From Bordetella parapertussis (GTDB lineage Bacteria > Pseudomonadota > Gammaproteobacteria > Burkholderiales > SG8-41): a stretch of 64,000 bases of DNA. The translations under genes and the position numbers were made by a program. Within the stretch, counting starts at the first letter, position 1. Each line of letters starts with the position of its first letter. The DNA lies in contig CAMDRT010000006.1 of NCBI GenBank assembly GCA_945906815.1, forward strand, positions 1 to 64,000, in the 5' to 3' direction. This document shows positions 1 through 64,000 of the stretch, piece after piece. Below the pieces are notes generated by a model. It had not been told where the DNA came from. It saw only the letters and a program-made list of their open reading frames with translations, and did no database searches.

Positions 1-191
1 GATGTGACAAAGCGGGCAATCGCGCACCACCCCAAAAGTTCGAGAGTTATACTATCACAGCACGGAACGCGACGAAGGCGAGAATCACCCCCGACAGGAG
101 AAGATTGAAGAAAATAGGTCGCATCCAAGAGATCATTGATCTTGTCCCGGAAGTTGCAGGTCCCAACCTATCCAACATGGGGGCTGAAATG

Positions 192-215
192 AAAAAGCCC
201 TCCGAGAGGAGGGCT
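192..215 (-). terminator. Rho-independent terminator, minus strand
   Basis: Read on the minus strand, an 8-bp perfect stem (AGCCCTCC / GGAGGGCT) with a 4-nt loop is followed directly by five T residues. On the plus strand there is no T tract, so it would act on leftward transcription. No gene it serves could be identified. Confidence 0.6.
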
Positions 216-250
216 GACGCTTCCGCTTGGTTACCCCTGAGGGTCACATC

Positions 251-286
251 CACCTTTCGGTGTTCCACCTTTCGGTGTTCCACCTT
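251..286. repeat. 15-bp tandem repeat, two and a half copies
   Basis: CACCTTTCGGTGTTC occurs at 251-265 and 266-280, followed by a partial third copy (CACCTT). Each unit contains a short internal inverted repeat (CACC...GGTG). Function unknown; it lies within the presumed element end. Confidence 0.8.
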
Positions 287-437
287 GCCCGGAAGGGGCA
301 GGTTGGCTCGGGCGTCAACCCAACTCTTAATGCTGGGAAAATATTACGCGCTTGTTGGTGGAAAAGCAATGATTGAGAGCCGTGCCTATCCCCACGCCCC
401 ATGGGGCGAGCTTTTACCTTAAATGGTCAAGTGCGTA

Positions 438-553
438 TTTCGCGTAACGTGATCAGTCGTTTCGCGTGAGCGTGACCGATTTGGGGATGCTGCATGAATA
501 GGGTTTTAGTTCGCCTTGACCGGTTACGCTTTCGGTGAAATCGCGGTCACGCT
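438..553. repeat. Direct and inverted repeats resembling an IS or integration-module end
   Basis: TTTCGCGTAACGTGATCAGT (438-457) is followed by the related TTTCGCGTGAGCGTGACCGA (460-479). The 10-mer AGCGTGACCG at 469-478 recurs inverted at 544-553, and a variant (AGCGTAACCGG) recurs inverted at 520-530. Multiple short repeats of this style are typical of IS21-type ends, but no transposase is present, so the assignment to an IS remnant is only a suggestion. Confidence 0.4.
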
Positions 554-774
554 TTGGTGCAGTGAAACGTCATTCACGATGACGTGACATTGGCAACGCG
601 GCGTCTGTATGTCTATACCGGGAAATTCACATCGGAGACGCAGCAAACCGTGGGACACTGGCGGGACACTGCGGGGCAAAAATGGGGGAAATCCCAGAAC
701 AATGGAAAACAATAACTTGTTGTTTCTATTATTCTTTAGTGTTGCCGACTGTTGTGGACTTATCTATTCTCGCG

Positions 775-835
775 ACTTAAAATCCCTCGCTAGGGTAAAA
801 CCAGCATACCGGTTCGATTCCGGTTCCGGGCACCA
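775..835 (+). pseudogene. 3' half of tRNA-Leu(UAA), attachment-site scar
   Basis: The segment starts at the anticodon loop (CTTAAAA, anticodon TAA at 778-780) and continues through the 3' anticodon strand TCCCT and a long class-II variable region. A perfect T arm follows (ACCGG, loop TTCGATT, CCGGT; 808-824), then the acceptor strand TCCGGGC, discriminator A and CCA (833-835). The 5' half is absent: the upstream bases do not pair with the anticodon stem, and no D arm or GCCCGGA acceptor strand is present. A break in the anticodon loop is a usual crossover point for tyrosine integrases. The intact gene should lie at the other end of the element, upstream of the window. Confidence 0.8.
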
Positions 836-855
836 TTGTTTCCGTTGGGATAAAA

Positions 856-1311
856 ATGATTGTTTATGATCTGGAGTGCGAACACAGCCACTGCTTTGAA
901 GGGTGGTTCGGCTCTGCCGGCGATTTCGATGCGCAAGTCACGGGCAATATTTTATTGTGCCCTGTTTGCAACAGCGCTAATGTGGTGCGCCGGCCCAGTG
1001 CGTCGTATGTGAACACCGGCGCTGTAGAAAAAGCGCCGCGTGAAAAGCAGAAACCTGCCGCCGGTGTGCCCGAACACTATGCGAATATCTCACCGGAAAT
1101 GGTTGCTAGGATCGTCGAGCACATCGTCAAGAATACCGAAGACGTAGGGCGCAAATTTCCGGAAGAAGCCCGCAAGATCCACTACCAAGAAGCCCCCGAA
1201 CGTCACATACGCGGCACCGCTTCGGCGCAGGACGTCGAAGCGTTGCGCGATGAAGGCATAGACGTGGTGTCGCTGCCGTTACCGCCGCATCGCGTTACCA
1301 AAACCCATTAA
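856..1311 (+). CDS. DUF1178 family protein
   Basis: A 151-residue cytoplasmic protein matching the DUF1178 pattern. The N terminus begins MIVYDLECEHSHCFEGWF, and a CPVC motif near residue 36, together with earlier Cys and His residues, looks like a small zinc ribbon. The middle and C-terminal part is charged and helical. The family is common in beta- and alphaproteobacteria and has no established biochemical function. The ATG at 856 gives the family's usual N terminus and length. It is the first chromosomal gene after the tRNA scar and has no operon partner on its strand; the next gene runs convergently. Confidence 0.85.
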   Translation: MIVYDLECEHSHCFEGWFGSAGDFDAQVTGNILLCPVCNSANVVRRPSASYVNTGAVEKAPREKQKPAAGVPEHYANISPEMVARIVEHIVKNTEDVGRKFPEEARKIHYQEAPERHIRGTASAQDVEALRDEGIDVVSLPLPPHRVTKTH

Positions 1312-1342
1312 ATGCGTTTGGGGTCGGGACCTGGCGCGGAGG

Positions 1343-2308
1343 TTATTTTCCCCGCAGTCCCAGTTGCGTCAGCAGTTTCTCCCAGCGCGGGAATTCCTGC
1401 GCGATGCGTAGCCGCAATTGTTCCGGGGTGCTGCCTTGCGCCTCAGTGCCGGCGGCGGTGAACTTGTCGCGCACTTCCGGGGTGTTGATCACGGCCACAA
1501 TTTCGCGATTGAGTTTTTCGATGATGGGCGCGGGCGTGCCGCGCGGCGCGCATACCGAATGCCAGGTGCTCATTTCGTAGCCGAGCACGCCCTGTTCGCT
1601 GATGGTGGGAAGCTCTGGCAAGGTTGCCGTGCGCTTGAGTGTCGACACCCCGAGTGCGCGCAGCCGCCCGCTTTTGACGTAGGGCACGCCGGCACCCATG
1701 GCTTCGAAGACGAACTGGATGTGGCCGCCGAAGAGATCTGTAGCGGCCGGTGCACTGCCCTTGTAGGGCACATGTACCACGTTGATGCCTGCCATTGAGA
1801 CGAACAGCGCCGCCGCCAGATGCGAGGTGCTACCGCTGCCGGCCGAACCATAGTTAAGCGTGCCGGGCTTGTGCTGCGCGAGGCCGATCAGGTCATTAAC
1901 GGAGGTCAATCCTGACGCATGCCGTACCAGCAACACATATGGCACTGTGGCCACTGCGCTGATGGGCGCGAAGTCGCGCCGCGCGTCATAAGGCGCTTGG
2001 GCTGCCAGCAAAGGGGCGCTGATCATCGCGCCCACGCTGCACAAACACAGGGTGTAACCGTCGGGCGCCGCCTTGGCCGCCAATTCCACGCCCAGCATGC
2101 CGCCGGCACCGCCACGGTTGTCGACCACCACGGTCTGGCCAACGCGCTCGCCCAGACTTTGCGCCACCATGCGGCCCACCAAATCGATGGTGCCGCCGGG
2201 CGGAAACGGCACAATGAGACGGATGGGGCGCACAGGGTAGGCTTGCGCCAGCGCGAGCGTCGGCAACAGCAAAGCCCATGCAATCCCACATAAGGTAGCT
2301 CGAACCAT
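1343..2308 (-). CDS. Bug/TctC-type tripartite tricarboxylate binding protein
   Basis: A 321-residue periplasmic solute-binding protein of the Bug family (TctC). It has a signal peptide of about 21 residues ending ALA-QA. The mature start carries the family's YPVRPIRLIVPFPPGG segment, followed by the conserved GSGSTSHLAAALF and VPYKG motifs. Such proteins bind small carboxylates or related solutes and normally feed TctA/TctB membrane subunits, none of which is in the window. It stands alone: a plus-strand gene converges on its 3' side and a divergent glycosyltransferase begins 89 bp upstream. The ligand cannot be predicted. Confidence 0.9.
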   Translation of the reverse strand: MVRATLCGIAWALLLPTLALAQAYPVRPIRLIVPFPPGGTIDLVGRMVAQSLGERVGQTVVVDNRGGAGGMLGVELAAKAAPDGYTLCLCSVGAMISAPLLAAQAPYDARRDFAPISAVATVPYVLLVRHASGLTSVNDLIGLAQHKPGTLNYGSAGSGSTSHLAAALFVSMAGINVVHVPYKGSAPAATDLFGGHIQFVFEAMGAGVPYVKSGRLRALGVSTLKRTATLPELPTISEQGVLGYEMSTWHSVCAPRGTPAPIIEKLNREIVAVINTPEVRDKFTAAGTEAQGSTPEQLRLRIAQEFPRWEKLLTQLGLRGK

Positions 2309-2397
2309 GATCGCTAGACTGTAAGCAGTCGTGCCGCTCCAGTCAATGCGCGGCTAGCCAGTGTTACATTACCTCATCGTCACTGTAGAGGCGTCGC

Positions 2398-3618
2398 ATG
2401 AGGCTGTTGTTCGTGCACCAGAATTTTCCGGGGCAGTTCAAGCATCTGGCACCTGCGCTGGTGCGTGCGGGTCATGAGGTGCGGGCGCTGGCGATTGATG
2501 GCGTAGGGTTGACGCAAATTCCGATGCTGCGCTATACGCTAGGCCGCGGCTCCAGCCGCGAGATTCATCCCTTGGCTGCCGACTTCGAAACCAAGCTGAT
2601 ACGCGGTGACGCGTGTGCCGCGGCAGCGGTGAAAATGAAAAATGCCGGCTACCGGCCGGACGTTATTTTTGCCCATCCCGGCTGGGGCGAGAGCCTGTTT
2701 CTGAAAGACGTGTGGCCGGGCGCGAAGCTGCTGGCGTTGCTGGAATTCTTTTATGCGACGCGTGATCTCGACGTGAATTTTGATCCCGAGTTTGCGCTAC
2801 ACGATGTCGGCAACGACGCGCGTGTGCGCGTGAAAAACGCCAACCTGTTGCTGACCCTGGACGGCATGGACTGGGGCGTCACCCCCACGCACTTTCAGCA
2901 CAGCACCCTGCCGCGCGCTTACGGCAATCGCATCAGCGTCGTGTTCGATGGCATTGATACGCAGAGCGTGCGTCCGCATGCCGCGGCAACGTTCACCCTG
3001 CCCGGCAAAACCCTGCGCGCGGGCGACGAAGTGCTGACCTTTATTAATCGCAATCTCGAACCGTATCGCGGCTATCACCGTTTTATGCGCGCGCTGCCAC
3101 GCATACTAAGCGCACGGCCCAACGCGACCGTGCTCATCGTCGGCGGCGATGAAGTCTCCTACGGCGCCCCAGCGCCGCAGGGCACCACCTGGAAGCAGAT
3201 GTTCTGGGATGAAGTGAAACACGGCCTGGATGCGAGCCGCGTGCATTTTCTTGGGCGCATACCGTATGCCGCGTATGTGAACGTGCTGCAAGTGTCGAGG
3301 TGCCACGTCTATCTGACCTATCCGTTTGTGCTGGGGTGGAGCTGTATCGAGGCGATGAGTGCTGGGTGTGTGGTGGTGGGCAGCGCTACCGCGCCGGTGG
3401 CAGAAGTCATCCGGCACGGCGAGAACGGCTTGCTGGTGGATTTTTTTGCCGGCGATGCGCTGGCAGCCACGGTGATTGAGGTGCTGGCGAGTCCAGCGCA
3501 GCATGCGCATTTGCGCGCCGCGGCACGCGCCACGGCAGTGCAGCGTTACGATCTGGCGAGTATTTGTTTGCCGCAGCAGTTGCAGTTGCTGGAACGGCTG
3601 GCGGCCGGGGCGCTGTAG
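2398..3618 (+). CDS. Glycosyltransferase family 4 protein
   Basis: A 406-residue GT-B glycosyltransferase. The N terminus, LFVHQNFPGQFKHLAPAL, is the signature of the family-4 N-terminal domain (Pfam Glyco_trans_4_3). The C-terminal half carries the GT1/GT4 donor-site segment (LGWSCIEAMSAGCVVVGSAT, about residues 313-332, then E and GENGLLVDFF). It is expected to move a sugar from a nucleotide-sugar donor to an envelope or exopolysaccharide acceptor. ATG 2398 puts the signature at the very start. No other polysaccharide gene is adjacent, so the acceptor is unknown. Confidence 0.85.
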   Translation: MRLLFVHQNFPGQFKHLAPALVRAGHEVRALAIDGVGLTQIPMLRYTLGRGSSREIHPLAADFETKLIRGDACAAAAVKMKNAGYRPDVIFAHPGWGESLFLKDVWPGAKLLALLEFFYATRDLDVNFDPEFALHDVGNDARVRVKNANLLLTLDGMDWGVTPTHFQHSTLPRAYGNRISVVFDGIDTQSVRPHAAATFTLPGKTLRAGDEVLTFINRNLEPYRGYHRFMRALPRILSARPNATVLIVGGDEVSYGAPAPQGTTWKQMFWDEVKHGLDASRVHFLGRIPYAAYVNVLQVSRCHVYLTYPFVLGWSCIEAMSAGCVVVGSATAPVAEVIRHGENGLLVDFFAGDALAATVIEVLASPAQHAHLRAAARATAVQRYDLASICLPQQLQLLERLAAGAL

Positions 3619-3702
3619 CGCGCGCGACGCGGCGGTGTTCTTGACCGCTGGCGTCTGCACCTCTACAGTCCGACCCACCCACCTCTACACGCCATCCCTC
3701 CC

Positions 3703-6066
3703 TTGAAATCACAGCAACGCGGTTACATCGGCGCCTCACTGCCGCGCGCCAACGCCAAACGCCTGTTGGCCGGACGCGGGCAGTATGTTGACGACGTGCA
3801 ATTGCCGCGCATGTTGCACGCAGCGGTGTTGCGCAGCCCGCATGCGCACGCGCGCATCACGCAGCTGGAGGTCGCGGCAGCAGCCCAGGCGCCCGGCGTG
3901 GTGCGCGTGATCACCGGCGCTGACGTGGCCGCGCTTTGCAAACCCTATGTCGGCGTGCTGAAACACATCAAAGGCATGCAGTCCGCGCCGCAACTGCCGC
4001 TGGCGCTGGAGGTGGCGCGTTGGCAGGGCGAGCCGGTGGCGATGGTGGTGGCGCAGTCGCGCGCGCAGGCAGAAGATGCGCTGCAGCACATCGTAGTGGC
4101 GTATCAGGCCTTGCCGGCAGTGACCCATATCGAAACCGCACTGGACGCTGCAACGCCGCTGATCCATGCGCAACTGGGCAGCAATCTGTGTGTGGAACGA
4201 TTGATTGATAGCGGTAGGGTGGACGCGGTTTTTGCCAGCGCGGATCATGTGGTCGAAGCCACGTTCAGCACCGCGCGTCACACGCCGGTGACACTGGAAG
4301 CACGTACCATACTCGTGGATTACAACGCGTCTGATGGCCAACTGACGGTGTGGCATTCCACCCAGGTCCCGTACATGATGCAATGGATTATCGCGCATCA
4401 TTTCAGCCTGGCGGAAAACCAGGTGCGGGTGATTGCTCCCGATGTCGGCGGGGCGTTCGGCCTGAAAATTCATACCTACGGCGACGATATGGCGACGGTG
4501 GCGGCGGCGCTGCTGACTGGGCGCCCGGTGAAATTCGTGGCTGACCGCCTGGAATCCTTTGTCTCGGATTTTCATGCGCGCGGGCACCGTGTGAAAGTGC
4601 GCTGCGCGGTGTCGAACGCGGGTGACCTACTGGCGTTTGATGTGGACGACGTCTATGGCATCGGCCCTTACTCGGGCTACCCGCGCGGCGGCGCGAATGA
4701 AGGCATCCATGTCAGCAATCTCACCGGCGGGCCGTACCGGCAGCGTGTGTATCGTGCGCGTGCGCGAGCGGTGTTTCAAAACAAAGGCATGTACGGTCAG
4801 TATCGCGCAGTCGGACATCCGGTGGTGTGCGCGGTTACGGAAAGCATGGTCGATCTCGCGGCCGAGGCGGTGGGCATGGACCCGGCCGCTTTCCGGCGCC
4901 GCAATTACATCGCGGACAACGCTTACCCCTATACCACTGCCAGTGGCGTTATCTTTGAAAAACTGTCGCAACATGAGTCGCTGGACAAACTGCTTGAACT
5001 GATGGATTACACCACGCTGCGTGCAGAGCAAGCGGCGCTGCGCAAGCAGGGCGTGTATCGCGGCATAGGCCTTGCGAGTTTTGTCGAGAACTCGATGTCG
5101 TCCTCGGCCACGTACGGACAGGGCGGGGCATCGATAGCCTCGCAGGACGCTTGCACCATACGATTGATGCCCACGGGGGGGATCACCGTCGCCACCAGCC
5201 TCACCGAATTTGGGCAAGGTGCGCACGCGGTGGCGGCGCAGGTGGCGGCAACCGCAGTGGGTGTAGCTGTCGAAAACGTGCGGGTGATCATGGGTGACAC
5301 CGAAACCACGCCGTACGGCGGCGGTAACTGGGGTTCGCGCGGCACCGGCATTGGCGGTGAGGCAGTACTCCAAACCGGCAAAGCGCTGCGCGCGAACATT
5401 CTTAATTTTGTGGCGCGCCTGAGCGAATCCGAGGCGTCTCTGCTGGATGTGCGCGACGGCAACGTGGTGGACGCTGCCAGCGGCGTGCTCAAAATGTCGC
5501 TGGAGGAAGTGGCGCGTACCGCGTATTTTCGCACCGAACAAGTGCCCAAGGATTATCAACCCGAACTCACCGTCACCCGCAGCTACGCGCAGAAACACTA
5601 TACGGGCGTGTTCACCAATGGCATACACGCCAGTTACCTTGAAGTCGATCCTGCCACCGGGTTCGTCACGCTGCTCAAGCATTGGGTGATCGATGATGCC
5701 GGTACTGTGGTCAATCCACTGCTGGTGGATGAACAAATTCGCGGCGGCGTGGTGCAGGGCATCGGCGCGGCGTTGTTCGAGCAGTGCCTGTATAGCGATG
5801 AAGGGCAGTTGTTGAACGGCACGTTGGCCGATTATCTGGTGCCGATGGCGGGCGAAATGCCGGATATCATTGTCGGGCACACGCACTCCCCCACCAAAGT
5901 TTCTGAACTCGGTGCGCGCGGCGCGGGCGAGGCCGGCACGGCAGGCGCACCAGCCGCAGTGATGAACGCCATCAACGATGCGCTAAAGCCGTTCAAAGCG
6001 CGGGTGACCGAGCAGCCGTTTACACCGGAGCGCATCTTGCGCGCGCTGGGTAGCGTCACCGTGTGA
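3703..6066 (+). CDS. Molybdenum hydroxylase large subunit (XDH/CoxL family)
   Basis: A 787-residue molybdopterin-cytosine-dinucleotide-binding subunit of the xanthine dehydrogenase/aldehyde oxidase family. It has the N-terminal a/b-hammerhead (RLLAGRGQYVDDVQLPRMLH), Moco-binding segments (DVGGAFGLK; GMYGQYRAVGHP) and, near the C terminus, the GARGAGEAGTAGAP stretch whose Glu is the expected catalytic base. Such enzymes hydroxylate aldehydes, N-heterocycles or CO at an Mo=O/S centre. The start is TTG at 3703; no ATG is usable before the conserved N terminus. The FAD and 2Fe-2S partner subunits are not adjacent. The stop overlaps the next start by 4 nt. Confidence 0.9.
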   Translation: MKSQQRGYIGASLPRANAKRLLAGRGQYVDDVQLPRMLHAAVLRSPHAHARITQLEVAAAAQAPGVVRVITGADVAALCKPYVGVLKHIKGMQSAPQLPLALEVARWQGEPVAMVVAQSRAQAEDALQHIVVAYQALPAVTHIETALDAATPLIHAQLGSNLCVERLIDSGRVDAVFASADHVVEATFSTARHTPVTLEARTILVDYNASDGQLTVWHSTQVPYMMQWIIAHHFSLAENQVRVIAPDVGGAFGLKIHTYGDDMATVAAALLTGRPVKFVADRLESFVSDFHARGHRVKVRCAVSNAGDLLAFDVDDVYGIGPYSGYPRGGANEGIHVSNLTGGPYRQRVYRARARAVFQNKGMYGQYRAVGHPVVCAVTESMVDLAAEAVGMDPAAFRRRNYIADNAYPYTTASGVIFEKLSQHESLDKLLELMDYTTLRAEQAALRKQGVYRGIGLASFVENSMSSSATYGQGGASIASQDACTIRLMPTGGITVATSLTEFGQGAHAVAAQVAATAVGVAVENVRVIMGDTETTPYGGGNWGSRGTGIGGEAVLQTGKALRANILNFVARLSESEASLLDVRDGNVVDAASGVLKMSLEEVARTAYFRTEQVPKDYQPELTVTRSYAQKHYTGVFTNGIHASYLEVDPATGFVTLLKHWVIDDAGTVVNPLLVDEQIRGGVVQGIGAALFEQCLYSDEGQLLNGTLADYLVPMAGEMPDIIVGHTHSPTKVSELGARGAGEAGTAGAPAAVMNAINDALKPFKARVTEQPFTPERILRALGSVTV

Positions 6067-6692
6067 GAACAGCCGCGGTAGCGCTGCTGTGTTGGGGGTG
6101 GGCGGCGTGCGCAATAGCCGAAACTTTTACCGCGCAAGTCATTGCCGTACTCGACGGCGACACCGTCATCGTGCAACAGGCGCGCAAGAAAACCACGATC
6201 CGCTTGGCGGGCATTGATGCGCCGGAAAAATTGCAGGCGTTCGGCCCCGCATCGCGCGAGGCATTGGCGGCGCTGGTGCTGCGCAAGACGGTGCGCGTCA
6301 CTGCCAAAACCGTGGATGACTACGGGCGCGTGGTTGCGGTGTTGCAGTCCGGGCGCATCCATGTGAACGAGGAACAACTGCGCCGTGGCATGGCGTGGGA
6401 ATATTCACACCGCCATTCCGACCAGGCTTTGATGGCGTTGCAGGTGGAGGCGCAGCGCGCACGGCTCGGTTTGTGGGCGGCTGCCAACCCGGTGCCGCCG
6501 TGGGACTTTCGCAAAGCGCATGCGCCCGCGCTGGATGCGGCCGCCAGCGCCTGCGGTAAAAAACGCTATTGTTCGCAGATGGTCACGTGCGAGGAGGCGA
6601 AATTTTATTTCACCCAGTGCCGCCTTAAAACACTGGATAAAAACGGCGACGGCGTGCCGTGCGAAAATCTGTGCCGGCCGAAGGCGCGTTGA
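6063..6692 (+). CDS. Secreted thermonuclease-like protein with excalibur domain
   Basis: A 209-residue protein with a signal peptide (hydrophobic residues 3-19), then a staphylococcal-nuclease-fold domain. DGDTVIV, RLAGIDAPE (with the conserved Arg and Asp) and GMAWEY are recognisable. The C-terminal portion has Cys residues and an excalibur-type calcium motif ending LDKNGDGVPCENLC. A secreted Ca-dependent nuclease is expected. It starts with GTG at 6063, inside the stop of the molybdoenzyme gene (GTGA overlap), so the two are translationally linked although no functional link is evident. Confidence 0.88.
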   Translation: MRTAAVALLCWGWAACAIAETFTAQVIAVLDGDTVIVQQARKKTTIRLAGIDAPEKLQAFGPASREALAALVLRKTVRVTAKTVDDYGRVVAVLQSGRIHVNEEQLRRGMAWEYSHRHSDQALMALQVEAQRARLGLWAAANPVPPWDFRKAHAPALDAAASACGKKRYCSQMVTCEEAKFYFTQCRLKTLDKNGDGVPCENLCRPKAR

Positions 6693-6744
6693 CGCTGGAA
6701 CCGCAGCGGTGGCGATTTGCGTAGGCCCATCACAAGGACATTTC

Positions 6745-6796
6745 GACAGGATTTACAGGATGAAGGTTTTATCCTGTGCATCCTGTTAATCCTGTC
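6745..6796. repeat. Inverted repeat between convergent genes
   Basis: GACAGGATTTACAGGAT (6745-6761) pairs with 6780-6796 with one mismatch, giving a 17-bp stem. Further ATCCTGT-type units lie in the spacer. This resembles the common dispersed palindrome with tandem ACAGGAT units. It fills the gap between two convergent genes and could end transcription on both strands, though it lacks a clean T tract. Confidence 0.75.
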
Positions 6797-6798
6797 AA

Positions 6799-8409
6799 TT
6801 AGAAGTGCCGTGACGCGGTAACCGGTTTGAGCGTCGGGTCGAGCTGCAGTTCGAGCAGGGTGTTTTGCTTGAGAGGGCTGCCCAACTTAGCGAGCGCAGC
6901 ATCCATTTGCGTTGCGGTGGCGGCGGCGAGATAGCGCCAGTCATACAATTTCGCCAGTCCACTGAAATCGATGACCGGCGGCTCTATGGTGAATGACTGC
7001 AGCGGTCCGCCGGCGAGCCGCGAGGCGGCTTCGTTTAATGTGGCATAGCGGCGATTCGCGAATATCACCAGCAAAATGTGGGTGCCGTGATGCGCAGCGG
7101 GCCACAAGGCTTCAGAGGCGTACAAGGCGGAACCATCGCCGATCACCGCGACGATTTGGCGTTTACTCTTGCTCGCAGCCTGCGCGATAGCCGCACCCAC
7201 TGAGGCGGCGAGTCCCCAGCCGATGCCGCCGCTGCCATTGATTAGATACTCGCCGGCTTTGAGTTGCATCCACTGGCGCACATCCGAGGTGGAAAGGCCC
7301 GATTCATCGATCCAGATGGCGTCGCTATATTTTTGCAGCAACGCATGCATCGCCAGTGTCGGATGCAGCACGCTGGGTTTGCGCGCGGGCAGAGCCAGCG
7401 CGGCGCGTGCAGGCTGGCGTCGTTTGCTGCGCGAGGCGAGTGCTGCCGTAATCGCGGCGAGCGCGGGTTTCAGGCGAGTCACCGTCGCCAGCGCGTATTC
7501 GCCGTCCGGCGCGGTGGCAGACACATCATGGCCCAGCCACGCTTTGGGCTGCGGCATATGGGCTTCGCTGTAGAGCGTATTGCGCAGACCACGGCCCCCA
7601 ACGAAAAGCAGCGCGTCGTGCGCGGCCAGGCGGTCCGCCACCTGTTTCAGATTCGGCGGCAGATAACCCGCATACGCCGCCGAGCTGCTGGCGATGGGCA
7701 GTACGCCGGTGTAGGGCGCGGCATACACCGGCGCGCCCAGGGCCAGCGCGAGTTTTTCAAGTTCGCGGCTGGCGTTGTCCCAATGCACCTCTTCGGCGGC
7801 GATGATGACGGGCTTTTTCGCGGCGGCGAGAAATTTTGCGTAAGCGCTGGCTTGATCCTGCGCCAGCGTGGCCAGCGACATCGGCGTCACGGTCGAGGGC
7901 TTGGCATCGATAGCGGTTTCCAGCAGGTCCGGCGGGCAGATCAGCGCCACCGGGCCGAACGGCGGCGTCAGGGCGGTGCGCAATGCGCGGCGGATATTGG
8001 CGGCGGCATCAAAGGTGGTATTGAGCATGAACACCGCTTTGCACACCGTGCCCGCCATTTTCTCCAGCGGCCCCCACAATATGGGATGGGTGTGCAGAAA
8101 GCGCCGGTCTTGCCCGCCCACCAGCACCAGCAGCGGTGTGCCCGCGATGCCTGCGGTGTAGAGCGTGCCCATGCCGTTGCCCAGGCCGGGTGCGACATGT
8201 AGATTGACCACGCCCAGCGAGCGCGTGGCGCGCGCGTAGCCGTCGGCCATCGGTACCGCGGAAACTTCCGACAGCGCGACCACGTATTTTAGTTTGCTGC
8301 GCTGCTCACAGGCTTTGACCAGCGGCAGTTCCGTGGTGCCGGGATTGCCGAAGATGTGGGTGACGCCGTTCTGTTCCAGGGTTTGCAGCAGGAATTCTGA
8401 TATTTTCAT
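6799..8409 (-). CDS. Thiamine-diphosphate enzyme, acetolactate synthase/benzoylformate decarboxylase-like
   Basis: A 536-residue ThDP-dependent enzyme. The N-terminal Pyr domain carries VTHIFGNPGTTELPLVKA and the usual Glu in VALSEVSAVPMADGYARAT. A central domain follows, then a C-terminal PP domain with the GDGSALY...NRRYATLNEA Mg-ThDP motif (canonical GDG...NN, the second Asn replaced by Arg-Arg). Architecture and length match benzoylformate decarboxylase/acetolactate synthase large-subunit relatives that decarboxylate 2-keto acids. It is the last gene of a minus-strand group that also encodes two Bug proteins, a deacetylase and an oxidoreductase, so a catabolic role is more likely than valine synthesis. 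Confidence 0.85.
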   Translation of the reverse strand: MKISEFLLQTLEQNGVTHIFGNPGTTELPLVKACEQRSKLKYVVALSEVSAVPMADGYARATRSLGVVNLHVAPGLGNGMGTLYTAGIAGTPLLVLVGGQDRRFLHTHPILWGPLEKMAGTVCKAVFMLNTTFDAAANIRRALRTALTPPFGPVALICPPDLLETAIDAKPSTVTPMSLATLAQDQASAYAKFLAAAKKPVIIAAEEVHWDNASRELEKLALALGAPVYAAPYTGVLPIASSSAAYAGYLPPNLKQVADRLAAHDALLFVGGRGLRNTLYSEAHMPQPKAWLGHDVSATAPDGEYALATVTRLKPALAAITAALASRSKRRQPARAALALPARKPSVLHPTLAMHALLQKYSDAIWIDESGLSTSDVRQWMQLKAGEYLINGSGGIGWGLAASVGAAIAQAASKSKRQIVAVIGDGSALYASEALWPAAHHGTHILLVIFANRRYATLNEAASRLAGGPLQSFTIEPPVIDFSGLAKLYDWRYLAAATATQMDAALAKLGSPLKQNTLLELQLDPTLKPVTASRHF

Positions 8410-8436
8410 TTTTTAACAAATACTTAGGTAAAAGTT

Positions 8437-9411
8437 TTAATCGGCGCGCATGCCGCTGTCTTTGACCACCTGGGTCCAGCGCTGCGCTTCGGATTGTATG
8501 AACGCGCGAAACGCCGCAGGCGAATTCGCAACCACATGGGTTGCGTCTTTGGTGAAGCGATCCATCAGTTCAGGTGCACGTGCCGCTTTAACTATAACGG
8601 TGTTGATGGCGTGGATCAGCGCGGGTGGCGTCGCAGACGGTGCCAGGACGCCGACCCAGCTGGCGAACTCGTATCCCGCTACGGCTTCGGCGGCAGAGGC
8701 TATTTGCGGCAATGCGGGCAGGCGTTTGCTGCTGGTGATCGCCAGTGCGCGCAGGCGTCCCGCGTTGACGTGCGGCATCACCGCACTCACGGCGAGTGCG
8801 CTCAGGTCCGCTTCGCCGCCCAGCACAGCGATGAGTGCAGGGCCGCCGCCCTTGTACGGTATGTGCAGCATTTTTACACCAGCCATGCCCGCCAACAATT
8901 CCACCGCCACATGCAGGTTGCTGGCGTTGCCCGACGACGAGTAGGTGATTTTTCCGGGCTGTGCTTTCGCCATCGTTATCAGCTCCCTGAGCGACTTTGC
9001 TGGCACTGACGGATGCACCACCAGCAAATACGGTGAGGTGACCAGCAGCGAAATGGGCGCGAGGTCCTTTTCGTAGTCGTAAGACATCTTGCCCAGCATC
9101 GACGGGTTAATCACCATCGGCAGCGATTGCAACAGCAGCGTATAGCCGTCGCCAGGGCTGCGTGCCACTATTTCACTGCCGACGCTGGTCAGGCCGCCAG
9201 TGCGGTTATCGATGATGACGGTGTGTCCGGTTTGTTCGGTCATTTTCTGGGCGAGCAGGCGGCCTACTACGTCGATGATGCCGCCGGGCGGTACCGGAAC
9301 GACCATGCGTATCGGCCTGGCAGGATAGGCTGGCGCTGAGCCCGTCGCAGGTATTTGCGCGTGCGCAGCGCCTGCGAGCAGCAGCGCGGCCGTGACTATC
9401 CACTGTTTCAT
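8437..9411 (-). CDS. Bug/TctC-type solute-binding protein
   Basis: A 324-residue periplasmic binding protein. I chose the ATG at 9411, which starts MKQWIVTAALLLAGAAHAQ, a classic signal peptide; the frame runs 50 codons further upstream but only into the neighbouring deacetylase gene. The mature protein has YPARPIRMVVPVPPGG, then GNASNLHVAVELLAGMAG and the IPYKGGGPAL ligand-loop motif. It lies 13 bp downstream of the deacetylase gene and 27 bp upstream of the ThDP enzyme gene, suggesting co-transcription. Ligand unknown. Confidence 0.9.
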   Translation of the reverse strand: MKQWIVTAALLLAGAAHAQIPATGSAPAYPARPIRMVVPVPPGGIIDVVGRLLAQKMTEQTGHTVIIDNRTGGLTSVGSEIVARSPGDGYTLLLQSLPMVINPSMLGKMSYDYEKDLAPISLLVTSPYLLVVHPSVPAKSLRELITMAKAQPGKITYSSSGNASNLHVAVELLAGMAGVKMLHIPYKGGGPALIAVLGGEADLSALAVSAVMPHVNAGRLRALAITSSKRLPALPQIASAAEAVAGYEFASWVGVLAPSATPPALIHAINTVIVKAARAPELMDRFTKDATHVVANSPAAFRAFIQSEAQRWTQVVKDSGMRAD

Positions 9412-9424
9412 TTTTCGGTTCTTT

Positions 9425-10261
9425 CTAAACGCTACTCTGCGCCAGTACGGCTTGCGCAACATCCAGCCGCGTGGCGATCCACACTTCACTGGATAGCGCC
9501 GCCGCCGCGATGATTTTCTCATGATAGTAGGCACCGCGGGGCCGGCCGAAAATATGCGCATGCGTGGTCACGTCGATAATCGCCGGCCCGCGTTCGTGCT
9601 TGAGCAGTATGTTCAGATGCTCCTCAAAGGTGTCGAGCATGGCGCGTGGTGGCGTGCCATATTTCATCGACGGCATGTCGTTGACATCGGTGGACAGGGG
9701 TATCGCCACGATTTTCCTGTCGCCGAAGGTCTGCGCCCACGGCAAATCATCGGCCAGCGTGTCGCCATACCAAACATACCCCGCTTCTGCCAGCAGCCGC
9801 GGCGTATTCACGCTGGGCGTGGCGCGCGGGCTTAACCAGCCTGTGACCGGCTTGCCTGCAACGTTTTGCAGCAGCTCGGTGCAACGCTTGATGTTGTTGC
9901 GTTCTTCGTCTGCCTGCATCATCGCCGGCATCATGTCCATCGCATAGGCGTGCGACACAATTTCATGGCCCGCATCAGCGACGGCTTTTACCGCCTGTGG
10001 CGTGCGCTCGGCGAGCACGGCGCTGGTCATCACGCTGGCGTTGACGTGGTAGCGCGCAAACGAATCCAGCAAGCGATAGATGCCGCGCGTCGCGCCATAA
10101 GCCGCCCACGAGATCGCCGTGTTATCCAGCACACCGTGCGGTAGTGGATTTCCCATCGGGCTGATGCCGGGTGCGTTGCCATCGGACCACGCTTCGAGGC
10201 AGACGTTGAAGATTACCGCGATACGTTTGCCGCCGGGCCACAGTCTATTTGAGGTTTTCAT
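9425..10261 (-). CDS. Polysaccharide deacetylase-like (NodB/PuuE-type) hydrolase
   Basis: A 278-residue protein of the polysaccharide deacetylase/allantoinase-like carbohydrate esterase-4 fold. Visible motifs are RIAVIFNVCLEAW near the start (family position of the metal Asp motif, here without a clear TFDDG), GHEIVSHAYAMDMMP (metal His motif), GWLSPRATPSVNTPRLL and a C-terminal DVTTHAHIFGRPRG. PuuE-like members hydrolyse C-N bonds of small amides rather than polysaccharides, which suits this catabolic setting. The signal peptide typical of chitin-type deacetylases is absent. The gap to each neighbouring Bug gene is about 15 bp. Confidence 0.75.
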   Translation of the reverse strand: MKTSNRLWPGGKRIAVIFNVCLEAWSDGNAPGISPMGNPLPHGVLDNTAISWAAYGATRGIYRLLDSFARYHVNASVMTSAVLAERTPQAVKAVADAGHEIVSHAYAMDMMPAMMQADEERNNIKRCTELLQNVAGKPVTGWLSPRATPSVNTPRLLAEAGYVWYGDTLADDLPWAQTFGDRKIVAIPLSTDVNDMPSMKYGTPPRAMLDTFEEHLNILLKHERGPAIIDVTTHAHIFGRPRGAYYHEKIIAAAALSSEVWIATRLDVAQAVLAQSSV

Positions 10262-10277
10262 GTGTAAGTATATGTTT

Positions 10278-11228
10278 TTATTGTATTTTTTTGAGTCCGA
10301 TGATTTGCATTAACTGCGCCAGTGCGGCATCCTCCCGCGCCATCAGCGCGCCAAACTCAGCGGCGGGCATGAACGCGGGTTTCACATAAAGCTTTTCGCT
10401 GGCGCTGGCGAACTCGGCGCTGTGCACCGTTTGCCGTATGGCGTTTTCCAGCGTGGCAATCACGGCTGTGGGCGTGCCCCTGGGCACAGCGATGCCGCGC
10501 CACGCATCGAGCGCAACCGGGTGGCCGAGTTCTTGCGCGGTAGGCACTTCGGGCAGCAGTGCGTCACGCTGCGCCGACACCACCGTGAGTATGCGCACGG
10601 TGCCGGCTTTCAATTGCCCGGCGATCGCACCGGGCAGCAGTACCAGCACATCCACATGAGCGCCCATCAGCGCCGGCACCACCTGTGCGGCGGCGTAGGG
10701 TACGTCGTTGGCTTGCGCGCCGGCGGCCTTGAACAGGGCCACGCTGGTGATGTGGGTGTGGCTGCCGATGCCTGAATTAGCAACGGTGATCTTGCCGGGC
10801 TGCGCTTTCATATCGGCAACCAGCTCCTGAAACGTTTTCCATTTCGCCGCTGCGCGCACAGCGATCAGCGGTGTTTCGATCAGCACGCGCGCCACCGGGT
10901 CAAAAGCGCGGTAGTCTATATTCATTTGTCCGGAATGAAAGGTGCTTGAAATCGAGTTGGAATTCCATACCAGCGCGTAACCGTCGGCGTTGCGTCCGGC
11001 CACATATTTATAGCCGATGGCGCCGCCCGCACCGGGACGATTCACCACCATGACGTTGGCGCCGAGCAGCTTGGACATGCCCTGTGACAGCAGGCGCGCG
11101 GTGACGTCGGCAGATGAGCCGGCAGGAAACAGCACGGTCATTTCGACGTTGGTGCGTTTGGGGTAGGGGTCCTGGGCGTGAGACGAGGGCGCGATCAACG
11201 CGATGGCGAGAAAAGCAAGACGAAGCAT
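10278..11228 (-). CDS. Bug/TctC-type solute-binding protein
   Basis: A 316-residue periplasmic binding protein. The start at 11228 gives MLRLAFLAIALIAPSSHAQ, a good signal peptide. The longer frame to 11372 would translate a dispersed palindromic repeat (11239-11348) and is rejected. Mature features are YPKRTNVEMTVLFPAGSSADVTARLL, a divergent form of the family entry motif, VVNRPGAGGAIG and NSGIGSHTHITSVALFKAAG. It lies 16 bp upstream of the deacetylase gene. Sequence differs clearly from the other Bug copies here, so a separate ligand is likely. Confidence 0.88.
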   Translation of the reverse strand: MLRLAFLAIALIAPSSHAQDPYPKRTNVEMTVLFPAGSSADVTARLLSQGMSKLLGANVMVVNRPGAGGAIGYKYVAGRNADGYALVWNSNSISSTFHSGQMNIDYRAFDPVARVLIETPLIAVRAAAKWKTFQELVADMKAQPGKITVANSGIGSHTHITSVALFKAAGAQANDVPYAAAQVVPALMGAHVDVLVLLPGAIAGQLKAGTVRILTVVSAQRDALLPEVPTAQELGHPVALDAWRGIAVPRGTPTAVIATLENAIRQTVHSAEFASASEKLYVKPAFMPAAEFGALMAREDAALAQLMQIIGLKKIQ

Positions 11229-11238
11229 CCACCCTGAC

Positions 11239-11348
11239 CCGTCATGCCAGCGCAGGCTGGCATCCAGGTTGTAACTCGGGCAAAGCCCATTGTTCAGCGG
11301 TTGGCGCCGTTTGCACGCACTGGATTCCGGCTTGCGCCGGAATGACGG
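11239..11348. repeat. Pair of inverted REP-like palindromes
   Basis: Two related ~28-bp palindromic units face each other: 11239-11268 (GTCATGCCAGCGCAGGCTGG core) and 11320-11348 (GGATTCCGGCTTGCGCCGGA core). Each folds on itself, and the two are approximate reverse complements. They form a typical bipartite intergenic mosaic in the 162-bp gap between the Bug gene and the oxidoreductase gene. Translating this unit gives the false SFRRKPES peptide often seen in over-extended gene calls. Confidence 0.85.
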
Positions 11349-11390
11349 TGTTGGGTTAAAGGCGATCTTCATTGGGGTTACCCCGTTGCA

Positions 11391-12407
11391 TCAGGCAGTT
11401 GGATCTGCCAGAATTTCCGCGACTTCCACGCGCCGCCCCTGTTGCGCAGAGCGTATGCCCGCGCGCATCACCGCCAGCGACAGCAGGGCTTTTTCGCCAT
11501 CGACTTCGGGCGCGCCCTGTCCGCGAACTGCTGCGGCGAATTCTTCGAGCTGATCGACGAAGGTATCGATATTGCTGTAGCGCACCGCCGCGGGCTTTTC
11601 CGCGCCGCGTTGCAGCCAGCGTAAGCCGCTGTGCATATCGTAATACGCACTCGCGTCCTTGCCATAAATGTTCATCAAGTAGTACTCGGATGCCGAAGCG
11701 TAACTCGCATTCACTGTGGACAGCGCGCCGTTCTCATGCTCAAGCATCAGGCTCGCTACATCGGGATTATCACCGGGCAGCACCAATTGCGCCGAGCGCC
11801 CGCTGACCGCTTTCACCGGCCCCATCAGATAGGTGAGCACATCGACATAGTGAATGCCGATTTGCAGCATCACGCCGCCGGGCATGCCCGCGGCCTGATA
11901 GCGCCATGAGTTCAGGTCTATTTTACCCAGCCGGTCGCGGCTGATATTGCTCTCGGCATTGACCAGGGTGCCGAATACGCCGGCGTCGATTTGTTGCTTG
12001 ATCCAGCGGAACTGGCCTTCGCGCCGCCGCTGGTAGCCCAGGCCCAGCACCACGCCGGCTTTGCGGCAAGCCGCGGTCAGCGCGCGGCCATCGGCCACGG
12101 TATTGGCGATGGGTTTGTCGAGGAACACATGTTTGCCGGCCTGTGCGGCAGCGATGGTGGTTTCTTTGTGCACGCTGTTGGGCGTGGTGTTGATGATGGC
12201 GTCGATACGGCCATCCGCGAGCAGGGCTTCATAGGAGGGCGCCGCGGCACAGCCGTATTTTTTTGCGAAGGCATCCCGTTTGTCCTGCGAGCGGGTGTAG
12301 CACGAGACGATGTGGATCTGGTCTGTGCGCTGGATCGCATCGGCCAGCACGTCGGACCACCAACCCATGCCGAGGCAGGCGACTTGTAGGGGTTTTGCTG
12401 AGGTCAT
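11391..12407 (-). CDS. Gfo/Idh/MocA family oxidoreductase
   Basis: A 338-residue NAD(P)-dependent dehydrogenase. It has an N-terminal Rossmann segment (VACLGMGWWSDVLADAI), NTTPNSVHKETTIAAA, the catalytic-lysine motif HVFLDKPIANT (EKP in most members, DKP here) and a C-terminal a/b domain with the substrate His region MLQIGIHYVDVLTYL. Family members oxidise sugar or cyclitol hydroxyls. Its start overlaps the stop of the upstream heme-binding-like gene by 4 nt, so these two are translationally coupled. A REP pair separates it from the downstream Bug gene. Confidence 0.88.
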   Translation of the reverse strand: MTSAKPLQVACLGMGWWSDVLADAIQRTDQIHIVSCYTRSQDKRDAFAKKYGCAAAPSYEALLADGRIDAIINTTPNSVHKETTIAAAQAGKHVFLDKPIANTVADGRALTAACRKAGVVLGLGYQRRREGQFRWIKQQIDAGVFGTLVNAESNISRDRLGKIDLNSWRYQAAGMPGGVMLQIGIHYVDVLTYLMGPVKAVSGRSAQLVLPGDNPDVASLMLEHENGALSTVNASYASASEYYLMNIYGKDASAYYDMHSGLRWLQRGAEKPAAVRYSNIDTFVDQLEEFAAAVRGQGAPEVDGEKALLSLAVMRAGIRSAQQGRRVEVAEILADPTA

Positions 12408-12859
12408 GGGTTGTTTATCAAATACCCCGCCCCTATCGCCGCCAATGCCGTGCGCGCAACGCGATCATCAAATTCCCAGGTGCCGCCCGATACGCCGATG
12501 CCGCCGATGCATTCGCCTTCGACGATGATGGGATAGCCGCCTTCGGTGGCGGTCCAGCGGCCGGGACCGGCGGCGAGTGCGAGGCCGATCGCGTGCAGCG
12601 TGTCCAGTTCCTGACCCTGCGCGCCTTTTGCTGTGGTCGGACGCTTGTTCGATGCCGCGCAGATCGCCTTGGTGGTGGAAGAATGAACCGTATGAAAGCG
12701 CCCGCCATCCATGCGCTCCATGCTGATTAAATTGCCGCCCGCGTCGGCTATCGCAACCGCTATCGGCACCTTTTCCTGTTCCGCGATGCCCATCGCGGTG
12801 GACATCATTTTTCGCGCGCCAGCGAGTGTCAGGCGCTTGCTGTCCACTACGTAGGTCAT
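12404..12859 (-). CDS. GlcG/HbpS family protein
   Basis: A 151-residue GlcG/HbpS family protein (formerly DUF336). It shows the family core KVPIAVAIADAGGNLISMERMDG, then TKAICAASNKRPT and a glycine-rich GGYPIIVEGECIGGIGVSGG. Homologues bind heme or cobalamin or accompany glycolate and diol catabolism; the role is not settled. It has no signal peptide, unlike HbpS. It is the first gene of the minus-strand group 12859-6799 and overlaps the oxidoreductase by 4 nt. Confidence 0.85.
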   Translation of the reverse strand: MTYVVDSKRLTLAGARKMMSTAMGIAEQEKVPIAVAIADAGGNLISMERMDGGRFHTVHSSTTKAICAASNKRPTTAKGAQGQELDTLHAIGLALAAGPGRWTATEGGYPIIVEGECIGGIGVSGGTWEFDDRVARTALAAIGAGYLINNP

Positions 12860-12919
12860 GGTGCTACTCCCGATGATTGCAATTCTGTTGAACGCGCAGT
12901 ATACCGAAGCCCGCAGGTG

Positions 12920-13663
12920 TCAACTGCTTTCAGACAAGGGCAGCCGGAACCATGCCACGATGCCCAATGCCAGCAGTGCCGCAGCCACCCACACCATGAC
13001 GCGCCACGGGCCGCCGCCACGGCGCAGGATTTCGACAGCGTTCACGTAAACGGTTTCGCAGGCGCCGTTGCCGGTGTCCGTGCGCACGGTGCTGGTGCCG
13101 CGCTGGAACGGCCGCCCGCCGTGATTGTGGGCATACTCGGCAAGGTAGCCGCGAAAGCGGATCTGGTCGCCGACGCGCACCGAGCGCAATTGTCGCGCGA
13201 GCGCGGGGTCATCGGTTAATAGATGGTTATTGGAGAGCGCCGCTACATCAAACGCGGCAGCCGCAGTGTGCGACGCGCTCTGCACGTAACAGACGAATTG
13301 TCCGCTGGAAAAATCGAGGTCGCGGTAGCTGCCGCTGATGGCATTGCGGCCCCAGATCACGCACAGGTCGACCACGTTCAGGTGATCATTCCATTCGCGA
13401 TGCACGTAATCGGTCCAACTGCTGCTGTCGTGCCGGCTTACCACCAGTCCGTGCAGGTCATAGGAGTACAAGGGGTCGATGCGGTAAGTCACGCCGCCTA
13501 CAGTAGTGGTCAGCGGCGCGTGCTGCACCTGCACTTGCTCAGGCTCTTGCCGCAGACTTTCCACCAGCAGATCGGGTCGCGGCAGCGTATGACGCTGTGA
13601 CAGTGCTGCGATCAGCAGTACCAGCGCGCAGATGAGCAGCATCTTGACGTGGGTGCGGGACAT
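12920..13663 (-). CDS. Membrane protein of unknown function, two TM segments
   Basis: I do not recognise a named family. The 247-residue product has an N-terminal hydrophobic helix (about residues 7-22), a roughly 190-residue polar domain and a C-terminal helix (about 221-239), so the middle should be periplasmic. The polar part contains two Cys (in VDLCVIWG and GQFVCYVQS) and a stretch VGDQIRFRGYLAEY that resembles an OB-like barrel strand pair, and a third Cys near residue 206 (GACETVYV). Isolated on its strand, 60 bp upstream of the GlcG-like gene. Probably a real conserved gene given its coherent hydrophobicity. Confidence 0.65.
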   Translation of the reverse strand: MSRTHVKMLLICALVLLIAALSQRHTLPRPDLLVESLRQEPEQVQVQHAPLTTTVGGVTYRIDPLYSYDLHGLVVSRHDSSSWTDYVHREWNDHLNVVDLCVIWGRNAISGSYRDLDFSSGQFVCYVQSASHTAAAAFDVAALSNNHLLTDDPALARQLRSVRVGDQIRFRGYLAEYAHNHGGRPFQRGTSTVRTDTGNGACETVYVNAVEILRRGGGPWRVMVWVAAALLALGIVAWFRLPLSESS

Positions 13664-13680
13664 CGATGGCGGTTAAGCTA

Positions 13681-13870
13681 GCGTAGGGTGGGCAAAGCGT
13701 AGCGTGCCCACGCGGTTCCTCCGGTTTTCATCCGGGCTCCCTAGCAAGTGGTTGGGCAGGACACAAATGGCGAGGGTCTCAGCAAGACTGCGCCGGTAAC
13801 GTGATATGCGGCGATGTTAACCCGCGCCTGTTTGCCGCGTGGGCACGCTGCGCTTTGCCCACCCTACGGC
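13681..13870. repeat. 35-bp inverted repeat flanking a 119-bp spacer
   Basis: The left arm 13681-13715 and right arm 13835-13870 are near-perfect reverse complements (GTAGGGTGGGCAAAGCG core). The GTAGGGTGGGC...GCCCACGC theme is a widespread intergenic repeat in proteobacteria. The arms occupy the gap between the membrane-protein start and the TauD-like gene end. The spacer itself shows no gene. Confidence 0.85.
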
Positions 13871-13897
13871 GCAGCAATGACAGACCGAACAAGGATT

Positions 13898-14860
13898 TCA
13901 TGCTCCAAGCTGTGCCCGCCCATGTGCTGGCCGGCTCAGCGCATCCGGCGCCTCATAAGGCCGATGGCCTTCGACTTGCGCGGCGTAGAGCACGCGGCGG
14001 CTCTCGGGATCGAAGCCTTCGCGGCGATGCACGGTGGCGCGGTTGTCCCATACCACCACGTCACCTGGGTGCCAGCGATGGGTGTAGCAAAAGCGTGGTT
14101 GCGTGCCATAGGCCCACAGTTCGTCGAGAAACGCTTCAGATTCTGCCAGCGTCATGCCATTGACGTAGGCCGCGTGCCTGCGGCCCAGAAACAGCAGGTT
14201 GCAGCCGCTTTCAGGATGCGTGGAAATAATCGGATGGCTGGGGCCGGGGGCCAGGCGTATATCATCGGACAAGGATGCGCCGGGCCGCAGTTTCATCGCG
14301 GTGTCCACGATATTGCCTTGCTTGATGGTCTTGCCCGACAAGCGCCGTTTGTAGTCGGCGGGCAGTGCGTCGTATGCCGCGTAGGCATTCAAAAACTGGG
14401 TGTTGCCGCCTCGATCCTGCGGTGGCACTTCCATCGCCACCAGTATGCGCGCGGCGGTGGGGCGTTCCTTAAAGGAGAAGTCTGAGTGCCACACGATTTC
14501 GCCATCACCGAGGATGCCGACCGCTTTGCCGTTCTCGCGCACATTGGTGACGACAGTGACTTCGGGCGGTAACTGGAATAACTGGTTGGCGGTGCGCTCT
14601 TCGAGCTTGCGCTGATGCAGGCCTGATGAACTGACCGGCGTGCCGAAACGCTTGACCAGTGTCACCAGGTCTGCTGCCGTCAGCGTCTGCGCTTTAAAAA
14701 CCAGCAGCACATGATGCAGCCACGCCTCGCGCAGGGGTGCGAACGTGGCGTCATTCAGTTGCCGCAGATCCAGTCCGCGCACCTGCGCGCCGAGCGCGGC
14801 GTGGGCAGGCACGATTTCATAATCAAGCACATTGTTTTCCAAGTGGGTGATGGCTGTCAC
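13898..14860 (-). CDS. TauD/TfdA family Fe(II)/2-oxoglutarate dioxygenase
   Basis: A 320-residue non-heme iron dioxygenase. The metal triad is visible: H125 and D127 in VWHSDFSF and H278 in ATVHRREGFDPESRR, whose Arg should bind 2-oxoglutarate. Relatives hydroxylate taurine, chlorophenoxyacetates or other sulfonate, ester or amine substrates. I start it at GTG 14860, which has AAAGGG 7 nt upstream; the longer frame would overlap the upstream ThDP gene. It lies 19 bp after that gene, so a decarboxylase-dioxygenase pathway segment is plausible. Confidence 0.88.
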   Translation of the reverse strand: MTAITHLENNVLDYEIVPAHAALGAQVRGLDLRQLNDATFAPLREAWLHHVLLVFKAQTLTAADLVTLVKRFGTPVSSSGLHQRKLEERTANQLFQLPPEVTVVTNVRENGKAVGILGDGEIVWHSDFSFKERPTAARILVAMEVPPQDRGGNTQFLNAYAAYDALPADYKRRLSGKTIKQGNIVDTAMKLRPGASLSDDIRLAPGPSHPIISTHPESGCNLLFLGRRHAAYVNGMTLAESEAFLDELWAYGTQPRFCYTHRWHPGDVVVWDNRATVHRREGFDPESRRVLYAAQVEGHRPYEAPDALSRPAHGRAQLGA

Positions 14861-14879
14861 GATGCGGCCCTTTAGTGCG

Positions 14880-15476
14880 CTAATCGAATGCCTTCGATCC
14901 CAGTAGGGCTTCACGGAAGCGGTTCTTGATATGCACGCCATCGCGCAAGCGGATCGACAGCGGATAACGATTGGCATTGACTTTGATACTCAAAAATACC
15001 GGCCCTGCCGTGTGGTACAGCGTGGGTATCCAGGATTGGACCTGTGCCAGCGTGGACACTGTGCCGCTGGTCGCAAAGCCTGCGGCTTTTGCCACGCCCG
15101 CCAGATCAACGCCGCGACTGGTGTGTGTGGGTTGGTTGCCGGTTTCGCTGTAGAGCTCGTTGTCGATGACGGCGATGGACAGATTGCGAATTTTTTCCGC
15201 GCCTATGGTGGCGAGCGAACCCAGGCCCATCAGCATTTCGCCGTCGCCGGTGATCACCAGCACGCGGCGCTTGGGCTGCGCGAGCGCGAGCCCTACGCCG
15301 ATCATCGCGGCACCGCCCATGCCGCCCCACATATAGTAGGTGTGGGGATGATCGAGTGTGCCGGCGTCGTAGCACGATGAGCCCAAGCCGGTGACGAGTA
15401 ACGCATCGCCCCGCTCCGTGAGTATGGTTTTGACGGCTACGCGCCGGTCGAGGCTGGATTTTTTTGTTGTCGCCAT
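14880..15476 (-). CDS. ThDP-binding subunit (C-terminal half), sulfopyruvate decarboxylase beta-like
   Basis: A 198-residue protein equal to the PP domain of a ThDP enzyme. It has GLGSSCYDAG, GGMGGAAMIGVGLALAQPKR and the Mg-ThDP motif GDGEMLMGLGSLATI followed by NLSIAVIDNELYSETGNQPT. Length and motifs fit the ComE (sulfopyruvate decarboxylase beta) or phosphonopyruvate decarboxylase C-terminal type. ATG 15476 was preferred over 15491 because GGAG lies 9 nt before it. The partner N-terminal half is encoded 2 bp upstream. Confidence 0.85.
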   Translation of the reverse strand: MATTKKSSLDRRVAVKTILTERGDALLVTGLGSSCYDAGTLDHPHTYYMWGGMGGAAMIGVGLALAQPKRRVLVITGDGEMLMGLGSLATIGAEKIRNLSIAVIDNELYSETGNQPTHTSRGVDLAGVAKAAGFATSGTVSTLAQVQSWIPTLYHTAGPVFLSIKVNANRYPLSIRLRDGVHIKNRFREALLGSKAFD

Positions 15477-15478
15477 GG

Positions 15479-16015
15479 CTATTTGCTCCAATCTTTGAAT
15501 CCGACTACGCGTTGTCCTATGAGTACCGCCACCGGGCGGCAGGTCTGAAATGCCATCATCGCCGAGGCAAAGACGGTTTCACCGACTAATGCGGCTTCGT
15601 TGACGTGGTTCACCACCACACCCACCTCGTCAAGCACCCGGGCCGTGCTTTGTCCCATCGGCAGTTGCCATGGGTTGAATTCGCCCCATTCGCCGCGCAT
15701 GGTCACCAGCGTCAGCAGTGGAAAACGGCATTCGCGTATGGTACCCAGCATGTTAATGCAGTTGCCTACGCCCGATGACTGCATCAGCAGCGCCGCGCGC
15801 TCACCGCCCAGCCAGGCGCCGGCGAGCATGGCGACACCCTCTTCTTCGGTGGTCAGCGAAATCGCTTGCATGTTCTTGTCGGCATGACAACTATGGATGA
15901 GTTGGGTGTGACCGGCGTCGGGCACATACGCGACCTGGCGGATGCCAACTTGCTTGAACACCTTGTAGATGTCCAGCGGCCAGGTGGGCGTTGCGGTTTT
16001 TCGTACTGCTTTCAA
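15479..16015 (-). CDS. ThDP-binding subunit (N-terminal half), sulfopyruvate decarboxylase alpha-like
   Basis: A 178-residue protein equal to the Pyr domain of a ThDP enzyme. It shows QVAYVPDAGHTQLIHSC, the catalytic Glu region ISLTTEEEGVAMLAGAWLGG, LLMQSSGVGNCINML and TMRGEWGEFNPWQ. This matches ComD (sulfopyruvate decarboxylase alpha)-type subunits. With the next gene it should form a heteromeric 2-keto acid decarboxylase, with the ThDP site at the interface. First gene of a minus-strand trio and divergent from the selenoprotein operon, with a 149-bp shared upstream region. Confidence 0.85.
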   Translation of the reverse strand: MKAVRKTATPTWPLDIYKVFKQVGIRQVAYVPDAGHTQLIHSCHADKNMQAISLTTEEEGVAMLAGAWLGGERAALLMQSSGVGNCINMLGTIRECRFPLLTLVTMRGEWGEFNPWQLPMGQSTARVLDEVGVVVNHVNEAALVGETVFASAMMAFQTCRPVAVLIGQRVVGFKDWSK

Positions 16016-16164
16016 ATGAGTCCTCCGTTACAAAAAAGTGTTTGAACTTATGCCAACTTTACCGCGGCCGCTTTGATCACCCCGGCCCAGCGCACAGGCT
16101 GGACTATATCGCAGATTGAGCTGCAACCGCTGGCAGTGCATGCCGTGTGCTGGTAAATTCGGGC

Positions 16165-17154
16165 ATGCTGAATAAATCGTATGCGTGGATACTGCTGGTC
16201 GCGGTGAGTGGAGTGAGTGCAGGGGTACAGGCGCAGCCTGCTGCGACAGGCGCCGCAGCGGCGTACCCGTCGCGGCCGATCCGACTGCTGTCTGGATTTG
16301 CGCCCGGCGGGGCGACCGATATCGCCGCACGTGTGGTGGCGCAGAAGCTGACACAGTCGCTCGGCCAGCCGATGGTGGTGGAAAATCGTCCCGGTGCCGC
16401 AGGCAATATTGCAGCGGAAATGGTCGCGCGCGGCGCGCCCGACGGTCATCTGATGTATCTCGCGAATGCGACTATAGCCACGCCATCGTTGTTCACTCGA
16501 GTGCCGTTTGAGGTGACTCGGGATTTTGCGTTTGTGTCGATGATCGGCCTCGGTCCATCGGGCCTGGTGGTGCATCCGTCGCTGCCGGTGCGCAGCATGA
16601 AAGAACTGATTGCACTGGCGCGCCAGCATCCGGGCAAGCTGAATTTCGCCTCGGGCGGCAGCGGCAATATTTCGCATCTGGCGATGGAATTGTTTGCGTC
16701 GATGGCTGCGCTAGACATGGTGCATGTGCCCTACAAGGGTGGCGCGCCATCGACTGTCGCCACCGTGAGCGGCGAAGCGCAACTGATGTTCAGTTCGATA
16801 GCATCGATGCTGCCGCAGATTCAGCAGGGCCGCTTGCGCGCGCTGGCGGTGTCTTCCGCACAGCGCAGCAGGGTATTGCCTCACGTGCCGACGGTGAGCG
16901 AAGCAGGCTTAAAGGGCTATGAAGCAAGCTCGTGGTACGGCTTGGTTGTGGCGGCGGCAACGCCGCCCGCCGTGGTGTCACGCTTAAGTGCCGAGACAGT
17001 GCGGGCGCTGGCTATGGCGGACGTAAAGGATCGCTTGTCGAGTCAGGGTATAGAACCGGTGGCCGGCGGCGCGGAGGATTTTCGTCACTATGTGCTGGCG
17101 GAAATTCCCAAGTGGGCGAAGGTCATCCGGGATGCAAAAATTCCACCACAGTGA
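16165..17154 (+). CDS. Bug/TctC-type solute-binding protein
   Basis: A 329-residue periplasmic binding protein. I took ATG 16165 (MLNKSYAWILLVAVSGVSAG, signal peptide ending VQAQ) over a GTG six codons upstream. Family motifs are YPSRPIRLLSGFAPGGATD, VENRPGAAGNIAAE, GGSGNISHLAMELFASMA and HVPYKGGAPSTV. It is the first gene of a probable six-gene plus-strand operon that includes the selenoprotein, so its ligand may be the operon's substrate. That link is inferred from order only. Confidence 0.9.
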   Translation: MLNKSYAWILLVAVSGVSAGVQAQPAATGAAAAYPSRPIRLLSGFAPGGATDIAARVVAQKLTQSLGQPMVVENRPGAAGNIAAEMVARGAPDGHLMYLANATIATPSLFTRVPFEVTRDFAFVSMIGLGPSGLVVHPSLPVRSMKELIALARQHPGKLNFASGGSGNISHLAMELFASMAALDMVHVPYKGGAPSTVATVSGEAQLMFSSIASMLPQIQQGRLRALAVSSAQRSRVLPHVPTVSEAGLKGYEASSWYGLVVAAATPPAVVSRLSAETVRALAMADVKDRLSSQGIEPVAGGAEDFRHYVLAEIPKWAKVIRDAKIPPQ

Positions 17155-17175
17155 TGTTTGATATTAGGAGTTGGC

Positions 17176-18825
17176 ATGTACGTGAAATCCATAACCGACA
17201 ACGCTGAATTTGATTACGTCATCGTCGGCGCGGGTTCCGCCGGTTGCGTGTTGGCGGATCGATTGTCTGCCAACGGCAGACATCAGGTGCTGCTGCTCGA
17301 AGCGGGCGGCCGCGACAGCAGTTTTAACATCAAGGTGCCGTTGTATGTGGCGCATGTGCTCAACGACGAGAATCTGACTTGGCCCTATATGACGGAGCCG
17401 CAAACACATCTGAATGGACAGCGTCAGCGCTGGACGCGCGGGCGGGTGATCGGCGGTTGCAGTTCGATCAACGGCAATCTGTTTGTGCGCGGCGATCCGC
17501 AGGAATACGAGCGCTGGCGTGCGTTGGGCTGCAGCGGCTGGGGTTATGCCGACATGCTGCCGTATTTCAGGAAGCTTGAGGATTTCCCCGAGGGCGATCA
17601 GAGCGTGCGTGGCAGTGGCGGGCCGGTTCATTGCACGCCGCTGACGAAATTTGACCCGCTGTCGGACGCTTTTCTCGAGGCCTGCGGTGAAGCGGGCTAC
17701 CGCAAACTGAATGACTATAACGATGGCAGCTACGAAGGCGCCTTCTATTTGCAGTATTCGACCCGCAACGGCTGGCGTAACAGCACGCCGGTGGGGTATC
17801 TCAATCCGTCGCTCAAGCGGCCCAATCTGACGGTGCTGCCCCATGCCCGTGTGACGCGTGTGTTGCTGGCAGGGGACAGCAAGCGCGCCACGGGCATCGC
17901 TTACCGCATGGGAGAAGTCAACTTTCAGGTCAAGGCGCGCCGTGAAGTATTGCTGGCTGCTGGCCCGTTGGCATCACCCCAGCTGCTGGAACTGTCGGGT
18001 ATCGGCAACAGCGCGTTGTTGCAAAAGCACGGCATTAGTGTGCAGCACCATCTGCCGGGCGTCGGCGAGAACCTGCGCGATCATCCGAATACGCGGATCA
18101 CTTATGAATGCGCGCAGCCGATCACCATCAATGACGTGCTGCGCAGCCCGTGGCTCAAGCTCAAGGAAGGTCTGCGCTTCGTGTTCAAGCGCGAAGGGTT
18201 ACTGACGATATGCTCGGCGACGGCGCAGATGAATCATCGCAGCAGTGACCAGGTGGAGCAACCCGACCTCGTGCTGCGGCTGTTGCCGCTGTCCGGTAAG
18301 GATCGCTATGCGCGCACACCCGCCAAGGGACTTGATCCGCATCCGGGTTTTACGCTGGGTGTCACCTTATTGCAGCCGTACTCGCGCGGCACCTGCCATA
18401 TTCAATCGAACGACCCGCTGCAACAAGCGGCGATGGATCCGAAATATTTGTCGCACGAAGCCGACACGCAGTTGTTTCTGGATGGCATACGTGTGGCGCG
18501 CAAGGTCGCGCAACAGCCCGCGTTACGCTCGCTGATCGTGCGTGAAACGCGGCCGGGTCCCGAGGTCAATGACGATGCCGGCTTGCTCGACTACATGCGT
18601 GGCACCATACAAACCAGTTGGCATATGGTCGGCACCTGCAAGATGGGGGCGCACACGGATAGCGACGCGGTGGTGGATCCGCAGTTGCGGGTGAAGGGCA
18701 TCGCCGGTCTGCGCGTGATCGATTCGTCGATCTGCCCCACGATACCGTCGTCGAATACGAATATTCCGTCGATTGCGATAGGTGAGAAGGGCGCGGCTAT
18801 GGTGCTGGCGGCGGCAGAGGCGTAA
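17176..18825 (+). CDS. GMC family FAD-dependent oxidoreductase
   Basis: A 549-residue glucose-methanol-choline oxidoreductase, choline/alcohol-dehydrogenase-like. The FAD-binding motif FDYVIVGAGSAGCVLADRLS is at residues 9-28, GGCSSINGNLFVRG follows, and the C terminus has the active-site region SWHMVGTCKMG and a second FAD segment SNTNIPSIAIGEKGA. It would oxidise an alcohol to an aldehyde or ketone. ATG 17176 is preceded by AGGAG with 5-nt spacing. It sits 21 bp after the Bug gene and 26 bp before the selenoprotein. Confidence 0.92.
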   Translation: MYVKSITDNAEFDYVIVGAGSAGCVLADRLSANGRHQVLLLEAGGRDSSFNIKVPLYVAHVLNDENLTWPYMTEPQTHLNGQRQRWTRGRVIGGCSSINGNLFVRGDPQEYERWRALGCSGWGYADMLPYFRKLEDFPEGDQSVRGSGGPVHCTPLTKFDPLSDAFLEACGEAGYRKLNDYNDGSYEGAFYLQYSTRNGWRNSTPVGYLNPSLKRPNLTVLPHARVTRVLLAGDSKRATGIAYRMGEVNFQVKARREVLLAAGPLASPQLLELSGIGNSALLQKHGISVQHHLPGVGENLRDHPNTRITYECAQPITINDVLRSPWLKLKEGLRFVFKREGLLTICSATAQMNHRSSDQVEQPDLVLRLLPLSGKDRYARTPAKGLDPHPGFTLGVTLLQPYSRGTCHIQSNDPLQQAAMDPKYLSHEADTQLFLDGIRVARKVAQQPALRSLIVRETRPGPEVNDDAGLLDYMRGTIQTSWHMVGTCKMGAHTDSDAVVDPQLRVKGIAGLRVIDSSICPTIPSSNTNIPSIAIGEKGAAMVLAAAEA

Positions 18826-18851
18826 CCCATACATAAAGTGAAGGGCATCAC

Positions 18852-20555
18852 ATGAACGAAAAAATGGGCGTGGTCAGCCCTGAAGGTTTGCAACTGCGTG
18901 TGTCGAGCGGCGTGAGCCGCCACCTCGATACATTGGAGGGCAAGACTATCGGCGAGGTCTACAACAACCACTTCAAGGGCGAACAGATGTTTCGCGCCTA
19001 TCGCCGGTTGTTGAAGCAAAAGTATCCCGGCGTGAAAATTATTCCTTACGATAAATTTCCGACGATCTACGTCGGTGGTGATCCAGCCTCGCAACACCAG
19101 GATGCCAAGCAAGCGGCAGCGCTGGCCCTAGAGTGGGGTTGCGATGCGATTATCACCGGTAACGGCGGGTGAGGCACCTGCACCCCGGCCTCGGTGAGGC
19201 CGGCAGCAGAAGCCGAAAAACTCGGCATACCCAGTGTGGTGATTACCACCACCGGATTTACCACCATCGCCAAGGCCGCGGGCAAGGCGCAAGGGGTGAC
19301 AGGGCTGCGCGTTGCCGAATATCCGGGCGCAGTCGGCGTTCATGCGGAAGCGCTGGTGGAAAAAAATGTAGAGGAGGTGCTGTTCGAGCGCATCATCCAT
19401 GAGCTGACCCAGCCCCGCGTGGGCGAGATGCAGGACGCGCCGCTGGATGCCAAGCACGCCGGCGCTATCGTTTTTGTAGGCACGTTTGACGAAATCAACG
19501 AACACTTCCGGCAGCAATTGTGGTCGGATGAGTTGCCGGTGATTCCGCCGACAGTAGAGCGGGTCGAGGCCTTTCTTAAACACACCCGCCGTGCGCCCGA
19601 TGAGCCTATAGCCGTGCTGCCACAGGCCAATCTGGCTGCGACGCCGAGGAATATTGCCGCGAATGCGGTGATGGCAGGATGCCGTCCGCAACACCTGCCG
19701 CTACTGATCGCGGCGGTGGAGGCGATAGCGGACAATGCCTACAACCTGAATAACATCGGCAGTACCTGGGGTGTGCTGCCGTTTCTGCTGATCAATGGGC
19801 CTGCCGCAAAACAGCTCGGTGTTGAAAACGGCGCGCAACTGATTAACAAAGGTGCCAATCCCGCATTGGGCCGGGCGCTGGGGCTGATCATCAAGAATAT
19901 TGCGGGCTACAAGCTGGGCCGCAACTACATGGGCACGTTCGGCTATCCGATGAATTTCGTGGTCGCTGAAAACGAGGACGAGTGTCCGTGGCAGCCCTAC
20001 CACGTCGAACAGGGCTACCACAAACAGGACAGCACCGTCACCGCTTGCGGCACGGTCACCTGGGGCTGGCCACCGGCGATTTACGGCACGCCGAACAAAA
20101 CCGCTGCCCAGAGTGCGCTTGAATTTTTGAGTATCGAAGTGACCAAGAAACCGTGCCTCGCGCGGTTGGTGGAACGCGGGCCACAGGGTTTTAGGAACAT
20201 GATTACCTTCCTGCTTGCCCCGCCGATCGCTAAGGCATTGGCAAGCGCGGGTTACACCAAGCAAAAAATTCGCGAGTATGTGTATGAACATGCTCGCGTG
20301 CCCTGTAAGGAATTGGAATTTCTGATCGAGTACGGGCACTCGGAGGCGTTCAAAATTTCCGACATGGTGGAGCGCGGGCTGCTGCCCGCGGCGTATCGGG
20401 TGCAGCCGGACGCGCTGGTGCAGGTGCTGCCCAGTCCCGATGTGATCAACATTGTGGTTTGTGGGGATCCTGATCGCAACAGAGCGATGGTGCTGTGGGG
20501 CGGTTATGTCAGTCCGGTCACCAAAAAGATCGAGATCGTAGCGGAAGTGTTATAA
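18852..20555 (+). CDS. UGSC-type selenoprotein with large C-terminal domain (UGA decoded as Sec)
   Basis: One 567-residue gene with a single in-frame UGA at 19170-19172. Frames on both sides are the same, and protein similarity style continues through the stop: the motif reads ITGNGG-U-GTCTPAS, placing Sec at residue 107 and Cys at 110 (U-x-x-C, a thioredoxin-like redox pair). A SECIS-like hairpin follows at 19185-19203. The first ~180 residues resemble the UGSC-motif family, known in selenocysteine and cysteine forms; here the motif is UGTC. The remaining ~370 residues (MAGCRPQHLPLLIAAVEA, INGPAAKQLGVENG, ANPALGRALGLIIKNIAGY) form a second conserved-looking domain of unknown role. ATG 18852 has GAAGGG 6 nt before it. 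Enzymatic function is unknown; redox activity is inferred. Confidence 0.85.
19170..19203 (+). promoter_or_regulatory. Bacterial SECIS element after the Sec UGA
   Basis: After UGA (19170-19172) comes a 12-nt linker, then a perfect 8-bp stem CCGGCCTC (19185-19192) / GAGGCCGG (19196-19203) closed by the loop GGT (19193-19195). The loop begins 20 nt after the UGA. Bacterial SECIS elements bind SelB, lie within the coding region just after the UGA and require a G among the first two loop bases; this hairpin meets each point. The stem is also coding sequence (PASVRPA). Confidence 0.8.
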
Positions 20556-20584
20556 ACAATCATTTAAAAACAAATACTTACATC

Positions 20585-21754
20585 ATGATAGAACGCATAG
20601 AGATTTTCGTCACGGAATTGCCGGTGCGGGTGCAGCGCATTTTTTCCAGCGGCCCGTATGACACTGGCCCTGCCCAACAACTACTGGGCAAACCAGTACT
20701 GGTAAAAATTTTCGCCGATGGCGTGGTCGGCTTTGGACAGATACGCCCGATCACGCCGGGTCATTTTTTGGCTGACACGACACAGGGTATGGTTGCCGCG
20801 ATCAAAGAGATTTACGGCAAAAACCTGATTGGGAAATCGTTGTTTGATATAGAAGCCGCGAATGAAATGTTCAATCTGCGGCTGGCCGGCAACCCCTGCG
20901 CGCGCGCGGTGCTTGATATTGCGCTGCATGATGCGATGGGTAAGGCGCTCAACGTGCCGGTGCATAAGCTGATCGGCGGTGCCTGCCAGCCGCGCATACC
21001 ACTCGAATGGTCAGTGAGTCTGGCCGATGATGTTCAGACCATCGTCAACGAAGCGACGCGCGCGGTAAACGAATTCGGCATCAAAGTGTTGTGCATCAAG
21101 GCCGCTGACCGGCGCGGCTGGCGGCAGGACGTGAAACACTTTGCAGCGGTGAGGCGTGCGGTGGGTGACGACGTGGTCATCGGCACTGATCCGAATACCG
21201 GTTGGTCGCTGGCCGACGCCTTAAGTGCGATACACGCGATGCGCGAATTCGATCTGGGCTATATCGAGCAGCCGATAGAACGGCGCGATCTGGCGGGCAT
21301 GGCCGAGATTCGGCGGCAGGCGATGGGCGTGCCGGTGATGGCAGATGAATCCCTGTTCACGGTGCAGGATGCGTATGCGCTGGCCGAAGCGCGTGCGGTG
21401 GACGCGTATTGCATCAAGCTTTACAAGATCGGTGGTTTAACGCCCGCAAAAAAAATCGCTGCCGTGGCCGAGGCGGCCAATATCCAGCTCAATTGTGGCG
21501 GACTTGCGGTGCAATGCCAGCTTGAGGCCGCGGCATCGGCGCACTTTTACGCCAGCACGCCGGAAAAACGCATGATGGGTGCAGCGGAATTTGTGATGGG
21601 CCTGAATACCATAGGCCCCGACCCCATAGTTCCGCAGACGGATTTCGTGATCAAAGACGGGCACGTGCATGTGCCGACCGGGCCGGGCCTGGGCATCACG
21701 GTGGATGAAGCGGCGCTTAAAAAACATACGCTGTGGCACGAAATTGTGACGTGA
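20585..21754 (+). CDS. Mandelate racemase/muconate-lactonizing enzyme family protein
   Basis: A 389-residue enolase-superfamily enzyme. It has the N-terminal capping domain (MIERIEIFVTELPVRVQR), a C-terminal barrel with Lys in LCIKAADRRG, metal ligands in IGTDPNTGW (Asp), YIEQPIE (Glu) and MADESLF (Glu), and a Lys in YCIKLYKIGG on the other face. Members abstract an alpha-proton from a carboxylate to racemise, dehydrate or cycloisomerise it. ATG 20585 was chosen because the longer frame overlaps the selenoprotein; the gap to it is 29 bp. Likely acts on the same carboxylate as the neighbouring genes. Confidence 0.9.
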   Translation: MIERIEIFVTELPVRVQRIFSSGPYDTGPAQQLLGKPVLVKIFADGVVGFGQIRPITPGHFLADTTQGMVAAIKEIYGKNLIGKSLFDIEAANEMFNLRLAGNPCARAVLDIALHDAMGKALNVPVHKLIGGACQPRIPLEWSVSLADDVQTIVNEATRAVNEFGIKVLCIKAADRRGWRQDVKHFAAVRRAVGDDVVIGTDPNTGWSLADALSAIHAMREFDLGYIEQPIERRDLAGMAEIRRQAMGVPVMADESLFTVQDAYALAEARAVDAYCIKLYKIGGLTPAKKIAAVAEAANIQLNCGGLAVQCQLEAAASAHFYASTPEKRMMGAAEFVMGLNTIGPDPIVPQTDFVIKDGHVHVPTGPGLGITVDEAALKKHTLWHEIVT

Positions 21755-21843
21755 GGGTAATGCGTGACAGCGAGCGGCTAGCTGCGTTTGAGCAGGCACA
21801 TCGCCATTCGCCATAGGCCTGCATCCACCAGGAGAAATCAGCA

Positions 21844-23253
21844 ATGACATCGAGCACGCCACCCCCCTATGATCCGCGGCAGTTCAAAGCGTTGACGTTT
21901 TACGACGCGGTGCCGCGTTTTCGTGACGGCACCGATACGCCGCGCGCGTACCTGGAGCGCTGCCTGGCAACCATTGCCGTGCGCGAGCCGGTGGTGCAGG
22001 CGTTTGTGGTGTTGAACGAGGCGGGCGCGCGCGCTGCCGCCGATGCCAGCAGTGCGCGCTGGAAGGCGGGCAATCCGCTGTCGGCCATCGACGGTATGCC
22101 GCTAGCGATCAAGGATTTGCTGGAAACCAAAGATATGCCCACCGAGATGGGCTGCGAAGCGTACCGCGGCAATTTTCCCCAGCGCGACAATGCCGCCGTG
22201 TGGGCGCTGCGCGAGGCGGGCGCGGTAATTCTGGGCAAGACGGTGACTGCTGAACTGGGCGGCACGCACCCGGGGCCGACCACCAATCCGTTCGATGCTG
22301 CGCGCACACCGGGCGGCTCGTCGGCCGGGTCTGCTGCCGCAATCGCCGCGCGCATGGTGCCGGCAGCTTTGGGCACGCAGGTGGGCGGTTCCATCATTCG
22401 TCCCGCCGCGTTTTGCGGCAACATTGCGCTGAAGCCGACGATGGGTGCCATCAATCGCGGTGAGCGGCAGGCCACCAGCACCAGCACCACCGGTGTACAT
22501 GCGGGTAGCCTCGAAGATATGTGGCAGGTCGCGATAGAAATTGCGCGCCGCGCCGGCGGCGATCCCGGCCGCCCCGGACTGTTTGGGACTGTGGTTCCTC
22601 CTGCGGCGGCGAAACCGGAACGCCTGATGGTGCTGGAAAGCGCGGGCTGGGCCGCGCTGGATAGCGCCAGCCGCGCGGCGTTTGAAACGCTGTTGGAAAA
22701 TTTGCAGTCGGCCGGGGTCAGCTTGGTTCGCCGCAACGATCATCCGTGGATCGAGGCCTTGGAGCAGGCGCTGCGCAACGCCAGCGACATCAGCAACGGC
22801 ATCACGGCATGGGAAAATCGCTGGTATCAGGCGAACCTGATCGAACAGTATCCGCAGCGTGTCAGCGCGCGCCTCACCGCCACCGTCAGACGGGCGCAGG
22901 CGATGCGCCCCGACGACTACCGCGCGCTGCTGCTGGAGCGCGCGGCGGCACAGCAGTGCCACGCTATGCTGGCGCCGCTCGCCGACGCGATCATCATGCT
23001 GTCGTGTGCGGGGCCCGCGCCGCTGTGGCCCGGCGACGTGCCAGGCCAGCCGCTGGCGCCGCGTCCGACCGGCGATTCTGTTTTTAATACGCCCAGCTCG
23101 ATGTTGTTCGCGCCGGCGGTGACCCTGCCGCTGCTGGCTGTGGGTGGCATGCCGGTGGGCGTGCAACTGATGGGCCAGCAGCATCAGGACGCGCGCATGA
23201 CCGCTCTGGCACGCTGGATGCTGGGTGCGGTGGCGCCGGTGGTGGTGTCATGA
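21844..23253 (+). CDS. Amidase signature family hydrolase
   Basis: A 469-residue amidase. The Ser-cisSer-Lys triad can be placed: Lys90 in PLAIKDLLET, Ser159/160 in RTPGGSSAGSA and nucleophile Ser183 in GTQVGGSIIRPAAFCG. It would hydrolyse an amide to a carboxylate and ammonia. ATG 21844 is preceded by CAGGAG with suitable spacing. The 89-bp gap after the enolase-superfamily gene is the longest in this gene run but shows no terminator. Confidence 0.92.
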   Translation: MTSSTPPPYDPRQFKALTFYDAVPRFRDGTDTPRAYLERCLATIAVREPVVQAFVVLNEAGARAAADASSARWKAGNPLSAIDGMPLAIKDLLETKDMPTEMGCEAYRGNFPQRDNAAVWALREAGAVILGKTVTAELGGTHPGPTTNPFDAARTPGGSSAGSAAAIAARMVPAALGTQVGGSIIRPAAFCGNIALKPTMGAINRGERQATSTSTTGVHAGSLEDMWQVAIEIARRAGGDPGRPGLFGTVVPPAAAKPERLMVLESAGWAALDSASRAAFETLLENLQSAGVSLVRRNDHPWIEALEQALRNASDISNGITAWENRWYQANLIEQYPQRVSARLTATVRRAQAMRPDDYRALLLERAAAQQCHAMLAPLADAIIMLSCAGPAPLWPGDVPGQPLAPRPTGDSVFNTPSSMLFAPAVTLPLLAVGGMPVGVQLMGQQHQDARMTALARWMLGAVAPVVVS

Positions 23254-23282
23254 GTCCATTAACCGTGTAGGGAGGCGACACT

Positions 23283-23738
23283 ATGGCAGTGAAAATACGC
23301 AAGATTGAAGCCCGCGACGCAGCGCGCTGGCGCGTGCTGTGGGACGGCTATTGCCGTTTTTATGACAGCGATATTTCTGCACCCATTACCGACCACACCT
23401 GGGCGCGCATCATGGATTCCGTTTCACCGGTTCATGCCATCGTTGCGGAAGATGCCAGCACAGGCGTGATCGGCATCTGCAACTACATCATTCACGACAA
23501 TACCTGGACGCCGACACCGGTGTGTTATCTCGAAGATTTGTTTGTCGATCCTGCCTGCCGTGCTGCGGGTGTCGGTCAACAGTTGATCGACTGGCTGGTA
23601 TCCGAGATGAAGCAGCAGGGCTGGTCACGGCTGTACTGGAACACCAAAGAAAACAACTACCGCGCGCGCGGCCTTTACGATAAGTACACGCCGCACAGCG
23701 GGTTTTTGCGTTACGTTATCAATAACCCGCAGGCGTAA
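23283..23738 (+). CDS. GNAT family N-acetyltransferase
   Basis: A 151-residue GCN5-related acetyltransferase. The acetyl-CoA pyrophosphate loop is in VDPACRAAGVGQQLIDWL (R-x-x-G-x-G) and the C terminus has LYWNTKENNYRARGLYDKY, typical of the small-molecule or polyamine acetyltransferase branch. GGGAGG lies shortly before ATG 23283. It is 29 bp after the amidase and ends the plus-strand operon; the next gene is convergent. Acceptor substrate unknown. Confidence 0.9.
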   Translation: MAVKIRKIEARDAARWRVLWDGYCRFYDSDISAPITDHTWARIMDSVSPVHAIVAEDASTGVIGICNYIIHDNTWTPTPVCYLEDLFVDPACRAAGVGQQLIDWLVSEMKQQGWSRLYWNTKENNYRARGLYDKYTPHSGFLRYVINNPQA

Positions 23739-23771
23739 CCCGCTGCTCTAAGTTTGGCACTTCACAGTGCG

Positions 23772-24743
23772 CTATTGCGGCTCAACGCCTGCGGCTTTTG
23801 CGAGCTGGGTGAGTTTCGCCATGTCGGCGCGCAGCGTCGCCGCCATCTGTTCGGGCATGTTGCCGATGGGGTCGCTGGCACCTTCGCGTTCGAGGCGCTG
23901 CTTGAACTCGGTGGTTTGCATGGCGTTCACCATCGCGCCGTGCAGCCGGTTGATGATGTCCGGTGGTGTCTTTGCCGGTGCCCAGGCGGCGAAGGTATTG
24001 GTCGCTTCGTAGTTTTCCAGCGCGCGGGTCGAGGCGACCATCGGCACCTCGGGCAGTTGTTTGGAGCGGACTTTTCCGGTTACCGCCAGTGCGCGCAGTT
24101 TGCCGCCGTGGATATGCGGGAGTGCCGGCGCGATGCCGGCGAAATTCACCGGCACGTGCCCGGCGATGTTGTCGATCAAAGCCGCCGCGCCGCCCTTGTA
24201 AGGGATGTGGGTCAATCGCACATGCGCCATGCTGTTGAACATTTCACCCGCCAGATGCGACATGCTGCCGATGCCGAACGAGGCGTAATCAACTTGCCCC
24301 GGGCGCGATTTGGCGAGTGTCACCAGTTCGGCCACCGTTTTGGGCGGAAAGGCCGGGTGCACAGTGATCACCATCGGTGTCCAAGTCAGCTGCGTGATCG
24401 GCGCGAAGTCGTTGAGGGTGTCGTAGTTGAGTTTTTTGTACACCGCCGGATTGATGAGGTGCGAGGTCATGACATGGAACATCAAGGTGTAGCCGTCGGG
24501 TGCGGCACGCGCCACGGCCTCCGCGCCGATGATGCCATTGGAGCCGCCGCGGTTGTCCACGATCACCTGCTGCCCGAGTGCGCGCGACAGTGGCTCGGCC
24601 AACATGCGCGCGAAGATGTCGGTGGCGCCGCCCGGAGGCCAGGGCACAACCATGCGTATCGGTTTGGCGGGGTAAGTCTGCGCGGCCACGCCGCAGGCCG
24701 CGCCGCACATTGCCATGCACACCAGCTGCTGGATTTTTTTCAT
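23772..24743 (-). CDS. Bug/TctC-type solute-binding protein
   Basis: A 323-residue periplasmic binding protein. ATG 24743 gives MKKIQQLVCMAMCGAACGVAAQ, a signal peptide; the 39-codon upstream extension is within the molybdoenzyme gene and is rejected. Family motifs: YPAKPIRMVVPWPPGGATD, VDNRGGSNGIIG, FGIGSMSHLAGEMFNSMA and HIPYKGGAAALI. It follows the molybdenum hydroxylase large-subunit gene by 25 bp and may import that enzyme's substrate. Confidence 0.9.
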   Translation of the reverse strand: MKKIQQLVCMAMCGAACGVAAQTYPAKPIRMVVPWPPGGATDIFARMLAEPLSRALGQQVIVDNRGGSNGIIGAEAVARAAPDGYTLMFHVMTSHLINPAVYKKLNYDTLNDFAPITQLTWTPMVITVHPAFPPKTVAELVTLAKSRPGQVDYASFGIGSMSHLAGEMFNSMAHVRLTHIPYKGGAAALIDNIAGHVPVNFAGIAPALPHIHGGKLRALAVTGKVRSKQLPEVPMVASTRALENYEATNTFAAWAPAKTPPDIINRLHGAMVNAMQTTEFKQRLEREGASDPIGNMPEQMAATLRADMAKLTQLAKAAGVEPQ

Positions 24744-24768
24744 GACGTGCTTTCGTCGCCTGTAAAGT

Positions 24769-26952
24769 TCAACCCGCCGCCATCGCCGCCAGCACACGCT
24801 CGCGCGTAAACGGCATGTCGCGTAAACGCACGCCGCTCGCGTTGCACACCGCGTTGGCAATGGCCGCCGCCGTCGGGCCTTGCACCGCTTCAGCCGCGCC
24901 CAGGGTCACCTCGTCGGGCCGGTTGATGACCGTGACCGCGATCTGCGGCGCCTCGGCGAAGGTGAGGATTGGATAGTCCGCCCAGTCGCGTGTGGTGATG
25001 CGCTCCGGTTCGTAGCGTACCTGTTCCTTGAGCGTCCAACTGGCTGATTGGATGATGCCGCCCTCAGTCTGATTGATGATGCCATTGGGGTTGATCGCGA
25101 GTCCCGCGTCGATAGCGGCCCAGGCGTGCTTCACCCTGATCTCACCGGCGATCTCGACTTCCACGATCACCGCCGCATAGGCCGCCTGGTTTTTGTAGCG
25201 CGCAAAACCCATGCCGCGTCCGCGCGTGCCATCGCCTTTTTCACGGGTACGCCACCCGGCGAGCTGCGCCGCCGCCTCGATCACCGCGCGCGCACGCATG
25301 TCCTTAAGGTGCCGCAGGCGAAATTCTACGGGGTCCAGGTTGGCGGCGTGCGCCAACTCGTCCATGAACGATTCGAGCGCGAACACATTGGCATGCGCGC
25401 CGAGCGAGCGCAGCGCCGCCACGCGCAGCGGCGCGCGTTCGACGTAGTGATTGGTGATGCGCTGCGCGGGGAATACATAGAGCGGAATCGCGTTGCGATG
25501 CGCGCCACCCTGCGGCAGCGGCGGGTTCACCGGCACAGGCGCCGGCAGCCCTTGCGCCAGATGTCGCGCGGCGAGCAGCGAGCTGTTTTTCACCGGGCTT
25601 TGCCAATTCGTGCGCGCGGTGTGTCCGTTGCTCCACACGTCGTGATGCCACTCGACGATATTGCCGCCGTGGTCCAGCCGCGCCTGCATTTGTACGACCA
25701 TGGCGGGGCCGTAGGGCTCCCACGCAAATTCGTCATCGCGCATCCACTGCACGCGCACCGGCTTGCCGGGCACGGCACGGGCGAGCAGCGCGGCGTCGAG
25801 TGCGACGTCGTCGGCACCATTGTGGCCGTAACAGCCGGCGCCCTCGTGATGCGCCACCACCACCTGGGCTTCGCCGGTTTGCAGAATCGCGGCGAGATCC
25901 TTGCGCAGCGGGTACACGCCCTGGCTGTGCGTCCAGATGCGGTATTGATCGCCCTCCATGTGCGCGATAGCGCAGGACGGGGCAAGCGATGCGTGTGCGA
26001 TATAAGGCCGGGTGTACTCGGCACTCAGGTGTCGCAGCGCTGGCGTATCGCGGGCGGCGGCCTGTGCATCGGTGATGTCACTGATCACTTCATGCGTGCT
26101 GGCCTCGCGCAATAAAAAGCGCGGGTCCAGCGTATCCGGCAGCGTCGCTTGATCCTTCGGCTGTTCCCATTGCGCGAGGCGCTGGATGCGCCGGAGCGCG
26201 CGTAGCGCCTGATCTTCGCGTGCCGCGATGACCCCGATAAAGTTGCCGTCGCGCACCACGGTGGTCACGCCGGGCATGGCGAGCACCTCGGTCTCGTCCA
26301 GTGCCGCGAGGCGCGCGCCGTGGGTGGGCGGGCGCGCAATGCGCCCGTGCAGCATGCCGGGCAACTCGATGTCCTGGATATAGCTGGGCGCGCCGCTGAC
26401 CTTGCCCGGAAAGTCGCTGCGTGGCGCGTCTTGGCCGACGATGGTGTGCAGTGCGGGCGCTTTGGGCGTGACATCACCGCTTGCCTCACGCGCGAGCAGA
26501 TCGTCACTCGCCAGTTGCCAGTAGGTGACGCTGCCGCCATGGCTGCCAGGGCTGACATGGCGCGCGGTGATGCGCCCGTCCTCGACCGTCAGTTGTTCCA
26601 GCGACACGCCCAGTCGCGTGGCCGCGCGCTCCAGTAGCAGTTGACGCGCTTGCGCCGAGGCCTGGCGCAGCGCCTCGCCACCTTCCTGCAGCGAGCGGCT
26701 GCCGGAGGTCACGCCTTCGTCAGGGCTGTAGGCGGTGTCCGTGCGTGCGAGCCGGATACGCGCCAGCGCCACATCGAGTTCTTCCGCGACTATCTGCGAG
26801 AACGCGGTCAATATCCCTTGGCCGTATTCCACTTTTCCGGGATACACCGTCACCGTTTCATTGCGGTTTATTTTCAGCCAGCGATCGAGCCGCCGGTTGC
26901 TATCCAGACTGCCGGGCAGTCGGCGCGCCAGCGGCTTGCCGGGGCCGCTCAT
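24769..26952 (-). CDS. Molybdenum hydroxylase large subunit (IorB/NicB-like)
   Basis: A 727-residue Moco-binding subunit of the two-component (2Fe-2S plus Mo) branch, like isoquinoline 1-oxidoreductase or nicotinate dehydrogenase beta subunits. Domain order fits that branch: an initial segment ETVTVYPGKVEYGQGILTA, then the hammerhead around SDFPGKVSGAPSYIQDIELP, and the C-terminal TLGAAEAVQGPTAAAIANAV whose Glu is the expected base. ATG 26952 overlaps the stop of the 2Fe-2S gene (ATGA) and replaces a 57-codon over-extension. No twin-arginine signal is seen. N-heterocycle or aldehyde hydroxylation is the family activity. Confidence 0.88.
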   Translation of the reverse strand: MSGPGKPLARRLPGSLDSNRRLDRWLKINRNETVTVYPGKVEYGQGILTAFSQIVAEELDVALARIRLARTDTAYSPDEGVTSGSRSLQEGGEALRQASAQARQLLLERAATRLGVSLEQLTVEDGRITARHVSPGSHGGSVTYWQLASDDLLAREASGDVTPKAPALHTIVGQDAPRSDFPGKVSGAPSYIQDIELPGMLHGRIARPPTHGARLAALDETEVLAMPGVTTVVRDGNFIGVIAAREDQALRALRRIQRLAQWEQPKDQATLPDTLDPRFLLREASTHEVISDITDAQAAARDTPALRHLSAEYTRPYIAHASLAPSCAIAHMEGDQYRIWTHSQGVYPLRKDLAAILQTGEAQVVVAHHEGAGCYGHNGADDVALDAALLARAVPGKPVRVQWMRDDEFAWEPYGPAMVVQMQARLDHGGNIVEWHHDVWSNGHTARTNWQSPVKNSSLLAARHLAQGLPAPVPVNPPLPQGGAHRNAIPLYVFPAQRITNHYVERAPLRVAALRSLGAHANVFALESFMDELAHAANLDPVEFRLRHLKDMRARAVIEAAAQLAGWRTREKGDGTRGRGMGFARYKNQAAYAAVIVEVEIAGEIRVKHAWAAIDAGLAINPNGIINQTEGGIIQSASWTLKEQVRYEPERITTRDWADYPILTFAEAPQIAVTVINRPDEVTLGAAEAVQGPTAAAIANAVCNASGVRLRDMPFTRERVLAAMAAG

Positions 26953-27413
26953 AGTGCCTGCCCTGCGGCGACACGGCGCACCGCGCGCAGCATGCGGTGG
27001 TGCGTGCCGCAGCGGCATAGGTTGCCGTTGAGCGCTGCGCGGATGGCCGCATCGTCGGCGCGGGGGTTCGCATCGAGTAGCGCCTTGGCTGACATGATGA
27101 CGCCGCTCGCGCAGTAGCCGCACTGCAAGGCTTGCTCGTCCAGAAAGGCCTGCTGCAAAGGATGCAGCGCACCGTTCGACGCGAGGCCTTCCAGCGTGGT
27201 GATGAGCGTGCCCACTGCCGCTGAGACCGGCAGATCACACGATTGCACGGCCTTGCCATCGATGATGACGGTGCAGGCGCCGCACTGGCCGGTGCCGCAG
27301 CCAAAGCGCGCGCCCTTCAATTGCAGATCATTGCGCAGCACGTAGAGCAGCGGTGTTTGCGGCTCCGCCGTGACGTGCTTTATTTCACCATTCACATTCA
27401 GGGCAAGGCTCAT
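26949..27413 (-). CDS. 2Fe-2S subunit of molybdenum hydroxylase (CoxS/IorA-like)
   Basis: A 154-residue electron-transfer subunit with two [2Fe-2S] sites. The plant-ferredoxin-type cluster is in RFGCGTGQCGACTVIIDG with a fourth Cys in VQSCDLP, and the second, helical cluster is in QCGYCASG and LCRCGTHHRM. It passes electrons from the Mo centre of the next gene's product. ATG 27413 gives the usual N terminus (MSLALNVNG); the 26-codon extension is dropped. It overlaps the large subunit gene by 4 nt. No FAD subunit is nearby, so a cytochrome acceptor as in IorAB/NicAB is likely. Confidence 0.92.
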   Translation of the reverse strand: MSLALNVNGEIKHVTAEPQTPLLYVLRNDLQLKGARFGCGTGQCGACTVIIDGKAVQSCDLPVSAAVGTLITTLEGLASNGALHPLQQAFLDEQALQCGYCASGVIMSAKALLDANPRADDAAIRAALNGNLCRCGTHHRMLRAVRRVAAGQAL

Positions 27414-27537
27414 GTGGGTCCCAAGGTATACGGTTTTAAAGTGCCATTTTTGCGCAAACCCCAATGTATCTCGGCCCCACCAAGCGGTCAATTGATAGCC
27501 TCCCTCAGGCTCGTGCCCTATTGGAAAAGGCTAGCAC

Positions 27538-27584
27538 TTGCGAAGCTGGGCGAGCGTGTCTACAATGTAGAAACACTAAAGGAG
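27538..27584 (+). promoter_or_regulatory. mazEF promoter, operator palindrome and RBS
   Basis: TTGCGA (27538-27543) and TACAAT (27561-27566) are separated by 17 bp, a good sigma-70 promoter. The -10 box is inside a perfect 11-bp palindrome CTACAATGTAG (27560-27570), a likely site for antitoxin autorepression. AAAGGAG follows (27578-27584), 7 nt before the mazE ATG. Confidence 0.7.
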
Positions 27585-27591
27585 CAACGCT

Positions 27592-27834
27592 ATGGATGCG
27601 GTCATTCGTAAATGGGGAAACAGCCCCGCCCTGCGCCTGCCGACCGCTGTTTTGAAAGAGGCTGGATATCGACTTGAGCAGAAGGTGGATCTGGTCGTTT
27701 CGCGCGGTCGCATCATCATCCGGCCATCGGAGAAGGTCGAATATGACCTCGATGCGCTCATCAATGGCATCAATGCCGCGAATGCCCATGGTGAGGTCAG
27801 CTTCGGTTCGCCCGTCGGTAAAGAGGCGCTCTGA
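27592..27834 (+). CDS. mazE: MazE-type antitoxin (AbrB/SpoVT fold)
   Basis: An 80-residue antitoxin. The N-terminal AbrB-like DNA-binding domain is clear (VIRKWGNSPALRLPTAVLKEAG, first half IRKWGNSPALRLP), with a second strand pair around VDLVVSRGRIIIRP. The acidic C-terminal tail, YDLDALINGINAAN, is the part that wraps the toxin in this family. It should neutralise MazF and repress its own promoter through the palindrome just upstream. The stop overlaps the mazF start by one base. Confidence 0.9.
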   Translation: MDAVIRKWGNSPALRLPTAVLKEAGYRLEQKVDLVVSRGRIIIRPSEKVEYDLDALINGINAANAHGEVSFGSPVGKEAL

Positions 27835-28175
27835 TGCCGCGCGGTTATGTGCCTGATGCAGGGGAGGTGGTGTGGCTTGAATTTGATCCCCAAGCGGGGC
27901 ATGAACAGGCTGGACATCGACCGGCACTCGTCATCAGTCCCGCCAGATACAACGGCAAAACGGGGCTCATGCTGTGCTGCCCAATGACGACCCAGATCAA
28001 AGGCCACCCCTTTGAAGTGGTTACACAGGTCGATGGTGTGGATTGCGCTGTACTCTCTGACCAAGTGAAATCACTGGACTGGAAAGTCAAGCGGGCCCAA
28101 AAGAAAGCCGTGGTGTCCGCAGGCATCCTGTTGCATGTGAGAGCCAAGATGAAGGCGCTCTTGCAGATCGCATAG
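27834..28175 (+). CDS. mazF: MazF/PemK-type endoribonuclease toxin
   Basis: A 113-residue toxin of the MazF family. It begins with the usual PDAGEVVWLEFDPQAGHEQ and continues GHRPALVISPARYN, LCCPMTTQIKGHPFEV and LSDQVKSLDW, which hold the Arg and Thr/Ser residues of the RNase site. MazF cuts single-stranded mRNA at short sequences. Complete and apparently intact, translationally coupled to mazE by a TGATG overlap. The pair separates the catabolic and flagellar regions. Confidence 0.92.
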   Translation: MPRGYVPDAGEVVWLEFDPQAGHEQAGHRPALVISPARYNGKTGLMLCCPMTTQIKGHPFEVVTQVDGVDCAVLSDQVKSLDWKVKRAQKKAVVSAGILLHVRAKMKALLQIA

Positions 28176-28525
28176 GTTGGGATTCGCCTGTGGGTGGCGA
28201 ATGCGTAAATATCGAGAGAAAAACCCTACTCACTGGGGGAACGGGAAAATGTGGTCTGGTTCAGGGTGGTGTCGAATGAAGTTCAAGGCGTAACTTAAAC
28301 GCACTGCATGATTGCCATGATTAAGTGCCCCACTTTAGACCATGAATGTTCAATAACGCAGGAGTATGTGTAAGCTATTGATTATAAGAGAAAAAAGATG
28401 CATACTCCCAGTGGAGGTTGCCGCGCCCTGGCGGCAAACAGCGTTTCTCCCGGCGCTTTCTCAAGATAGCTCCCATTGTGACGACTTCATACGTGAGAAC
28501 CTTCTACTAAAACCGAGAAAAGAAC
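28176..28525. other. Intergenic region between mazF and fliS
   Basis: No gene is supported here. A hairpin with a 7-bp stem (ATTCGCC 28182-28188 / GGCGAAT 28196-28202) lies just after mazF but lacks a T tract, so it is a weak terminator candidate. The rest is somewhat AT-rich and should hold the fliS promoter; I could not place a convincing sigma-28 or sigma-54 site. Confidence 0.5.
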
Positions 28526-28936
28526 ATGATGCTCCATCACCGGGTCGCTGCCTCCTATGGCGAAGTTATGGTCGAAACCGGCGTCGCCGATGCCGATGGT
28601 ACCCATCTTATCCAAATGCTTTTGGATGGCCTGATCGAGAGCATGACTTTCGCCGAGGGGCACATCCAGCGCAAGTCCATCGCGGAAAAATCGTTTCACC
28701 TCACCCGCGCAGGCCGCATCGTCATCGGCCTCCAAAGCGCGCTGGATTTCGAAAAAGGCGGCGATATCGCCAAGACCCTCAATGAGTTGTATGGCTATAT
28801 CAGCAAAAGGTTGCTGCACGTGAATATCAACAACGATGTCGAGTCATTGCGAGAAATACGGGGGCTGATGGTGCAGATTCGCGAGGCCTGGACCTTAGTG
28901 CCGAACTTGACATCCACCAGCCGGCGCGTCATGTAA
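28526..28936 (+). CDS. fliS: Flagellar export chaperone FliS
   Basis: A 136-residue all-helical FliS. Family features are the N-terminal Tyr in VAASYGEVMVETG, HLIQMLLDGLIESM, and the conserved C-terminal segment LNELYGYISKRLLHVNINND. FliS caps the C terminus of flagellin in the cytoplasm and delivers it to the export gate. Neither fliC nor fliD is adjacent in this window, which is unusual because fliS mostly follows fliD. The C-terminal ~25 residues are longer than the core fold. Confidence 0.85.
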   Translation: MMLHHRVAASYGEVMVETGVADADGTHLIQMLLDGLIESMTFAEGHIQRKSIAEKSFHLTRAGRIVIGLQSALDFEKGGDIAKTLNELYGYISKRLLHVNINNDVESLREIRGLMVQIREAWTLVPNLTSTSRRVM

Positions 28937-29100
28937 TTTAAGCTAAATAGGCGTGGCCCATCATGTCCTGGGTCGCGAAGAGCACTGATAGTGCTGCGCC
29001 GGTTGGGGAAGATGTTTACCGCTGGGGTGGCAGGTGTGAACATTGCTTGCAACAATAGTGGTTGGGTGATGGGAAAAATCAGGATCTCGGAGAGCGTGTC

Positions 29101-29964
29101 ATGCTAAGCGTCATAGCAATCGTTTTGGTTTTCGCAGTCATTTTTGGCGTTTTCGTCGCCCATGGCGGAAGCATGGAGCCCATCATTCATGCTGCACCGG
29201 CCGAGGCGGCCATCATTATGGGATCGGCGATTGCCGCCATGGTGGCCGGAAATAGCATGCCGGTGGTCAAAGCCACTTTCGGCGGGTTCGGAAAGATCCT
29301 CTCAGGGCCGAAATTCAAGAAACAGGACTATCTGGATGTCATTTTGCTGGTGTCCAAGATCATGAAGCTGCTGAAGACGGAAGGCGCGGTCGCGCTCGAG
29401 TCCCATGTCGAGAATCCGGATGCGAGCCCTATATTCGGCGAGTATCCACGGCTGCTTAAGGACCATAGCCTAGTGCATCTGATCACGGACACCATACGCT
29501 TGCTGGTGGTCTCGTCTTCCGCGCCCAAGCCCGACTCGATCGAGGATCTGATGAACTTGTCGATCAAGACCCATCACCATGACGCACTGGTTCCGGCCGA
29601 AAACCTCGCCACGCTGGCCGGCTCGCTACCCGCACTGGGGATCGTCGCCTGCGTTCTAGGGGTGGTAAAAACCATGTCCGCGATTGACCAGCCCCCGGCT
29701 ATCCTCGGCGGCCTTATCGGCAGCGCGCTGGTCGGAACCTTCATGGGCGTTTTGCTCGCGTACGGGGTGGTGGAACCCTTGGGTAATCGCCTCAAGCAGA
29801 TTGTCAACGATGAAGGCCAGATTTACCACGTGGTAAAACAGATCATCGTCGGCACGCTGAACGGCCACCCGATCCCGGTGGTTATCGAAGCTGCGCGGGT
29901 AGGCATATCCCATGAAAACCAGCCGTCGTTCGCGGATGTCTTTGACGGATTGCGCGGCAAGTAA
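29101..29964 (+). CDS. motA: Flagellar stator protein MotA
   Basis: A 287-residue MotA with four predicted membrane helices (near residues 2-22, 33-50, 168-190 and 200-222) and a large cytoplasmic loop after helix 2, which carries the charged residues contacting FliG. The conserved PAEAAIIMGSAI and SLPALGIVACVLGVVKTM segments match. ATG 29101 has CGGAG 8 nt before it; an extension to 29062 is not supported. With MotB it forms the proton channel that drives rotation. The motB start is 2 bp after its stop. Confidence 0.93.
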   Translation: MLSVIAIVLVFAVIFGVFVAHGGSMEPIIHAAPAEAAIIMGSAIAAMVAGNSMPVVKATFGGFGKILSGPKFKKQDYLDVILLVSKIMKLLKTEGAVALESHVENPDASPIFGEYPRLLKDHSLVHLITDTIRLLVVSSSAPKPDSIEDLMNLSIKTHHHDALVPAENLATLAGSLPALGIVACVLGVVKTMSAIDQPPAILGGLIGSALVGTFMGVLLAYGVVEPLGNRLKQIVNDEGQIYHVVKQIIVGTLNGHPIPVVIEAARVGISHENQPSFADVFDGLRGK

Positions 29965-29966
29965 TC

Positions 29967-30923
29967 ATGGCCGAAGCGGACACGCAGGAAAAACCGGTCG
30001 AAGCTGGCGCGGAGGGCGACAGCGCGGTGGCAGCACCTCTCGCGCCTATTATCGTCAAGAAAATCATCGAAGAGGGTCACGCCGGCGCGCACGGCGGCGC
30101 CTGGAAGATCGCGCTTGCCGACATGATGACCGCCATGATGGCGTTTTTTTTGCTGATGTGGTTGCTGGGGGCAACCAATACGGACCAGCGAAAAAGCGTC
30201 GCCGATTATTTCAAGCCGACCACGTTGACCAAAAGTGTCGTTTCGGTGAATCAGACATCGGGCGCCACCGGGTTGATGGGCGGACAGTCCATCATCGACG
30301 AGACCGCCCTCCCACTGGCGGCGACGCAGACCGGATTGATGCAGATACTGACGCCGCGCGATGTGAGTGGCAAAAAGGACAGCGAGAAGGACAATGCCGG
30401 CGAGTTGAGCGAAGAAGAGAAAAAAAGAATTTCCGCCGAGAGCGATCAGGCCAATTTCGAGAAACTGCAAAAGGAACTCAATGAGCGGCTGTCGAAGGAC
30501 AAGGAGCTGTCGAAACTCAAGGAACATGTCAACTTCGTCAGGGAAAAGGAAGGTCTGCGGATTGAAGTGATCGACAAGGCAGATTTCTCAATGTTCGCCT
30601 TGGGCACCAGCAGGCTGTCACCACGGGCGCACAACCTGATCCAGGAAATAGCGCGCTCGATCGGCGAGATGCCCAACCAAATTAAGGTGCGCGGCCATAC
30701 CGACAGCGTTCCTTATCAGGGCGCGGATCGCAACAACTGGTCGCTGTCGGCAGAGCGCGCGGAAACGACCCGCCAGGTTATCGGGTCGAAGGCGGTGGAC
30801 GAGCGCCGTTTCGTCAGAATCGAGGGGGTCGCCGATAAGGAGCCCTTCAATCCGAAAGATGGTCTGGACCCGCGCAACCGCCGCATCAGCATAACCCTCA
30901 TGTATCGCGATGCGCCGCCATGA
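29967..30923 (+). CDS. motB: Flagellar stator protein MotB
   Basis: A 318-residue MotB. A cytoplasmic tail is followed by a single membrane helix (about residues 48-68) with the proton-carrying Asp52 in KIALADMMTAMMAFFLLMW. A coiled linker and a C-terminal OmpA-like peptidoglycan-binding domain (IKVRGHTDSVPYQG; LSAERAETTRQVI; PRNRRISI) follow. It anchors the stator to the wall. Co-transcribed with motA. Confidence 0.95.
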   Translation: MAEADTQEKPVEAGAEGDSAVAAPLAPIIVKKIIEEGHAGAHGGAWKIALADMMTAMMAFFLLMWLLGATNTDQRKSVADYFKPTTLTKSVVSVNQTSGATGLMGGQSIIDETALPLAATQTGLMQILTPRDVSGKKDSEKDNAGELSEEEKKRISAESDQANFEKLQKELNERLSKDKELSKLKEHVNFVREKEGLRIEVIDKADFSMFALGTSRLSPRAHNLIQEIARSIGEMPNQIKVRGHTDSVPYQGADRNNWSLSAERAETTRQVIGSKAVDERRFVRIEGVADKEPFNPKDGLDPRNRRISITLMYRDAPP

Positions 30924-30978
30924 GTCGATGCGATCCGCGATGCGGCCGTCATCGATCGGCGGCGCGGTTTTATGATGC

Positions 30979-31707
30979 TCAGCGGGTCGGCTGCGGGCGC
31001 TGGGCGGAAAATTTGAACGGCTGCTGGTACATCCACACCGTGCGCCCCGGAGACGCAAGCGCTACTGCGTTCGGCACCAGTTCCTCAGCCGCGAACTCCA
31101 GACTGACCAGCCATGCGCCGGGCTTTAATTCAGCGCCCGCTTTTACTACCGCGCGGGGCATGGCCTCGGGCCGCTGAAAGAGATAGACCAGCGCGTATTC
31201 CTGCCAATCTTCATGCCAGATGTCGCCCTGTCGGATGCTGGCCCAGGGACATCTCGCCGCCGCCAGAATTCGCAGTGGCCAGCTGGCTTCGATGCCAAAA
31301 AAGCGGCCCTCGGGATACGCTAGGCGTAACGCCCGTAAGCCGTCACCCAGTCCGCAGCCCGCATCGAGCAGCGCCGCGCCGATGGGCAGGGGCGCGAAAT
31401 TCGGCACCTCGAGCAGCGCATTTATTGGGGTAGGGAACAACGGCGCATCCTGCCACGAGCGCACGGGATAGAGCAGCAGTGCCAGCACCAACAGCGCTGC
31501 CCACATCCACCACGGTAGCGTCGCTGTTTCGATCAGTGCCAAGGACAGCGGAAAACCGCAAGCGAGCGCCAAGCGGCGCGCCCTCGTCGCGGCGACGAGG
31601 CTCAGCAACACCCCTGTAGCGCCGGCACCGAACGCGGCCCACGGCGCAGACACGCCACTGGAAGCTATCCACCCGTAGAGTAGCCAGGTTCCGCCCCAGA
31701 CAATCAA
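30979..31707 (-). CDS. Membrane-anchored class I SAM-dependent methyltransferase
   Basis: A 242-residue protein with about three hydrophobic segments in the first 85 residues, then a Rossmann methyltransferase domain. Motif I is LLDAGCGLGDGLRALRL and the acidic residue after strand 2 is in GRFFGIEAS. The start is uncertain: no ATG occurs and TTG 31707 is used. It lies between motB and fliA on the fliA strand, 77 bp downstream of the fliA stop. Substrate unknown; a link to the flagellum is suggested only by position. Confidence 0.7.
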   Translation of the reverse strand: MIVWGGTWLLYGWIASSGVSAPWAAFGAGATGVLLSLVAATRARRLALACGFPLSLALIETATLPWWMWAALLVLALLLYPVRSWQDAPLFPTPINALLEVPNFAPLPIGAALLDAGCGLGDGLRALRLAYPEGRFFGIEASWPLRILAAARCPWASIRQGDIWHEDWQEYALVYLFQRPEAMPRAVVKAGAELKPGAWLVSLEFAAEELVPNAVALASPGRTVWMYQQPFKFSAQRPQPTR

Positions 31708-31784
31708 CGCGGACAGGGGCCAGATCAGAAATCACGCCTCAAAAATATCCTACCCCCAAACCTGCTGCGGCCGCTGCCCACGCT

Positions 31785-32495
31785 TCACACCTGGAGAAAT
31801 TTTCTCAGCGTTTTGGCGGACGACGACAATATCTGGCTGACCCGGGATTCGCTCACACCGACAATATTGCCGATCTCCTTGAGGTTCATCTCGTCTACAT
31901 AATAAAGCGAGATGATCAGCTTTTCCCGCTCCGGGAGGCGCTCAATGGCGGAGGCGAGCGCCGCCGAGAATTGTTCCTCCTCCACGATCACGTCCGGCCT
32001 CACGCTGTCATCGGCGGCAATGTTCTCGACCGGCTCGGGTAAGGTTTCTATCGATGTGGTTTCAAAACGCACCGACTCGGCGCGTTCCTTCTGCAGTCCC
32101 TGAATATCCTTGTTCATGTAGGACGCGAGCTCGCCCTGCGAAGGCAGTCTGCCCATTTTTGTCGACAAGTCCTTGGTCGACTGACTATGCGCTTTGTTGG
32201 TCGCGACGGCGGAGCGCGGCAGGTACGACACGCGCCTGATCTCATCAAACATTGCCCCCTTGACCCGCGCGTAGGCGTAACCCTCAAAAGCAAATCCTTT
32301 GGACAGGTCAAACGTGCGGGAGGCCTGGATCAACCCCAACATGCCGGCCTGAAGCAAATCGTCCATTTCTATGAATTTCGGAATGCGCGCCTGCAGGTGC
32401 AACGCCACCCGCTTGACCAGCGACAGGTGCTGCAGCACGTACGCTTCGGCGTCCGGTCCGGCTTGCTCGTACAGTGCAACGCGCGCTTTGCTCAT
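31785..32495 (-). CDS. fliA: Flagellar sigma factor FliA (sigma-28)
   Basis: A 236-residue sigma-28. Region 2 has LVKRVALHLQARIPKFIEMD and GMLGLIQASRTFDLSKGFAFEGYAYARVKGAM, and region 4 has LPEREKLIISLYYVDEMNLKEI with the helix-turn-helix IGNIVGVSESRVSQI. It directs late flagellar genes such as flagellin and stator genes and is held by FlgM until the hook is complete. ATG 32495 lies 6 bp after the flhG stop, in the flhA-flhF-flhG-fliA order common in beta- and gammaproteobacteria. Confidence 0.95.
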   Translation of the reverse strand: MSKARVALYEQAGPDAEAYVLQHLSLVKRVALHLQARIPKFIEMDDLLQAGMLGLIQASRTFDLSKGFAFEGYAYARVKGAMFDEIRRVSYLPRSAVATNKAHSQSTKDLSTKMGRLPSQGELASYMNKDIQGLQKERAESVRFETTSIETLPEPVENIAADDSVRPDVIVEEEQFSAALASAIERLPEREKLIISLYYVDEMNLKEIGNIVGVSESRVSQILSSSAKTLRKFLQV

Positions 32496-32501
32496 AACAC
32501 G

Positions 32502-33302
32502 TTAAGCGGACTTGCAAAAACGTTCGACGAAGAACTGGATCCCGCCGCTTGCCCCTGCGATCGGATCCAGGCGCTCGATCGCCAAGGCCAGTTGGCGGAA
32601 GTCGCGCGCGGCGCTGCCACCTGGCGCAAATTCGTGGACCGACTGATACTCGCGTTGTGCATCAAGCATGTGAGTATCGTCGCTGATCGAGTGTATGTAG
32701 CCTAGCGCCAAGCCGAGAAAACGTACGCTGACCTCGTTGACGCGCCGGTACAGCAGTTCCCCGGTCGCCTGACTCTGCACCATGTTTGGTATGAGGTAGA
32801 TCTGGTCCAATTCGTGATCGCGGACGAGGACCTTGATCAATCCATAGGCATCGGCGATCGAGGAGGGCTCGTCACGTATGACAATAAACCTGCGCTGCGC
32901 GGCCTTCATGAAAGTGATGACCGAGTCGGAGATCCCCGCTGCGGTATCGACGATCAGATAATCGATGTCTTCATCGATTTCGCTGAATGCCTGGATGATG
33001 CCGGCGGCTTCCAGACTCCCCAAGCTCGCCATTTTCTGGATGCCCGATGCCCCCGGCACCAGGCGCACCCCCTGGCGGGTTGTAACCATAATGTCCTTGA
33101 GGCGTTTTTCCCCAGACAGTACATGGCTGAAATTGAAATCGGCGCGACAGCCCAACGCGAGCTGGGCATTGGCCAGACCCAGGTCGCCGTCAAACAACAT
33201 AACCTTATGGCCTTGATTGACGAGACTCACGGCAAGGTTGGTTGCAATCGTGGTTTTGCCGACACCGCCTTTGCCACTGGCAATACCGATAACATGGGTC
33301 AT
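32502..33302 (-). CDS. flhG: Flagellar number regulator FlhG (FleN), MinD-like ATPase
   Basis: A 266-residue ParA/MinD ATPase. The deviant Walker A GIASGKGGVGKTTIATNLAV begins at residue 5, the switch I region is FDGDLGLANAQLALG and Walker B is DYLIVDTAAGISDSV. FlhG limits flagellar number and position by acting with FlhF. ATG 33302 is chosen; the frame can extend 23 codons to a TTG at 33371, but neither start has a clear ribosome site. The DQAxxLR N-terminal motif that stimulates FlhF GTPase in many FlhG proteins is not seen in either version. Confidence 0.9.
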   Translation of the reverse strand: MTHVIGIASGKGGVGKTTIATNLAVSLVNQGHKVMLFDGDLGLANAQLALGCRADFNFSHVLSGEKRLKDIMVTTRQGVRLVPGASGIQKMASLGSLEAAGIIQAFSEIDEDIDYLIVDTAAGISDSVITFMKAAQRRFIVIRDEPSSIADAYGLIKVLVRDHELDQIYLIPNMVQSQATGELLYRRVNEVSVRFLGLALGYIHSISDDTHMLDAQREYQSVHEFAPGGSAARDFRQLALAIERLDPIAGASGGIQFFVERFCKSA

Positions 33303-33407
33303 TTTGAGTGGCAAGAGTTTGCTCTTCCGAATAGTCGGCGCCAGCCGCAAAGCGGCCAGCAGTAAAAACAATCAGGCATTTGGGGCATCCGCGTGACCGG
33401 TCCTATT

Positions 33408-34679
33408 TTAATTCTTCTTGGCGCTGGCTGCGTCTTCGTGAAAAACCACCGGCCGCTCACGTAACGAGGGCATCGGCGTAGCCGGCAACACCAAATGGGC
33501 CAGCGCCGACTTGACCAGCATCTCAGTCACCGGATCGGCGATCAGGGCGTCGGTCGCGTGCTTGCTGGCGAACGAGATAGGCAGTTTGACCTCGCTTAGC
33601 CACTGGATCATCGGCCACGGCTGCATAGCTTCGTCGAGCTTGGTCAGCATCAGGCTCTCCCAGCGCGGCGCCCGATCCAGCCAGCGCTTGATGGTCGCTG
33701 CGGACGCATCGGCAGGAAGTAGCAGATGAAAACGGGCTTCGCGCATCGTCGCCGAAATCGCGTCGAGGTGGTCGGACGCCGCCACGCCAGCGGTGTCTAC
33801 GAGCACCAGTTTTCTGGATGCCAGCTCGTGCAGAATTTCTCCCAGGATAGCCTTGTCGGCGGCACGATAGCAGTCGATACCGGCTTGCGCGCTGAGCAGT
33901 TGTATCTGATTCCATGCGCCGGGACGACGGTCATTGAAGCTGACGATGGCCACTTGCTCGGGCAGAAAAGTGCCTACACGGGTGTGAGTCGCGGCCAAAC
34001 GTCCAAGCATCATGGTCTTGCCAGCGCCCGAGGGCCCGGCGATGACGTTGACGCCTTCGAGTGGAGTGGCACCCTTTTCGCGCCGTATCGACCGCGTCAG
34101 CAAGCTCCCGATCATGGTTAACGCGTTTGGCAGGCTGTCCGCCGTCCTGATTTCATCGATCAGCAGGCTACGCAGCCCGACCGGGACGCCAGCCTCGACC
34201 AGCGCCAAGGCAAGCGGCCTGACCGCCTCGGTCATATCGGTGGGTGCCTGCAAGGCGCCCAATCGCTGTGCGATGCCCAGTTCGCGGCGTATTTCCACGA
34301 ATTCCCGGCGCAACATCTCCACGATATCCTTGGCTTTTTCAAGCTCTTGCCGGTGCGTATCGAATTCCTCCGCACCCCGCAACGCCACTGACGAATCGGG
34401 CTTATGCCTAAGCTCGCCCATGCGGCCCTGTAAAACGTGGGCAAACCGCTCGCCAGGCGCCGTCGCCGTCAGAATGGGAGCGAGTCCGCCCGGCGGTGCC
34501 GGAGGATCGAGTGCATCCATGGACAGTCCATTGGCGGGATCCAGATCCACCGCCACGATCAGCTCGATCTTGCCGTTGATTCTTTGGTTGGAGATGATCA
34601 ATGCCTCTTTGCCGTACAGCTCCACAGCTTTGGCCGTGGCACGGCGATTGTCCGATTCCAGTACACGCTTGAGTTCCAT
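33408..34679 (-). CDS. flhF: Flagellar SRP-like GTPase FlhF
   Basis: A 423-residue SRP-type GTPase. The N-terminal basic/B domain (MELKRVLESDNRRATAKAV) precedes the NG domain, with P-loop VIAGPSGAGKTMMLGRLAAT, DTAGVAASD and MLTKLDEA (usually TKxD). FlhF recruits the first flagellar components to the pole. A proline-rich linker lies around residues 60-75. It starts 12 bp after the flhA stop and precedes flhG. Confidence 0.93.
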   Translation of the reverse strand: MELKRVLESDNRRATAKAVELYGKEALIISNQRINGKIELIVAVDLDPANGLSMDALDPPAPPGGLAPILTATAPGERFAHVLQGRMGELRHKPDSSVALRGAEEFDTHRQELEKAKDIVEMLRREFVEIRRELGIAQRLGALQAPTDMTEAVRPLALALVEAGVPVGLRSLLIDEIRTADSLPNALTMIGSLLTRSIRREKGATPLEGVNVIAGPSGAGKTMMLGRLAATHTRVGTFLPEQVAIVSFNDRRPGAWNQIQLLSAQAGIDCYRAADKAILGEILHELASRKLVLVDTAGVAASDHLDAISATMREARFHLLLPADASAATIKRWLDRAPRWESLMLTKLDEAMQPWPMIQWLSEVKLPISFASKHATDALIADPVTEMLVKSALAHLVLPATPMPSLRERPVVFHEDAASAKKN

Positions 34680-34691
34680 GAGGGCCTTCGA

Positions 34692-36791
34692 TTAGTTTCT
34701 TGGTTCGAGTTCTACCGTGAAAATCACCTTGACGGCCTGATCGTCTGGAATTTCACTATAGGATAGCACTACCAGATCGCCGACGCGGTAGCGCGCCATG
34801 CGCGAGAGCCAGGAGCGCACCGGGGGCGATACCACCAGCACGGCAGCGTGTCCTTGGTCCTGCACCGCCTTAGCGCTGGTTCGCAATGCGCCGAACAGGC
34901 TTTCGGCGAGTCCAGGTTCAAGCACCACACCCTGCGTCCCGGTACTTTGGCTGGCTGCATCGTGCAACAGTTTCTCCAATGTCGGCGCCAGCGTCATCAC
35001 CGACAGGTTGGACCCGGGGCTGGTCAGGCTCTGAACGATCATGCGACCCATCCGCGGCCTGACCAGCGCGGTAAGCTGGTTGGGATCCTGCGTGCGCGCG
35101 CTTTCCTCAGACAGCGCCTCAATGATAGAGCGCATATCCCGAATCGGAACTTCTTCGGCCAGCAGGTTCTGCAGTACGCGCGTTATCACCCCGAGGGAGA
35201 GTTTCGCCGGGATGACATCCTCGACCAACTTGGGCGAGCTTGCCGACAACTTGTCGATGAGTTGCTGGGCCTCGTCGTGACTCAGGCATTCGGCTGCGTT
35301 TTCCCTGAGCACCTTGTTCAAGTGCGTGGCAATCACCGTGCTGGCGTCCACCACGGTGTAACCCAGCGTACGGGCGTAGTCCTTCTGCGCTGGTTCGATC
35401 CACACCGCTTCCAGTCCGAAAGCCGGCTCCCGCGTCGGCAACCCTTCAAGCTTGCCGTGAATCTGCCCGGGATTGATGGCCAGTTCGCGGCCGAGCTTTA
35501 TTTCGCCGCTGTCCCGAACTACGCCCCTGAGCACGATTTGATACGTTTCCGGATCGAGGTTCAAAGCGTCCCGTATGCGCACCGGCGGGATCAGGAAGCC
35601 CAGTTCGGCCGACAGCTTCTTGCGCACCCCCTTGACACGCGACATCAATTGCCCGCCGGCCTCCGGATTGACCAAGGGAATCAGGCTGTAACCGATATCC
35701 AGTCCGATCATATCTACCTGCTCGACGTCGTTCCAGTCCAGCTCCTTCACCTGCGGCGCCACCGGCGCTTGCTGCGTGATGCCGAGCGGCTCACCGGTGT
35801 CGTTTTCTCTGCGCAGCAGCATAAAGCCGAGCCCTCCCGCCAGTCCGCCCAGCACGATAAAGACGACGTGTGGCATCCCCGGGATGAGGCCAAGCAGCAT
35901 CAGGATTCCCGCGGACACAAACAAGGGCCCCGGTTTTCCCAGTTGCGTCGAAGCCTGCTCGGTCATCGACTGCGCGGTGGTGACCCGGGTAACAATGATA
36001 GCCGTGGCCAGTGACAGGAACATCGCTGGAATCTGCGCCACCAGGCCGTCGCCTATGGTCAACAGGGTGTAGATGCGTAGCGCTTCGGAAGCCGAAAGAC
36101 CGTGCATGCCGATGCCGATGCCTAATCCACCCACAATATTGATGATAAGGATCAGGATGCCGGCTATCGCGTCGCCGCGAACGAACTTAGAAGCGCCGTC
36201 CATGGAGCCGAAAAACTCAGCTTCCTGCGCCAGCTCCGCGCGACGCTTCTTGGCGTCCTCCTGCGTCAGAACGCCAGAGTTCAGGTCTGCGTCGATCGCC
36301 ATCTGCTTTCCCGGCATCGCATCCAGCGTGAACCTGGCGGTTACTTCTGAAACACGCCCCGCGCCCTTGGTGATCACGATGAAGTTGATGATCATTAGGA
36401 TCGCAAAAATGATCACGCCAACGAGGTAATTGCCGTGAATGACGAATTCGCCGAAAGCCTGAATGACCTTACCTGCCGAGTCGGGCCCTTTGTGTCCTTC
36501 AACCAGCACGACGCGTGTGGATGCCACGTTCAGCGCTAAGCGCAGCGTTGTGGCCAGCAGCAGTATCGATGGAAAAGAAGAAAAATCAAGCGGTCGCGTG
36601 GTCTTGATCGCGACCATGATGATCACCATCCCGGCCAGGAGATTGAACGTAAACAGCACGTCGAGCACCAATGCGGGCAAGGGGACCACCAGCATTGCCA
36701 TAATCATCAGCACGAGCGCCGGGATGCTCAAGTCGGCAAGTTTCTTGGTCGACCAGGCGTGACGGAGAGTAACTACCGCGGTTGCAGCCAT
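34692..36791 (-). CDS. flhA: Flagellar export gate protein FlhA
   Basis: A 699-residue FlhA. About eight membrane helices span the first ~330 residues, including the FHIPEP-type region between helices (TTLRLALNVASTRVVLVEG) and the charged loop TRFTLDAMPGKQMAIDADLN. The C-terminal cytoplasmic domain that receives chaperone-substrate complexes follows. FlhA forms the nonameric export ring with FlhB, FliP, FliQ and FliR. The 222-bp region upstream to divergent fliK is AT-rich and should contain promoters for both directions, but no clear -35/-10 pair was identified. Confidence 0.95.
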   Translation of the reverse strand: MAATAVVTLRHAWSTKKLADLSIPALVLMIMAMLVVPLPALVLDVLFTFNLLAGMVIIMVAIKTTRPLDFSSFPSILLLATTLRLALNVASTRVVLVEGHKGPDSAGKVIQAFGEFVIHGNYLVGVIIFAILMIINFIVITKGAGRVSEVTARFTLDAMPGKQMAIDADLNSGVLTQEDAKKRRAELAQEAEFFGSMDGASKFVRGDAIAGILILIINIVGGLGIGIGMHGLSASEALRIYTLLTIGDGLVAQIPAMFLSLATAIIVTRVTTAQSMTEQASTQLGKPGPLFVSAGILMLLGLIPGMPHVVFIVLGGLAGGLGFMLLRRENDTGEPLGITQQAPVAPQVKELDWNDVEQVDMIGLDIGYSLIPLVNPEAGGQLMSRVKGVRKKLSAELGFLIPPVRIRDALNLDPETYQIVLRGVVRDSGEIKLGRELAINPGQIHGKLEGLPTREPAFGLEAVWIEPAQKDYARTLGYTVVDASTVIATHLNKVLRENAAECLSHDEAQQLIDKLSASSPKLVEDVIPAKLSLGVITRVLQNLLAEEVPIRDMRSIIEALSEESARTQDPNQLTALVRPRMGRMIVQSLTSPGSNLSVMTLAPTLEKLLHDAASQSTGTQGVVLEPGLAESLFGALRTSAKAVQDQGHAAVLVVSPPVRSWLSRMARYRVGDLVVLSYSEIPDDQAVKVIFTVELEPRN

Positions 36792-37013
36792 TTTTTTGAC
36801 AACTTATAATTAGTTCTTTGATTAATAAAGATATTTTTTTTATTTCCACAACTAAACTATAAATTAAGCAAATTCCATGCCATTTTTTTATGTCATGTCC
36901 CGTGCGGGTTGCGAGTCCCCGGTTCCGTCCGATTTTGAAATATTTTGCGGCCCTGTCACAGTTGTTGCTTATAGAGGATCAGGTAACCTTCAACTCCTGA
37001 CCGATAAACTGCT

Positions 37014-38942
37014 ATGCCGACACCGACATCGATAAATTTTTATAGCGTAACTAATTGTTATGAAACAACTAACTCCATTGATGGCGAGCGTCATGGAAGT
37101 CCAGCCGCAAGCGGGGGCAAGCCATTTGGCGCCACCTTGCGGGAGGCGCGGCAGACCGCCGACGGACCTAATATTGCCTACTACGGCGGCAACAAGTTGC
37201 CGAACAGCAATTTGCAGCAGGTCACGCTCGGCCCGCAGGTCAACATCATCATGCCGGCAGGCCCTCCTCCCGATGATCAAAGCTTGCTGGCGTTTGCGCG
37301 TTCGCAGGGGATAGATGAGCGCCTGATTCAGCAGCTCCTAGACAAGGTCATAGCGGGCGACGGCGGTGATGCTGAGCTCGAAATACAGCCCGCTGCGCTA
37401 AGCGGCGATGTTCCCCAGGTCTTCGCATCGGCTGCCGTCTTTCTCCAACCGTCAGGCGTGGCTATGCCGCTGGCTGGTGTTGCAACGGTTCAGCCAGAGC
37501 AGCAGATCCTGGAACATGTGGTGGCGGGCGACGGCGGCGATGCTGAGCTCGCAGTACAGCCCGCTGAGTTAAGCGGCAATGATCCCCTGGTCGGCGCAGC
37601 GGTTGCCTTCCTTGTTCAGCCGTCAGGCGTGGATATGCCGCTGGCTGGTGGTGTAACGCTACAGCCAGACGCAGAGCAGGCAGCGGGAACCCGTTTCGAG
37701 GCCGGTCGGGCAGGGGGGGCGGTCATGCCAGACGTGATTGCGAAGTTGCCTTCCGCGATCCGCGATGCGCTCGCAGCGGCCAGCACGGTGGTTACGGCAG
37801 CGGCGGACGGGAGCGGCCCCGTTACGGTCGCCGCCACTCGGGGGGCCGGCACGGCGCCTCCCAGCGAGTTTTTGCTGCCCGCTTCGAGCGCGATTTCTAG
37901 GGCCATCGCGCCACAGAGCCCCCCACTGCCATCTCCGGCAACGGCGAATCACGTGGCGGCCCCCGCCATGGTCTCCGCGGCCATGGCCGCAGGCACGGCT
38001 GGACTAAGCGTGGCGCAAATCTTGCCGCCCGCCTTAGCGGCGGCGCAGTTGGCGTGGCCTAGCGGTCAGGCTGCCGCAAATGTCAACCCTGCCGGCGGCG
38101 ATCCAATGGCTCTCCCCCTTAATGGATACGCCACGCTCACGCCTGCGCAGCCTGGGAGCGAGGCATTACGCGCCGACGGGGCATTACTGCGAGCGCTGGT
38201 GGAGGGGCCGTCAATTCCGGCTCAGGTGGCCGCTCAGGTGGCCGCTCAGGTGCCGGCGGGCTTGATCGAGGCGAGGGCAGTAGCCATCGCGACCGGTCCC
38301 GGAGTTGCCAAACTGGGACTCGCCAATCTACCGGAATTGGGCGCTAGGGCCTCAAGTGATTCCGCACAGAGCGCCACAACGACCGATGCGCCGGCCGAAA
38401 CCAGCTCCCCCCGCTGGGACGCAGGCGCCAGGACGGTCATCGATCTGGGTGGCACAGCCCCGGATAATCAGGAGTCCATGAACGATGCCCATTTCAGGCG
38501 CAGCGAACAATACCAATTGCTGTCGGAACGCCTGTCCGCTGCGCTGGGGCAGCGGGCCGCGGCAGAACTGGGCAAGGGTAACTGGCAGTTCACCCTGCAT
38601 CTGAATCCCGCGTATCTGGGACGGATTGACGTTCGCCTTGGGCGGCGGGCCAGTGGCCACATCGATGCTGAATTCAGTGCCGCACAAAGGGACACCAAGG
38701 ATCTGCTACAAAACGGCATGGGCAGACTCAGGGAGGTCATGGCGGCATCCGGGCTGGATATGCAGCTGCTCGACGTGCGGCATGGGGATAGCGCCAGCGC
38801 CAGCGGCGGCCACCCGCAACCATCGCGGCAGGGCTCGGCTGTACCATTCACTGCGGCACCCCGCATCGACAGCGGCTCGCCAGCGGCAGCCCGAACCCAC
38901 ATCGACTATATCGGCAGAGACGGCTTGGATGTCATGGCTTAG
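37014..38942 (+). CDS. fliK: Flagellar hook-length control protein FliK
   Basis: A 642-residue FliK. The long Ala/Pro/Gly-rich ruler region is low in conserved sequence. The C-terminal Flg_hook domain is clear around residues 510-600: NWQFTLHLNPAYLGRIDVRL, then AEFSAAQRDTKDLLQNGM and LREVMAASGLDMQLLDVR. FliK is secreted, measures the hook and switches FlhB specificity. It holds a 57-residue tandem duplication (from about residues 112 and 169). First gene of the plus-strand export cluster; a 212-bp gap separates it from fliL. Confidence 0.88.
   Translation: MPTPTSINFYSVTNCYETTNSIDGERHGSPAASGGKPFGATLREARQTADGPNIAYYGGNKLPNSNLQQVTLGPQVNIIMPAGPPPDDQSLLAFARSQGIDERLIQQLLDKVIAGDGGDAELEIQPAALSGDVPQVFASAAVFLQPSGVAMPLAGVATVQPEQQILEHVVAGDGGDAELAVQPAELSGNDPLVGAAVAFLVQPSGVDMPLAGGVTLQPDAEQAAGTRFEAGRAGGAVMPDVIAKLPSAIRDALAAASTVVTAAADGSGPVTVAATRGAGTAPPSEFLLPASSAISRAIAPQSPPLPSPATANHVAAPAMVSAAMAAGTAGLSVAQILPPALAAAQLAWPSGQAAANVNPAGGDPMALPLNGYATLTPAQPGSEALRADGALLRALVEGPSIPAQVAAQVAAQVPAGLIEARAVAIATGPGVAKLGLANLPELGARASSDSAQSATTTDAPAETSSPRWDAGARTVIDLGGTAPDNQESMNDAHFRRSEQYQLLSERLSAALGQRAAAELGKGNWQFTLHLNPAYLGRIDVRLGRRASGHIDAEFSAAQRDTKDLLQNGMGRLREVMAASGLDMQLLDVRHGDSASASGGHPQPSRQGSAVPFTAAPRIDSGSPAAARTHIDYIGRDGLDVMA
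37347..37669 (+). repeat. 171-bp tandem duplication inside fliK
   Basis: Unit 1 (from 37347) and unit 2 (from 37518) encode closely similar peptides (VAGDGGDAEL...QPAxLSG...FLVQPSGV-type), with a period of 57 codons and an intact frame. The DNA similarity is high enough to indicate a fairly recent duplication of part of the FliK ruler region. Confidence 0.85.
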
Positions 38943-39154
38943 CCTGCCATATAAGTTTTAGGCACGCACCTTGCTTTATTCCATTTATCAGAAGGAATAA
39001 TGGCTGGGTGCGTCAATAAAGTGACACCTATTTTGGACATAGGTACCCTGCTGCGCAGGGTTTATCCCCGAGCCAGACCGCATGCCTATAGCAGCATACA
39101 AGTAATTGTTTCATAATAGTTTATCTCTAACTTATCCAGGTTTCATCACATCCC
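38943..39154. other. fliK-fliL spacer with small inverted repeats
   Basis: The gap contains ACCTA...TAGGT (39026-39044) and a 6-bp hairpin ACCCTG-CTGCG-CAGGGT (39045-39061) followed by TTTA, a weak terminator candidate. The bases just before the fliL ATG lack a strong Shine-Dalgarno sequence. No gene is seen. Confidence 0.45.
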
Positions 39155-39814
39155 ATGTCCGAACAAAAAGCGGAAGAAGCACCTGCAGGGAAGAAAAAAG
39201 GCGCGATGCTAAAGATCATCGCCGTGGTTGGCGTCCTCGTGGTCGTTGTCGGCGCCTCCATCGGCGGGACCCTCGCGTTGACCGGATTTTTTTCCAAGAA
39301 ACCGGTGGACGCCGAGCAACTCGCCGAAGCCGATTCCGATGCCGGTGTCAAACAGGCTGACGACGGCCGCGGCACCGACAAGGCCAAGGACAAGGCCAAG
39401 GACAAGGCCAAGGACAAAGGCAAGGACAAAGGCAAGGACAAGGACGGAACGCCGCAGAAAAAGGCACTCCCCAAGGATGCTCAGGCCCGGTTCGAAAAGA
39501 GCTACATGGACCTCGACGACAAAAAGGCGCTGGTGGCCAATCTTGCAAATTCGCGCAAGGTCATGCAGGTGTCGCTATCGCTGATGACCCAATACGACGA
39601 CCGCGTGTTCAAGAACGTTGAAAAACATCGCGCCGCGTTGCGATCGGCGGCACTGGACGTGCTCAGACAAGTCAGCGAGGCCGATATTGCCAGGCCCGAA
39701 TTCCGCGCCGAGTTGGCCAAGCAGTTGCGTGGGCGCATCAATGCCGAACTGGAAAGGCTGGAGAACTTTGGTGGCATCGAGGAAGTTTTTTTCACCGAAT
39801 TCGTCCACCAGTAA
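39155..39814 (+). CDS. fliL: Flagellar basal body protein FliL
   Basis: A 219-residue FliL with a short cytoplasmic N terminus, one membrane helix (about residues 19-40) and a periplasmic domain with family segments SYMDLDDKKALVANLANS, LSLMTQYDDRVF and a C terminus ending FFTEFVHQ. FliL surrounds the stator and raises torque. Between helix and domain is an unusual lysine/aspartate repeat (about residues 69-93, KDKA and KDKG units). It begins the fliL-M-N-O-P set. Confidence 0.88.
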   Translation: MSEQKAEEAPAGKKKGAMLKIIAVVGVLVVVVGASIGGTLALTGFFSKKPVDAEQLAEADSDAGVKQADDGRGTDKAKDKAKDKAKDKGKDKGKDKDGTPQKKALPKDAQARFEKSYMDLDDKKALVANLANSRKVMQVSLSLMTQYDDRVFKNVEKHRAALRSAALDVLRQVSEADIARPEFRAELAKQLRGRINAELERLENFGGIEEVFFTEFVHQ

Positions 39815-39859
39815 TTCTGCTACTCAGCCTGCCTTGAAACCACCGCCGCAAACACCCCG

Positions 39860-40858
39860 ATGAGCCAAGCCACCAACCTGTTGACTAGCGAAGAAATGGA
39901 TGCGCTTACAACGGGCATTCATGACGGCTCGATTGCGACCGACACCGGCTACAACACCGGCATCAGCATCCGCAAACACGATCTCACCAACGAGGACAGC
40001 TCGCTGGGGGTGAACGTCTCATCGCTGGACATGATCAACGAGCGCTTCATCCGCCTGTTCCGGCTCGCGATGCTGGACGTCCTGCGCACCAGTCCCAAGA
40101 TCAATCCCACCCGCGCACAGCTGCTCAAGTTCGGTGATTACATGAAGGGGTTGAGCCCCCCCTTGTCGGTCAATGTCATCCGCGTCAATCCGCTGCGCGG
40201 AAACGCGATGGTGCTGATAGATACCAACGTGGTGTTCACCACGTTGGACAATTTTTTCGGGGGATTCGGGCGCGGCATCGGTCAACTCGCGCCCGGAAGG
40301 CTGTTTACGCCCACCGAGACGCGTGTCATCGACCTTATTCTGGACGTTATGTTCGGCGCCTTGAAAGAGGCGTGGGCGCCGCTGCTGGCGGTAGATTTTG
40401 AAAAAATCAGCTCAGAGATCAATCCCCATTTTGCCCAGATCGCCGACGAGAACGACCTAGTCATCGTCAATCATTTTGATGCGGAGTGCGGCGATGGTAA
40501 CCACGGATTCCTGGACGTCGTCTACCCATACTCCGCGATCAAGCCGATTCGCGAGCAGTTGAGGAGCCGCATGGCGTCCGACGACGGTGACGAGACCTCC
40601 AAAAACCGCTGGCACACCGAACTTACCTCCGCGGTGGGCGACGCCAAGCTTGAGATCCACGTGCTCATCGGCAGTCTGACCGCCGCGCTGAGTCAGCTTG
40701 AATCGATCAAGGAGGGCGATTTGCTTTTTTTCAAGAAAACGGACTACGCAAGGGTCAACATTTCCGACATCCCTGTTTTCGAAGCCCGCGTCGGAACAGC
40801 CGGACCCAATACGGCCATCAGGATAGAAAAAATCCTGGAGCCGTCACCCGAGACATGA
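39860..40858 (+). CDS. fliM: Flagellar switch protein FliM
   Basis: A 332-residue FliM. The N-terminal LTSEEMDALTTGI resembles the CheY-P-binding helix (usually LSQxEIDALL). The middle CheC-like domain has INERFIRLFRLAMLDVL and FFGGFGRG, and the C-terminal SpoA domain follows from about residue 255 (ELTSAVGDAKLEIHVLIGSL). FliM joins FliG and FliN in the C ring and controls rotation sense. ATG 39860 is 45 bp after fliL. Confidence 0.94.
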   Translation: MSQATNLLTSEEMDALTTGIHDGSIATDTGYNTGISIRKHDLTNEDSSLGVNVSSLDMINERFIRLFRLAMLDVLRTSPKINPTRAQLLKFGDYMKGLSPPLSVNVIRVNPLRGNAMVLIDTNVVFTTLDNFFGGFGRGIGQLAPGRLFTPTETRVIDLILDVMFGALKEAWAPLLAVDFEKISSEINPHFAQIADENDLVIVNHFDAECGDGNHGFLDVVYPYSAIKPIREQLRSRMASDDGDETSKNRWHTELTSAVGDAKLEIHVLIGSLTAALSQLESIKEGDLLFFKKTDYARVNISDIPVFEARVGTAGPNTAIRIEKILEPSPET

Positions 40859-40869
40859 AAGGATAGAGC

Positions 40870-41178
40870 ATGACAGAAGGTATAGCCGCAGAGACTCCAT
40901 CGAGCGCGGGCATCGAACAGCAGCTCGATGCCACGTTGCTCAAGAGCATACCGGTGACCATATCGGTTGAAGTGGGCCGCGCGGTGCTCAAGATCAGTGA
41001 CCTCCTGCGCCTGACTCAGGGTAGCGTCGTTGAACTCGACCGCATCGCGGGCGAGCCGGTAGATTTGCTGGTGCACAACACCGTGATCGCTCAGGGTGAA
41101 GTCGTGCTCGTCAACGACCGCTATGGCATCCGACTGACCCGCGTGGTCACTGCGGCCGAGCGACTGAAAAATCTCTGA
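40870..41178 (+). CDS. fliN: Flagellar switch protein FliN
   Basis: A 102-residue FliN comprising little more than the SpoA domain: LLKSIPVTISVEVGRAVLKI, LLRLTQGSVVELDRIAGEPV and VLVNDRYGIRLTRVV. It forms the base of the C ring and docks FliH-FliI export complexes. AGGATAG-type sequence precedes ATG 40870, 11 bp after fliM. Confidence 0.95.
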   Translation: MTEGIAAETPSSAGIEQQLDATLLKSIPVTISVEVGRAVLKISDLLRLTQGSVVELDRIAGEPVDLLVHNTVIAQGEVVLVNDRYGIRLTRVVTAAERLKNL

Positions 41179-41181
41179 CCG

Positions 41182-41556
41182 ATGGCAACATCTTCCTCCC
41201 TCGGTGTCACCGACTGGTTGTCGTTCTTGGCCAGTTTCGTTCTGGTTATTGGCATCATTGTCGCGTTGTTCTATGCGCTGAAACGGCTGGGCAGCGGGGA
41301 TCTGGGCGGCCGCCGGGAAAAGCGCATCCAGATGCTGGAGCAGCATGCGCTAGGCAACCGCCAGCGTATCGTGCTGATTCGCGCCAAGGATCGAGAGATC
41401 CTTGTGGGCATAACCCTGCAGCAGATCTCGACACTTGCGGTGTGGCCGGCTGATCCGCTCGAACAGGATAGCGCCTCGCCCACGCCGGTCGAAAGCGGCG
41501 CTTCGCTGCATCGATTCCTGCAAAAATTGAAGCCGACCACAGGCGCGCGGTCATGA
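41182..41556 (+). CDS. fliO: Flagellar export protein FliO
   Basis: A 124-residue FliO: one membrane helix (about residues 11-31), then a basic cytoplasmic domain with MLEQHALGNRQRIVLIRAKD and EILVGITLQQISTLAVW, the family core. FliO helps assemble the FliP ring. It starts 3 bp after fliN and overlaps fliP by 4 nt. Confidence 0.9.
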   Translation: MATSSSLGVTDWLSFLASFVLVIGIIVALFYALKRLGSGDLGGRREKRIQMLEQHALGNRQRIVLIRAKDREILVGITLQQISTLAVWPADPLEQDSASPTPVESGASLHRFLQKLKPTTGARS

Positions 41557-42314
41557 GCAAACGCATCCTCACGCCTGCACTGCTCACGTTGGCGCTGGGT
41601 TTATTGGCTTGGGTCGCGCCCTCAGCTTTCGCTGAAGGGCTGCCGGTGCTGAACGTCATCAACGATGGAAGTAAGGGTAGCCGCTATAGCGTCACCCTGG
41701 AACTACTGGCGTTGATGAGCATGCTGACACTGCTGCCATCGATGCTGCTGATGATGACGCCCTTCATACGCATCATCATCGTCATGTCGCTGCTTAGGCA
41801 GGCGCTGGGAACCGGCCAGACTCCGCCGAACCAGGTGCTAGTCGGACTCGCGCTTTTCCTCAGTTTTTTCGTCATGGCACCGGTGCTGACCCAGATCTAC
41901 GAGAAAGCCGCGGTTCCCTACATGAGCAACAGCATGCCCATCGCCTCGGCCTTGGCAGAAGCGGAAAAACCGCTCCGCCGCTTCATGCTCAACCAGACCC
42001 GGCAGGACGACATCAATGCTTTTGCGCAAATAACGGACAAGGGCAAGCCCGCTGATGCCCAGTCCGTTCCGTTTTTCACACTCGTCCCCGCCTTCATCAC
42101 GTCCGAGCTGAAAAGCGCGTTTACTATCGGGTTCCTGATTTACATCCCGTTTGTCGTTATCGATCTGATCGTCGCCAGCGTACTGATGTCCCTGGGCATG
42201 ATGATGCTCTCGCCGATGATGATTTCGATGCCGTTCAAGCTTATGCTGTTTGTGCTGGTTGACGGTTGGGGACTGATGGTGGGTTCCCTCGCAGCTAGCT
42301 TCTCGATGCGCTAG
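41553..42314 (+). CDS. fliP: Flagellar export gate protein FliP
   Basis: A 253-residue FliP with a signal-peptide-like N terminus ending SAFA-EG, then LLMMTPFIRIIIVMSLLRQA, QTPPNQVLVGLALFLSFFVM and the C-terminal LKSAFTIGFLIYIPFVVIDL and SPMMISMPFKLMLFVLVDGW. FliP with FliQ and FliR forms the export gate. Its TAG stop (42312-42314) lies in the CTAG that begins a MITE-like repeat, so the repeat was inserted at the very end of the gene without changing the family-typical C terminus. Confidence 0.95.
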   Translation: MSKRILTPALLTLALGLLAWVAPSAFAEGLPVLNVINDGSKGSRYSVTLELLALMSMLTLLPSMLLMMTPFIRIIIVMSLLRQALGTGQTPPNQVLVGLALFLSFFVMAPVLTQIYEKAAVPYMSNSMPIASALAEAEKPLRRFMLNQTRQDDINAFAQITDKGKPADAQSVPFFTLVPAFITSELKSAFTIGFLIYIPFVVIDLIVASVLMSLGMMMLSPMMISMPFKLMLFVLVDGWGLMVGSLAASFSMR

Positions 42315-42437
42315 TGTAGTGCTTCACTCTATGCGGCACTCATACAACGGCACGGCATCAGCGAAACTCCTCCCCTTTCAAGGGGGAGAGCGTAGCGAGG
42401 GGGCATCTGTCTCATGAATTGCGAAGCAGTACACTAG
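42311..42437. mobile_element. MITE-like element, copy 1 (127 bp)
   Basis: The ends are imperfect inverted repeats: CTAGTGTAGTGCTTCAC at the left and, reading inward from the right, CTAGTGTACTGCTTCGC (15 of 17 match). CTAG bounds both sides and could be a 4-bp target duplication. There is no coding capacity. It shares its sequence with copy 2 at 48927-49126 but lacks a 75-nt internal segment. It lies between fliP and fliQ. Confidence 0.8.
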
Positions 42438-42449
42438 AAAGTAGCGCGA

Positions 42450-42719
42450 ATGGATACCTCAGCAATCGTCGATCTTGCCAAGGAGGCACTGTGGGTCACG
42501 GCATTGGTGTCGGCCCCGCTGCTCGTCGTGGCTCTGCTGGTCGGACTACTGGTCGGCATCCTCCAGGCAGCGACCTCGGTCAACGAAGCCTCCTTGAGCT
42601 TCATTCCGAAACTGATCGCGATGGCGCTAGCCATCGTGCTGTTCGGCAACTGGCAATTGAGTGTGCTGACGGATTACGCTCGCGCCATCTTTCACCGGAT
42701 TCCCGGGCTGTTTTCGTGA
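42450..42719 (+). CDS. fliQ: Flagellar export gate protein FliQ
   Basis: An 89-residue FliQ of two membrane helices (about residues 16-38 and 49-72), with the family core VSAPLLVVALLVGLLVGILQ and ATSVNEASLSFIPKLIAMAL. It is part of the FliPQR gate. The MITE copy separates it from fliP by 135 bp; these genes are normally adjacent, so transcription must pass the repeat or start anew. Confidence 0.95.
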   Translation: MDTSAIVDLAKEALWVTALVSAPLLVVALLVGLLVGILQAATSVNEASLSFIPKLIAMALAIVLFGNWQLSVLTDYARAIFHRIPGLFS

Positions 42720-42749
42720 CGCCGGCAGCGTAGCTGAGAAACCCCCTAC

Positions 42750-43523
42750 ATGACGATCCTTGCGGCCGACATCATCGCGAAGTTCTACACCGTCATCTGG
42801 CCGCTGACGCGCATCACAGCGGCCTTGATGACCGTGCCGATACTGTCGGTCGAGGCGGCCAATTCGCGCGTCCGCCTGACGCTCGCCATTGCCCTCACGG
42901 CGTTGGTGATGCCGATGTTTGAATGGCCTGTCATCGACCCACTGTCTGCGCACGGGCTCATGACGCTAGTTAACGAGATCGCCATCGGCATCATCATTGG
43001 ACTGACGCTGCAAATTGTCATCAGTGCGCTGCTGTTGGCAGGCCAGTACATCTCCTCATCCATGGGGCTATCCATTGCCACCTTGCTCGATCCGAACTTC
43101 GGCAACGTGCCGACCCTCGCGCAGTTCCTGATGATACTTGGGGCCCTGATTTTTTTCGCGCTGGGTGGACACTTGCTGGTGATTTCAATTCTGGTCGACA
43201 GCTTCAGCATGCTGCCGGTGGGAAAACCTATCCTCGACCTGCAATCCATCCGCAGCCTGCTGCAATGGAGTTCCATGATGTTTCTCGGCGCACTATTGAT
43301 CGCATTGCCGGTCATGGCGGCCCTGATTCTCATCAACATCGGGCTGGGGGTGGTCACCCGGGCGGCACCGAGTCTTAATATTATCGTGGTCGGGTTCCCT
43401 GCCATGATCTTCGCCGGTTTTCTACTGATTTTCGTCTCCATGGGCGTCACCGGCAATCGCATCCAGTGGCTCTGGCTGCAGGGCTTCTCCAAGGTCCGTG
43501 AAATTCTGGGGATAGGGGCATGA
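42750..43523 (+). CDS. fliR: Flagellar export gate protein FliR
   Basis: A 257-residue FliR with six or more hydrophobic helices. Recognisable segments are RITAALMTVPILSVEAAN, NEIAIGIIIGLTLQIVI, the GQYISSSMGLSIATLLDPNFG loop and VVTRAAPSLNIIVVGFPAMI. It completes the export gate with FliP and FliQ. The stop overlaps the flhB start by 4 nt. Confidence 0.95.
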   Translation: MTILAADIIAKFYTVIWPLTRITAALMTVPILSVEAANSRVRLTLAIALTALVMPMFEWPVIDPLSAHGLMTLVNEIAIGIIIGLTLQIVISALLLAGQYISSSMGLSIATLLDPNFGNVPTLAQFLMILGALIFFALGGHLLVISILVDSFSMLPVGKPILDLQSIRSLLQWSSMMFLGALLIALPVMAALILINIGLGVVTRAAPSLNIIVVGFPAMIFAGFLLIFVSMGVTGNRIQWLWLQGFSKVREILGIGA

Positions 43524-44683
43524 GCTCGGAAGACAGTGCCGAAGACCGCACCGAAGAGCCGACCGCAAGGCGCTTGCAGAAAGCCCGGGAGGATGGAGAG
43601 GTTGCTCGCTCGAATGAGGTGCCTGCGGCTGCAGTGATGATTAGTGCGGCGATTTATCTACAGATTTTCGGCGCTGATGCCGTGACCGCCTTACGAACGC
43701 TGTTTTCTTCGGGATTTATCTTTGACCAAGGCGTCGTTTACAACGAGCAGATGCTACCCGCCATTCTGGCCGAGCATATCGGCCAGGGATTTCTGGCGGT
43801 GCTGCCGCTGCTGGTGGTGGCACTGGTCGCGGCATTTGCCGCCTCCGGCATCACCGGTGGGTTCCTTTTTGCGATCAAGTCCGCGGCACCGAAATTCAGC
43901 AAGCTAAACCCGGTGTCGGGCTTGCAACGTGTTTTCGGGACTCGCGCACTGGTCGAACTGGGGAAGGCAATCCTGAAATTCGCCATCGTCACCGCAGCGG
44001 TGTTCTGGGTCGTCGATGCTAACCTTACCGAACTGGTGCGACTGGGTGCTATGAGTGCTGAGCCTGCAGTTGCCTCGGCCGCCGACATGATTGTACGGGC
44101 GGCCCTCATCGTCACGCTGTCGTTTGCCCTGATCGGAATGGCCGACCTGCTCTACCAGCGCCATGCGTTCTCCAAGCGCATGCGCATGACCAAGCAAGAA
44201 ATTCGCGACGAGATGAAGGACATCGAGGGCCGCCCGGAAGTGCGCGCGCAGATTCGCCGCCGACAACGTGAAATGGCCACCGCGCGCATGATGGATCGTG
44301 TAAAAGATGCCGATGTAGTTATTACCAACCCGGAGCACTTCGCCGTCGCCCTGTCGTATGATCCGAGCAAGGAAGGTGCCCCGATACTGCTCGCCAAAGG
44401 CGTCGATTCCATGGCATTCGCGATTATCAATGCGGCGAAGAAGGCCGGCGTACATACCTTTCAGGCGCCCCCGCTCGCACGGTCGTTGTATTTCACGACC
44501 AAGATCGATCACCCCATCCACGAGGAGCTCTACTTCGCCGTGGCGCAGGTCATCGCTTATGTCTTCGGTCTGAACAGCTTCCAGCCGGGCATGGGCGACA
44601 TCCGTAAGCCCTCGGTGCAAGTGCCCGCGTCGGTGCGCTTCGATAGCGATGGATTACTCGAGTCCGCGGCGGCCCGCTCATGA
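43520..44683 (+). CDS. flhB: Flagellar export switch protein FlhB
   Basis: A 387-residue FlhB with the N-terminal EDRTEEPTARRLQKAREDGE, four membrane helices to about residue 210, and a cytoplasmic domain. The self-cleavage site reads N270-P271-E272-H273 (in VVITNPEHFAVALSYDP) instead of the commonest NPTH; Asn and Pro, the residues that react, are kept. FlhB switches export from hook to filament substrates with FliK. It overlaps the next gene by 4 nt, so the gene after it is probably co-translated. Confidence 0.95.
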   Translation: MSSEDSAEDRTEEPTARRLQKAREDGEVARSNEVPAAAVMISAAIYLQIFGADAVTALRTLFSSGFIFDQGVVYNEQMLPAILAEHIGQGFLAVLPLLVVALVAAFAASGITGGFLFAIKSAAPKFSKLNPVSGLQRVFGTRALVELGKAILKFAIVTAAVFWVVDANLTELVRLGAMSAEPAVASAADMIVRAALIVTLSFALIGMADLLYQRHAFSKRMRMTKQEIRDEMKDIEGRPEVRAQIRRRQREMATARMMDRVKDADVVITNPEHFAVALSYDPSKEGAPILLAKGVDSMAFAIINAAKKAGVHTFQAPPLARSLYFTTKIDHPIHEELYFAVAQVIAYVFGLNSFQPGMGDIRKPSVQVPASVRFDSDGLLESAAARS

Positions 44684-46248
44684 ACACAACCCCCATGAAC
44701 CCGCGCCAGGAGCCTGCTTCAGGAAGCCTGCAGCAGGGAATGTTCTTTCGCGCCGCAGACCGCACCCTGTGCGATTATTATTGCGGAAAAATCATCAGTG
44801 ACGCGAAGAGCCTGGCCATCGTCGCTGCAAGCGAGGCCATCGCCGATCATTACTGCAGCCTGATCATCCAATGCCTGAGGGCGATCCCTGACGTGCGATT
44901 GCAGCTGCACCAAGCATCCACGACCGAGCGCCTGCTGGACAATTTCAATGAAATTCTGTCCTCGTTGTCGACCACAGAGGCCATGAGGGGACGGAATCCG
45001 TCGGCACCGTTGCGAATTTTGGTCGCTGGCCCTGCTGATCTGCTCAATCCGCAAGCCAACCGCCTGCTGACGCGCTTGATCACCAGCTTTCCCGGTGCCA
45101 ATACCCAGGTGATCGTTTTGCAGGCCGGACGCGGCGCGGAACATTCCCTGGATATTCCAAGCAGCCATCTGGTGAGGTGGGTGGTCGCCGAGCCATCGCG
45201 CGCGGAGGCCACCGCCATGCTGGCGAACGCTCGCGCTGCGGGCATGGAGGCGGAGGTGATCGACTTGTTGGACCGGGTGGCGCCCGCTCTGTGCGCCGAT
45301 GCACCGGAGCCGCAGGTGTTACGGGATGCAGAAGACAGCGTATACGAGCCGGCGCCGGCCGCAGCGGCCGGAACGCGCCCGCTGGAGGTGCCTAAGCTGC
45401 CTGCAAACAAGGGCCGCGGACGTGCAAAGCGCTTTGCCGGCTTCAAGGGGGTCGTTTTGGTGGCCATCTCTTTGCTCGTCGTAGCGCCGTTTTTCCCGCG
45501 CCAGATCATGGCCCTGCGCGATGCTCTAAGCAGTTGGGGCCAAGGCGTCGCGAGCGCAGTTTCTCAAGCGCAACGCGCCTCATCGCAGTCCGCTGCGCAC
45601 AGCGAGGGCACGCGAAGCCCCGCTACGCCGCCGCAGGACTCGGCGCTCGTGTCAAAGCCAGAAGTGCCGCGCGCCGCCGCCGAAAACACTGACCCTGATC
45701 GCGCCAGCGCAGCGGCCGCCGGCCCACTGTCGGCGCCTCTACCTGCCGCGGCAGGCACTGAGGCAGGCGGGCTACCTGCCCAGCCAGCCCAAGCGCACAG
45801 CACTACCGCTGTCACGGCACCTAAGGAAACGCGTCAGAATATTGATACTGAAAGGGCATCCGCTGGCGCCCCCAGCACCGGTGCCAACAGCCAAACGCTG
45901 GCGGTGGTCCCCGGCATCGCTACCATGCAAACAGCCATGACCCGAGTGCGCGCGGCGCGCGAGAACAGCATTTTCGTGCAGCATGTGGCCATGGATACCT
46001 ACGCTGCCGCGCGCGACTGGCAACGCGCCCATCAGGGTTTGGTCGAGGCGCTGATCGTTCCGGTAAAACCCGGCGTGGACACGGCAATCAAGTACGTGGT
46101 TGTGTCGGGGCCATTTGGCAGTGCTGCCAGCGCAACCGAATTTTCCAAGAAAGCAGGCGTTCCGCCGGCCCCCTGGCTGCGCACTGCCGCCTCGTTGAAC
46201 AATACACTGGCTGTTACCGATCCACCCAACCCTAGGGGAGCCCGATGA
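44680..46248 (+). CDS. Membrane-anchored protein with SPOR-like C terminus, unknown function
   Basis: A 522-residue protein in three parts. Residues 25-210 form an a/b domain (LAIVAASEAIADHYCSLIIQ, APLRILVAGPADLLNP) that resembles the ATPase-like domain of DamX/ExeA-type proteins but lacks a Walker A loop. A membrane helix spans about 254-272. A Pro/Ala-rich periplasmic linker leads to a C-terminal domain around 425-510 (YVVVSGPFGSAASATEFSKK) that reads like a SPOR peptidoglycan-binding domain. Start overlaps flhB (ATGA) and the stop overlaps the next gene. A role at the septum or flagellar base is possible but unproven. Confidence 0.65.
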   Translation: MNTTPMNPRQEPASGSLQQGMFFRAADRTLCDYYCGKIISDAKSLAIVAASEAIADHYCSLIIQCLRAIPDVRLQLHQASTTERLLDNFNEILSSLSTTEAMRGRNPSAPLRILVAGPADLLNPQANRLLTRLITSFPGANTQVIVLQAGRGAEHSLDIPSSHLVRWVVAEPSRAEATAMLANARAAGMEAEVIDLLDRVAPALCADAPEPQVLRDAEDSVYEPAPAAAAGTRPLEVPKLPANKGRGRAKRFAGFKGVVLVAISLLVVAPFFPRQIMALRDALSSWGQGVASAVSQAQRASSQSAAHSEGTRSPATPPQDSALVSKPEVPRAAAENTDPDRASAAAAGPLSAPLPAAAGTEAGGLPAQPAQAHSTTAVTAPKETRQNIDTERASAGAPSTGANSQTLAVVPGIATMQTAMTRVRAARENSIFVQHVAMDTYAAARDWQRAHQGLVEALIVPVKPGVDTAIKYVVVSGPFGSAASATEFSKKAGVPPAPWLRTAASLNNTLAVTDPPNPRGAR

Positions 46249-47210
46249 GCGACAGCAAGCAGGAAAAAAATTCCGATGTGGATGCGACGAACCTCATCCT
46301 AAACACCACCCAGTCCATGCTGAAATTCAACGCAAAGACGGGTAGGGCGTCAGTACCATCGCACCTAAACCAACAGCTCCCTGTGAGCGTGGCCGAAGAC
46401 AAAGCCGGCAAATTGTTTGCCGACGCTGCACCTGCCCCTGGGCAATCGACCGTGTTTGTTCCTGACGCCAATGCCGATGCAGCCACGCGGATGCTGGCGC
46501 CCACGCTTGGCGACCCTGAGAGCAGCAACAGGCAGTTTGTGCCAGCGGCCGAAGGCATCCACGACAAGTGGATAGGCGAACCGGCAAGTAAACTGCCGGC
46601 CGGGAACTGGGTGCAGGTAGAGGAGGGCAGCGCGCAAGCGGATTTGCAGCATGCCGGCACCCATCAGGTTGCCGCCCTCAGTAACCTGGTCTCGGCACCG
46701 GCACCCTCGGAGGGCGCTCCGTTGGCACACGATCCGGGGGGGCACGCCGCAGCCGCCCATCGCGTCGCGCCCGCTCCCCACGATGGCGCCCAAGACAACG
46801 TCATCTTTGCGACCAGCGCAACCCTGGCCCCAGACCCTATGGTCATTAATCCTCAACCTACGCTCGCCAGGCCCCCAGTATTTGCCGACACCGCCGCGGA
46901 TGAACATACCCCGCGTGTGACGGCCCCTGCGCCTTCGATCCCACCGCTCACGGTCCAGGCAGCGGCACCGGCACCGGCCCTATCGGCACAGCGGCCACTC
47001 GCAGCGGACGAGGCTGCCGCGCCTGCGCCTGCGCAGGCATTGGCGCAAGTTGTCGTGGGGAGCCCCGCGACGCCAGTGCACTCGGGTGCGACCAAAGTAA
47101 GTTTGACGGCAGCGACTTTGGAACGTCTGCTTGCCGCGGAGCGCGCAACCCAGGAATTGAACACGAAAATTGATGCGCTGTCTGCGCGCGTGGAGCGAGA
47201 GCGAAAATAA
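46245..47210 (+). CDS. Ala/Pro-rich protein of unknown function
   Basis: A 321-residue protein with no recognised family. It has an N-terminal segment VDATNLILNTTQSMLKFNAK, a long Ala/Pro/His-rich low-complexity middle and a C-terminal helix predicted to coil (LERLLAAERATQELNTKIDALSARVERERK in full, about residues 290-321). No membrane helix or signal peptide. It overlaps the SPOR-like gene by 4 nt, so it is likely co-expressed with flhB and that gene. Confidence 0.6.
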   Translation: MSDSKQEKNSDVDATNLILNTTQSMLKFNAKTGRASVPSHLNQQLPVSVAEDKAGKLFADAAPAPGQSTVFVPDANADAATRMLAPTLGDPESSNRQFVPAAEGIHDKWIGEPASKLPAGNWVQVEEGSAQADLQHAGTHQVAALSNLVSAPAPSEGAPLAHDPGGHAAAAHRVAPAPHDGAQDNVIFATSATLAPDPMVINPQPTLARPPVFADTAADEHTPRVTAPAPSIPPLTVQAAAPAPALSAQRPLAADEAAAPAPAQALAQVVVGSPATPVHSGATKVSLTAATLERLLAAERATQELNTKIDALSARVERERK

Positions 47211-47290
47211 GCACTGGCGGGCAGCCCGACCCCTGGAGTGACAGGGAGCGCTTCCCACTGGCCCATGCATCAACCTTAAAACGGTAATTC

Positions 47291-47386
47291 AGCCACAGAG
47301 AGCACCGAGGAGCACAGAGAAAACAAGTGCTTGAAATCTATCCAACTTATTGATTTTACTATGTAAACGCTGTGTACTCTGTGGCT
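47291..47386. repeat. Inverted AGCCACAGAG repeat
   Basis: AGCCACAGAG (47291-47300) and CTCTGTGGCT (47377-47386) are exact reverse complements with looser complementarity extending inward. The CCACAGAG theme is a common intergenic repeat in many bacteria. It occupies the gap between two genes of unknown function. Confidence 0.7.
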
Positions 47387-47435
47387 AAATGCTTTTTCTA
47401 GGATCACACAGCACTTATTGCGAACCCACTACATT

Positions 47436-48290
47436 ATGACCGACTCCGCGCAACCGCAAGACAGCAACACCGCCGCCCCAGCCCTCACTGGCGAAATTTC
47501 CAGCGACGCAGACGCCGGCGAGGCATCGCAAACCAGCCTCGAAAAAATCGTCACGGCTGCCATAGACTCGGCTGGCGTCGCCAATCGCTCCGCTAGCGTA
47601 GCCGCAGCCTCGACCGAAAACCTGCTGGTGGCGGTTGGCGAGCTTGGCGTCATCACGAAACGCGCGCGCACTGTTTCGGTGATAGTGCTGTCGGTATCCG
47701 CAGTGTTGCTGATTGCTTCAGCCGGCGCTTTCTTTACCGTGTCGGTGCAGTTAAACAGCCGCCTCCAGCAAGTCAACCATGCGCTGACTATCGTCACCAA
47801 GCGGGCGGTGGAGCTGGGTGTGAACATGGAGAAGTTGCAACGACTGGATACGTTGGTTGCCGACCTGGAGATCCAGCAAGGCGCTGACAGGATCGAAAAG
47901 ATCGGCAGCCGGATGGATGCCGCCCTGGCCGATTTGAAGACACAGCTGACCGCGGTCTCGACCGCAAAGCCGGTGGAGCCGCCAAGCACCGCCTTATTGG
48001 CGCAGAGCAAGGCTTTTGAGGTTCAAGCGCAGGCGCAATCCCGGCAAATCGCCAAGCTGAGCGATCAGATACAGGCGTTGCGCGCCGACGTGGGGAAGAT
48101 GCCCGGGCTAGCGCGCGGCATCGAGTCAGCGGTCGCCCGGCCGAGCGAAAAACCGCGAGCGCCGGCGCCACCCGCTGCGGTGGTTGTCGCGACGGAAAAG
48201 CGCGAGCGCGAAATCAGACCTGACCCGAAAGGCACGGACTACATCCAGTACCCCGCACCCCAACCGGATGCGAGCACCAAACCGCGTTAG
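47436..48290 (+). CDS. Single-pass membrane coiled-coil protein, unknown function
   Basis: A 284-residue protein: polar N terminus, membrane helix at about residues 80-104 (VSVIVLSVSAVLLIASAGAF), then a long heptad-like region (about 105-225) and a Pro-rich basic tail. I start at ATG 47436 rather than a TTG six codons upstream. No enzyme motif is visible. Orientation with the tail in the periplasm is likely but not certain. It follows an inverted-repeat gap after the previous gene and precedes another anchored protein. Confidence 0.6.
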   Translation: MTDSAQPQDSNTAAPALTGEISSDADAGEASQTSLEKIVTAAIDSAGVANRSASVAAASTENLLVAVGELGVITKRARTVSVIVLSVSAVLLIASAGAFFTVSVQLNSRLQQVNHALTIVTKRAVELGVNMEKLQRLDTLVADLEIQQGADRIEKIGSRMDAALADLKTQLTAVSTAKPVEPPSTALLAQSKAFEVQAQAQSRQIAKLSDQIQALRADVGKMPGLARGIESAVARPSEKPRAPAPPAAVVVATEKREREIRPDPKGTDYIQYPAPQPDASTKPR

Positions 48291-48366
48291 ATGAAAAGCT
48301 GGGAGTGCTCCCTTTGCTCGTGCTCCGCACCACAGCTAACCGCATTAATTTCGAGGAAGCCCGCAC

Positions 48367-48930
48367 GTGCGTCGACTATTCATTGAAGCCATACTTCTGA
48401 TTGCCGCTCTGGCTGCCGGGGCCTATGCGGCCATGGCGGCGGTAAAGTTGCGTGACCTGGGCAGCGAGCTCACCCTCATCAAGGCAGAAAATACCAAGCT
48501 CGAATCCTACAAGCAGAAGACGCAAAAAATGACTGAGGATCTGCTGCTCAAGGAAAAGTGGTTTAATGCCGCGCGCTACGCGATTTCGGCCGGCACGATG
48601 CTGATGGATCTAGAGGCGGCGATGGAGAAAGCGTCCGCCCCGACGGCTGAGCAGCAACTCGCGCTCGGTGGTCTGAGGTTGCTGGTGAAAGGTTACGATT
48701 ACCCGGACACTTTGAAATCCTTCCAGAGTGCGCTCGAGTTGGTCGAGTGGTCCAAACACCTCAAGATGATGTGCGCAGCGCAGCTCGGGATTGCCGCCAC
48801 CGGCAAGCAACAGCAGGTATTGGAGGAGTGCACCAAAAACCCGCTAAAACCGCAGGAGGTACCCGCGACCGTCAAGGAAAGCGCCCCTCCAGCCGCCACC
48901 ACCAATGCCAAGCCGCCCGTCAAAAACTAG
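48367..48930 (+). CDS. Membrane-anchored helical protein, unknown function
   Basis: A 187-residue protein starting with GTG 48367. A membrane helix spans about residues 6-26, then a coiled-coil-like segment (LGSELTLIKAENTKLESYKQ), a helical domain with two Cys (MMCAAQLG; LEECTKN) and a Pro/Ala/Lys-rich tail. No family recognised. Its TAG stop coincides with the CTAG at the left end of MITE copy 2, as in fliP. Probably functions with the preceding anchored protein, judged only from similar design and order. Confidence 0.6.
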   Translation: MRRLFIEAILLIAALAAGAYAAMAAVKLRDLGSELTLIKAENTKLESYKQKTQKMTEDLLLKEKWFNAARYAISAGTMLMDLEAAMEKASAPTAEQQLALGGLRLLVKGYDYPDTLKSFQSALELVEWSKHLKMMCAAQLGIAATGKQQQVLEECTKNPLKPQEVPATVKESAPPAATTNAKPPVKN

Positions 48931-49126
48931 AGTAGTGCTTCACTATGCGGCACTTATGCAACGGCACGGCATCAGCGAAACTCCTCCCCTTTCAAGGGGG
49001 AGAGCGTAGCGAGGGGGCATCTGGGAGGGGGATGGGGTAATGTCGCGCGAATGCCACCCCATCCCCACCCTAGCCCTCCCCTTGAAGGGGAGGGAATATC
49101 TCATGAATTGCGAAGCAGTACACTAG
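48927..49126. mobile_element. MITE-like element, copy 2 (200 bp)
   Basis: Same ends as copy 1 (CTAGAGTAGTGCTTCAC on the left; inverted CTAGTGTACTGCTTCGC on the right) and same flanking CTAG. It carries an additional ~75-nt interior (49024-49098) with GGGATGGGGT...ACCCCATCCCC and CCTCCCC...GGGGAGG arms that can form a large hairpin. It has no coding capacity. It fills most of the 48931-49241 gap; the remaining ~115 bp shows no gene. Confidence 0.8.
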
Positions 49127-49241
49127 CGTTGGCGCACTACTAAAATGCCCGTATGTAAGGACTGACTGTCGGTCCTGCCACAGAAGCGCCTTACGCGCGC
49201 CTCATGCGACAATACGCGCTCTGCCTTTGCTGCCACCCGTG

Positions 49242-49637
49242 ATGAGCGAATCCACCAGTCTCTGGACCCTGTTTGTCAGCAGTTTTCTCGCCGCAACGCT
49301 GCTGCCGGGCGGATCAGAAGCCGTGCTATTCGGTGTGCTGAAATTGCACCCCGGCCAGGTGTGGGCTGCACTGACGGTCGCCACGCTCGGCAATACACTG
49401 GGCGGCCTGTCTTCGTATGTGATCGGGCGCGTTATTCCGCAAAAAACCGCTTTGAAGGGCCTGGCTACGCTACAACGTTATGGCGCGCCGGTTCTGCTGC
49501 TGTCGTGGGTGCCGCTCATCGGCGATCCTTTATGCGTGGCTGCGGGCTGGCTGCGTTTGAACCCGTGGTGGTCGGCGCTGTGTATCGCCGCCGGCAAATG
49601 TGCGCGCTACGGGGTGATCGTTTTTTGGGCTACGTAG
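49242..49637 (+). CDS. YqaA family (SNARE-associated/VTT) membrane protein
   Basis: A 131-residue DedA-like YqaA family protein with the typical FVSSFLAATLLPGGSEAVLF, ATLGNTLGGLSSYVIGR and LLLSWVPLIGDPLCVAAGWL. It has three to four membrane helices. DedA-superfamily proteins move lipids or affect proton-motive force; the YqaA branch is uncharacterised. ATG 49242 chosen over upstream non-ATG codons. Confidence 0.85.
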   Translation: MSESTSLWTLFVSSFLAATLLPGGSEAVLFGVLKLHPGQVWAALTVATLGNTLGGLSSYVIGRVIPQKTALKGLATLQRYGAPVLLLSWVPLIGDPLCVAAGWLRLNPWWSALCIAAGKCARYGVIVFWAT

Positions 49638-49668
49638 TCATCATAACTTACTGATATTAAACACAATT

Positions 49669-50076
49669 ATGTCTTGCGAATTATGTGATTCCAGCGGCGG
49701 ACTAGTGCTGTGGCAAGACCCCAGCGTGCGGGTGGTTTACGTCGAGGAAGCAGGCTACGTCGGGTATTGCCGCGTGATCTGGAACGCACATGTCGCGGAA
49801 ATGACCGATCTTGACGACGCCAGCCGCGCGCACTGTATGCGCGTGGTTTTCACTGTGGAGTCGCTGCTGCGCGAGTTGTTGCAGCCGGCTAAAATAAATC
49901 TCGCCAGCCTGGGCAATTTCACGCCCCATGTGCATTGGCATGTGATCGCGCGCTTTCGCGACGATCCGCATTTTCCGCAGGCCATCTGGAGCGCGCCGCT
50001 GCGTGAGGCGTTGGCACAAGACGGGGCGGGTCTGCCGCAGCGCTTAAGCGCTGCGCTCGCCCTGCGCCTGCAGTGA
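49669..50076 (+). CDS. HIT family nucleotide hydrolase/transferase
   Basis: A 135-residue histidine-triad protein. The active-site motif is in NFTPHVHWHVIARFRDD (H-x-H-x-H), and INLASLGN precedes it, which is the usual spacing. An N-terminal CELCDSSGG Cys pair could bind zinc. HIT proteins hydrolyse AMP-linked substrates. 31 bp after the YqaA gene and possibly co-transcribed. Confidence 0.9.
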   Translation: MSCELCDSSGGLVLWQDPSVRVVYVEEAGYVGYCRVIWNAHVAEMTDLDDASRAHCMRVVFTVESLLRELLQPAKINLASLGNFTPHVHWHVIARFRDDPHFPQAIWSAPLREALAQDGAGLPQRLSAALALRLQ

Positions 50077-50252
50077 CCGCAGGCATGAACGGGTGAGCGA
50101 GGGGTACTGCAATATCACCTGACGCGGCAGGGCTGCGCCGCATGGCGGCATCGGTTATGATGGCCACCCTCTTTTCATGGATGTGTTGCTGTCATGGCCG
50201 GAATGAGCAAAAAATGCCTCTTTCGCCCGCCACGCTTCACGTTTAACACCTC

Positions 50253-50987
50253 ATGACCAAAACCACCGACTTCGGTTATCAGCAAGTCGACGAGGCTGAA
50301 AAAGCGCGCAAGGTCGAGGGGGTATTTACCTCGGTGGCGCAGCGCTACGACGTGATGAACGATCTCATGTCGGCGGGGCTGCACCGCTGGTGGAAACGGT
50401 TCACCATCGATCAAAGTTATGTGCGCGCGGGCGAGCAGGTGCTGGATGTCGCCGGCGGTACCGCCGATCTCGCGCGCGCCTTCGCCAAACGCGTCGGCCC
50501 CGCCGGCGCGGTGGTGCTCACCGACATTAACGCGGCCATGCTGAGGCTAGGGCGCGACCGCTTGCTCGACGATGGGGTGTTGGCGCCCGCGGTGCAGTGC
50601 GACGCGGAAAAGCTGCCCTTCGCGTCGAATCGCTTTGACTGCGTGAGCGTCGCCTTTGGCCTGCGCAACATGACGCATAAAGACCAGGCGCTGGCCGAGA
50701 TGTTTCGTGTGCTGCGTCCGGGCGGCCGCTTGCTGGTGCTCGAATTCAGCCGCGTGTGGAAACCACTGCAGGGCGCGTACCAGGCGTATTCGTTTAAGGT
50801 GTTGCCGAAAATGGGCGAAGTCATCGCCCAGGACGCGGCGAGCTACCGCTATCTGGCCGAATCCATACGCATGCATCCCGATCAGGAAACGCTCAAACAC
50901 ATGATGCTGCAGGCTGGGCTTGAGCGTGTGGATTATTTTAATCTGGCTGCGGGCGTGGTGGCACTTCATCGCGGCTACAAATTTTAA
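50253..50987 (+). CDS. ubiE: Ubiquinone/menaquinone C-methyltransferase UbiE
   Basis: A 244-residue UbiE. Signature pieces: [40 protein letters not shown], the SAM motif [20 protein letters not shown] and [20 protein letters not shown]. It C-methylates the demethyl-quinol ring. The ubiquinone genes ubiJ and ubiB follow with a Tim44-like gene in between, a typical betaproteobacterial arrangement. ATG 50253 gives the family N terminus. Confidence 0.96.
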
Positions 50988-51132
50988 TATTTAACCCATT
51001 GATTTAATTTATTTTTTATTATTTGTTGCGCGGCATGGGGTACGCTCTATAATGCAGCCGCAGCGTAGCAATACCCAATCACTGGGCTTGGATTTACCGG
51101 CGCTTTTGGTTCACATTGAACGGAGGAAAATA

Positions 51133-52023
51133 ATGACTAAGTTACTGGGCATCTTGGCAATACTCGTTGGTTTCACGATGGTTGCGGTGGATACTGAAGC
51201 GGCACGCGTCGGTGGTGGCAAGAACACGGGCCGCCAAAGCAGCAGCGCCAGCAATTCAGCGGCACCCGCGCAAAAAGCCGCACCTGCACCGGCAGCGCCA
51301 GCACCTTCAGGCATGAGCCGCTTTCTCGGACCTTTGGCCGGCCTCGCTGCCGGTCTTGGCATCGCCGCGCTCCTGAGCAGCATGGGCCTGGGCGGTGCAA
51401 TGGGCAGCATGCTGACCGGCATCCTGATGGTAGGGCTGCTGCTCGGCGCGGGTTATTTCATCTACCGCATGGTCACGCGCAACAAGTCATCGCAACAGCC
51501 GTTGGGTTATGCGGGCGCGGGTAATCAAAGTGCTGCGCCGCTGCCGCAGGCGCAGGCGCAACAACCTGCGCAATTCACCGGCAATGCTGCCCCCGGTTCG
51601 CTCGCCGCCACGGTGGGTGGCGCGCCTACAGCGATGCATGCCGCAACTGCCAGCCGCTGGCCTGCTGACTTTGACGTGGCTGAGTTCGAGCGTCAAGCCA
51701 AACTCAATTTCGAGCGCCTGCAGGCGGCGAACGATGCTGGTGACGCCTCGACCTTGCGTGATTTCCTGACGCCGGAACTGTATCGCGAACTCGAAGCGGA
51801 AATGAAATCCGCCTGGGGCGCGCAGCAGAAAACCGAGTCGGTCGGGCTGCAATCCGAAGTGCTGGAGGTGGTTACCGAGGGCGGCCTTTATGTGGTCAGC
51901 GTGCGTTTCACCGGCCAAATCCGCGAGAACGGCGTGCAGAGCAATCTCAACGAAATCTGGCACCTCGAAAAATCCATCAGCGGTGGTGCAGGCTGGAGAG
52001 TTTCGGGCATCCAGCAGGCCTGA
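51133..52023 (+). CDS. Tim44-like domain membrane protein
   Basis: A 296-residue protein with a signal peptide or N-terminal anchor (MTKLLGILAILVGFTMVAV), a Ser/Ala/Pro-rich region, hydrophobic segments near residues 59-75 and 89-110, and a C-terminal Tim44-like (MBA1) domain from about residue 175 (FDVAEFERQAKLNFERLQAA; LNEIWHLEKS). CGGAGG lies 7 nt before ATG 51133. Biochemical role in bacteria not settled; conserved between ubiE and ubiJ. Followed by a strong terminator. Confidence 0.88.
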   Translation: MTKLLGILAILVGFTMVAVDTEAARVGGGKNTGRQSSSASNSAAPAQKAAPAPAAPAPSGMSRFLGPLAGLAAGLGIAALLSSMGLGGAMGSMLTGILMVGLLLGAGYFIYRMVTRNKSSQQPLGYAGAGNQSAAPLPQAQAQQPAQFTGNAAPGSLAATVGGAPTAMHAATASRWPADFDVAEFERQAKLNFERLQAANDAGDASTLRDFLTPELYRELEAEMKSAWGAQQKTESVGLQSEVLEVVTEGGLYVVSVRFTGQIRENGVQSNLNEIWHLEKSISGGAGWRVSGIQQA

Positions 52024-52048
52024 TAACGTAACACCGCTTTACTGTGAT

Positions 52049-52078
52049 AAAACGCCCGGCGAGTCCGGGCGTTTTTTT
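52049..52078 (+). terminator. Rho-independent terminator after the Tim44-like gene
   Basis: The stem AACGCCCGG (52051-52059) / CCGGGCGTT (52065-52073), loop CGAGT, is followed by a run of T. It is the clearest terminator in the window. The next gene's likely start is only 7 nt past it. Confidence 0.92.
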
Positions 52079-52084
52079 AATTTT

Positions 52085-52663
52085 TTGATACCGCCACTCT
52101 ATCTCGCGCCCCTCAACCGGCTGTTGCAGCAAAACAGTTGGGCTCTGCGACGGCTGCAACCTTACGCCGGAAAAGTCGTCTGCGTGGTGTGTTTTCCGCT
52201 CACCCTTTTGCTCGGCATTAGCGCTGGCGGCGAGGTTGCGGCCGCCGCTGCGCACAGCACGCCCGAGGTGACAATACGGCTGACGCCGGGCCTGATGCTG
52301 CGGCTGGCCGCCCGCGATGCAAGCGCGTGGAACGAGATCAGGGTGGAAGGGGATCCGCAACTGGCGGCGGCGCTGAGTCAGGTCGCGCGCAACTTGCGCT
52401 GGGACATGGAAGAGGACTTGAGTCGCATGTTCGGCGACATTGCCGCGCACCGCATGGCTGAAACCGCACGCACGCTGGACCATTGGGGCCGTCAGGGCGC
52501 GGACAATCTGGCGCGCGCGTTCGCCGAGTATTGGACCGAAGAGCAGCCGCTAATCGCCGGCGGTGCGCAGATCGAGCAATTCAACCGCGAAGTGGATGCG
52601 CTGCGTGATGATGTGGCGCGGCTGGAGAAGCGCATAGAACTACGTGAACGAGTGAGCGAGTGA
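52085..52663 (+). CDS. ubiJ: UbiJ-like SCP2-domain protein
   Basis: A 192-residue sterol-carrier-like (SCP2) protein, the UbiJ accessory factor of ubiquinone synthesis that binds the lipid tail. It shows LNRLLQQNSWALRRLQPYAG, TIRLTPGLMLRL and a C-terminal helix LARAFAEYWTEEQPLI...REVDALRDDVARLEKR. No ATG exists; TTG 52085 is the most plausible start, right after the terminator T run and without a Shine-Dalgarno sequence. The last residues are encoded by a GTGAACG-type repeat array. The start is the weak point. Confidence 0.8.
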   Translation: MIPPLYLAPLNRLLQQNSWALRRLQPYAGKVVCVVCFPLTLLLGISAGGEVAAAAAHSTPEVTIRLTPGLMLRLAARDASAWNEIRVEGDPQLAAALSQVARNLRWDMEEDLSRMFGDIAAHRMAETARTLDHWGRQGADNLARAFAEYWTEEQPLIAGGAQIEQFNREVDALRDDVARLEKRIELRERVSE

Positions 52664-52776
52664 ACGGGTGAAACCCTCCGCCGTGCGGCGCTTGCTTATT
52701 CGGCAAACGCATAGGGCGAGGCCAAGCTGCGGTACCAAGGGGCTACTCGTTCACCCGTTCACTCGTTCACGCCGTT
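52644..52776. repeat. GTGAACG repeat array pair, locus A
   Basis: Left arm 52644-52672 holds three GTGAACGAG/GTGAGCGAG/GTGAACGGG units, and right arm 52746-52776 holds the inverse (CTCGTTCAC units). The arms can pair across a ~75-nt spacer. The left arm overlaps the ubiJ 3' end. The right arm lies just upstream of ubiB. Confidence 0.8.
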
Positions 52777-52787
52777 AAAATTCCCCC

Positions 52788-54314
52788 ATGCGCTTCTATC
52801 GCCTGCTAACCATTATTTCCGTCGCTCTGCGTTTTGGCCTCGACGAATTTCTGCGTGGCCACCACCGTATGAGCGGGCTGCACAGCGCCCTGCGCGTGGT
52901 GTTGTTCTGGCGCAATCTTTCCGCGCCACGCGCGGTGCGGCTGCGCTGTGCGCTGGAAACACTGGGGCCGATTTTCATCAAATTCGGCCAGATACTTTCC
53001 ACGCGGCGCGATCTGCTGCCGGAAGACATCGCCGATGAACTCGCCAAACTGCAGGATCAGGTGCCGCCGTTTCCCGGCGCTGTAGCGGTAGCGGTGATCG
53101 AACGTGCGCTGGGCAGGCCGCTGAACGATAGTTTCCGCAGCTTCGACCGCACCGCGCATGCCAGTGCCTCGGTCGCGCAGGTGCACCTGGCCCAACTGCA
53201 CGACGGCCGCGAAGCCGCAGTCAAAATACTGCGCCCGGGCATCGCCAAAGTCATACGCAACGATGTCGAGCTGCTCGACACCGCCGCGTCGCTGATGGAG
53301 TGGCTGTGGGACGACGGCAAACGGCTCAAGCCGCATGAAGTGGTGGCGCAATTCAGCCGCCATCTCGACGACGAGCTGGATTTGATGCGCGAGGCCGCCA
53401 ACGCCAGCCAGTTACGGCGCAATTTTGCTGGCTCGCCGCTGTTGGCCGTGCCCGAAATTTACTGGGAATACTGCGCCACCGAGGTGATGGTCATGCAGCG
53501 CATGCACGGCACACCAGTATCGCAGGTGGATGCCCTGCGCGCGCAGGGCGTCGATATCGCGAAGCTCGCGCGCACGGGCGTGGAAATATTTTTCACCCAG
53601 GTGTTCCGTGACGGTTTTTTTCACGCCGACATGCATCCCGGCAATATTTTCGTCAGCCCGACCGGCCAATACATCGCGCTCGACTTCGGCATCATGGGCA
53701 TGCTGACACCCAGCGACAAACATTATCTGGCGCGAAATTTTCTGGCGTTTTTCCGTCGTGACTACCGGGGTGTGGCGCTGGCGCATATAGAATCGGGCTG
53801 GACACCCCCCGACACCAGTGTCGAAGCCTTCGAAACCGCAATACGCGCCGTGTGCGAGCCGATATTCGACAAGCCACTCAAGGACATTTCGTTTGGCAAG
53901 TTGTTGCTGCGTTTATTTCAGACCTCGCGCCGCTTCAACATGCAAGTCCAGCCACAACTGGTGCTGCTGCAAAAAACGCTGCTGAATATTGAAGGGCTGG
54001 GCCGCGATCTCGATCCCGACCTCGATCTGTGGGCCACCGCAAAGCCGTTTCTGGAGCGCTGGATGTCGGAACAAGTCGGCTGGCGCGCGCTGCTGCGGCA
54101 AGTGCAGGAAGAGGCACCCTTGTGGGCCGCCACGATTCCCCAGCTGCCGCGACTCATACACCGCGCACTGAATGAAGACCGCATCGCGCCGCTGCAACAG
54201 CAGCTGGCACTGCTGCAACTGCAACAGCAACGCCTGCGCAGTACGCTGGCGCTGGTCGCCACGCTGTTCGCTCTCAGCGCGGCAGTGAGCGCATGCCTGT
54301 TCTGGCTGCGCTAG
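52788..54314 (+). CDS. ubiB: ABC1/ADCK-type kinase-like protein UbiB
   Basis: A 508-residue UbiB. The N-terminal KxGQ motif is in [19 protein letters not shown], the A-rich loop region is [16 protein letters not shown] followed by AVKILRPGI, and the catalytic and metal segments are [13 protein letters not shown] and [11 protein letters not shown]. Two C-terminal membrane helices end the protein ([20 protein letters not shown]). It is an atypical kinase-fold ATPase required for ubiquinone synthesis. ATG 52788. Confidence 0.95.
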
Positions 54315-54350
54315 CTTTATGATTCCTGCGTTAAGTGCCGGGAGGCGTCC

Positions 54351-55838
54351 ATGCTGATCTGGTTTGTGGTGATCTACCTGCTGCTTTCGCTCGCCATCGG
54401 ATTGATCGCCGCTACGCGCGTGCATAACGCAAAAGATTTTGCCGTAGCGGGCCGCAATTTGCCGTTGCCGATAGTCATGGCGACCGTGTTTGCCACCTGG
54501 TTCGGCGCGGAGACGGTGCTCGGCATTTCCGCCACCTTCGTCAAGGACGGACTGCGCGGGGTGGTGGCCGATCCGTTCGGATCGAGCCTGTGCCTGATCT
54601 TCGCCGGCCTGTTTTTCGCGCGCAAACTGTATCGCATGAACCTGCTCACCATCGGCGATTATTACCGCTTGCGCTACAACCGCACCGTTGAGGTGCTGTG
54701 TACGCTGGCCATTGTGACTTCGTATCTGGGCTGGGTGGCGGCGCAGATCAAGGCGCTGGGGCTGGTATTTTTTGTGGTCACCGGCGGCGCCATCAGCCAA
54801 CCGCTGGGCATGATCATCGGTGCGGCGATAGTGCTCACCTACACCACCTTCGGCGGCATGCTGTCGGTGGCGATACTCGATTTTGTGCAAATGACGGTGA
54901 TCATGGGCGGCATGCTGTACATCGGCTATGTGATTGCCGGCATGACCGGAGGTGTGGGCGCAGTGGTGGCGCATGCGCACGCTGCCGGCAAGCTCGAGTT
55001 CTTCCCCGAAGCGAAAATGACGGCGTGGATACCCTTTATCGGCGCGTGGATCACCATGATGCTGGGCTCGATTCCGCAACAGGATGTGTTCCAGCGCATC
55101 ACCTCGGCCAAGGATGAAAAAACCGCAGTACGCGGCTCGGTGCTCGGCGGCTCGATTTATTTCGGCTTCGCCTTTGTGCCGATGTTCCTCGCCTATGCGG
55201 CAACGCTGGTGGACCCCAGGGTGTTTACCGAGTTGCTCAGCAAGGATACGCAACTGATATTGCCCACGCTGATCCTGCAACACACGCCGCTGATGGCGCA
55301 GGTGGTGTTTTTCGGCGCGTTGCTGTCGGCCATCATGAGCTGTTCGAGTGCAACGCTGCTGGCACCGTCGGTGGCGTTCTCGGAAAACATTATCCGTAAC
55401 GTCTATCCGCATATGAGCGATCGCGTGTTGCTGCGTACTATGCGCATCGTGCTGGTGTGTTTTACCTGCATCGTGCTGGTGTTCGCGCTCAATTCCAGCG
55501 CCAGCATTTTCAAGATGGTGGAAAACGCCTACAAGATCACGCTGGTGTCGGCGTTCTGGCCGCTGTGCCTCGGCCTCTACTGGAAGCGCGCCACCACGCA
55601 AGGCGCGCTGGCGGGCATCGCGGCGGGATTTTTAACCTGGCTGCTGCTGGAGTTCTTCGGTACCGATAACGAGGTATGGCTGCCGCAACTGGTGGGGTTT
55701 CTGGTGGCCGGCGCGGCTATGGCTGCGGGTTCCTTGCTGCCACAGGTGGTAAGCCGCCCTGCGTCGCCACCCGCAACACCTGCCGCGCACGCTGCGAGCC
55801 ACACACCTCACGCGGGCGGCGAAACACGCCACCTCTGA
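54351..55838 (+). CDS. Sodium:solute symporter family transporter
   Basis: A 495-residue SSS-family (LeuT-fold) transporter with about 13 membrane helices. Recognisable parts: KDFAVAGRNLPLPIVMATVFATWFG (first 12 KDFAVAGRNLPL), the GDYYRLRYNR turn and IPQQDVFQRITSAKDEKTA. Members import amino acids, sugars or carboxylates with sodium. Close spacing to the next gene (9 bp) suggests co-transcription. The substrate is not evident. Confidence 0.9.
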   Translation: MLIWFVVIYLLLSLAIGLIAATRVHNAKDFAVAGRNLPLPIVMATVFATWFGAETVLGISATFVKDGLRGVVADPFGSSLCLIFAGLFFARKLYRMNLLTIGDYYRLRYNRTVEVLCTLAIVTSYLGWVAAQIKALGLVFFVVTGGAISQPLGMIIGAAIVLTYTTFGGMLSVAILDFVQMTVIMGGMLYIGYVIAGMTGGVGAVVAHAHAAGKLEFFPEAKMTAWIPFIGAWITMMLGSIPQQDVFQRITSAKDEKTAVRGSVLGGSIYFGFAFVPMFLAYAATLVDPRVFTELLSKDTQLILPTLILQHTPLMAQVVFFGALLSAIMSCSSATLLAPSVAFSENIIRNVYPHMSDRVLLRTMRIVLVCFTCIVLVFALNSSASIFKMVENAYKITLVSAFWPLCLGLYWKRATTQGALAGIAAGFLTWLLLEFFGTDNEVWLPQLVGFLVAGAAMAAGSLLPQVVSRPASPPATPAAHAASHTPHAGGETRHL

Positions 55839-55847
55839 TCCCCTCTC

Positions 55848-56369
55848 ATGGCCGCGCATCCGCCGGGGCTGCGATATGGCGCGCTCATATTCGGCGTGCT
55901 CGCCGGCAACACCCTCTACTATATCGTCGCGGGCCGCTTCAGCGAAGCGCTGGAGTCGGTGGCATGGTATGCGCTGCTGCTGCTGTTCCTGCTCGAAAGC
56001 ACGCGCCCGCGGCTGTCGCGTGTGAGGTGGGCACGCGCGGCGATGCGTGGCGCGCGCCTCGCCGCGACACTGGCCATCGGCGTCAGCGGGCTACTCTATG
56101 TGCGCGAACAAGCATGGCTAGACGCTGCCAATCTTTGCTTGTGGATAGCCGTGGTGGTCCTGCTGGAAATCGGTGTCTGGCGCCCAGCCGTGGTGGCGGC
56201 GCATCGCCGCGTGTTCATCACCACCGCGGTGACGCTGTACGCCGCGCTGGGCGGGATGATCGTCATCTGGCTGATCAGCGGCAAGTGGATGAATGCGTGG
56301 GATGCGTGCGGTTGGCTGCTCGCATTTGGCCTGCTGGAGGCTGCTGCGCTGCGTGCGGATAAAACTTAA
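55848..56369 (+). CDS. Multi-pass membrane protein, unknown function
   Basis: A 173-residue protein with about five hydrophobic segments (near residues 11-28, 38-52, 70-85, 92-111 and 124-142) and short loops. No recognised family motif. It starts 9 bp after the sodium symporter and may be its accessory, although nothing in the sequence proves it. The 97-bp gap to the convergent DHH gene shows no clear terminator. Confidence 0.65.
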   Translation: MAAHPPGLRYGALIFGVLAGNTLYYIVAGRFSEALESVAWYALLLLFLLESTRPRLSRVRWARAAMRGARLAATLAIGVSGLLYVREQAWLDAANLCLWIAVVVLLEIGVWRPAVVAAHRRVFITTAVTLYAALGGMIVIWLISGKWMNAWDACGWLLAFGLLEAAALRADKT

Positions 56370-56466
56370 ATAGTGTTTAATAACATAAGGTTACTAAGTA
56401 TTTCCGTGCGCAATGCGGCGCCGGATCAGCGCGTATGACGGCGCTGTATCTTGCGCCACCTTCCAT

Positions 56467-57423
56467 TCACGGATACGCCGCGCGAAAGGCGGTGACGAAT
56501 GCTGCGAACTGCGCTGTCGGCAGCAGGTTGATGCCTGCCGCGCCTTTGCGTCCGCCGCCGCTAGCGAAGCGCAAGCACAGGTCATCGGCGCCCTGCGGGG
56601 TGCTTAAGGGCGCACGCACGCTGACGGTGTAGCCGCCGCTCTTGGCTACCAGCACGGCATGCGCGCGCTGCGGATGCGCCTGTGCCAGACGGTTGCCGAA
56701 GATGCCGTTAATGCGGCGGCTCCACGCGGCGTCTGGCAGTAGATAAAGTGCGGCGCAAGTGCCGGCGAACTCCGGCGCAATTGCTTCGGCGTGCAGCAGG
56801 TCTTCGGTGTACGCGTGCTTCAGCACCTCGAACACCGGCTCATCGAGCATGAATTCGCGCGGATCGGCGTACGGCGCAAGCGCCCGATACAAATCGGCGG
56901 GGTGGTAATGCAGGTCATCGATCGACTCGCCGTAGGCGTTGTAGTTAAGACAATCGCCCAACTCGTGCAGCTGCGCCAGCTCGTTGTGGTCCAGTTCCAG
57001 CGGCTGCGCGGCGCGTATCGCGGGTGCCACCAGATTGTCACCGAACGCTGCCACCACCGCCCACAGGCGCTGGCGGCCCGCAAGATAGCGATCCACCAGG
57101 AGGCTGGTGCAGACATCGGGCGCGGTGTCGATGTGCGCGCTCAGGCCGGGGTGCACGGGTATCACGCCCGCTGCATGGTGATCAAAATAACGGCACGTAA
57201 CGCCGCGCCCGAGCAAGCGCGCCAGCGCGGATGCATTGGATTTGAGTGAAATGTCGAGCACCGTGATGTCATCGCCGGCAGCCGCATTCACGCGCTCGAG
57301 CAACTGGATGTCGCGTTTAACGCCAGTGATTAATTCCGCGTTACGCGGTTCTTCCAGGCGCAACTGCTGCAGCGCACACAGCCCGTCGGCGTCGCCGTTG
57401 AAAATATCGTAGTATTTGTGCAA
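56467..57423 (-). CDS. DHH family phosphoesterase
   Basis: A 318-residue DHH-superfamily protein. The metal motifs are FNGDADGLCAL (Asp11, Asp13), LDIS (Asp57) and YFDHH (Asp81, His82, His83); a DHHA1-like end has LCLRFASGGGRKGAAGINL. Family members cleave cyclic dinucleotides, short oligonucleotides or pyrophosphate. The start is uncertain: TTG 57423 immediately precedes the conserved HKYYDIFNGDADG and overlaps, on the other strand, the ATG of the VanZ gene; a GTG at 57456 is an alternative. Confidence 0.85.
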   Translation of the reverse strand: MHKYYDIFNGDADGLCALQQLRLEEPRNAELITGVKRDIQLLERVNAAAGDDITVLDISLKSNASALARLLGRGVTCRYFDHHAAGVIPVHPGLSAHIDTAPDVCTSLLVDRYLAGRQRLWAVVAAFGDNLVAPAIRAAQPLELDHNELAQLHELGDCLNYNAYGESIDDLHYHPADLYRALAPYADPREFMLDEPVFEVLKHAYTEDLLHAEAIAPEFAGTCAALYLLPDAAWSRRINGIFGNRLAQAHPQRAHAVLVAKSGGYTVSVRAPLSTPQGADDLCLRFASGGGRKGAAGINLLPTAQFAAFVTAFRAAYP

Positions 57424-58574
57424 TGGTTTCCGGGTCCGAATTGAATAGGGTGGCACATGAAACCGCGACCCCCCAGGTGGGGGAGTCGCGGCACGTTTAC
57501 CTGTTGTCACTGGTGCTGGCGTTAGCTTACCTGCTGGTTATCCTGTACGCCAGCCTGCAACCATTTCGTGGCTGGCGTTTCCCGGCGGACGATGTTTACG
57601 GCTTTCTCGCCGCGCCCTGGCCGCGCTACATCACGCTCAGCGATGTGTTGATTAATGTGTCGGCGTACGCCCCGCTGGGCTTTATGCTCACCCTCGGCGT
57701 GCGGCTGTGGTTGCCGCCCATGGCCGCCGTGGCCGCGGGTTTGCTGCTGGCGGTGGGGATCAGCATCGCCATGGAAGGCATGCAAATGTTTTTGCCAGGG
57801 CGCATCGCCTCCAACGTCGACGTGCTGGCGAATGGCGCGGGCGCGCTGATAGGCGCGCTGGCGGCGCCGCTATTTCTGCCGTCGCGGCGTATCGGCGCAC
57901 GGCTGGGCGCGTTGCGCGACCGCGTGTTCATGCCGGGAGCGCTGATCGATATCGGCATCGTGGTGGCGGTGTTGTGGATCGTTACCCACTTGAACCCGCT
58001 GACCCAGGTTTTTGGCACCGGCAATCTGCGCGGAACCTTTGATTTGCCGACGTATTTTTTTCACACGCCCAGCCGCCTGCTGTCAGTGGAAGCGACGGTG
58101 GTGTTTTTCAATCTGTTGGGTATCGGCCTGCTGCTGTCGACGCTGCTGCGCGCCGGGACGCGCCGCGGCCTGGTGATAGGCGTGGTCATCGTGGCGGCGC
58201 TGGCCTGCAAAATACTGATCACCACGTTTCTGGGCAAACCGCAGGGCGCCTGGGCGTGGATGACGCCGGGGACTATGCTGGGCCTCATGCTGGGGGGGGC
58301 GCTGCTGACCGGCATCCTCGTGCTCGGCCACAGCGCGCGCCTGAGTCTGGCGCTGTTGTCCCTGGTGATCGCATGGGCGGTGATTAATCTCGCACCCGAC
58401 AACCCGTATTTCAGTTTGCCGCCGCAATTAACCAGCGGCAAGGCCAGTCACTTCCTGAGTTTTTCCGCGATACTGCGCGCAGTATCGGAACTGTGGCCGC
58501 TGCTCGCGTTAGGCTATTTGTGCGCGGCATTGTGGCGCAACCAACCACGCCTAGATCGCGCGAAACATCTATAA
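57423..58574 (+). CDS. VanZ family membrane protein
   Basis: A 383-residue multi-pass protein with the VanZ-like domain in the first half: ILYASLQPFRGWRFP, DVLINVSAYAPLGFMLTLGV and IAMEGMQMFLPGRIASNVDV. A second hydrophobic half (about 175-375) has further helices. VanZ-like proteins are linked to glycopeptide tolerance in Gram-positives; in proteobacteria the role is unknown. ATG 57423 is used; a GTG at 57450 would remove the overlap with the divergent DHH gene. Confidence 0.85.
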   Translation: MVSGSELNRVAHETATPQVGESRHVYLLSLVLALAYLLVILYASLQPFRGWRFPADDVYGFLAAPWPRYITLSDVLINVSAYAPLGFMLTLGVRLWLPPMAAVAAGLLLAVGISIAMEGMQMFLPGRIASNVDVLANGAGALIGALAAPLFLPSRRIGARLGALRDRVFMPGALIDIGIVVAVLWIVTHLNPLTQVFGTGNLRGTFDLPTYFFHTPSRLLSVEATVVFFNLLGIGLLLSTLLRAGTRRGLVIGVVIVAALACKILITTFLGKPQGAWAWMTPGTMLGLMLGGALLTGILVLGHSARLSLALLSLVIAWAVINLAPDNPYFSLPPQLTSGKASHFLSFSAILRAVSELWPLLALGYLCAALWRNQPRLDRAKHL

Positions 58575-58607
58575 TCCGCCGCTACACCATGAAGAGAGGG
58601 CCATCCC

Positions 58608-58916
58608 GTGAGCTATTATGAACGGCACGTTTTTTTCTGTTGTAATCAGCGCGACACCGGTGCCAACTGTTGCAATGACCATGGCGCGAGCAAGATACGC
58701 GACTACGCCAAGGACAAGGTCAAATCCCTCAAGCTCTCCGGCAAGGGTAAGGTGCGCGTCAACATGGCCGGCTGCCTCGACCGTTGCGATGAGGGTCCGG
58801 TGATGGTGATTTACCCGGAAGAGGTGTGGTACACCTACGTCGATCAGGAGGACGTCGACGAAATCGTGCAGGAGCATCTGGTGCATGGGCGGGTGGTGGA
58901 GAGGCTTAAGATATAA
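58608..58916 (+). CDS. Thioredoxin-like [2Fe-2S] ferredoxin
   Basis: A 102-residue thioredoxin-fold ferredoxin. Cys residues lie in HVFFCCNQRDTGANCCND, VRVNMAGCLDRCDEGPVMVI (four Cys in the C-x8-11-C...C-x3-C pattern) and a typical PEEVWYTYV follows. Such proteins carry electrons or take part in cobalamin/Fe-S metabolism. Starts with GTG 58608, preceded by GAGAGGG. Followed by repeat locus B. Confidence 0.9.
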   Translation: MSYYERHVFFCCNQRDTGANCCNDHGASKIRDYAKDKVKSLKLSGKGKVRVNMAGCLDRCDEGPVMVIYPEEVWYTYVDQEDVDEIVQEHLVHGRVVERLKI

Positions 58917-58918
58917 CC

Positions 58919-59074
58919 GGGTGAACGGGTGAACGGGTGAACGGGTGAACGGGTGAACAAGTGAACGGGTAACCGCGAACCGGGGTGGGGTTGCAGCTTG
59001 GTTTTTCTCGTTCACTCGTTCACCCGTTCACGCAGTTGCCCCTGAACCTTCATCCTTTCACCCGTTCACGCCCT
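58919..59074. repeat. GTGAACG repeat array pair, locus B
   Basis: The left arm (58919-58970) has seven tandem GTGAACGG-type units; right arms at 59007-59034 and 59056-59074 carry the reverse complement. Between them is a 31-bp core (58980-59010) that recurs exactly, inverted, in locus C. The locus fills the gap between the ferredoxin and hydrolase genes. Confidence 0.85.
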
Positions 59075-59080
59075 TAAGCG

Positions 59081-59689
59081 ATGCCCCCCCCACCCGCCGA
59101 ACGCGTACTCATCCCCGGCCCCGCCGGCAACATCGATACCGATATCCACGATCCCGGCACGCCGCGGCGTGGCATCGCGCTGATTGCACATCCGAACCCT
59201 TTGCAGGGTGGCGCCAAAGACAACAAGGTGGTGACGACGCTGGCGCGCACGCTGTACAGCCTGGGCTATGTGGCGCTACGGCCTAATTTTCGTGGCGTGG
59301 GCGCGAGCGCGGGCGTGCACGACCACGGCGTGGGCGAGAGCGATGACTTGATCGCGGTAGCCGAGTACGCGATGGCGCGTTTTAATACGCAAACGCTGCT
59401 GCTGGCGGGTTTTTCGTTTGGCAGCTTTGTGCAAACGCGCGTCGCCAAGCGCATAGCGTGTGAACGCATGGTGCTGGTCGGTGCGGCGGTGAATCGCTTT
59501 CCCGCCGAGACCGTTCCTGAACATACGCTGGTTATTCATGGCGAGCACGATGATGTGGTGCCACTGGCGGCGGTACTCGATTGGGCGCGCCCGCAAAATC
59601 TGCCGGTGGTGGTGGTGCCGGGCGGCGAACATTTTTTTCACGGCCGGCTGAACCTGCTGGGGCAAATCGTCAGCCGCTGGTGCGCGTGA
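59081..59689 (+). CDS. Alpha/beta hydrolase
   Basis: A 202-residue alpha/beta hydrolase. [13 protein letters not shown] is the strand-3 region with the oxyanion hole, [11 protein letters not shown] follows, the nucleophile elbow reads [16 protein letters not shown] (G-F-S-F-G), and the Asp and His lie in [17 protein letters not shown] and [11 protein letters not shown]. Similar to the small YpfH/dienelactone-hydrolase-like group. Its stop overlaps the start of the ABC ATPase (GTGA). Confidence 0.88.
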
Positions 59690-60606
59690 CGCAACTGGCG
59701 GTCAGCGGTTTGCGCAAGTGTTATGAGGGCCGCGAGGTCCTTGCGGGCGTGGATTTCGAGCTGACGCCCGGTGAATGTTTTGGCCTGCTGGGACCCAACG
59801 GTGCGGGCAAAACCACCACCCTGCGTCTGGCGCTGGGGCTGACCCGTCCCGACAGCGGTGCCATCACGCTGCTGGATCACGATGTTTTAACCCACGCGCG
59901 CGAAGCCCGCACGCGTGTGGGCGTGGTGCCGCAACTCGATAATCTCGACCCCGATTTCACGGTGCGTGAAAACCTGCTGGTGTATGGGCGTTATTTCGGT
60001 ATCACGCATCTTGAACTGGAACGGCGCATACCCGAATTGCTGGAATACGCCGGCCTCGCTGCACGCGCCGATGCGCGTATTCAGACGCTGTCGGGCGGCA
60101 TGAAGCGACGCTTGACGCTGGCGCGCGCGCTGATCAACGATCCCGATGTGTTGTTTCTGGATGAACCGACCACTGGACTTGACCCGCAGGCGCGGCATGT
60201 CATCTGGGAACGCTTGCGCCAGCTCACGCTGCGCGGCAAAACGCTGCTGCTCACCACGCATGTCATGGAAGAAGCCGAGCGCCTGTGCCACCGTCTCGCC
60301 ATCATGGATCACGGGCGCATCATCGCCATCGGCACGCCGCGCGAACTGATCGCAGCGCATATCGAATCGGAAGTGGTTGAAGTGTACGGCGATGGTGCCG
60401 GCGATTGGGCGGCGGCGACGGGCAGCAATCTTGCCGAGCGCTGCGAAACACATGGCGAAACGGTATTTTGCTATGCGCGTGACGCGCAGGCGCTGGTCGC
60501 TGATCTGGCGCATCACGGCGCGCAAACCCACCTGCGTTATGTGCACCGCCGTGCCAATCTTGAAGATGTATTTCTCAAGCTCACCGGCCGCGAACTGCGC
60601 GACTGA
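59686..60606 (+). CDS. ABC-2 type exporter ATP-binding protein
   Basis: A 306-residue ABC ATPase. Walker A is [15 protein letters not shown], the signature is [20 protein letters not shown], Walker B is [13 protein letters not shown], and the switch His is in [11 protein letters not shown]. The C-terminal ~80 residues are the regulatory region typical of NodI/CcmA-type exporters. GTG 59686 overlaps the hydrolase stop; a longer frame is rejected. It should pair with the permease encoded downstream, across repeat locus C. Confidence 0.94.
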
Positions 60607-60610
60607 CTTC

Positions 60611-60728
60611 TGTGAAAGAGTGAACGAGTGAACGGGTGAACGAGTGAACGAGAAAAACCAAGCTGCAACCCCACCCCGGCTCGGGGTTACCCGTTCACTC
60701 GTTCACTCGTTCACCCGTTCACGCCGTT
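60611..60728. repeat. GTGAACG repeat array pair, locus C
   Basis: Left arm 60611-60653 and right arm 60690-60728 have GTGAACGAG/GGG units in opposite orientation. The core 60649-60679 is the exact reverse complement of 58980-59010 (31 of 31). It separates an ABC ATPase gene from its permease gene, which are normally adjacent. Confidence 0.85.
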
Positions 60729-60755
60729 CAGATCACTGCCAAGACCGCTGATCCC

Positions 60756-61532
60756 ATGCGCCAATCCCTTGCCTATCCCAACCTGCGCTTCCTCCACGTA
60801 TGGCGCCGCAATCTCTTGGTATGGCGCAAGCTGGCGCTACCCTCGGTGCTGGGGAATCTTGCCGATCCGTTGCTGTATATGGTGGGCCTCGGTTACGGCC
60901 TTGGCAGCCTGCTGCCGCAGATGCAGGGCGTGAGTTACGTGGCGTTTCTCGCCGGCGGGGTGGTGTGCTCGTCGACCATGATGACGGCCTCGTTCGAGGC
61001 CATGTATTCGGCGTTTTCGCGCATGCACGTGCAGCGTACCTGGGACGCCATCATCAACGCGCCGTTGACGCTGGACGATGTGGTGCTGGGAGAATGGGTG
61101 TGGGCGGCCAGCAAAAGCGTGTTGTCGGGCTGTGCGGTGCTGGTGGTTGCGAGCGCGTTGGGACTGGTGGGTTCGGCGTTGGCGTTGTGGATACTGCCGG
61201 TGATTCTGCTCACCGGGCTGGTGTTCGCGGGACTGGGGCTGATCATCACCGCGTGCTCACCCAGTTACGATTTTTTCATGTATTACTTCACCCTCGCCAT
61301 CACGCCCATGATGCTGCTATGCGGCGTGTTTTTCCCGCCCGAGCAGTTGCCCGCTCCCGCACAATGGGCCGCGCAACTGCTGCCGCTGACGCATGCTGTG
61401 GCGCTGTCGCGTCCGCTGATGAACGGCATGTTGCCGGATCAGGCGTGGCTGCATGGGCTGGTGCTGCTGGCTTACGCCGGTGTAAGCTACGCTGTCGCGC
61501 GGCAGTTGTTGATAAAACGTATGCTTAAGTAA
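60756..61532 (+). CDS. ABC-2 type exporter permease (NodJ-like)
   Basis: A 258-residue ABC-2 permease with six membrane helices. LRFLHVWRRNLLVWRKLALP is the N-terminal coupling helix and YFTLAITPMMLLCGVFFPPEQLP near the C terminus is typical of the NodJ/DrrB group. With the ATPase it would export a lipid-linked or hydrophobic compound. ATG 60756 is 27 bp after repeat locus C. Confidence 0.9.
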   Translation: MRQSLAYPNLRFLHVWRRNLLVWRKLALPSVLGNLADPLLYMVGLGYGLGSLLPQMQGVSYVAFLAGGVVCSSTMMTASFEAMYSAFSRMHVQRTWDAIINAPLTLDDVVLGEWVWAASKSVLSGCAVLVVASALGLVGSALALWILPVILLTGLVFAGLGLIITACSPSYDFFMYYFTLAITPMMLLCGVFFPPEQLPAPAQWAAQLLPLTHAVALSRPLMNGMLPDQAWLHGLVLLAYAGVSYAVARQLLIKRMLK

Positions 61533-61552
61533 GACTATCGGGTAGCAGCAAT

Positions 61553-61963
61553 ATGTTATGGGTTAAAGTACTGCACATCTTCTTCGTCATCGCCTGGTTC
61601 GCGGGCCTGTTCTATTTGCCGCGTATTCTGGTGAACCTGGCGATGGAAAGCGACGGCGCAGCGCACACGCGTTTAATCACCATGGCGCGCAAGCTCTATC
61701 GCTTCATGACCCTGCTGGCGATTTTTGCGCTGGGCTTCGGCGTGTGGTTGTGGCTGGGTTACGGTTTTGGCGGCGGCTGGTTGCAGCTTAAACTGCTGTT
61801 AGTCATTCTCCTGGCCGGTTATCATCATGCCAGCGGTCGCTTGCTGGCAAAGTTCGAGCAGGGCCGCAATACCCGCTCACACCGGTGGTACCGCTGGTTT
61901 AATGAAGTGCCAACGATCATCCTGCTGCTGGTGGTGATGCTCACTGTGGTCAAACCGTTTTGA
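61553..61963 (+). CDS. hemJ: Protoporphyrinogen IX oxidase HemJ
   Basis: A 136-residue HemJ with four membrane helices. Conserved pieces: VKVLHIFFVIAWFAGLFYLP (with His and the YLPR Arg), LQLKLLLVILLAGYHHASGR and RWFNEVPTIILLLVVMLTVV. HemJ oxidises protoporphyrinogen IX in Gram-negative bacteria lacking HemG and HemY. The stop overlaps the next ATG by one base. Confidence 0.88.
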   Translation: MLWVKVLHIFFVIAWFAGLFYLPRILVNLAMESDGAAHTRLITMARKLYRFMTLLAIFALGFGVWLWLGYGFGGGWLQLKLLLVILLAGYHHASGRLLAKFEQGRNTRSHRWYRWFNEVPTIILLLVVMLTVVKPF

Positions 61964-62346
61964 TGCTGATGCCTGCACCGTTCGCCGCTTTTGCACTGGC
62001 TGCCGCGCTGGCCACGACAACGTGGAGCGTGCGCGCCGCAGCCCACATCATCGTGCAGCAATCGCCGCTGGCGGGTTTCCAGTTCTACGACGGCAAGGCG
62101 CTGTGGGATGAAATGAAACTGGGCGATGCGCTGACGCTGGTGCGCGAACGCGACAATCCGCATGACGCCAATGCGGTGCGCATCGAATGGCAAGGCAGCC
62201 GGCTCGGTTACCTACCGCGCCGCGAAAACGCCGATGTCGCGCGGCAGATGGATCGCGGTGCAGCGGTCAAGGCGCGCATCGTCAAACTCACGCAGGCGCG
62301 CAATCCCTGGCAGCGCGTCCTGTTTGAAGTCTACGTTGATCTGTAG
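61963..62346 (+). CDS. Exported HIRAN-domain protein
   Basis: A 127-residue protein with an N-terminal hydrophobic signal (about residues 4-24, ending VRA-AA), then a single HIRAN domain: SPLAGFQFYDG, LGDALTLVRERDNPHDANAV, GSRLGYLPRRENADVARQMD. HIRAN domains bind DNA 3' ends when fused to helicases; small stand-alone versions are common in proteobacteria and uncharacterised. Export of this copy is predicted from the signal. ATG 61963 overlaps the hemJ stop (TGATG). Confidence 0.85.
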   Translation: MLMPAPFAAFALAAALATTTWSVRAAAHIIVQQSPLAGFQFYDGKALWDEMKLGDALTLVRERDNPHDANAVRIEWQGSRLGYLPRRENADVARQMDRGAAVKARIVKLTQARNPWQRVLFEVYVDL

Positions 62347-62356
62347 TGAATCGACG

Positions 62357-63547
62357 TTGAGCAAAGACACGCAATTTTTCGCGAGTTGTCCGCGCGGCCT
62401 CGAACCGGTGCTCGCCAGGGAACTCACGGCGCTTGCGGCTGCGGGCGTCAGGGCGGTCGATGGCGGGGTGCATTTTTCAGGTGCGTTTGCGCTGGGTTAT
62501 GCCGTCAATCTACACAGCCGCGTGGCCAGCCGTGTGCTGTGGCGCGTGGGTCAGGCGCGCTATCGTTCGGATCGTTCGGATCAGGATATCTACGAGGCCA
62601 CGCGTGCGCTCGACTGGCCCGCATGGTTCAGCGTGGCATGCACGTTGCGCGTGAACGTATCGGCGATCAAGGCGCCGGTGAAAAGCCTCGATTTCATCAC
62701 GCTGCGTATCAAGGATGCGATCTGCGATGTGTTTCGCGTGCGCGGCGGCCAGCGGCCGAGCATCGATACCCACGCACCGGATGTGCGCGTGCATGCCTTT
62801 CTTACCGCCGCTGATCTCACCTTGTATCTCGACCTGTCGGGCGAACCACTGTTCAAGCGCGGCTACCGGCGCGAGGCAGGTGCAGCGCCGCTGCGTGAAA
62901 ATCTCGCGGCGGGCATGCTGGCGTTGGCGGGCTGGACGCCGGATACCGTGCTGCTGGATCCGCTGTGCGGCAGCGGTACTATTTTGTGTGAAGCGGCGCT
63001 GATCGCAGCCCGCCGTGCGCCCGGCATCGGCCGTGCGTTCGCCTTCGAGAAGCTATTGAATTTTGATGCCCGCGCCTGGAATGTGCTGCGCGACCAGGCC
63101 AAGGCCGCTGAAATCAACCCCGGCACAGTAACTATTTATGGCTCCGATCTGCGGGGCGATGCGCTGCAGATGACACGCGCTAATCTCGACGAGCTGGCGT
63201 TGAGCGGCAGCGTTGCGCTCAAGCAAGCCAACGTGTTTGAAATGCCCGCGCCCGCGCTAGCGGGTATGTCCGGCGGCATAATCGTCACCAATCCGCCCTA
63301 CGGCGTGCGCATGGAAGAGCGCGACGAACTGGCGGCGTTTTATCCCAAACTGGGCGATGCGCTGAAGCAAAAATTCAGCGGTTGGACGGCGTATTTATTG
63401 TCGGCGGATATGCAACTGGCAAAAAAAATAGGCCTCGCCGCATCCAAACGCACACCGCTTTTTAACGGCGCGCTGGAATGCCGTTTGTTCGAATACAAAC
63501 TGGTGGCGGGCACGATGCGGCGGGTGAAGCCGGCACCGGCCGTTTAA
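62357..63547 (+). CDS. THUMP-domain RNA guanine-N2 methyltransferase (RlmL N-half type)
   Basis: A 396-residue RNA methyltransferase. THUMP domain in the first ~165 residues (FFASCPRGLEPVLARELTAL; FDRSDQDIYEATR-like region), then a class I SAM domain with VLLDPLCGSGTILCEAALIA, YGSDLRGDALQMTRANLDEL and the catalytic IIVTNPPYGVRMEERDEL (N-P-P-Y). It matches the stand-alone version of the RlmL N-terminal half that makes m2G2445 in 23S rRNA. Start TTG 62357 follows the HIRAN stop by 10 bp; no ATG is available. Confidence 0.9.
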   Translation: MSKDTQFFASCPRGLEPVLARELTALAAAGVRAVDGGVHFSGAFALGYAVNLHSRVASRVLWRVGQARYRSDRSDQDIYEATRALDWPAWFSVACTLRVNVSAIKAPVKSLDFITLRIKDAICDVFRVRGGQRPSIDTHAPDVRVHAFLTAADLTLYLDLSGEPLFKRGYRREAGAAPLRENLAAGMLALAGWTPDTVLLDPLCGSGTILCEAALIAARRAPGIGRAFAFEKLLNFDARAWNVLRDQAKAAEINPGTVTIYGSDLRGDALQMTRANLDELALSGSVALKQANVFEMPAPALAGMSGGIIVTNPPYGVRMEERDELAAFYPKLGDALKQKFSGWTAYLLSADMQLAKKIGLAASKRTPLFNGALECRLFEYKLVAGTMRRVKPAPAV

Positions 63548-63560
63548 GCCGGCGTCGCGA

Positions 63561-64000
63561 TCAGGTCAGCTGCAAATGATCGATGCCGGTCATGATGTCC
63601 TTGTCTTTGGCTTCCCTGCCCTGAAGCTTGATCGACAGCCGTAATTCGTTGAGCGAGTCGGCATTGCGCAGCGCATCCTCGTAACTGACCACTCCCGCTT
63701 CATACAAATCGAACAGCGCCTGGTCGAAAGTTTGCATCCCCAGTTCGCGCGATTTTTTCATGATCTCTTTGATCTCGTGCACGTCACCTTTGAAAATAAG
63801 ATCCGAGATCAGTGGCGTATTGAGCAGGATTTCAACGGCTGCCGCGCGCCCTTTGCCATCGCGCCTGGGCAGCAGGCGCTGTGAAACAATGCCGCGAATG
63901 TTGAGCGACAAATCCATCAGCAGTTGATGTTTGCGCTCTTCGGGGAAAAAGTTAATGATGCGATCCAGCGCCTGGTTGGCGCTGTTCGCATGCAAGGTCG
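63561..64000 (-). CDS. pilU: Twitching motility ATPase PilU, C-terminal part
   Basis: The 3' 146 codons of a PilT/PilU retraction ATPase; the gene runs off the right edge of the window. TLHANSANQALDRIINFFPE is the conserved His-box region, INFFPEERKHQLLMDLSLN and QRLLPRRDGKGRAAAVEILL are of the PilU rather than PilT form, and HEIKEIMKKSRELGMQTFDQ follows. PilU aids PilT in retracting type IV pili. The C-terminal tail is slightly extended and ends IDHLQLT. Confidence 0.92.
   Translation of the reverse strand, partial: TLHANSANQALDRIINFFPEERKHQLLMDLSLNIRGIVSQRLLPRRDGKGRAAAVEILLNTPLISDLIFKGDVHEIKEIMKKSRELGMQTFDQALFDLYEAGVVSYEDALRNADSLNELRLSIKLQGREAKDKDIMTGIDHLQLT

Follow-up and report, generated by a model that had tools for sequence, protein, structure and literature searches.

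A predicted UGSC-family selenoprotein with remote kinship to the GrdB/PrdB selenocysteine domain, and its many relatives in a Burkholderiales lineage

In aquatic metagenomes, UGSC proteins count as a major selenoprotein family, the one used most often in non-marine samples (PMC2398784). The same 2008 GOS paper already contains the architecture in which a UGSC domain is fused to a second domain, Unknown_1, and its passages cited here assign the UGSC family no function. In GrdB-type proteins, the selenol is described as attacking the substrate, and a Synergistota strain carries eight GrdB-like genes whose proposed substrates differ from one another and extend to the C-F bond of fluoroacetate (PMC10838667). 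A 2026 review names, in the part cited here, whole selenoproteomes of 57 and 63 genes as the largest in bacteria (PMC13188914). The UGSC family and its fused architecture are therefore known already; what is noteworthy at the locus described here is the multiplication of the family in one lineage and its link to GrdB and PrdB.

The coding sequence at positions 18852..20555 of the forward strand of the window (the whole 64,000-nucleotide stretch of DNA that was analysed) is, to judge from its sequence, almost certainly one gene of the UGSC family whose UGA is decoded as selenocysteine (Sec). It runs in a single frame from the ATG at 18852 to the TAA that ends at 20555, with the TGA at 19170..19172 as its sole interruption, and would encode 567 amino acids that comprise a UGSC domain and Unknown_1 (frame, Pfam, and alignment). 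Frame and conservation place Sec at residue 107, in the motif GG-U-G-T-C-T. The first-pass annotation had described two in-phase frames split by one UGA and a coding character that continues across it, and both descriptions hold. The open reading frames 18852-19172 and 19194-20555 share a frame (offset 342 nt) and have no stop between them other than this TGA. GC3 is 0.67 upstream of the UGA versus 0.70 downstream, and the two halves, searched separately, match successive parts of PF24696 (profile 2-91 and 94-171). TGA is also the commonest stop among the open reading frames of at least 230 aa in the window, terminating 19 of 41; therefore, the genetic code is not reassigned, and a global reassignment of UGA was ruled out. 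The proposed membership in a UGSC-type family stood at the level of Pfam (joined protein versus PF24696, 90.8 bits; gathering cut-off, 25) but not at that of the NCBI UGSC equivalog NF041046 (58.8 bits; cut-off, 125), and the motif reads UGTC.

Directly behind the UGA lies the apical hairpin of a putative SECIS element (19185..19203, forward strand), which was evaluated by folding, codon, and stem tests. Its arms, CCGGCCTC (19185-19192) and GAGGCCGG (19196-19203), pair perfectly over 8 bp around the loop GGT (19193-19195), with the stem beginning 12 nt and the loop 20 nt after the UGA, exactly where the first-pass annotation had put them. As that annotation also claimed, the element has the features of a bacterial SECIS, namely, a position immediately after the UGA and a G in a small apical loop (GGU). 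The RNA fold that it had suggested as a check, made on 60 nt, recovers the hairpin (−27.1 kcal/mol), but the stability of this single sequence is only modest when compared with dinucleotide shuffles (z = −1.73; 12 of 200 shuffles equally good).

Comparison across the family is more telling. An uninterrupted stem of at least 7 bp is present at the scanned position in 51 of 67 distinct UGSC genes versus 15.3 expected under synonymous codon swaps, and therefore the hairpin is more than a chance occurrence. The 67 genes are what remained of 95 hits of U-G-S/T/A-C (flanked both ways by 60 codons or more) once duplicates had been discarded, a set that excludes the motifs UGNC, UGVC, and UGGC. Where the stem has at least 6 bp (52 UGSC genes), the loop falls 19 or 20 nt after the UGA in 43 cases. 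Free energy is weaker evidence than the stem and codon tests: the mean z of the 67 hairpins is −1.5, 24 of them beat synonymous shuffles at 0.05, and 39 stand out against other places in their own gene.

Codon usage behind the UGA is constrained as well. In 20 orthologues, codon identity over the 11 codons behind the UGA is 0.78 (9 columns) versus 0.53 elsewhere (240 columns), and the amino-acid-corrected excess of 0.28 is above the maximum of 231 control runs (0.20). This test scored conserved residues only and used the window gene with 19 of the 24 loci of alignment A1, leaving out the more divergent L070, L071, and L073-L075; A1 itself consists of the window gene and 24 of 32 related loci, the other eight being seven partial loci and L066, where the length of the match is not divisible by three. 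In the stem, the conserved Pro, Ser, Arg, and Pro are encoded by CCG, TCG, AGG, and CCG, respectively, each in 20 of 20 orthologues, although AGG makes up only 6% of the Arg codons in these genes. Within a subfamily of 41 distinct sequences, TCG (Ser) occurs together with AGG (Arg) in 31 and GCG (Ala) together with CGG (Arg) in 10, with no mixed combination, so that a synonymous Arg change accompanies the Ser/Ala change and restores the stem pair. Because the 41 sequences are related, this coupled change may be a single event. All eight stem pairs form in 30 of the 41 sequences and seven, with one mismatch, in the other 11. Paralogue clades with different peptides have different stems in roughly the same place. 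By these comparisons, the hairpin behind the UGA is under selection.

The UGA itself is widely conserved. The protein has matches in 39 of the 60 genomes searched, its own included, and an in-frame TGA is present in every listed match that covers residue 107; a search of phages gave no match. In an alignment of 44 UGSC domains (alignment A3: 42 of the 67 UGSC genes, with 25 near orthologues left out, plus two Cys forms), the Sec or Cys, the Gly that follows it, and the second Cys are invariant, which in the 42 Sec rows is partly so by construction because these were picked by U-G-S/T/A-C. The Cys homologues that the first-pass annotation had recommended seeking do exist: Cys occupies the Sec position on plasmids of Natrinema zhouii and Variovorax boronicumulans and in two further genomes of the phylum. 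A sample of 398 genomes from that phylum has the domain in five, including the source genome, and among the other four, G333 and G201 have Cys forms (L167 and L168) and the remaining two have Sec forms (L165, L166, and L169). The Cys copy of G333 has a TGA inside its matched stretch, which we read as lying away from the motif, and this copy may therefore be disrupted. Homologues with neither Cys nor Sec, the outcome named beforehand as speaking against a selenoprotein, do occur, but only as two divergent paralogues (L171 and L172, on contigs C76 and C80 of the sister-genus genome G014) that read CNAGITQP at the motif.

Three of the four selenocysteine genes that were to be looked for in the same genome are present. 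The metagenome-assembled genome (MAG) that contains the window has tRNA-Sec (selC; 75.8 bits, in agreement with ARAGORN), SelB (455.8 bits), and SelA (578.2 bits), with selA, selB, and selC grouped on contig C12. Between selB and selC lies a gene for a thioredoxin-reductase-like flavoprotein (L142:1634-2542 on contig C12) that scores under its family cut-off. A profile search found no selD over the cut-off in this MAG, which is 95% complete; a candidate on contig C71 fell below the cut-off and was rejected, its open reading frame being read as a probable thiamine-monophosphate kinase (ThiL). A selD with an in-frame TGA is found in all 13 congeners and in 9 further members of the taxonomic family searched, as well as in two genomes from other families of the order (G040 and G047), and seven other genomes of the order have a selD without an in-frame TGA. 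In the one copy inspected, the TGA codon lies within HGGGUGCK. We infer that the lack of selD in the source MAG is an assembly gap. The presence of selA, selB, and selC, the conserved UGA, the Cys relatives, and the selected hairpin all bear out the first-pass reading of the UGA as selenocysteine, and as far as a sequence can tell, the selenoprotein is genuine and of a known family.

The UGSC domain spans residues 7-186 (18870..19409, forward strand; Pfam and AlphaFold model) and has a Rossmann-like alpha/beta form in the predicted model. The AlphaFold model of the whole protein is good (pLDDT, 84.9; pTM, 0.83). Its residues 26-201 have PurE and other Rossmann-like folds among their best matches to solved structures (for PurE, Z of about 10 and rmsd of about 3, with 122-124 residues aligned), and the matches listed for them are Rossmann-like throughout, with no thioredoxin-like fold seen, although absence from that listing does not count against such a fold. 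On the model, the domain looks Rossmann-like and not evidently thioredoxin-like. Searches for solved relatives by sequence gave one row with phmmer (E = 0.49) and none with a profile at E up to 10, and Foldseek with the whole model gave nothing at E of 0.001 or better. Profile comparisons point to the glycine and D-proline reductases. At an E of 0.1 or lower, 21 of the 44 UGSC domains match the glycine reductase selenoprotein B model TIGR01917 (best, 3.5e−6) and 18 match the PrdB model (best, 2.3e−7); Pfam Gly_reductase is matched by five (best, 0.024). The window protein matches TIGR01917 over residues 72-155, Sec included (E = 0.0015; 17.5 bits; cut-off, 602.2), and PrdB at E = 0.019 (14.4 bits; cut-off, 300). 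These profile matches suggest that the UGSC domain is a remote homologue of the Sec domain of GrdB and PrdB, not a member of either family.

Residues 203-567 (19458..20552, forward strand) form the second domain, which has no Pfam family over the cut-off and was delimited by Pfam, structure searches, and alignment; matching it by architecture alone, we take it to be Unknown_1 of the 2008 GOS paper (PMC2398784). Cys277 (codon at 19680..19682, forward strand) is its sole invariant cysteine (14 of 14 aligned sequences). The source genome has seven fused genes, six separate UGSC genes, and seven separate Unknown_1 genes, and this co-occurrence of fused and separate genes ties the two domains together. 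An Unknown_1 gene lies within about 150 nt of four of the six separate UGSC genes and within 7 kb of the other two. Modelled alone, Unknown_1 reaches a pLDDT of 87.0 and has no Foldseek match at E of 0.001 or better; its best VIA Z is 4.8. Judged by its model, the domain would thus be without a close solved fold in the searches made, and we do not claim a new fold.

The family is multiplied in the lineage. The source genome has 14 PF24696 matches, which correspond to 13 genes, all with U at the motif. One further observation concerns the copy at C84:4258-4712 of this genome (G000), which is matched as two overlapping pieces and may for this reason carry a frameshift or an assembly error. Across the genus, PF24696 occurs in 14 of 14 genomes, with 14-36 matches each and 310 in total, and TGA is present in all the matches listed, about half of the total. 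In G014, a MAG from the sister genus, 54 of 58 matches have an in-frame TGA, three of the 54 with a further stop. The placement of the TGA at the motif in G014 rests on 30 of the 54 matches, of which 29 show U at the motif and the other is near a contig start, outside the position filter. Because the G014 assembly resembles a MAG and is spread over about 330 contigs, its count may include mixed-strain copies or genes cut by contig ends. We did not find this expansion in the parts of the open-licence literature covered by our search.

The neighbours of the window gene, all on the forward strand, are suggestive of catabolism. Upstream are a TctC (Bug) receptor of tripartite tricarboxylate transporters (16147..17154; family search) and a choline dehydrogenase-like GMC oxidoreductase (17158..18825; under NCBI cut-offs), and downstream are a muconate cycloisomerase-like enzyme of the enolase superfamily (20585..21754; under the NCBI cut-off) and an amidase (21844..23253). 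The GMC gene recurs in 12 and the amidase gene in three of the 32 related loci, some of which are cut short by contig ends, and the enolase-superfamily gene adjoins the UGSC gene or a UGSC fragment in eight of them; these three neighbours are found mostly at the closest orthologues. A TctC gene likewise recurs at some of the orthologous loci. At least 150 TctC/Bug receptors are encoded in the source genome (of 426 candidates, 150 were scored and all 150 matched). A TctC gene from this scored set lies within 3 kb of seven of the 13 UGSC genes versus 2.7 expected (P of about 0.008 by a simple approximation), an excess that is only moderate because TctC is so common in the genome. On the reverse strand, at 14880-16015, there is also a split thiamine-diphosphate decarboxylase pair that resembles sulfopyruvate decarboxylase alpha/beta and falls under curated cut-offs; such a pair is present in four of the 32 related loci.

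Plasmids carry the same genes. One UGSC/Unknown_1 gene with the UGA is found on p2-T1, a conjugative IncP plasmid from Acidovorax sp. T1, where the distributed gene table lists just the stretch that precedes the UGA. Split UGSC and Unknown_1 pairs with the UGA occur on Paracoccus plasmids; on one of them, pFER4, selB starts about 3.3 kb behind the Unknown_1 gene, and the annotation splits the UGSC gene into two hypothetical proteins. In the gene tables of the plasmid-borne Sec-type loci (L160, L161, and L164), the genes are broken or omitted at the UGA. Upstream of the Cys-type gene of Variovorax (L163) are a TctC gene and a gene for a thioredoxin-reductase-like protein that shares 30% identity with the sel-cluster flavoprotein.

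While the Sec decoding step is well supported, the enzymatic role can be put forward only tentatively. We propose, as the likeliest of several possibilities although still short of an even chance, that the window protein is a substrate-specific selenoenzyme of a catabolic operon. Sec107 and Cys110 would form a UxxC pair on a GrdB/PrdB-related domain, and Sec107, like that of GrdB, would act on a small organic acid supplied by the TctC receptor. Unknown_1 would hold or activate the substrate, and the thioredoxin-reductase-like flavoprotein may re-reduce the selenylsulfide. By analogy with GrdB, every UGSC/Unknown_1 unit would then be a substrate-specific selenoenzyme served by an uptake receptor. 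With somewhat more reserve, we conjecture that a Burkholderiales lineage radiated a GrdB/PrdB-related Sec domain plus Unknown_1 into substrate-specific catabolic selenoenzymes encoded beside TctC, with about 50 genes of this single family in one genome, that the unit has also moved onto plasmids, and that Cys forms of it are in use in Haloarchaea and Variovorax.

A selenoprotein with a general redox role of the thiol-disulfide or peroxide type, rather than a catabolic enzyme, is a slightly less likely reading. Such a protein would fit the Sec/Cys-G-x-Cys motif, which shows no variation among the 44 aligned domains (42 chosen by that motif), and the cited text of the 2008 GOS paper expected a thioredoxin-like fold (PMC2398784). 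However, PurE and further Rossmann-like structures rank among the top solved matches to residues 26-201, the remote sequence kin are GrdB and PrdB, and 13 to about 54 copies per genome in the company of catabolic neighbours would be unlike a stress protein. Improbable is the further reading that Unknown_1 is itself a hydro-lyase-like or desulfidase-like enzyme, which the UGSC domain activates or re-reduces. In its favour, the Unknown_1 model repeatedly, though weakly, resembles class I fumarate hydratases (Z = 3.3-4.6, for the most part with 183-200 residues aligned at 5-6 A) and the desulfidase CyuA (Z = 3.8-3.9, 83 residues), the first Foldseek row is a fumarase (E = 0.38), and Unknown_1 has one invariant Cys. 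Every one of these Z values is below 5, inside the stated noise of the tool, and with that single invariant Cys, Unknown_1 is unlikely to hold a cluster through several conserved cysteines. A pseudogene, a sequencing error, or two separate genes can be dismissed as very improbable: a GTG located 21 nt past the UGA might serve as the start of a second gene and the source assembly is fragmented (97 contigs), but the split point lies inside one domain (PF24696), and pseudogene and sequencing error are rejected by the identical TGA in many separate assemblies and the frozen synonymous codons behind it.

The two-domain unit, the link to GrdB, and the recurring neighbours make a concrete, testable enzyme hypothesis for the family. 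Dozens of genes of the same kind per related bacterium would be an exceptional commitment to selenium proteins; should the count hold, a single family would come close, in gene number, to the largest whole selenoproteomes named in the cited part of the 2026 review, and it would do so outside the mostly anaerobic groups named there (PMC13188914). The expanded lineage could be one source of the UGSC genes in metagenomes. Ordinary annotation cuts the genes of UGSC selenoproteins at the UGA, as p2-T1 and pFER4 illustrate.

Compared with described systems, the window protein is closest to the UGSC family (PF24696/NF041046), with which it shares a score over the Pfam cut-off and a Sec in UxxC followed by a SECIS element and from which it differs by UGTC in place of UGSC, a score below the NF041046 cut-off, and the expansion to many copies. 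The same two domains occur with Cys in place of Sec, in both cases as CGSC, as a split pair in the haloarchaeon Natrinema and as a fused gene in Variovorax. To GrdB and PrdB of the glycine, sarcosine, betaine, and D-proline reductases, the likeness is a remote one in the sequence around Sec, with UGSC scores far below the cut-offs of those families and with related loci here that are mostly from Burkholderiales or Betaproteobacteria. GrdB also offers the precedent for an expanded family, since its multiple copies per genome have been assigned to different substrates (PMC10838667).
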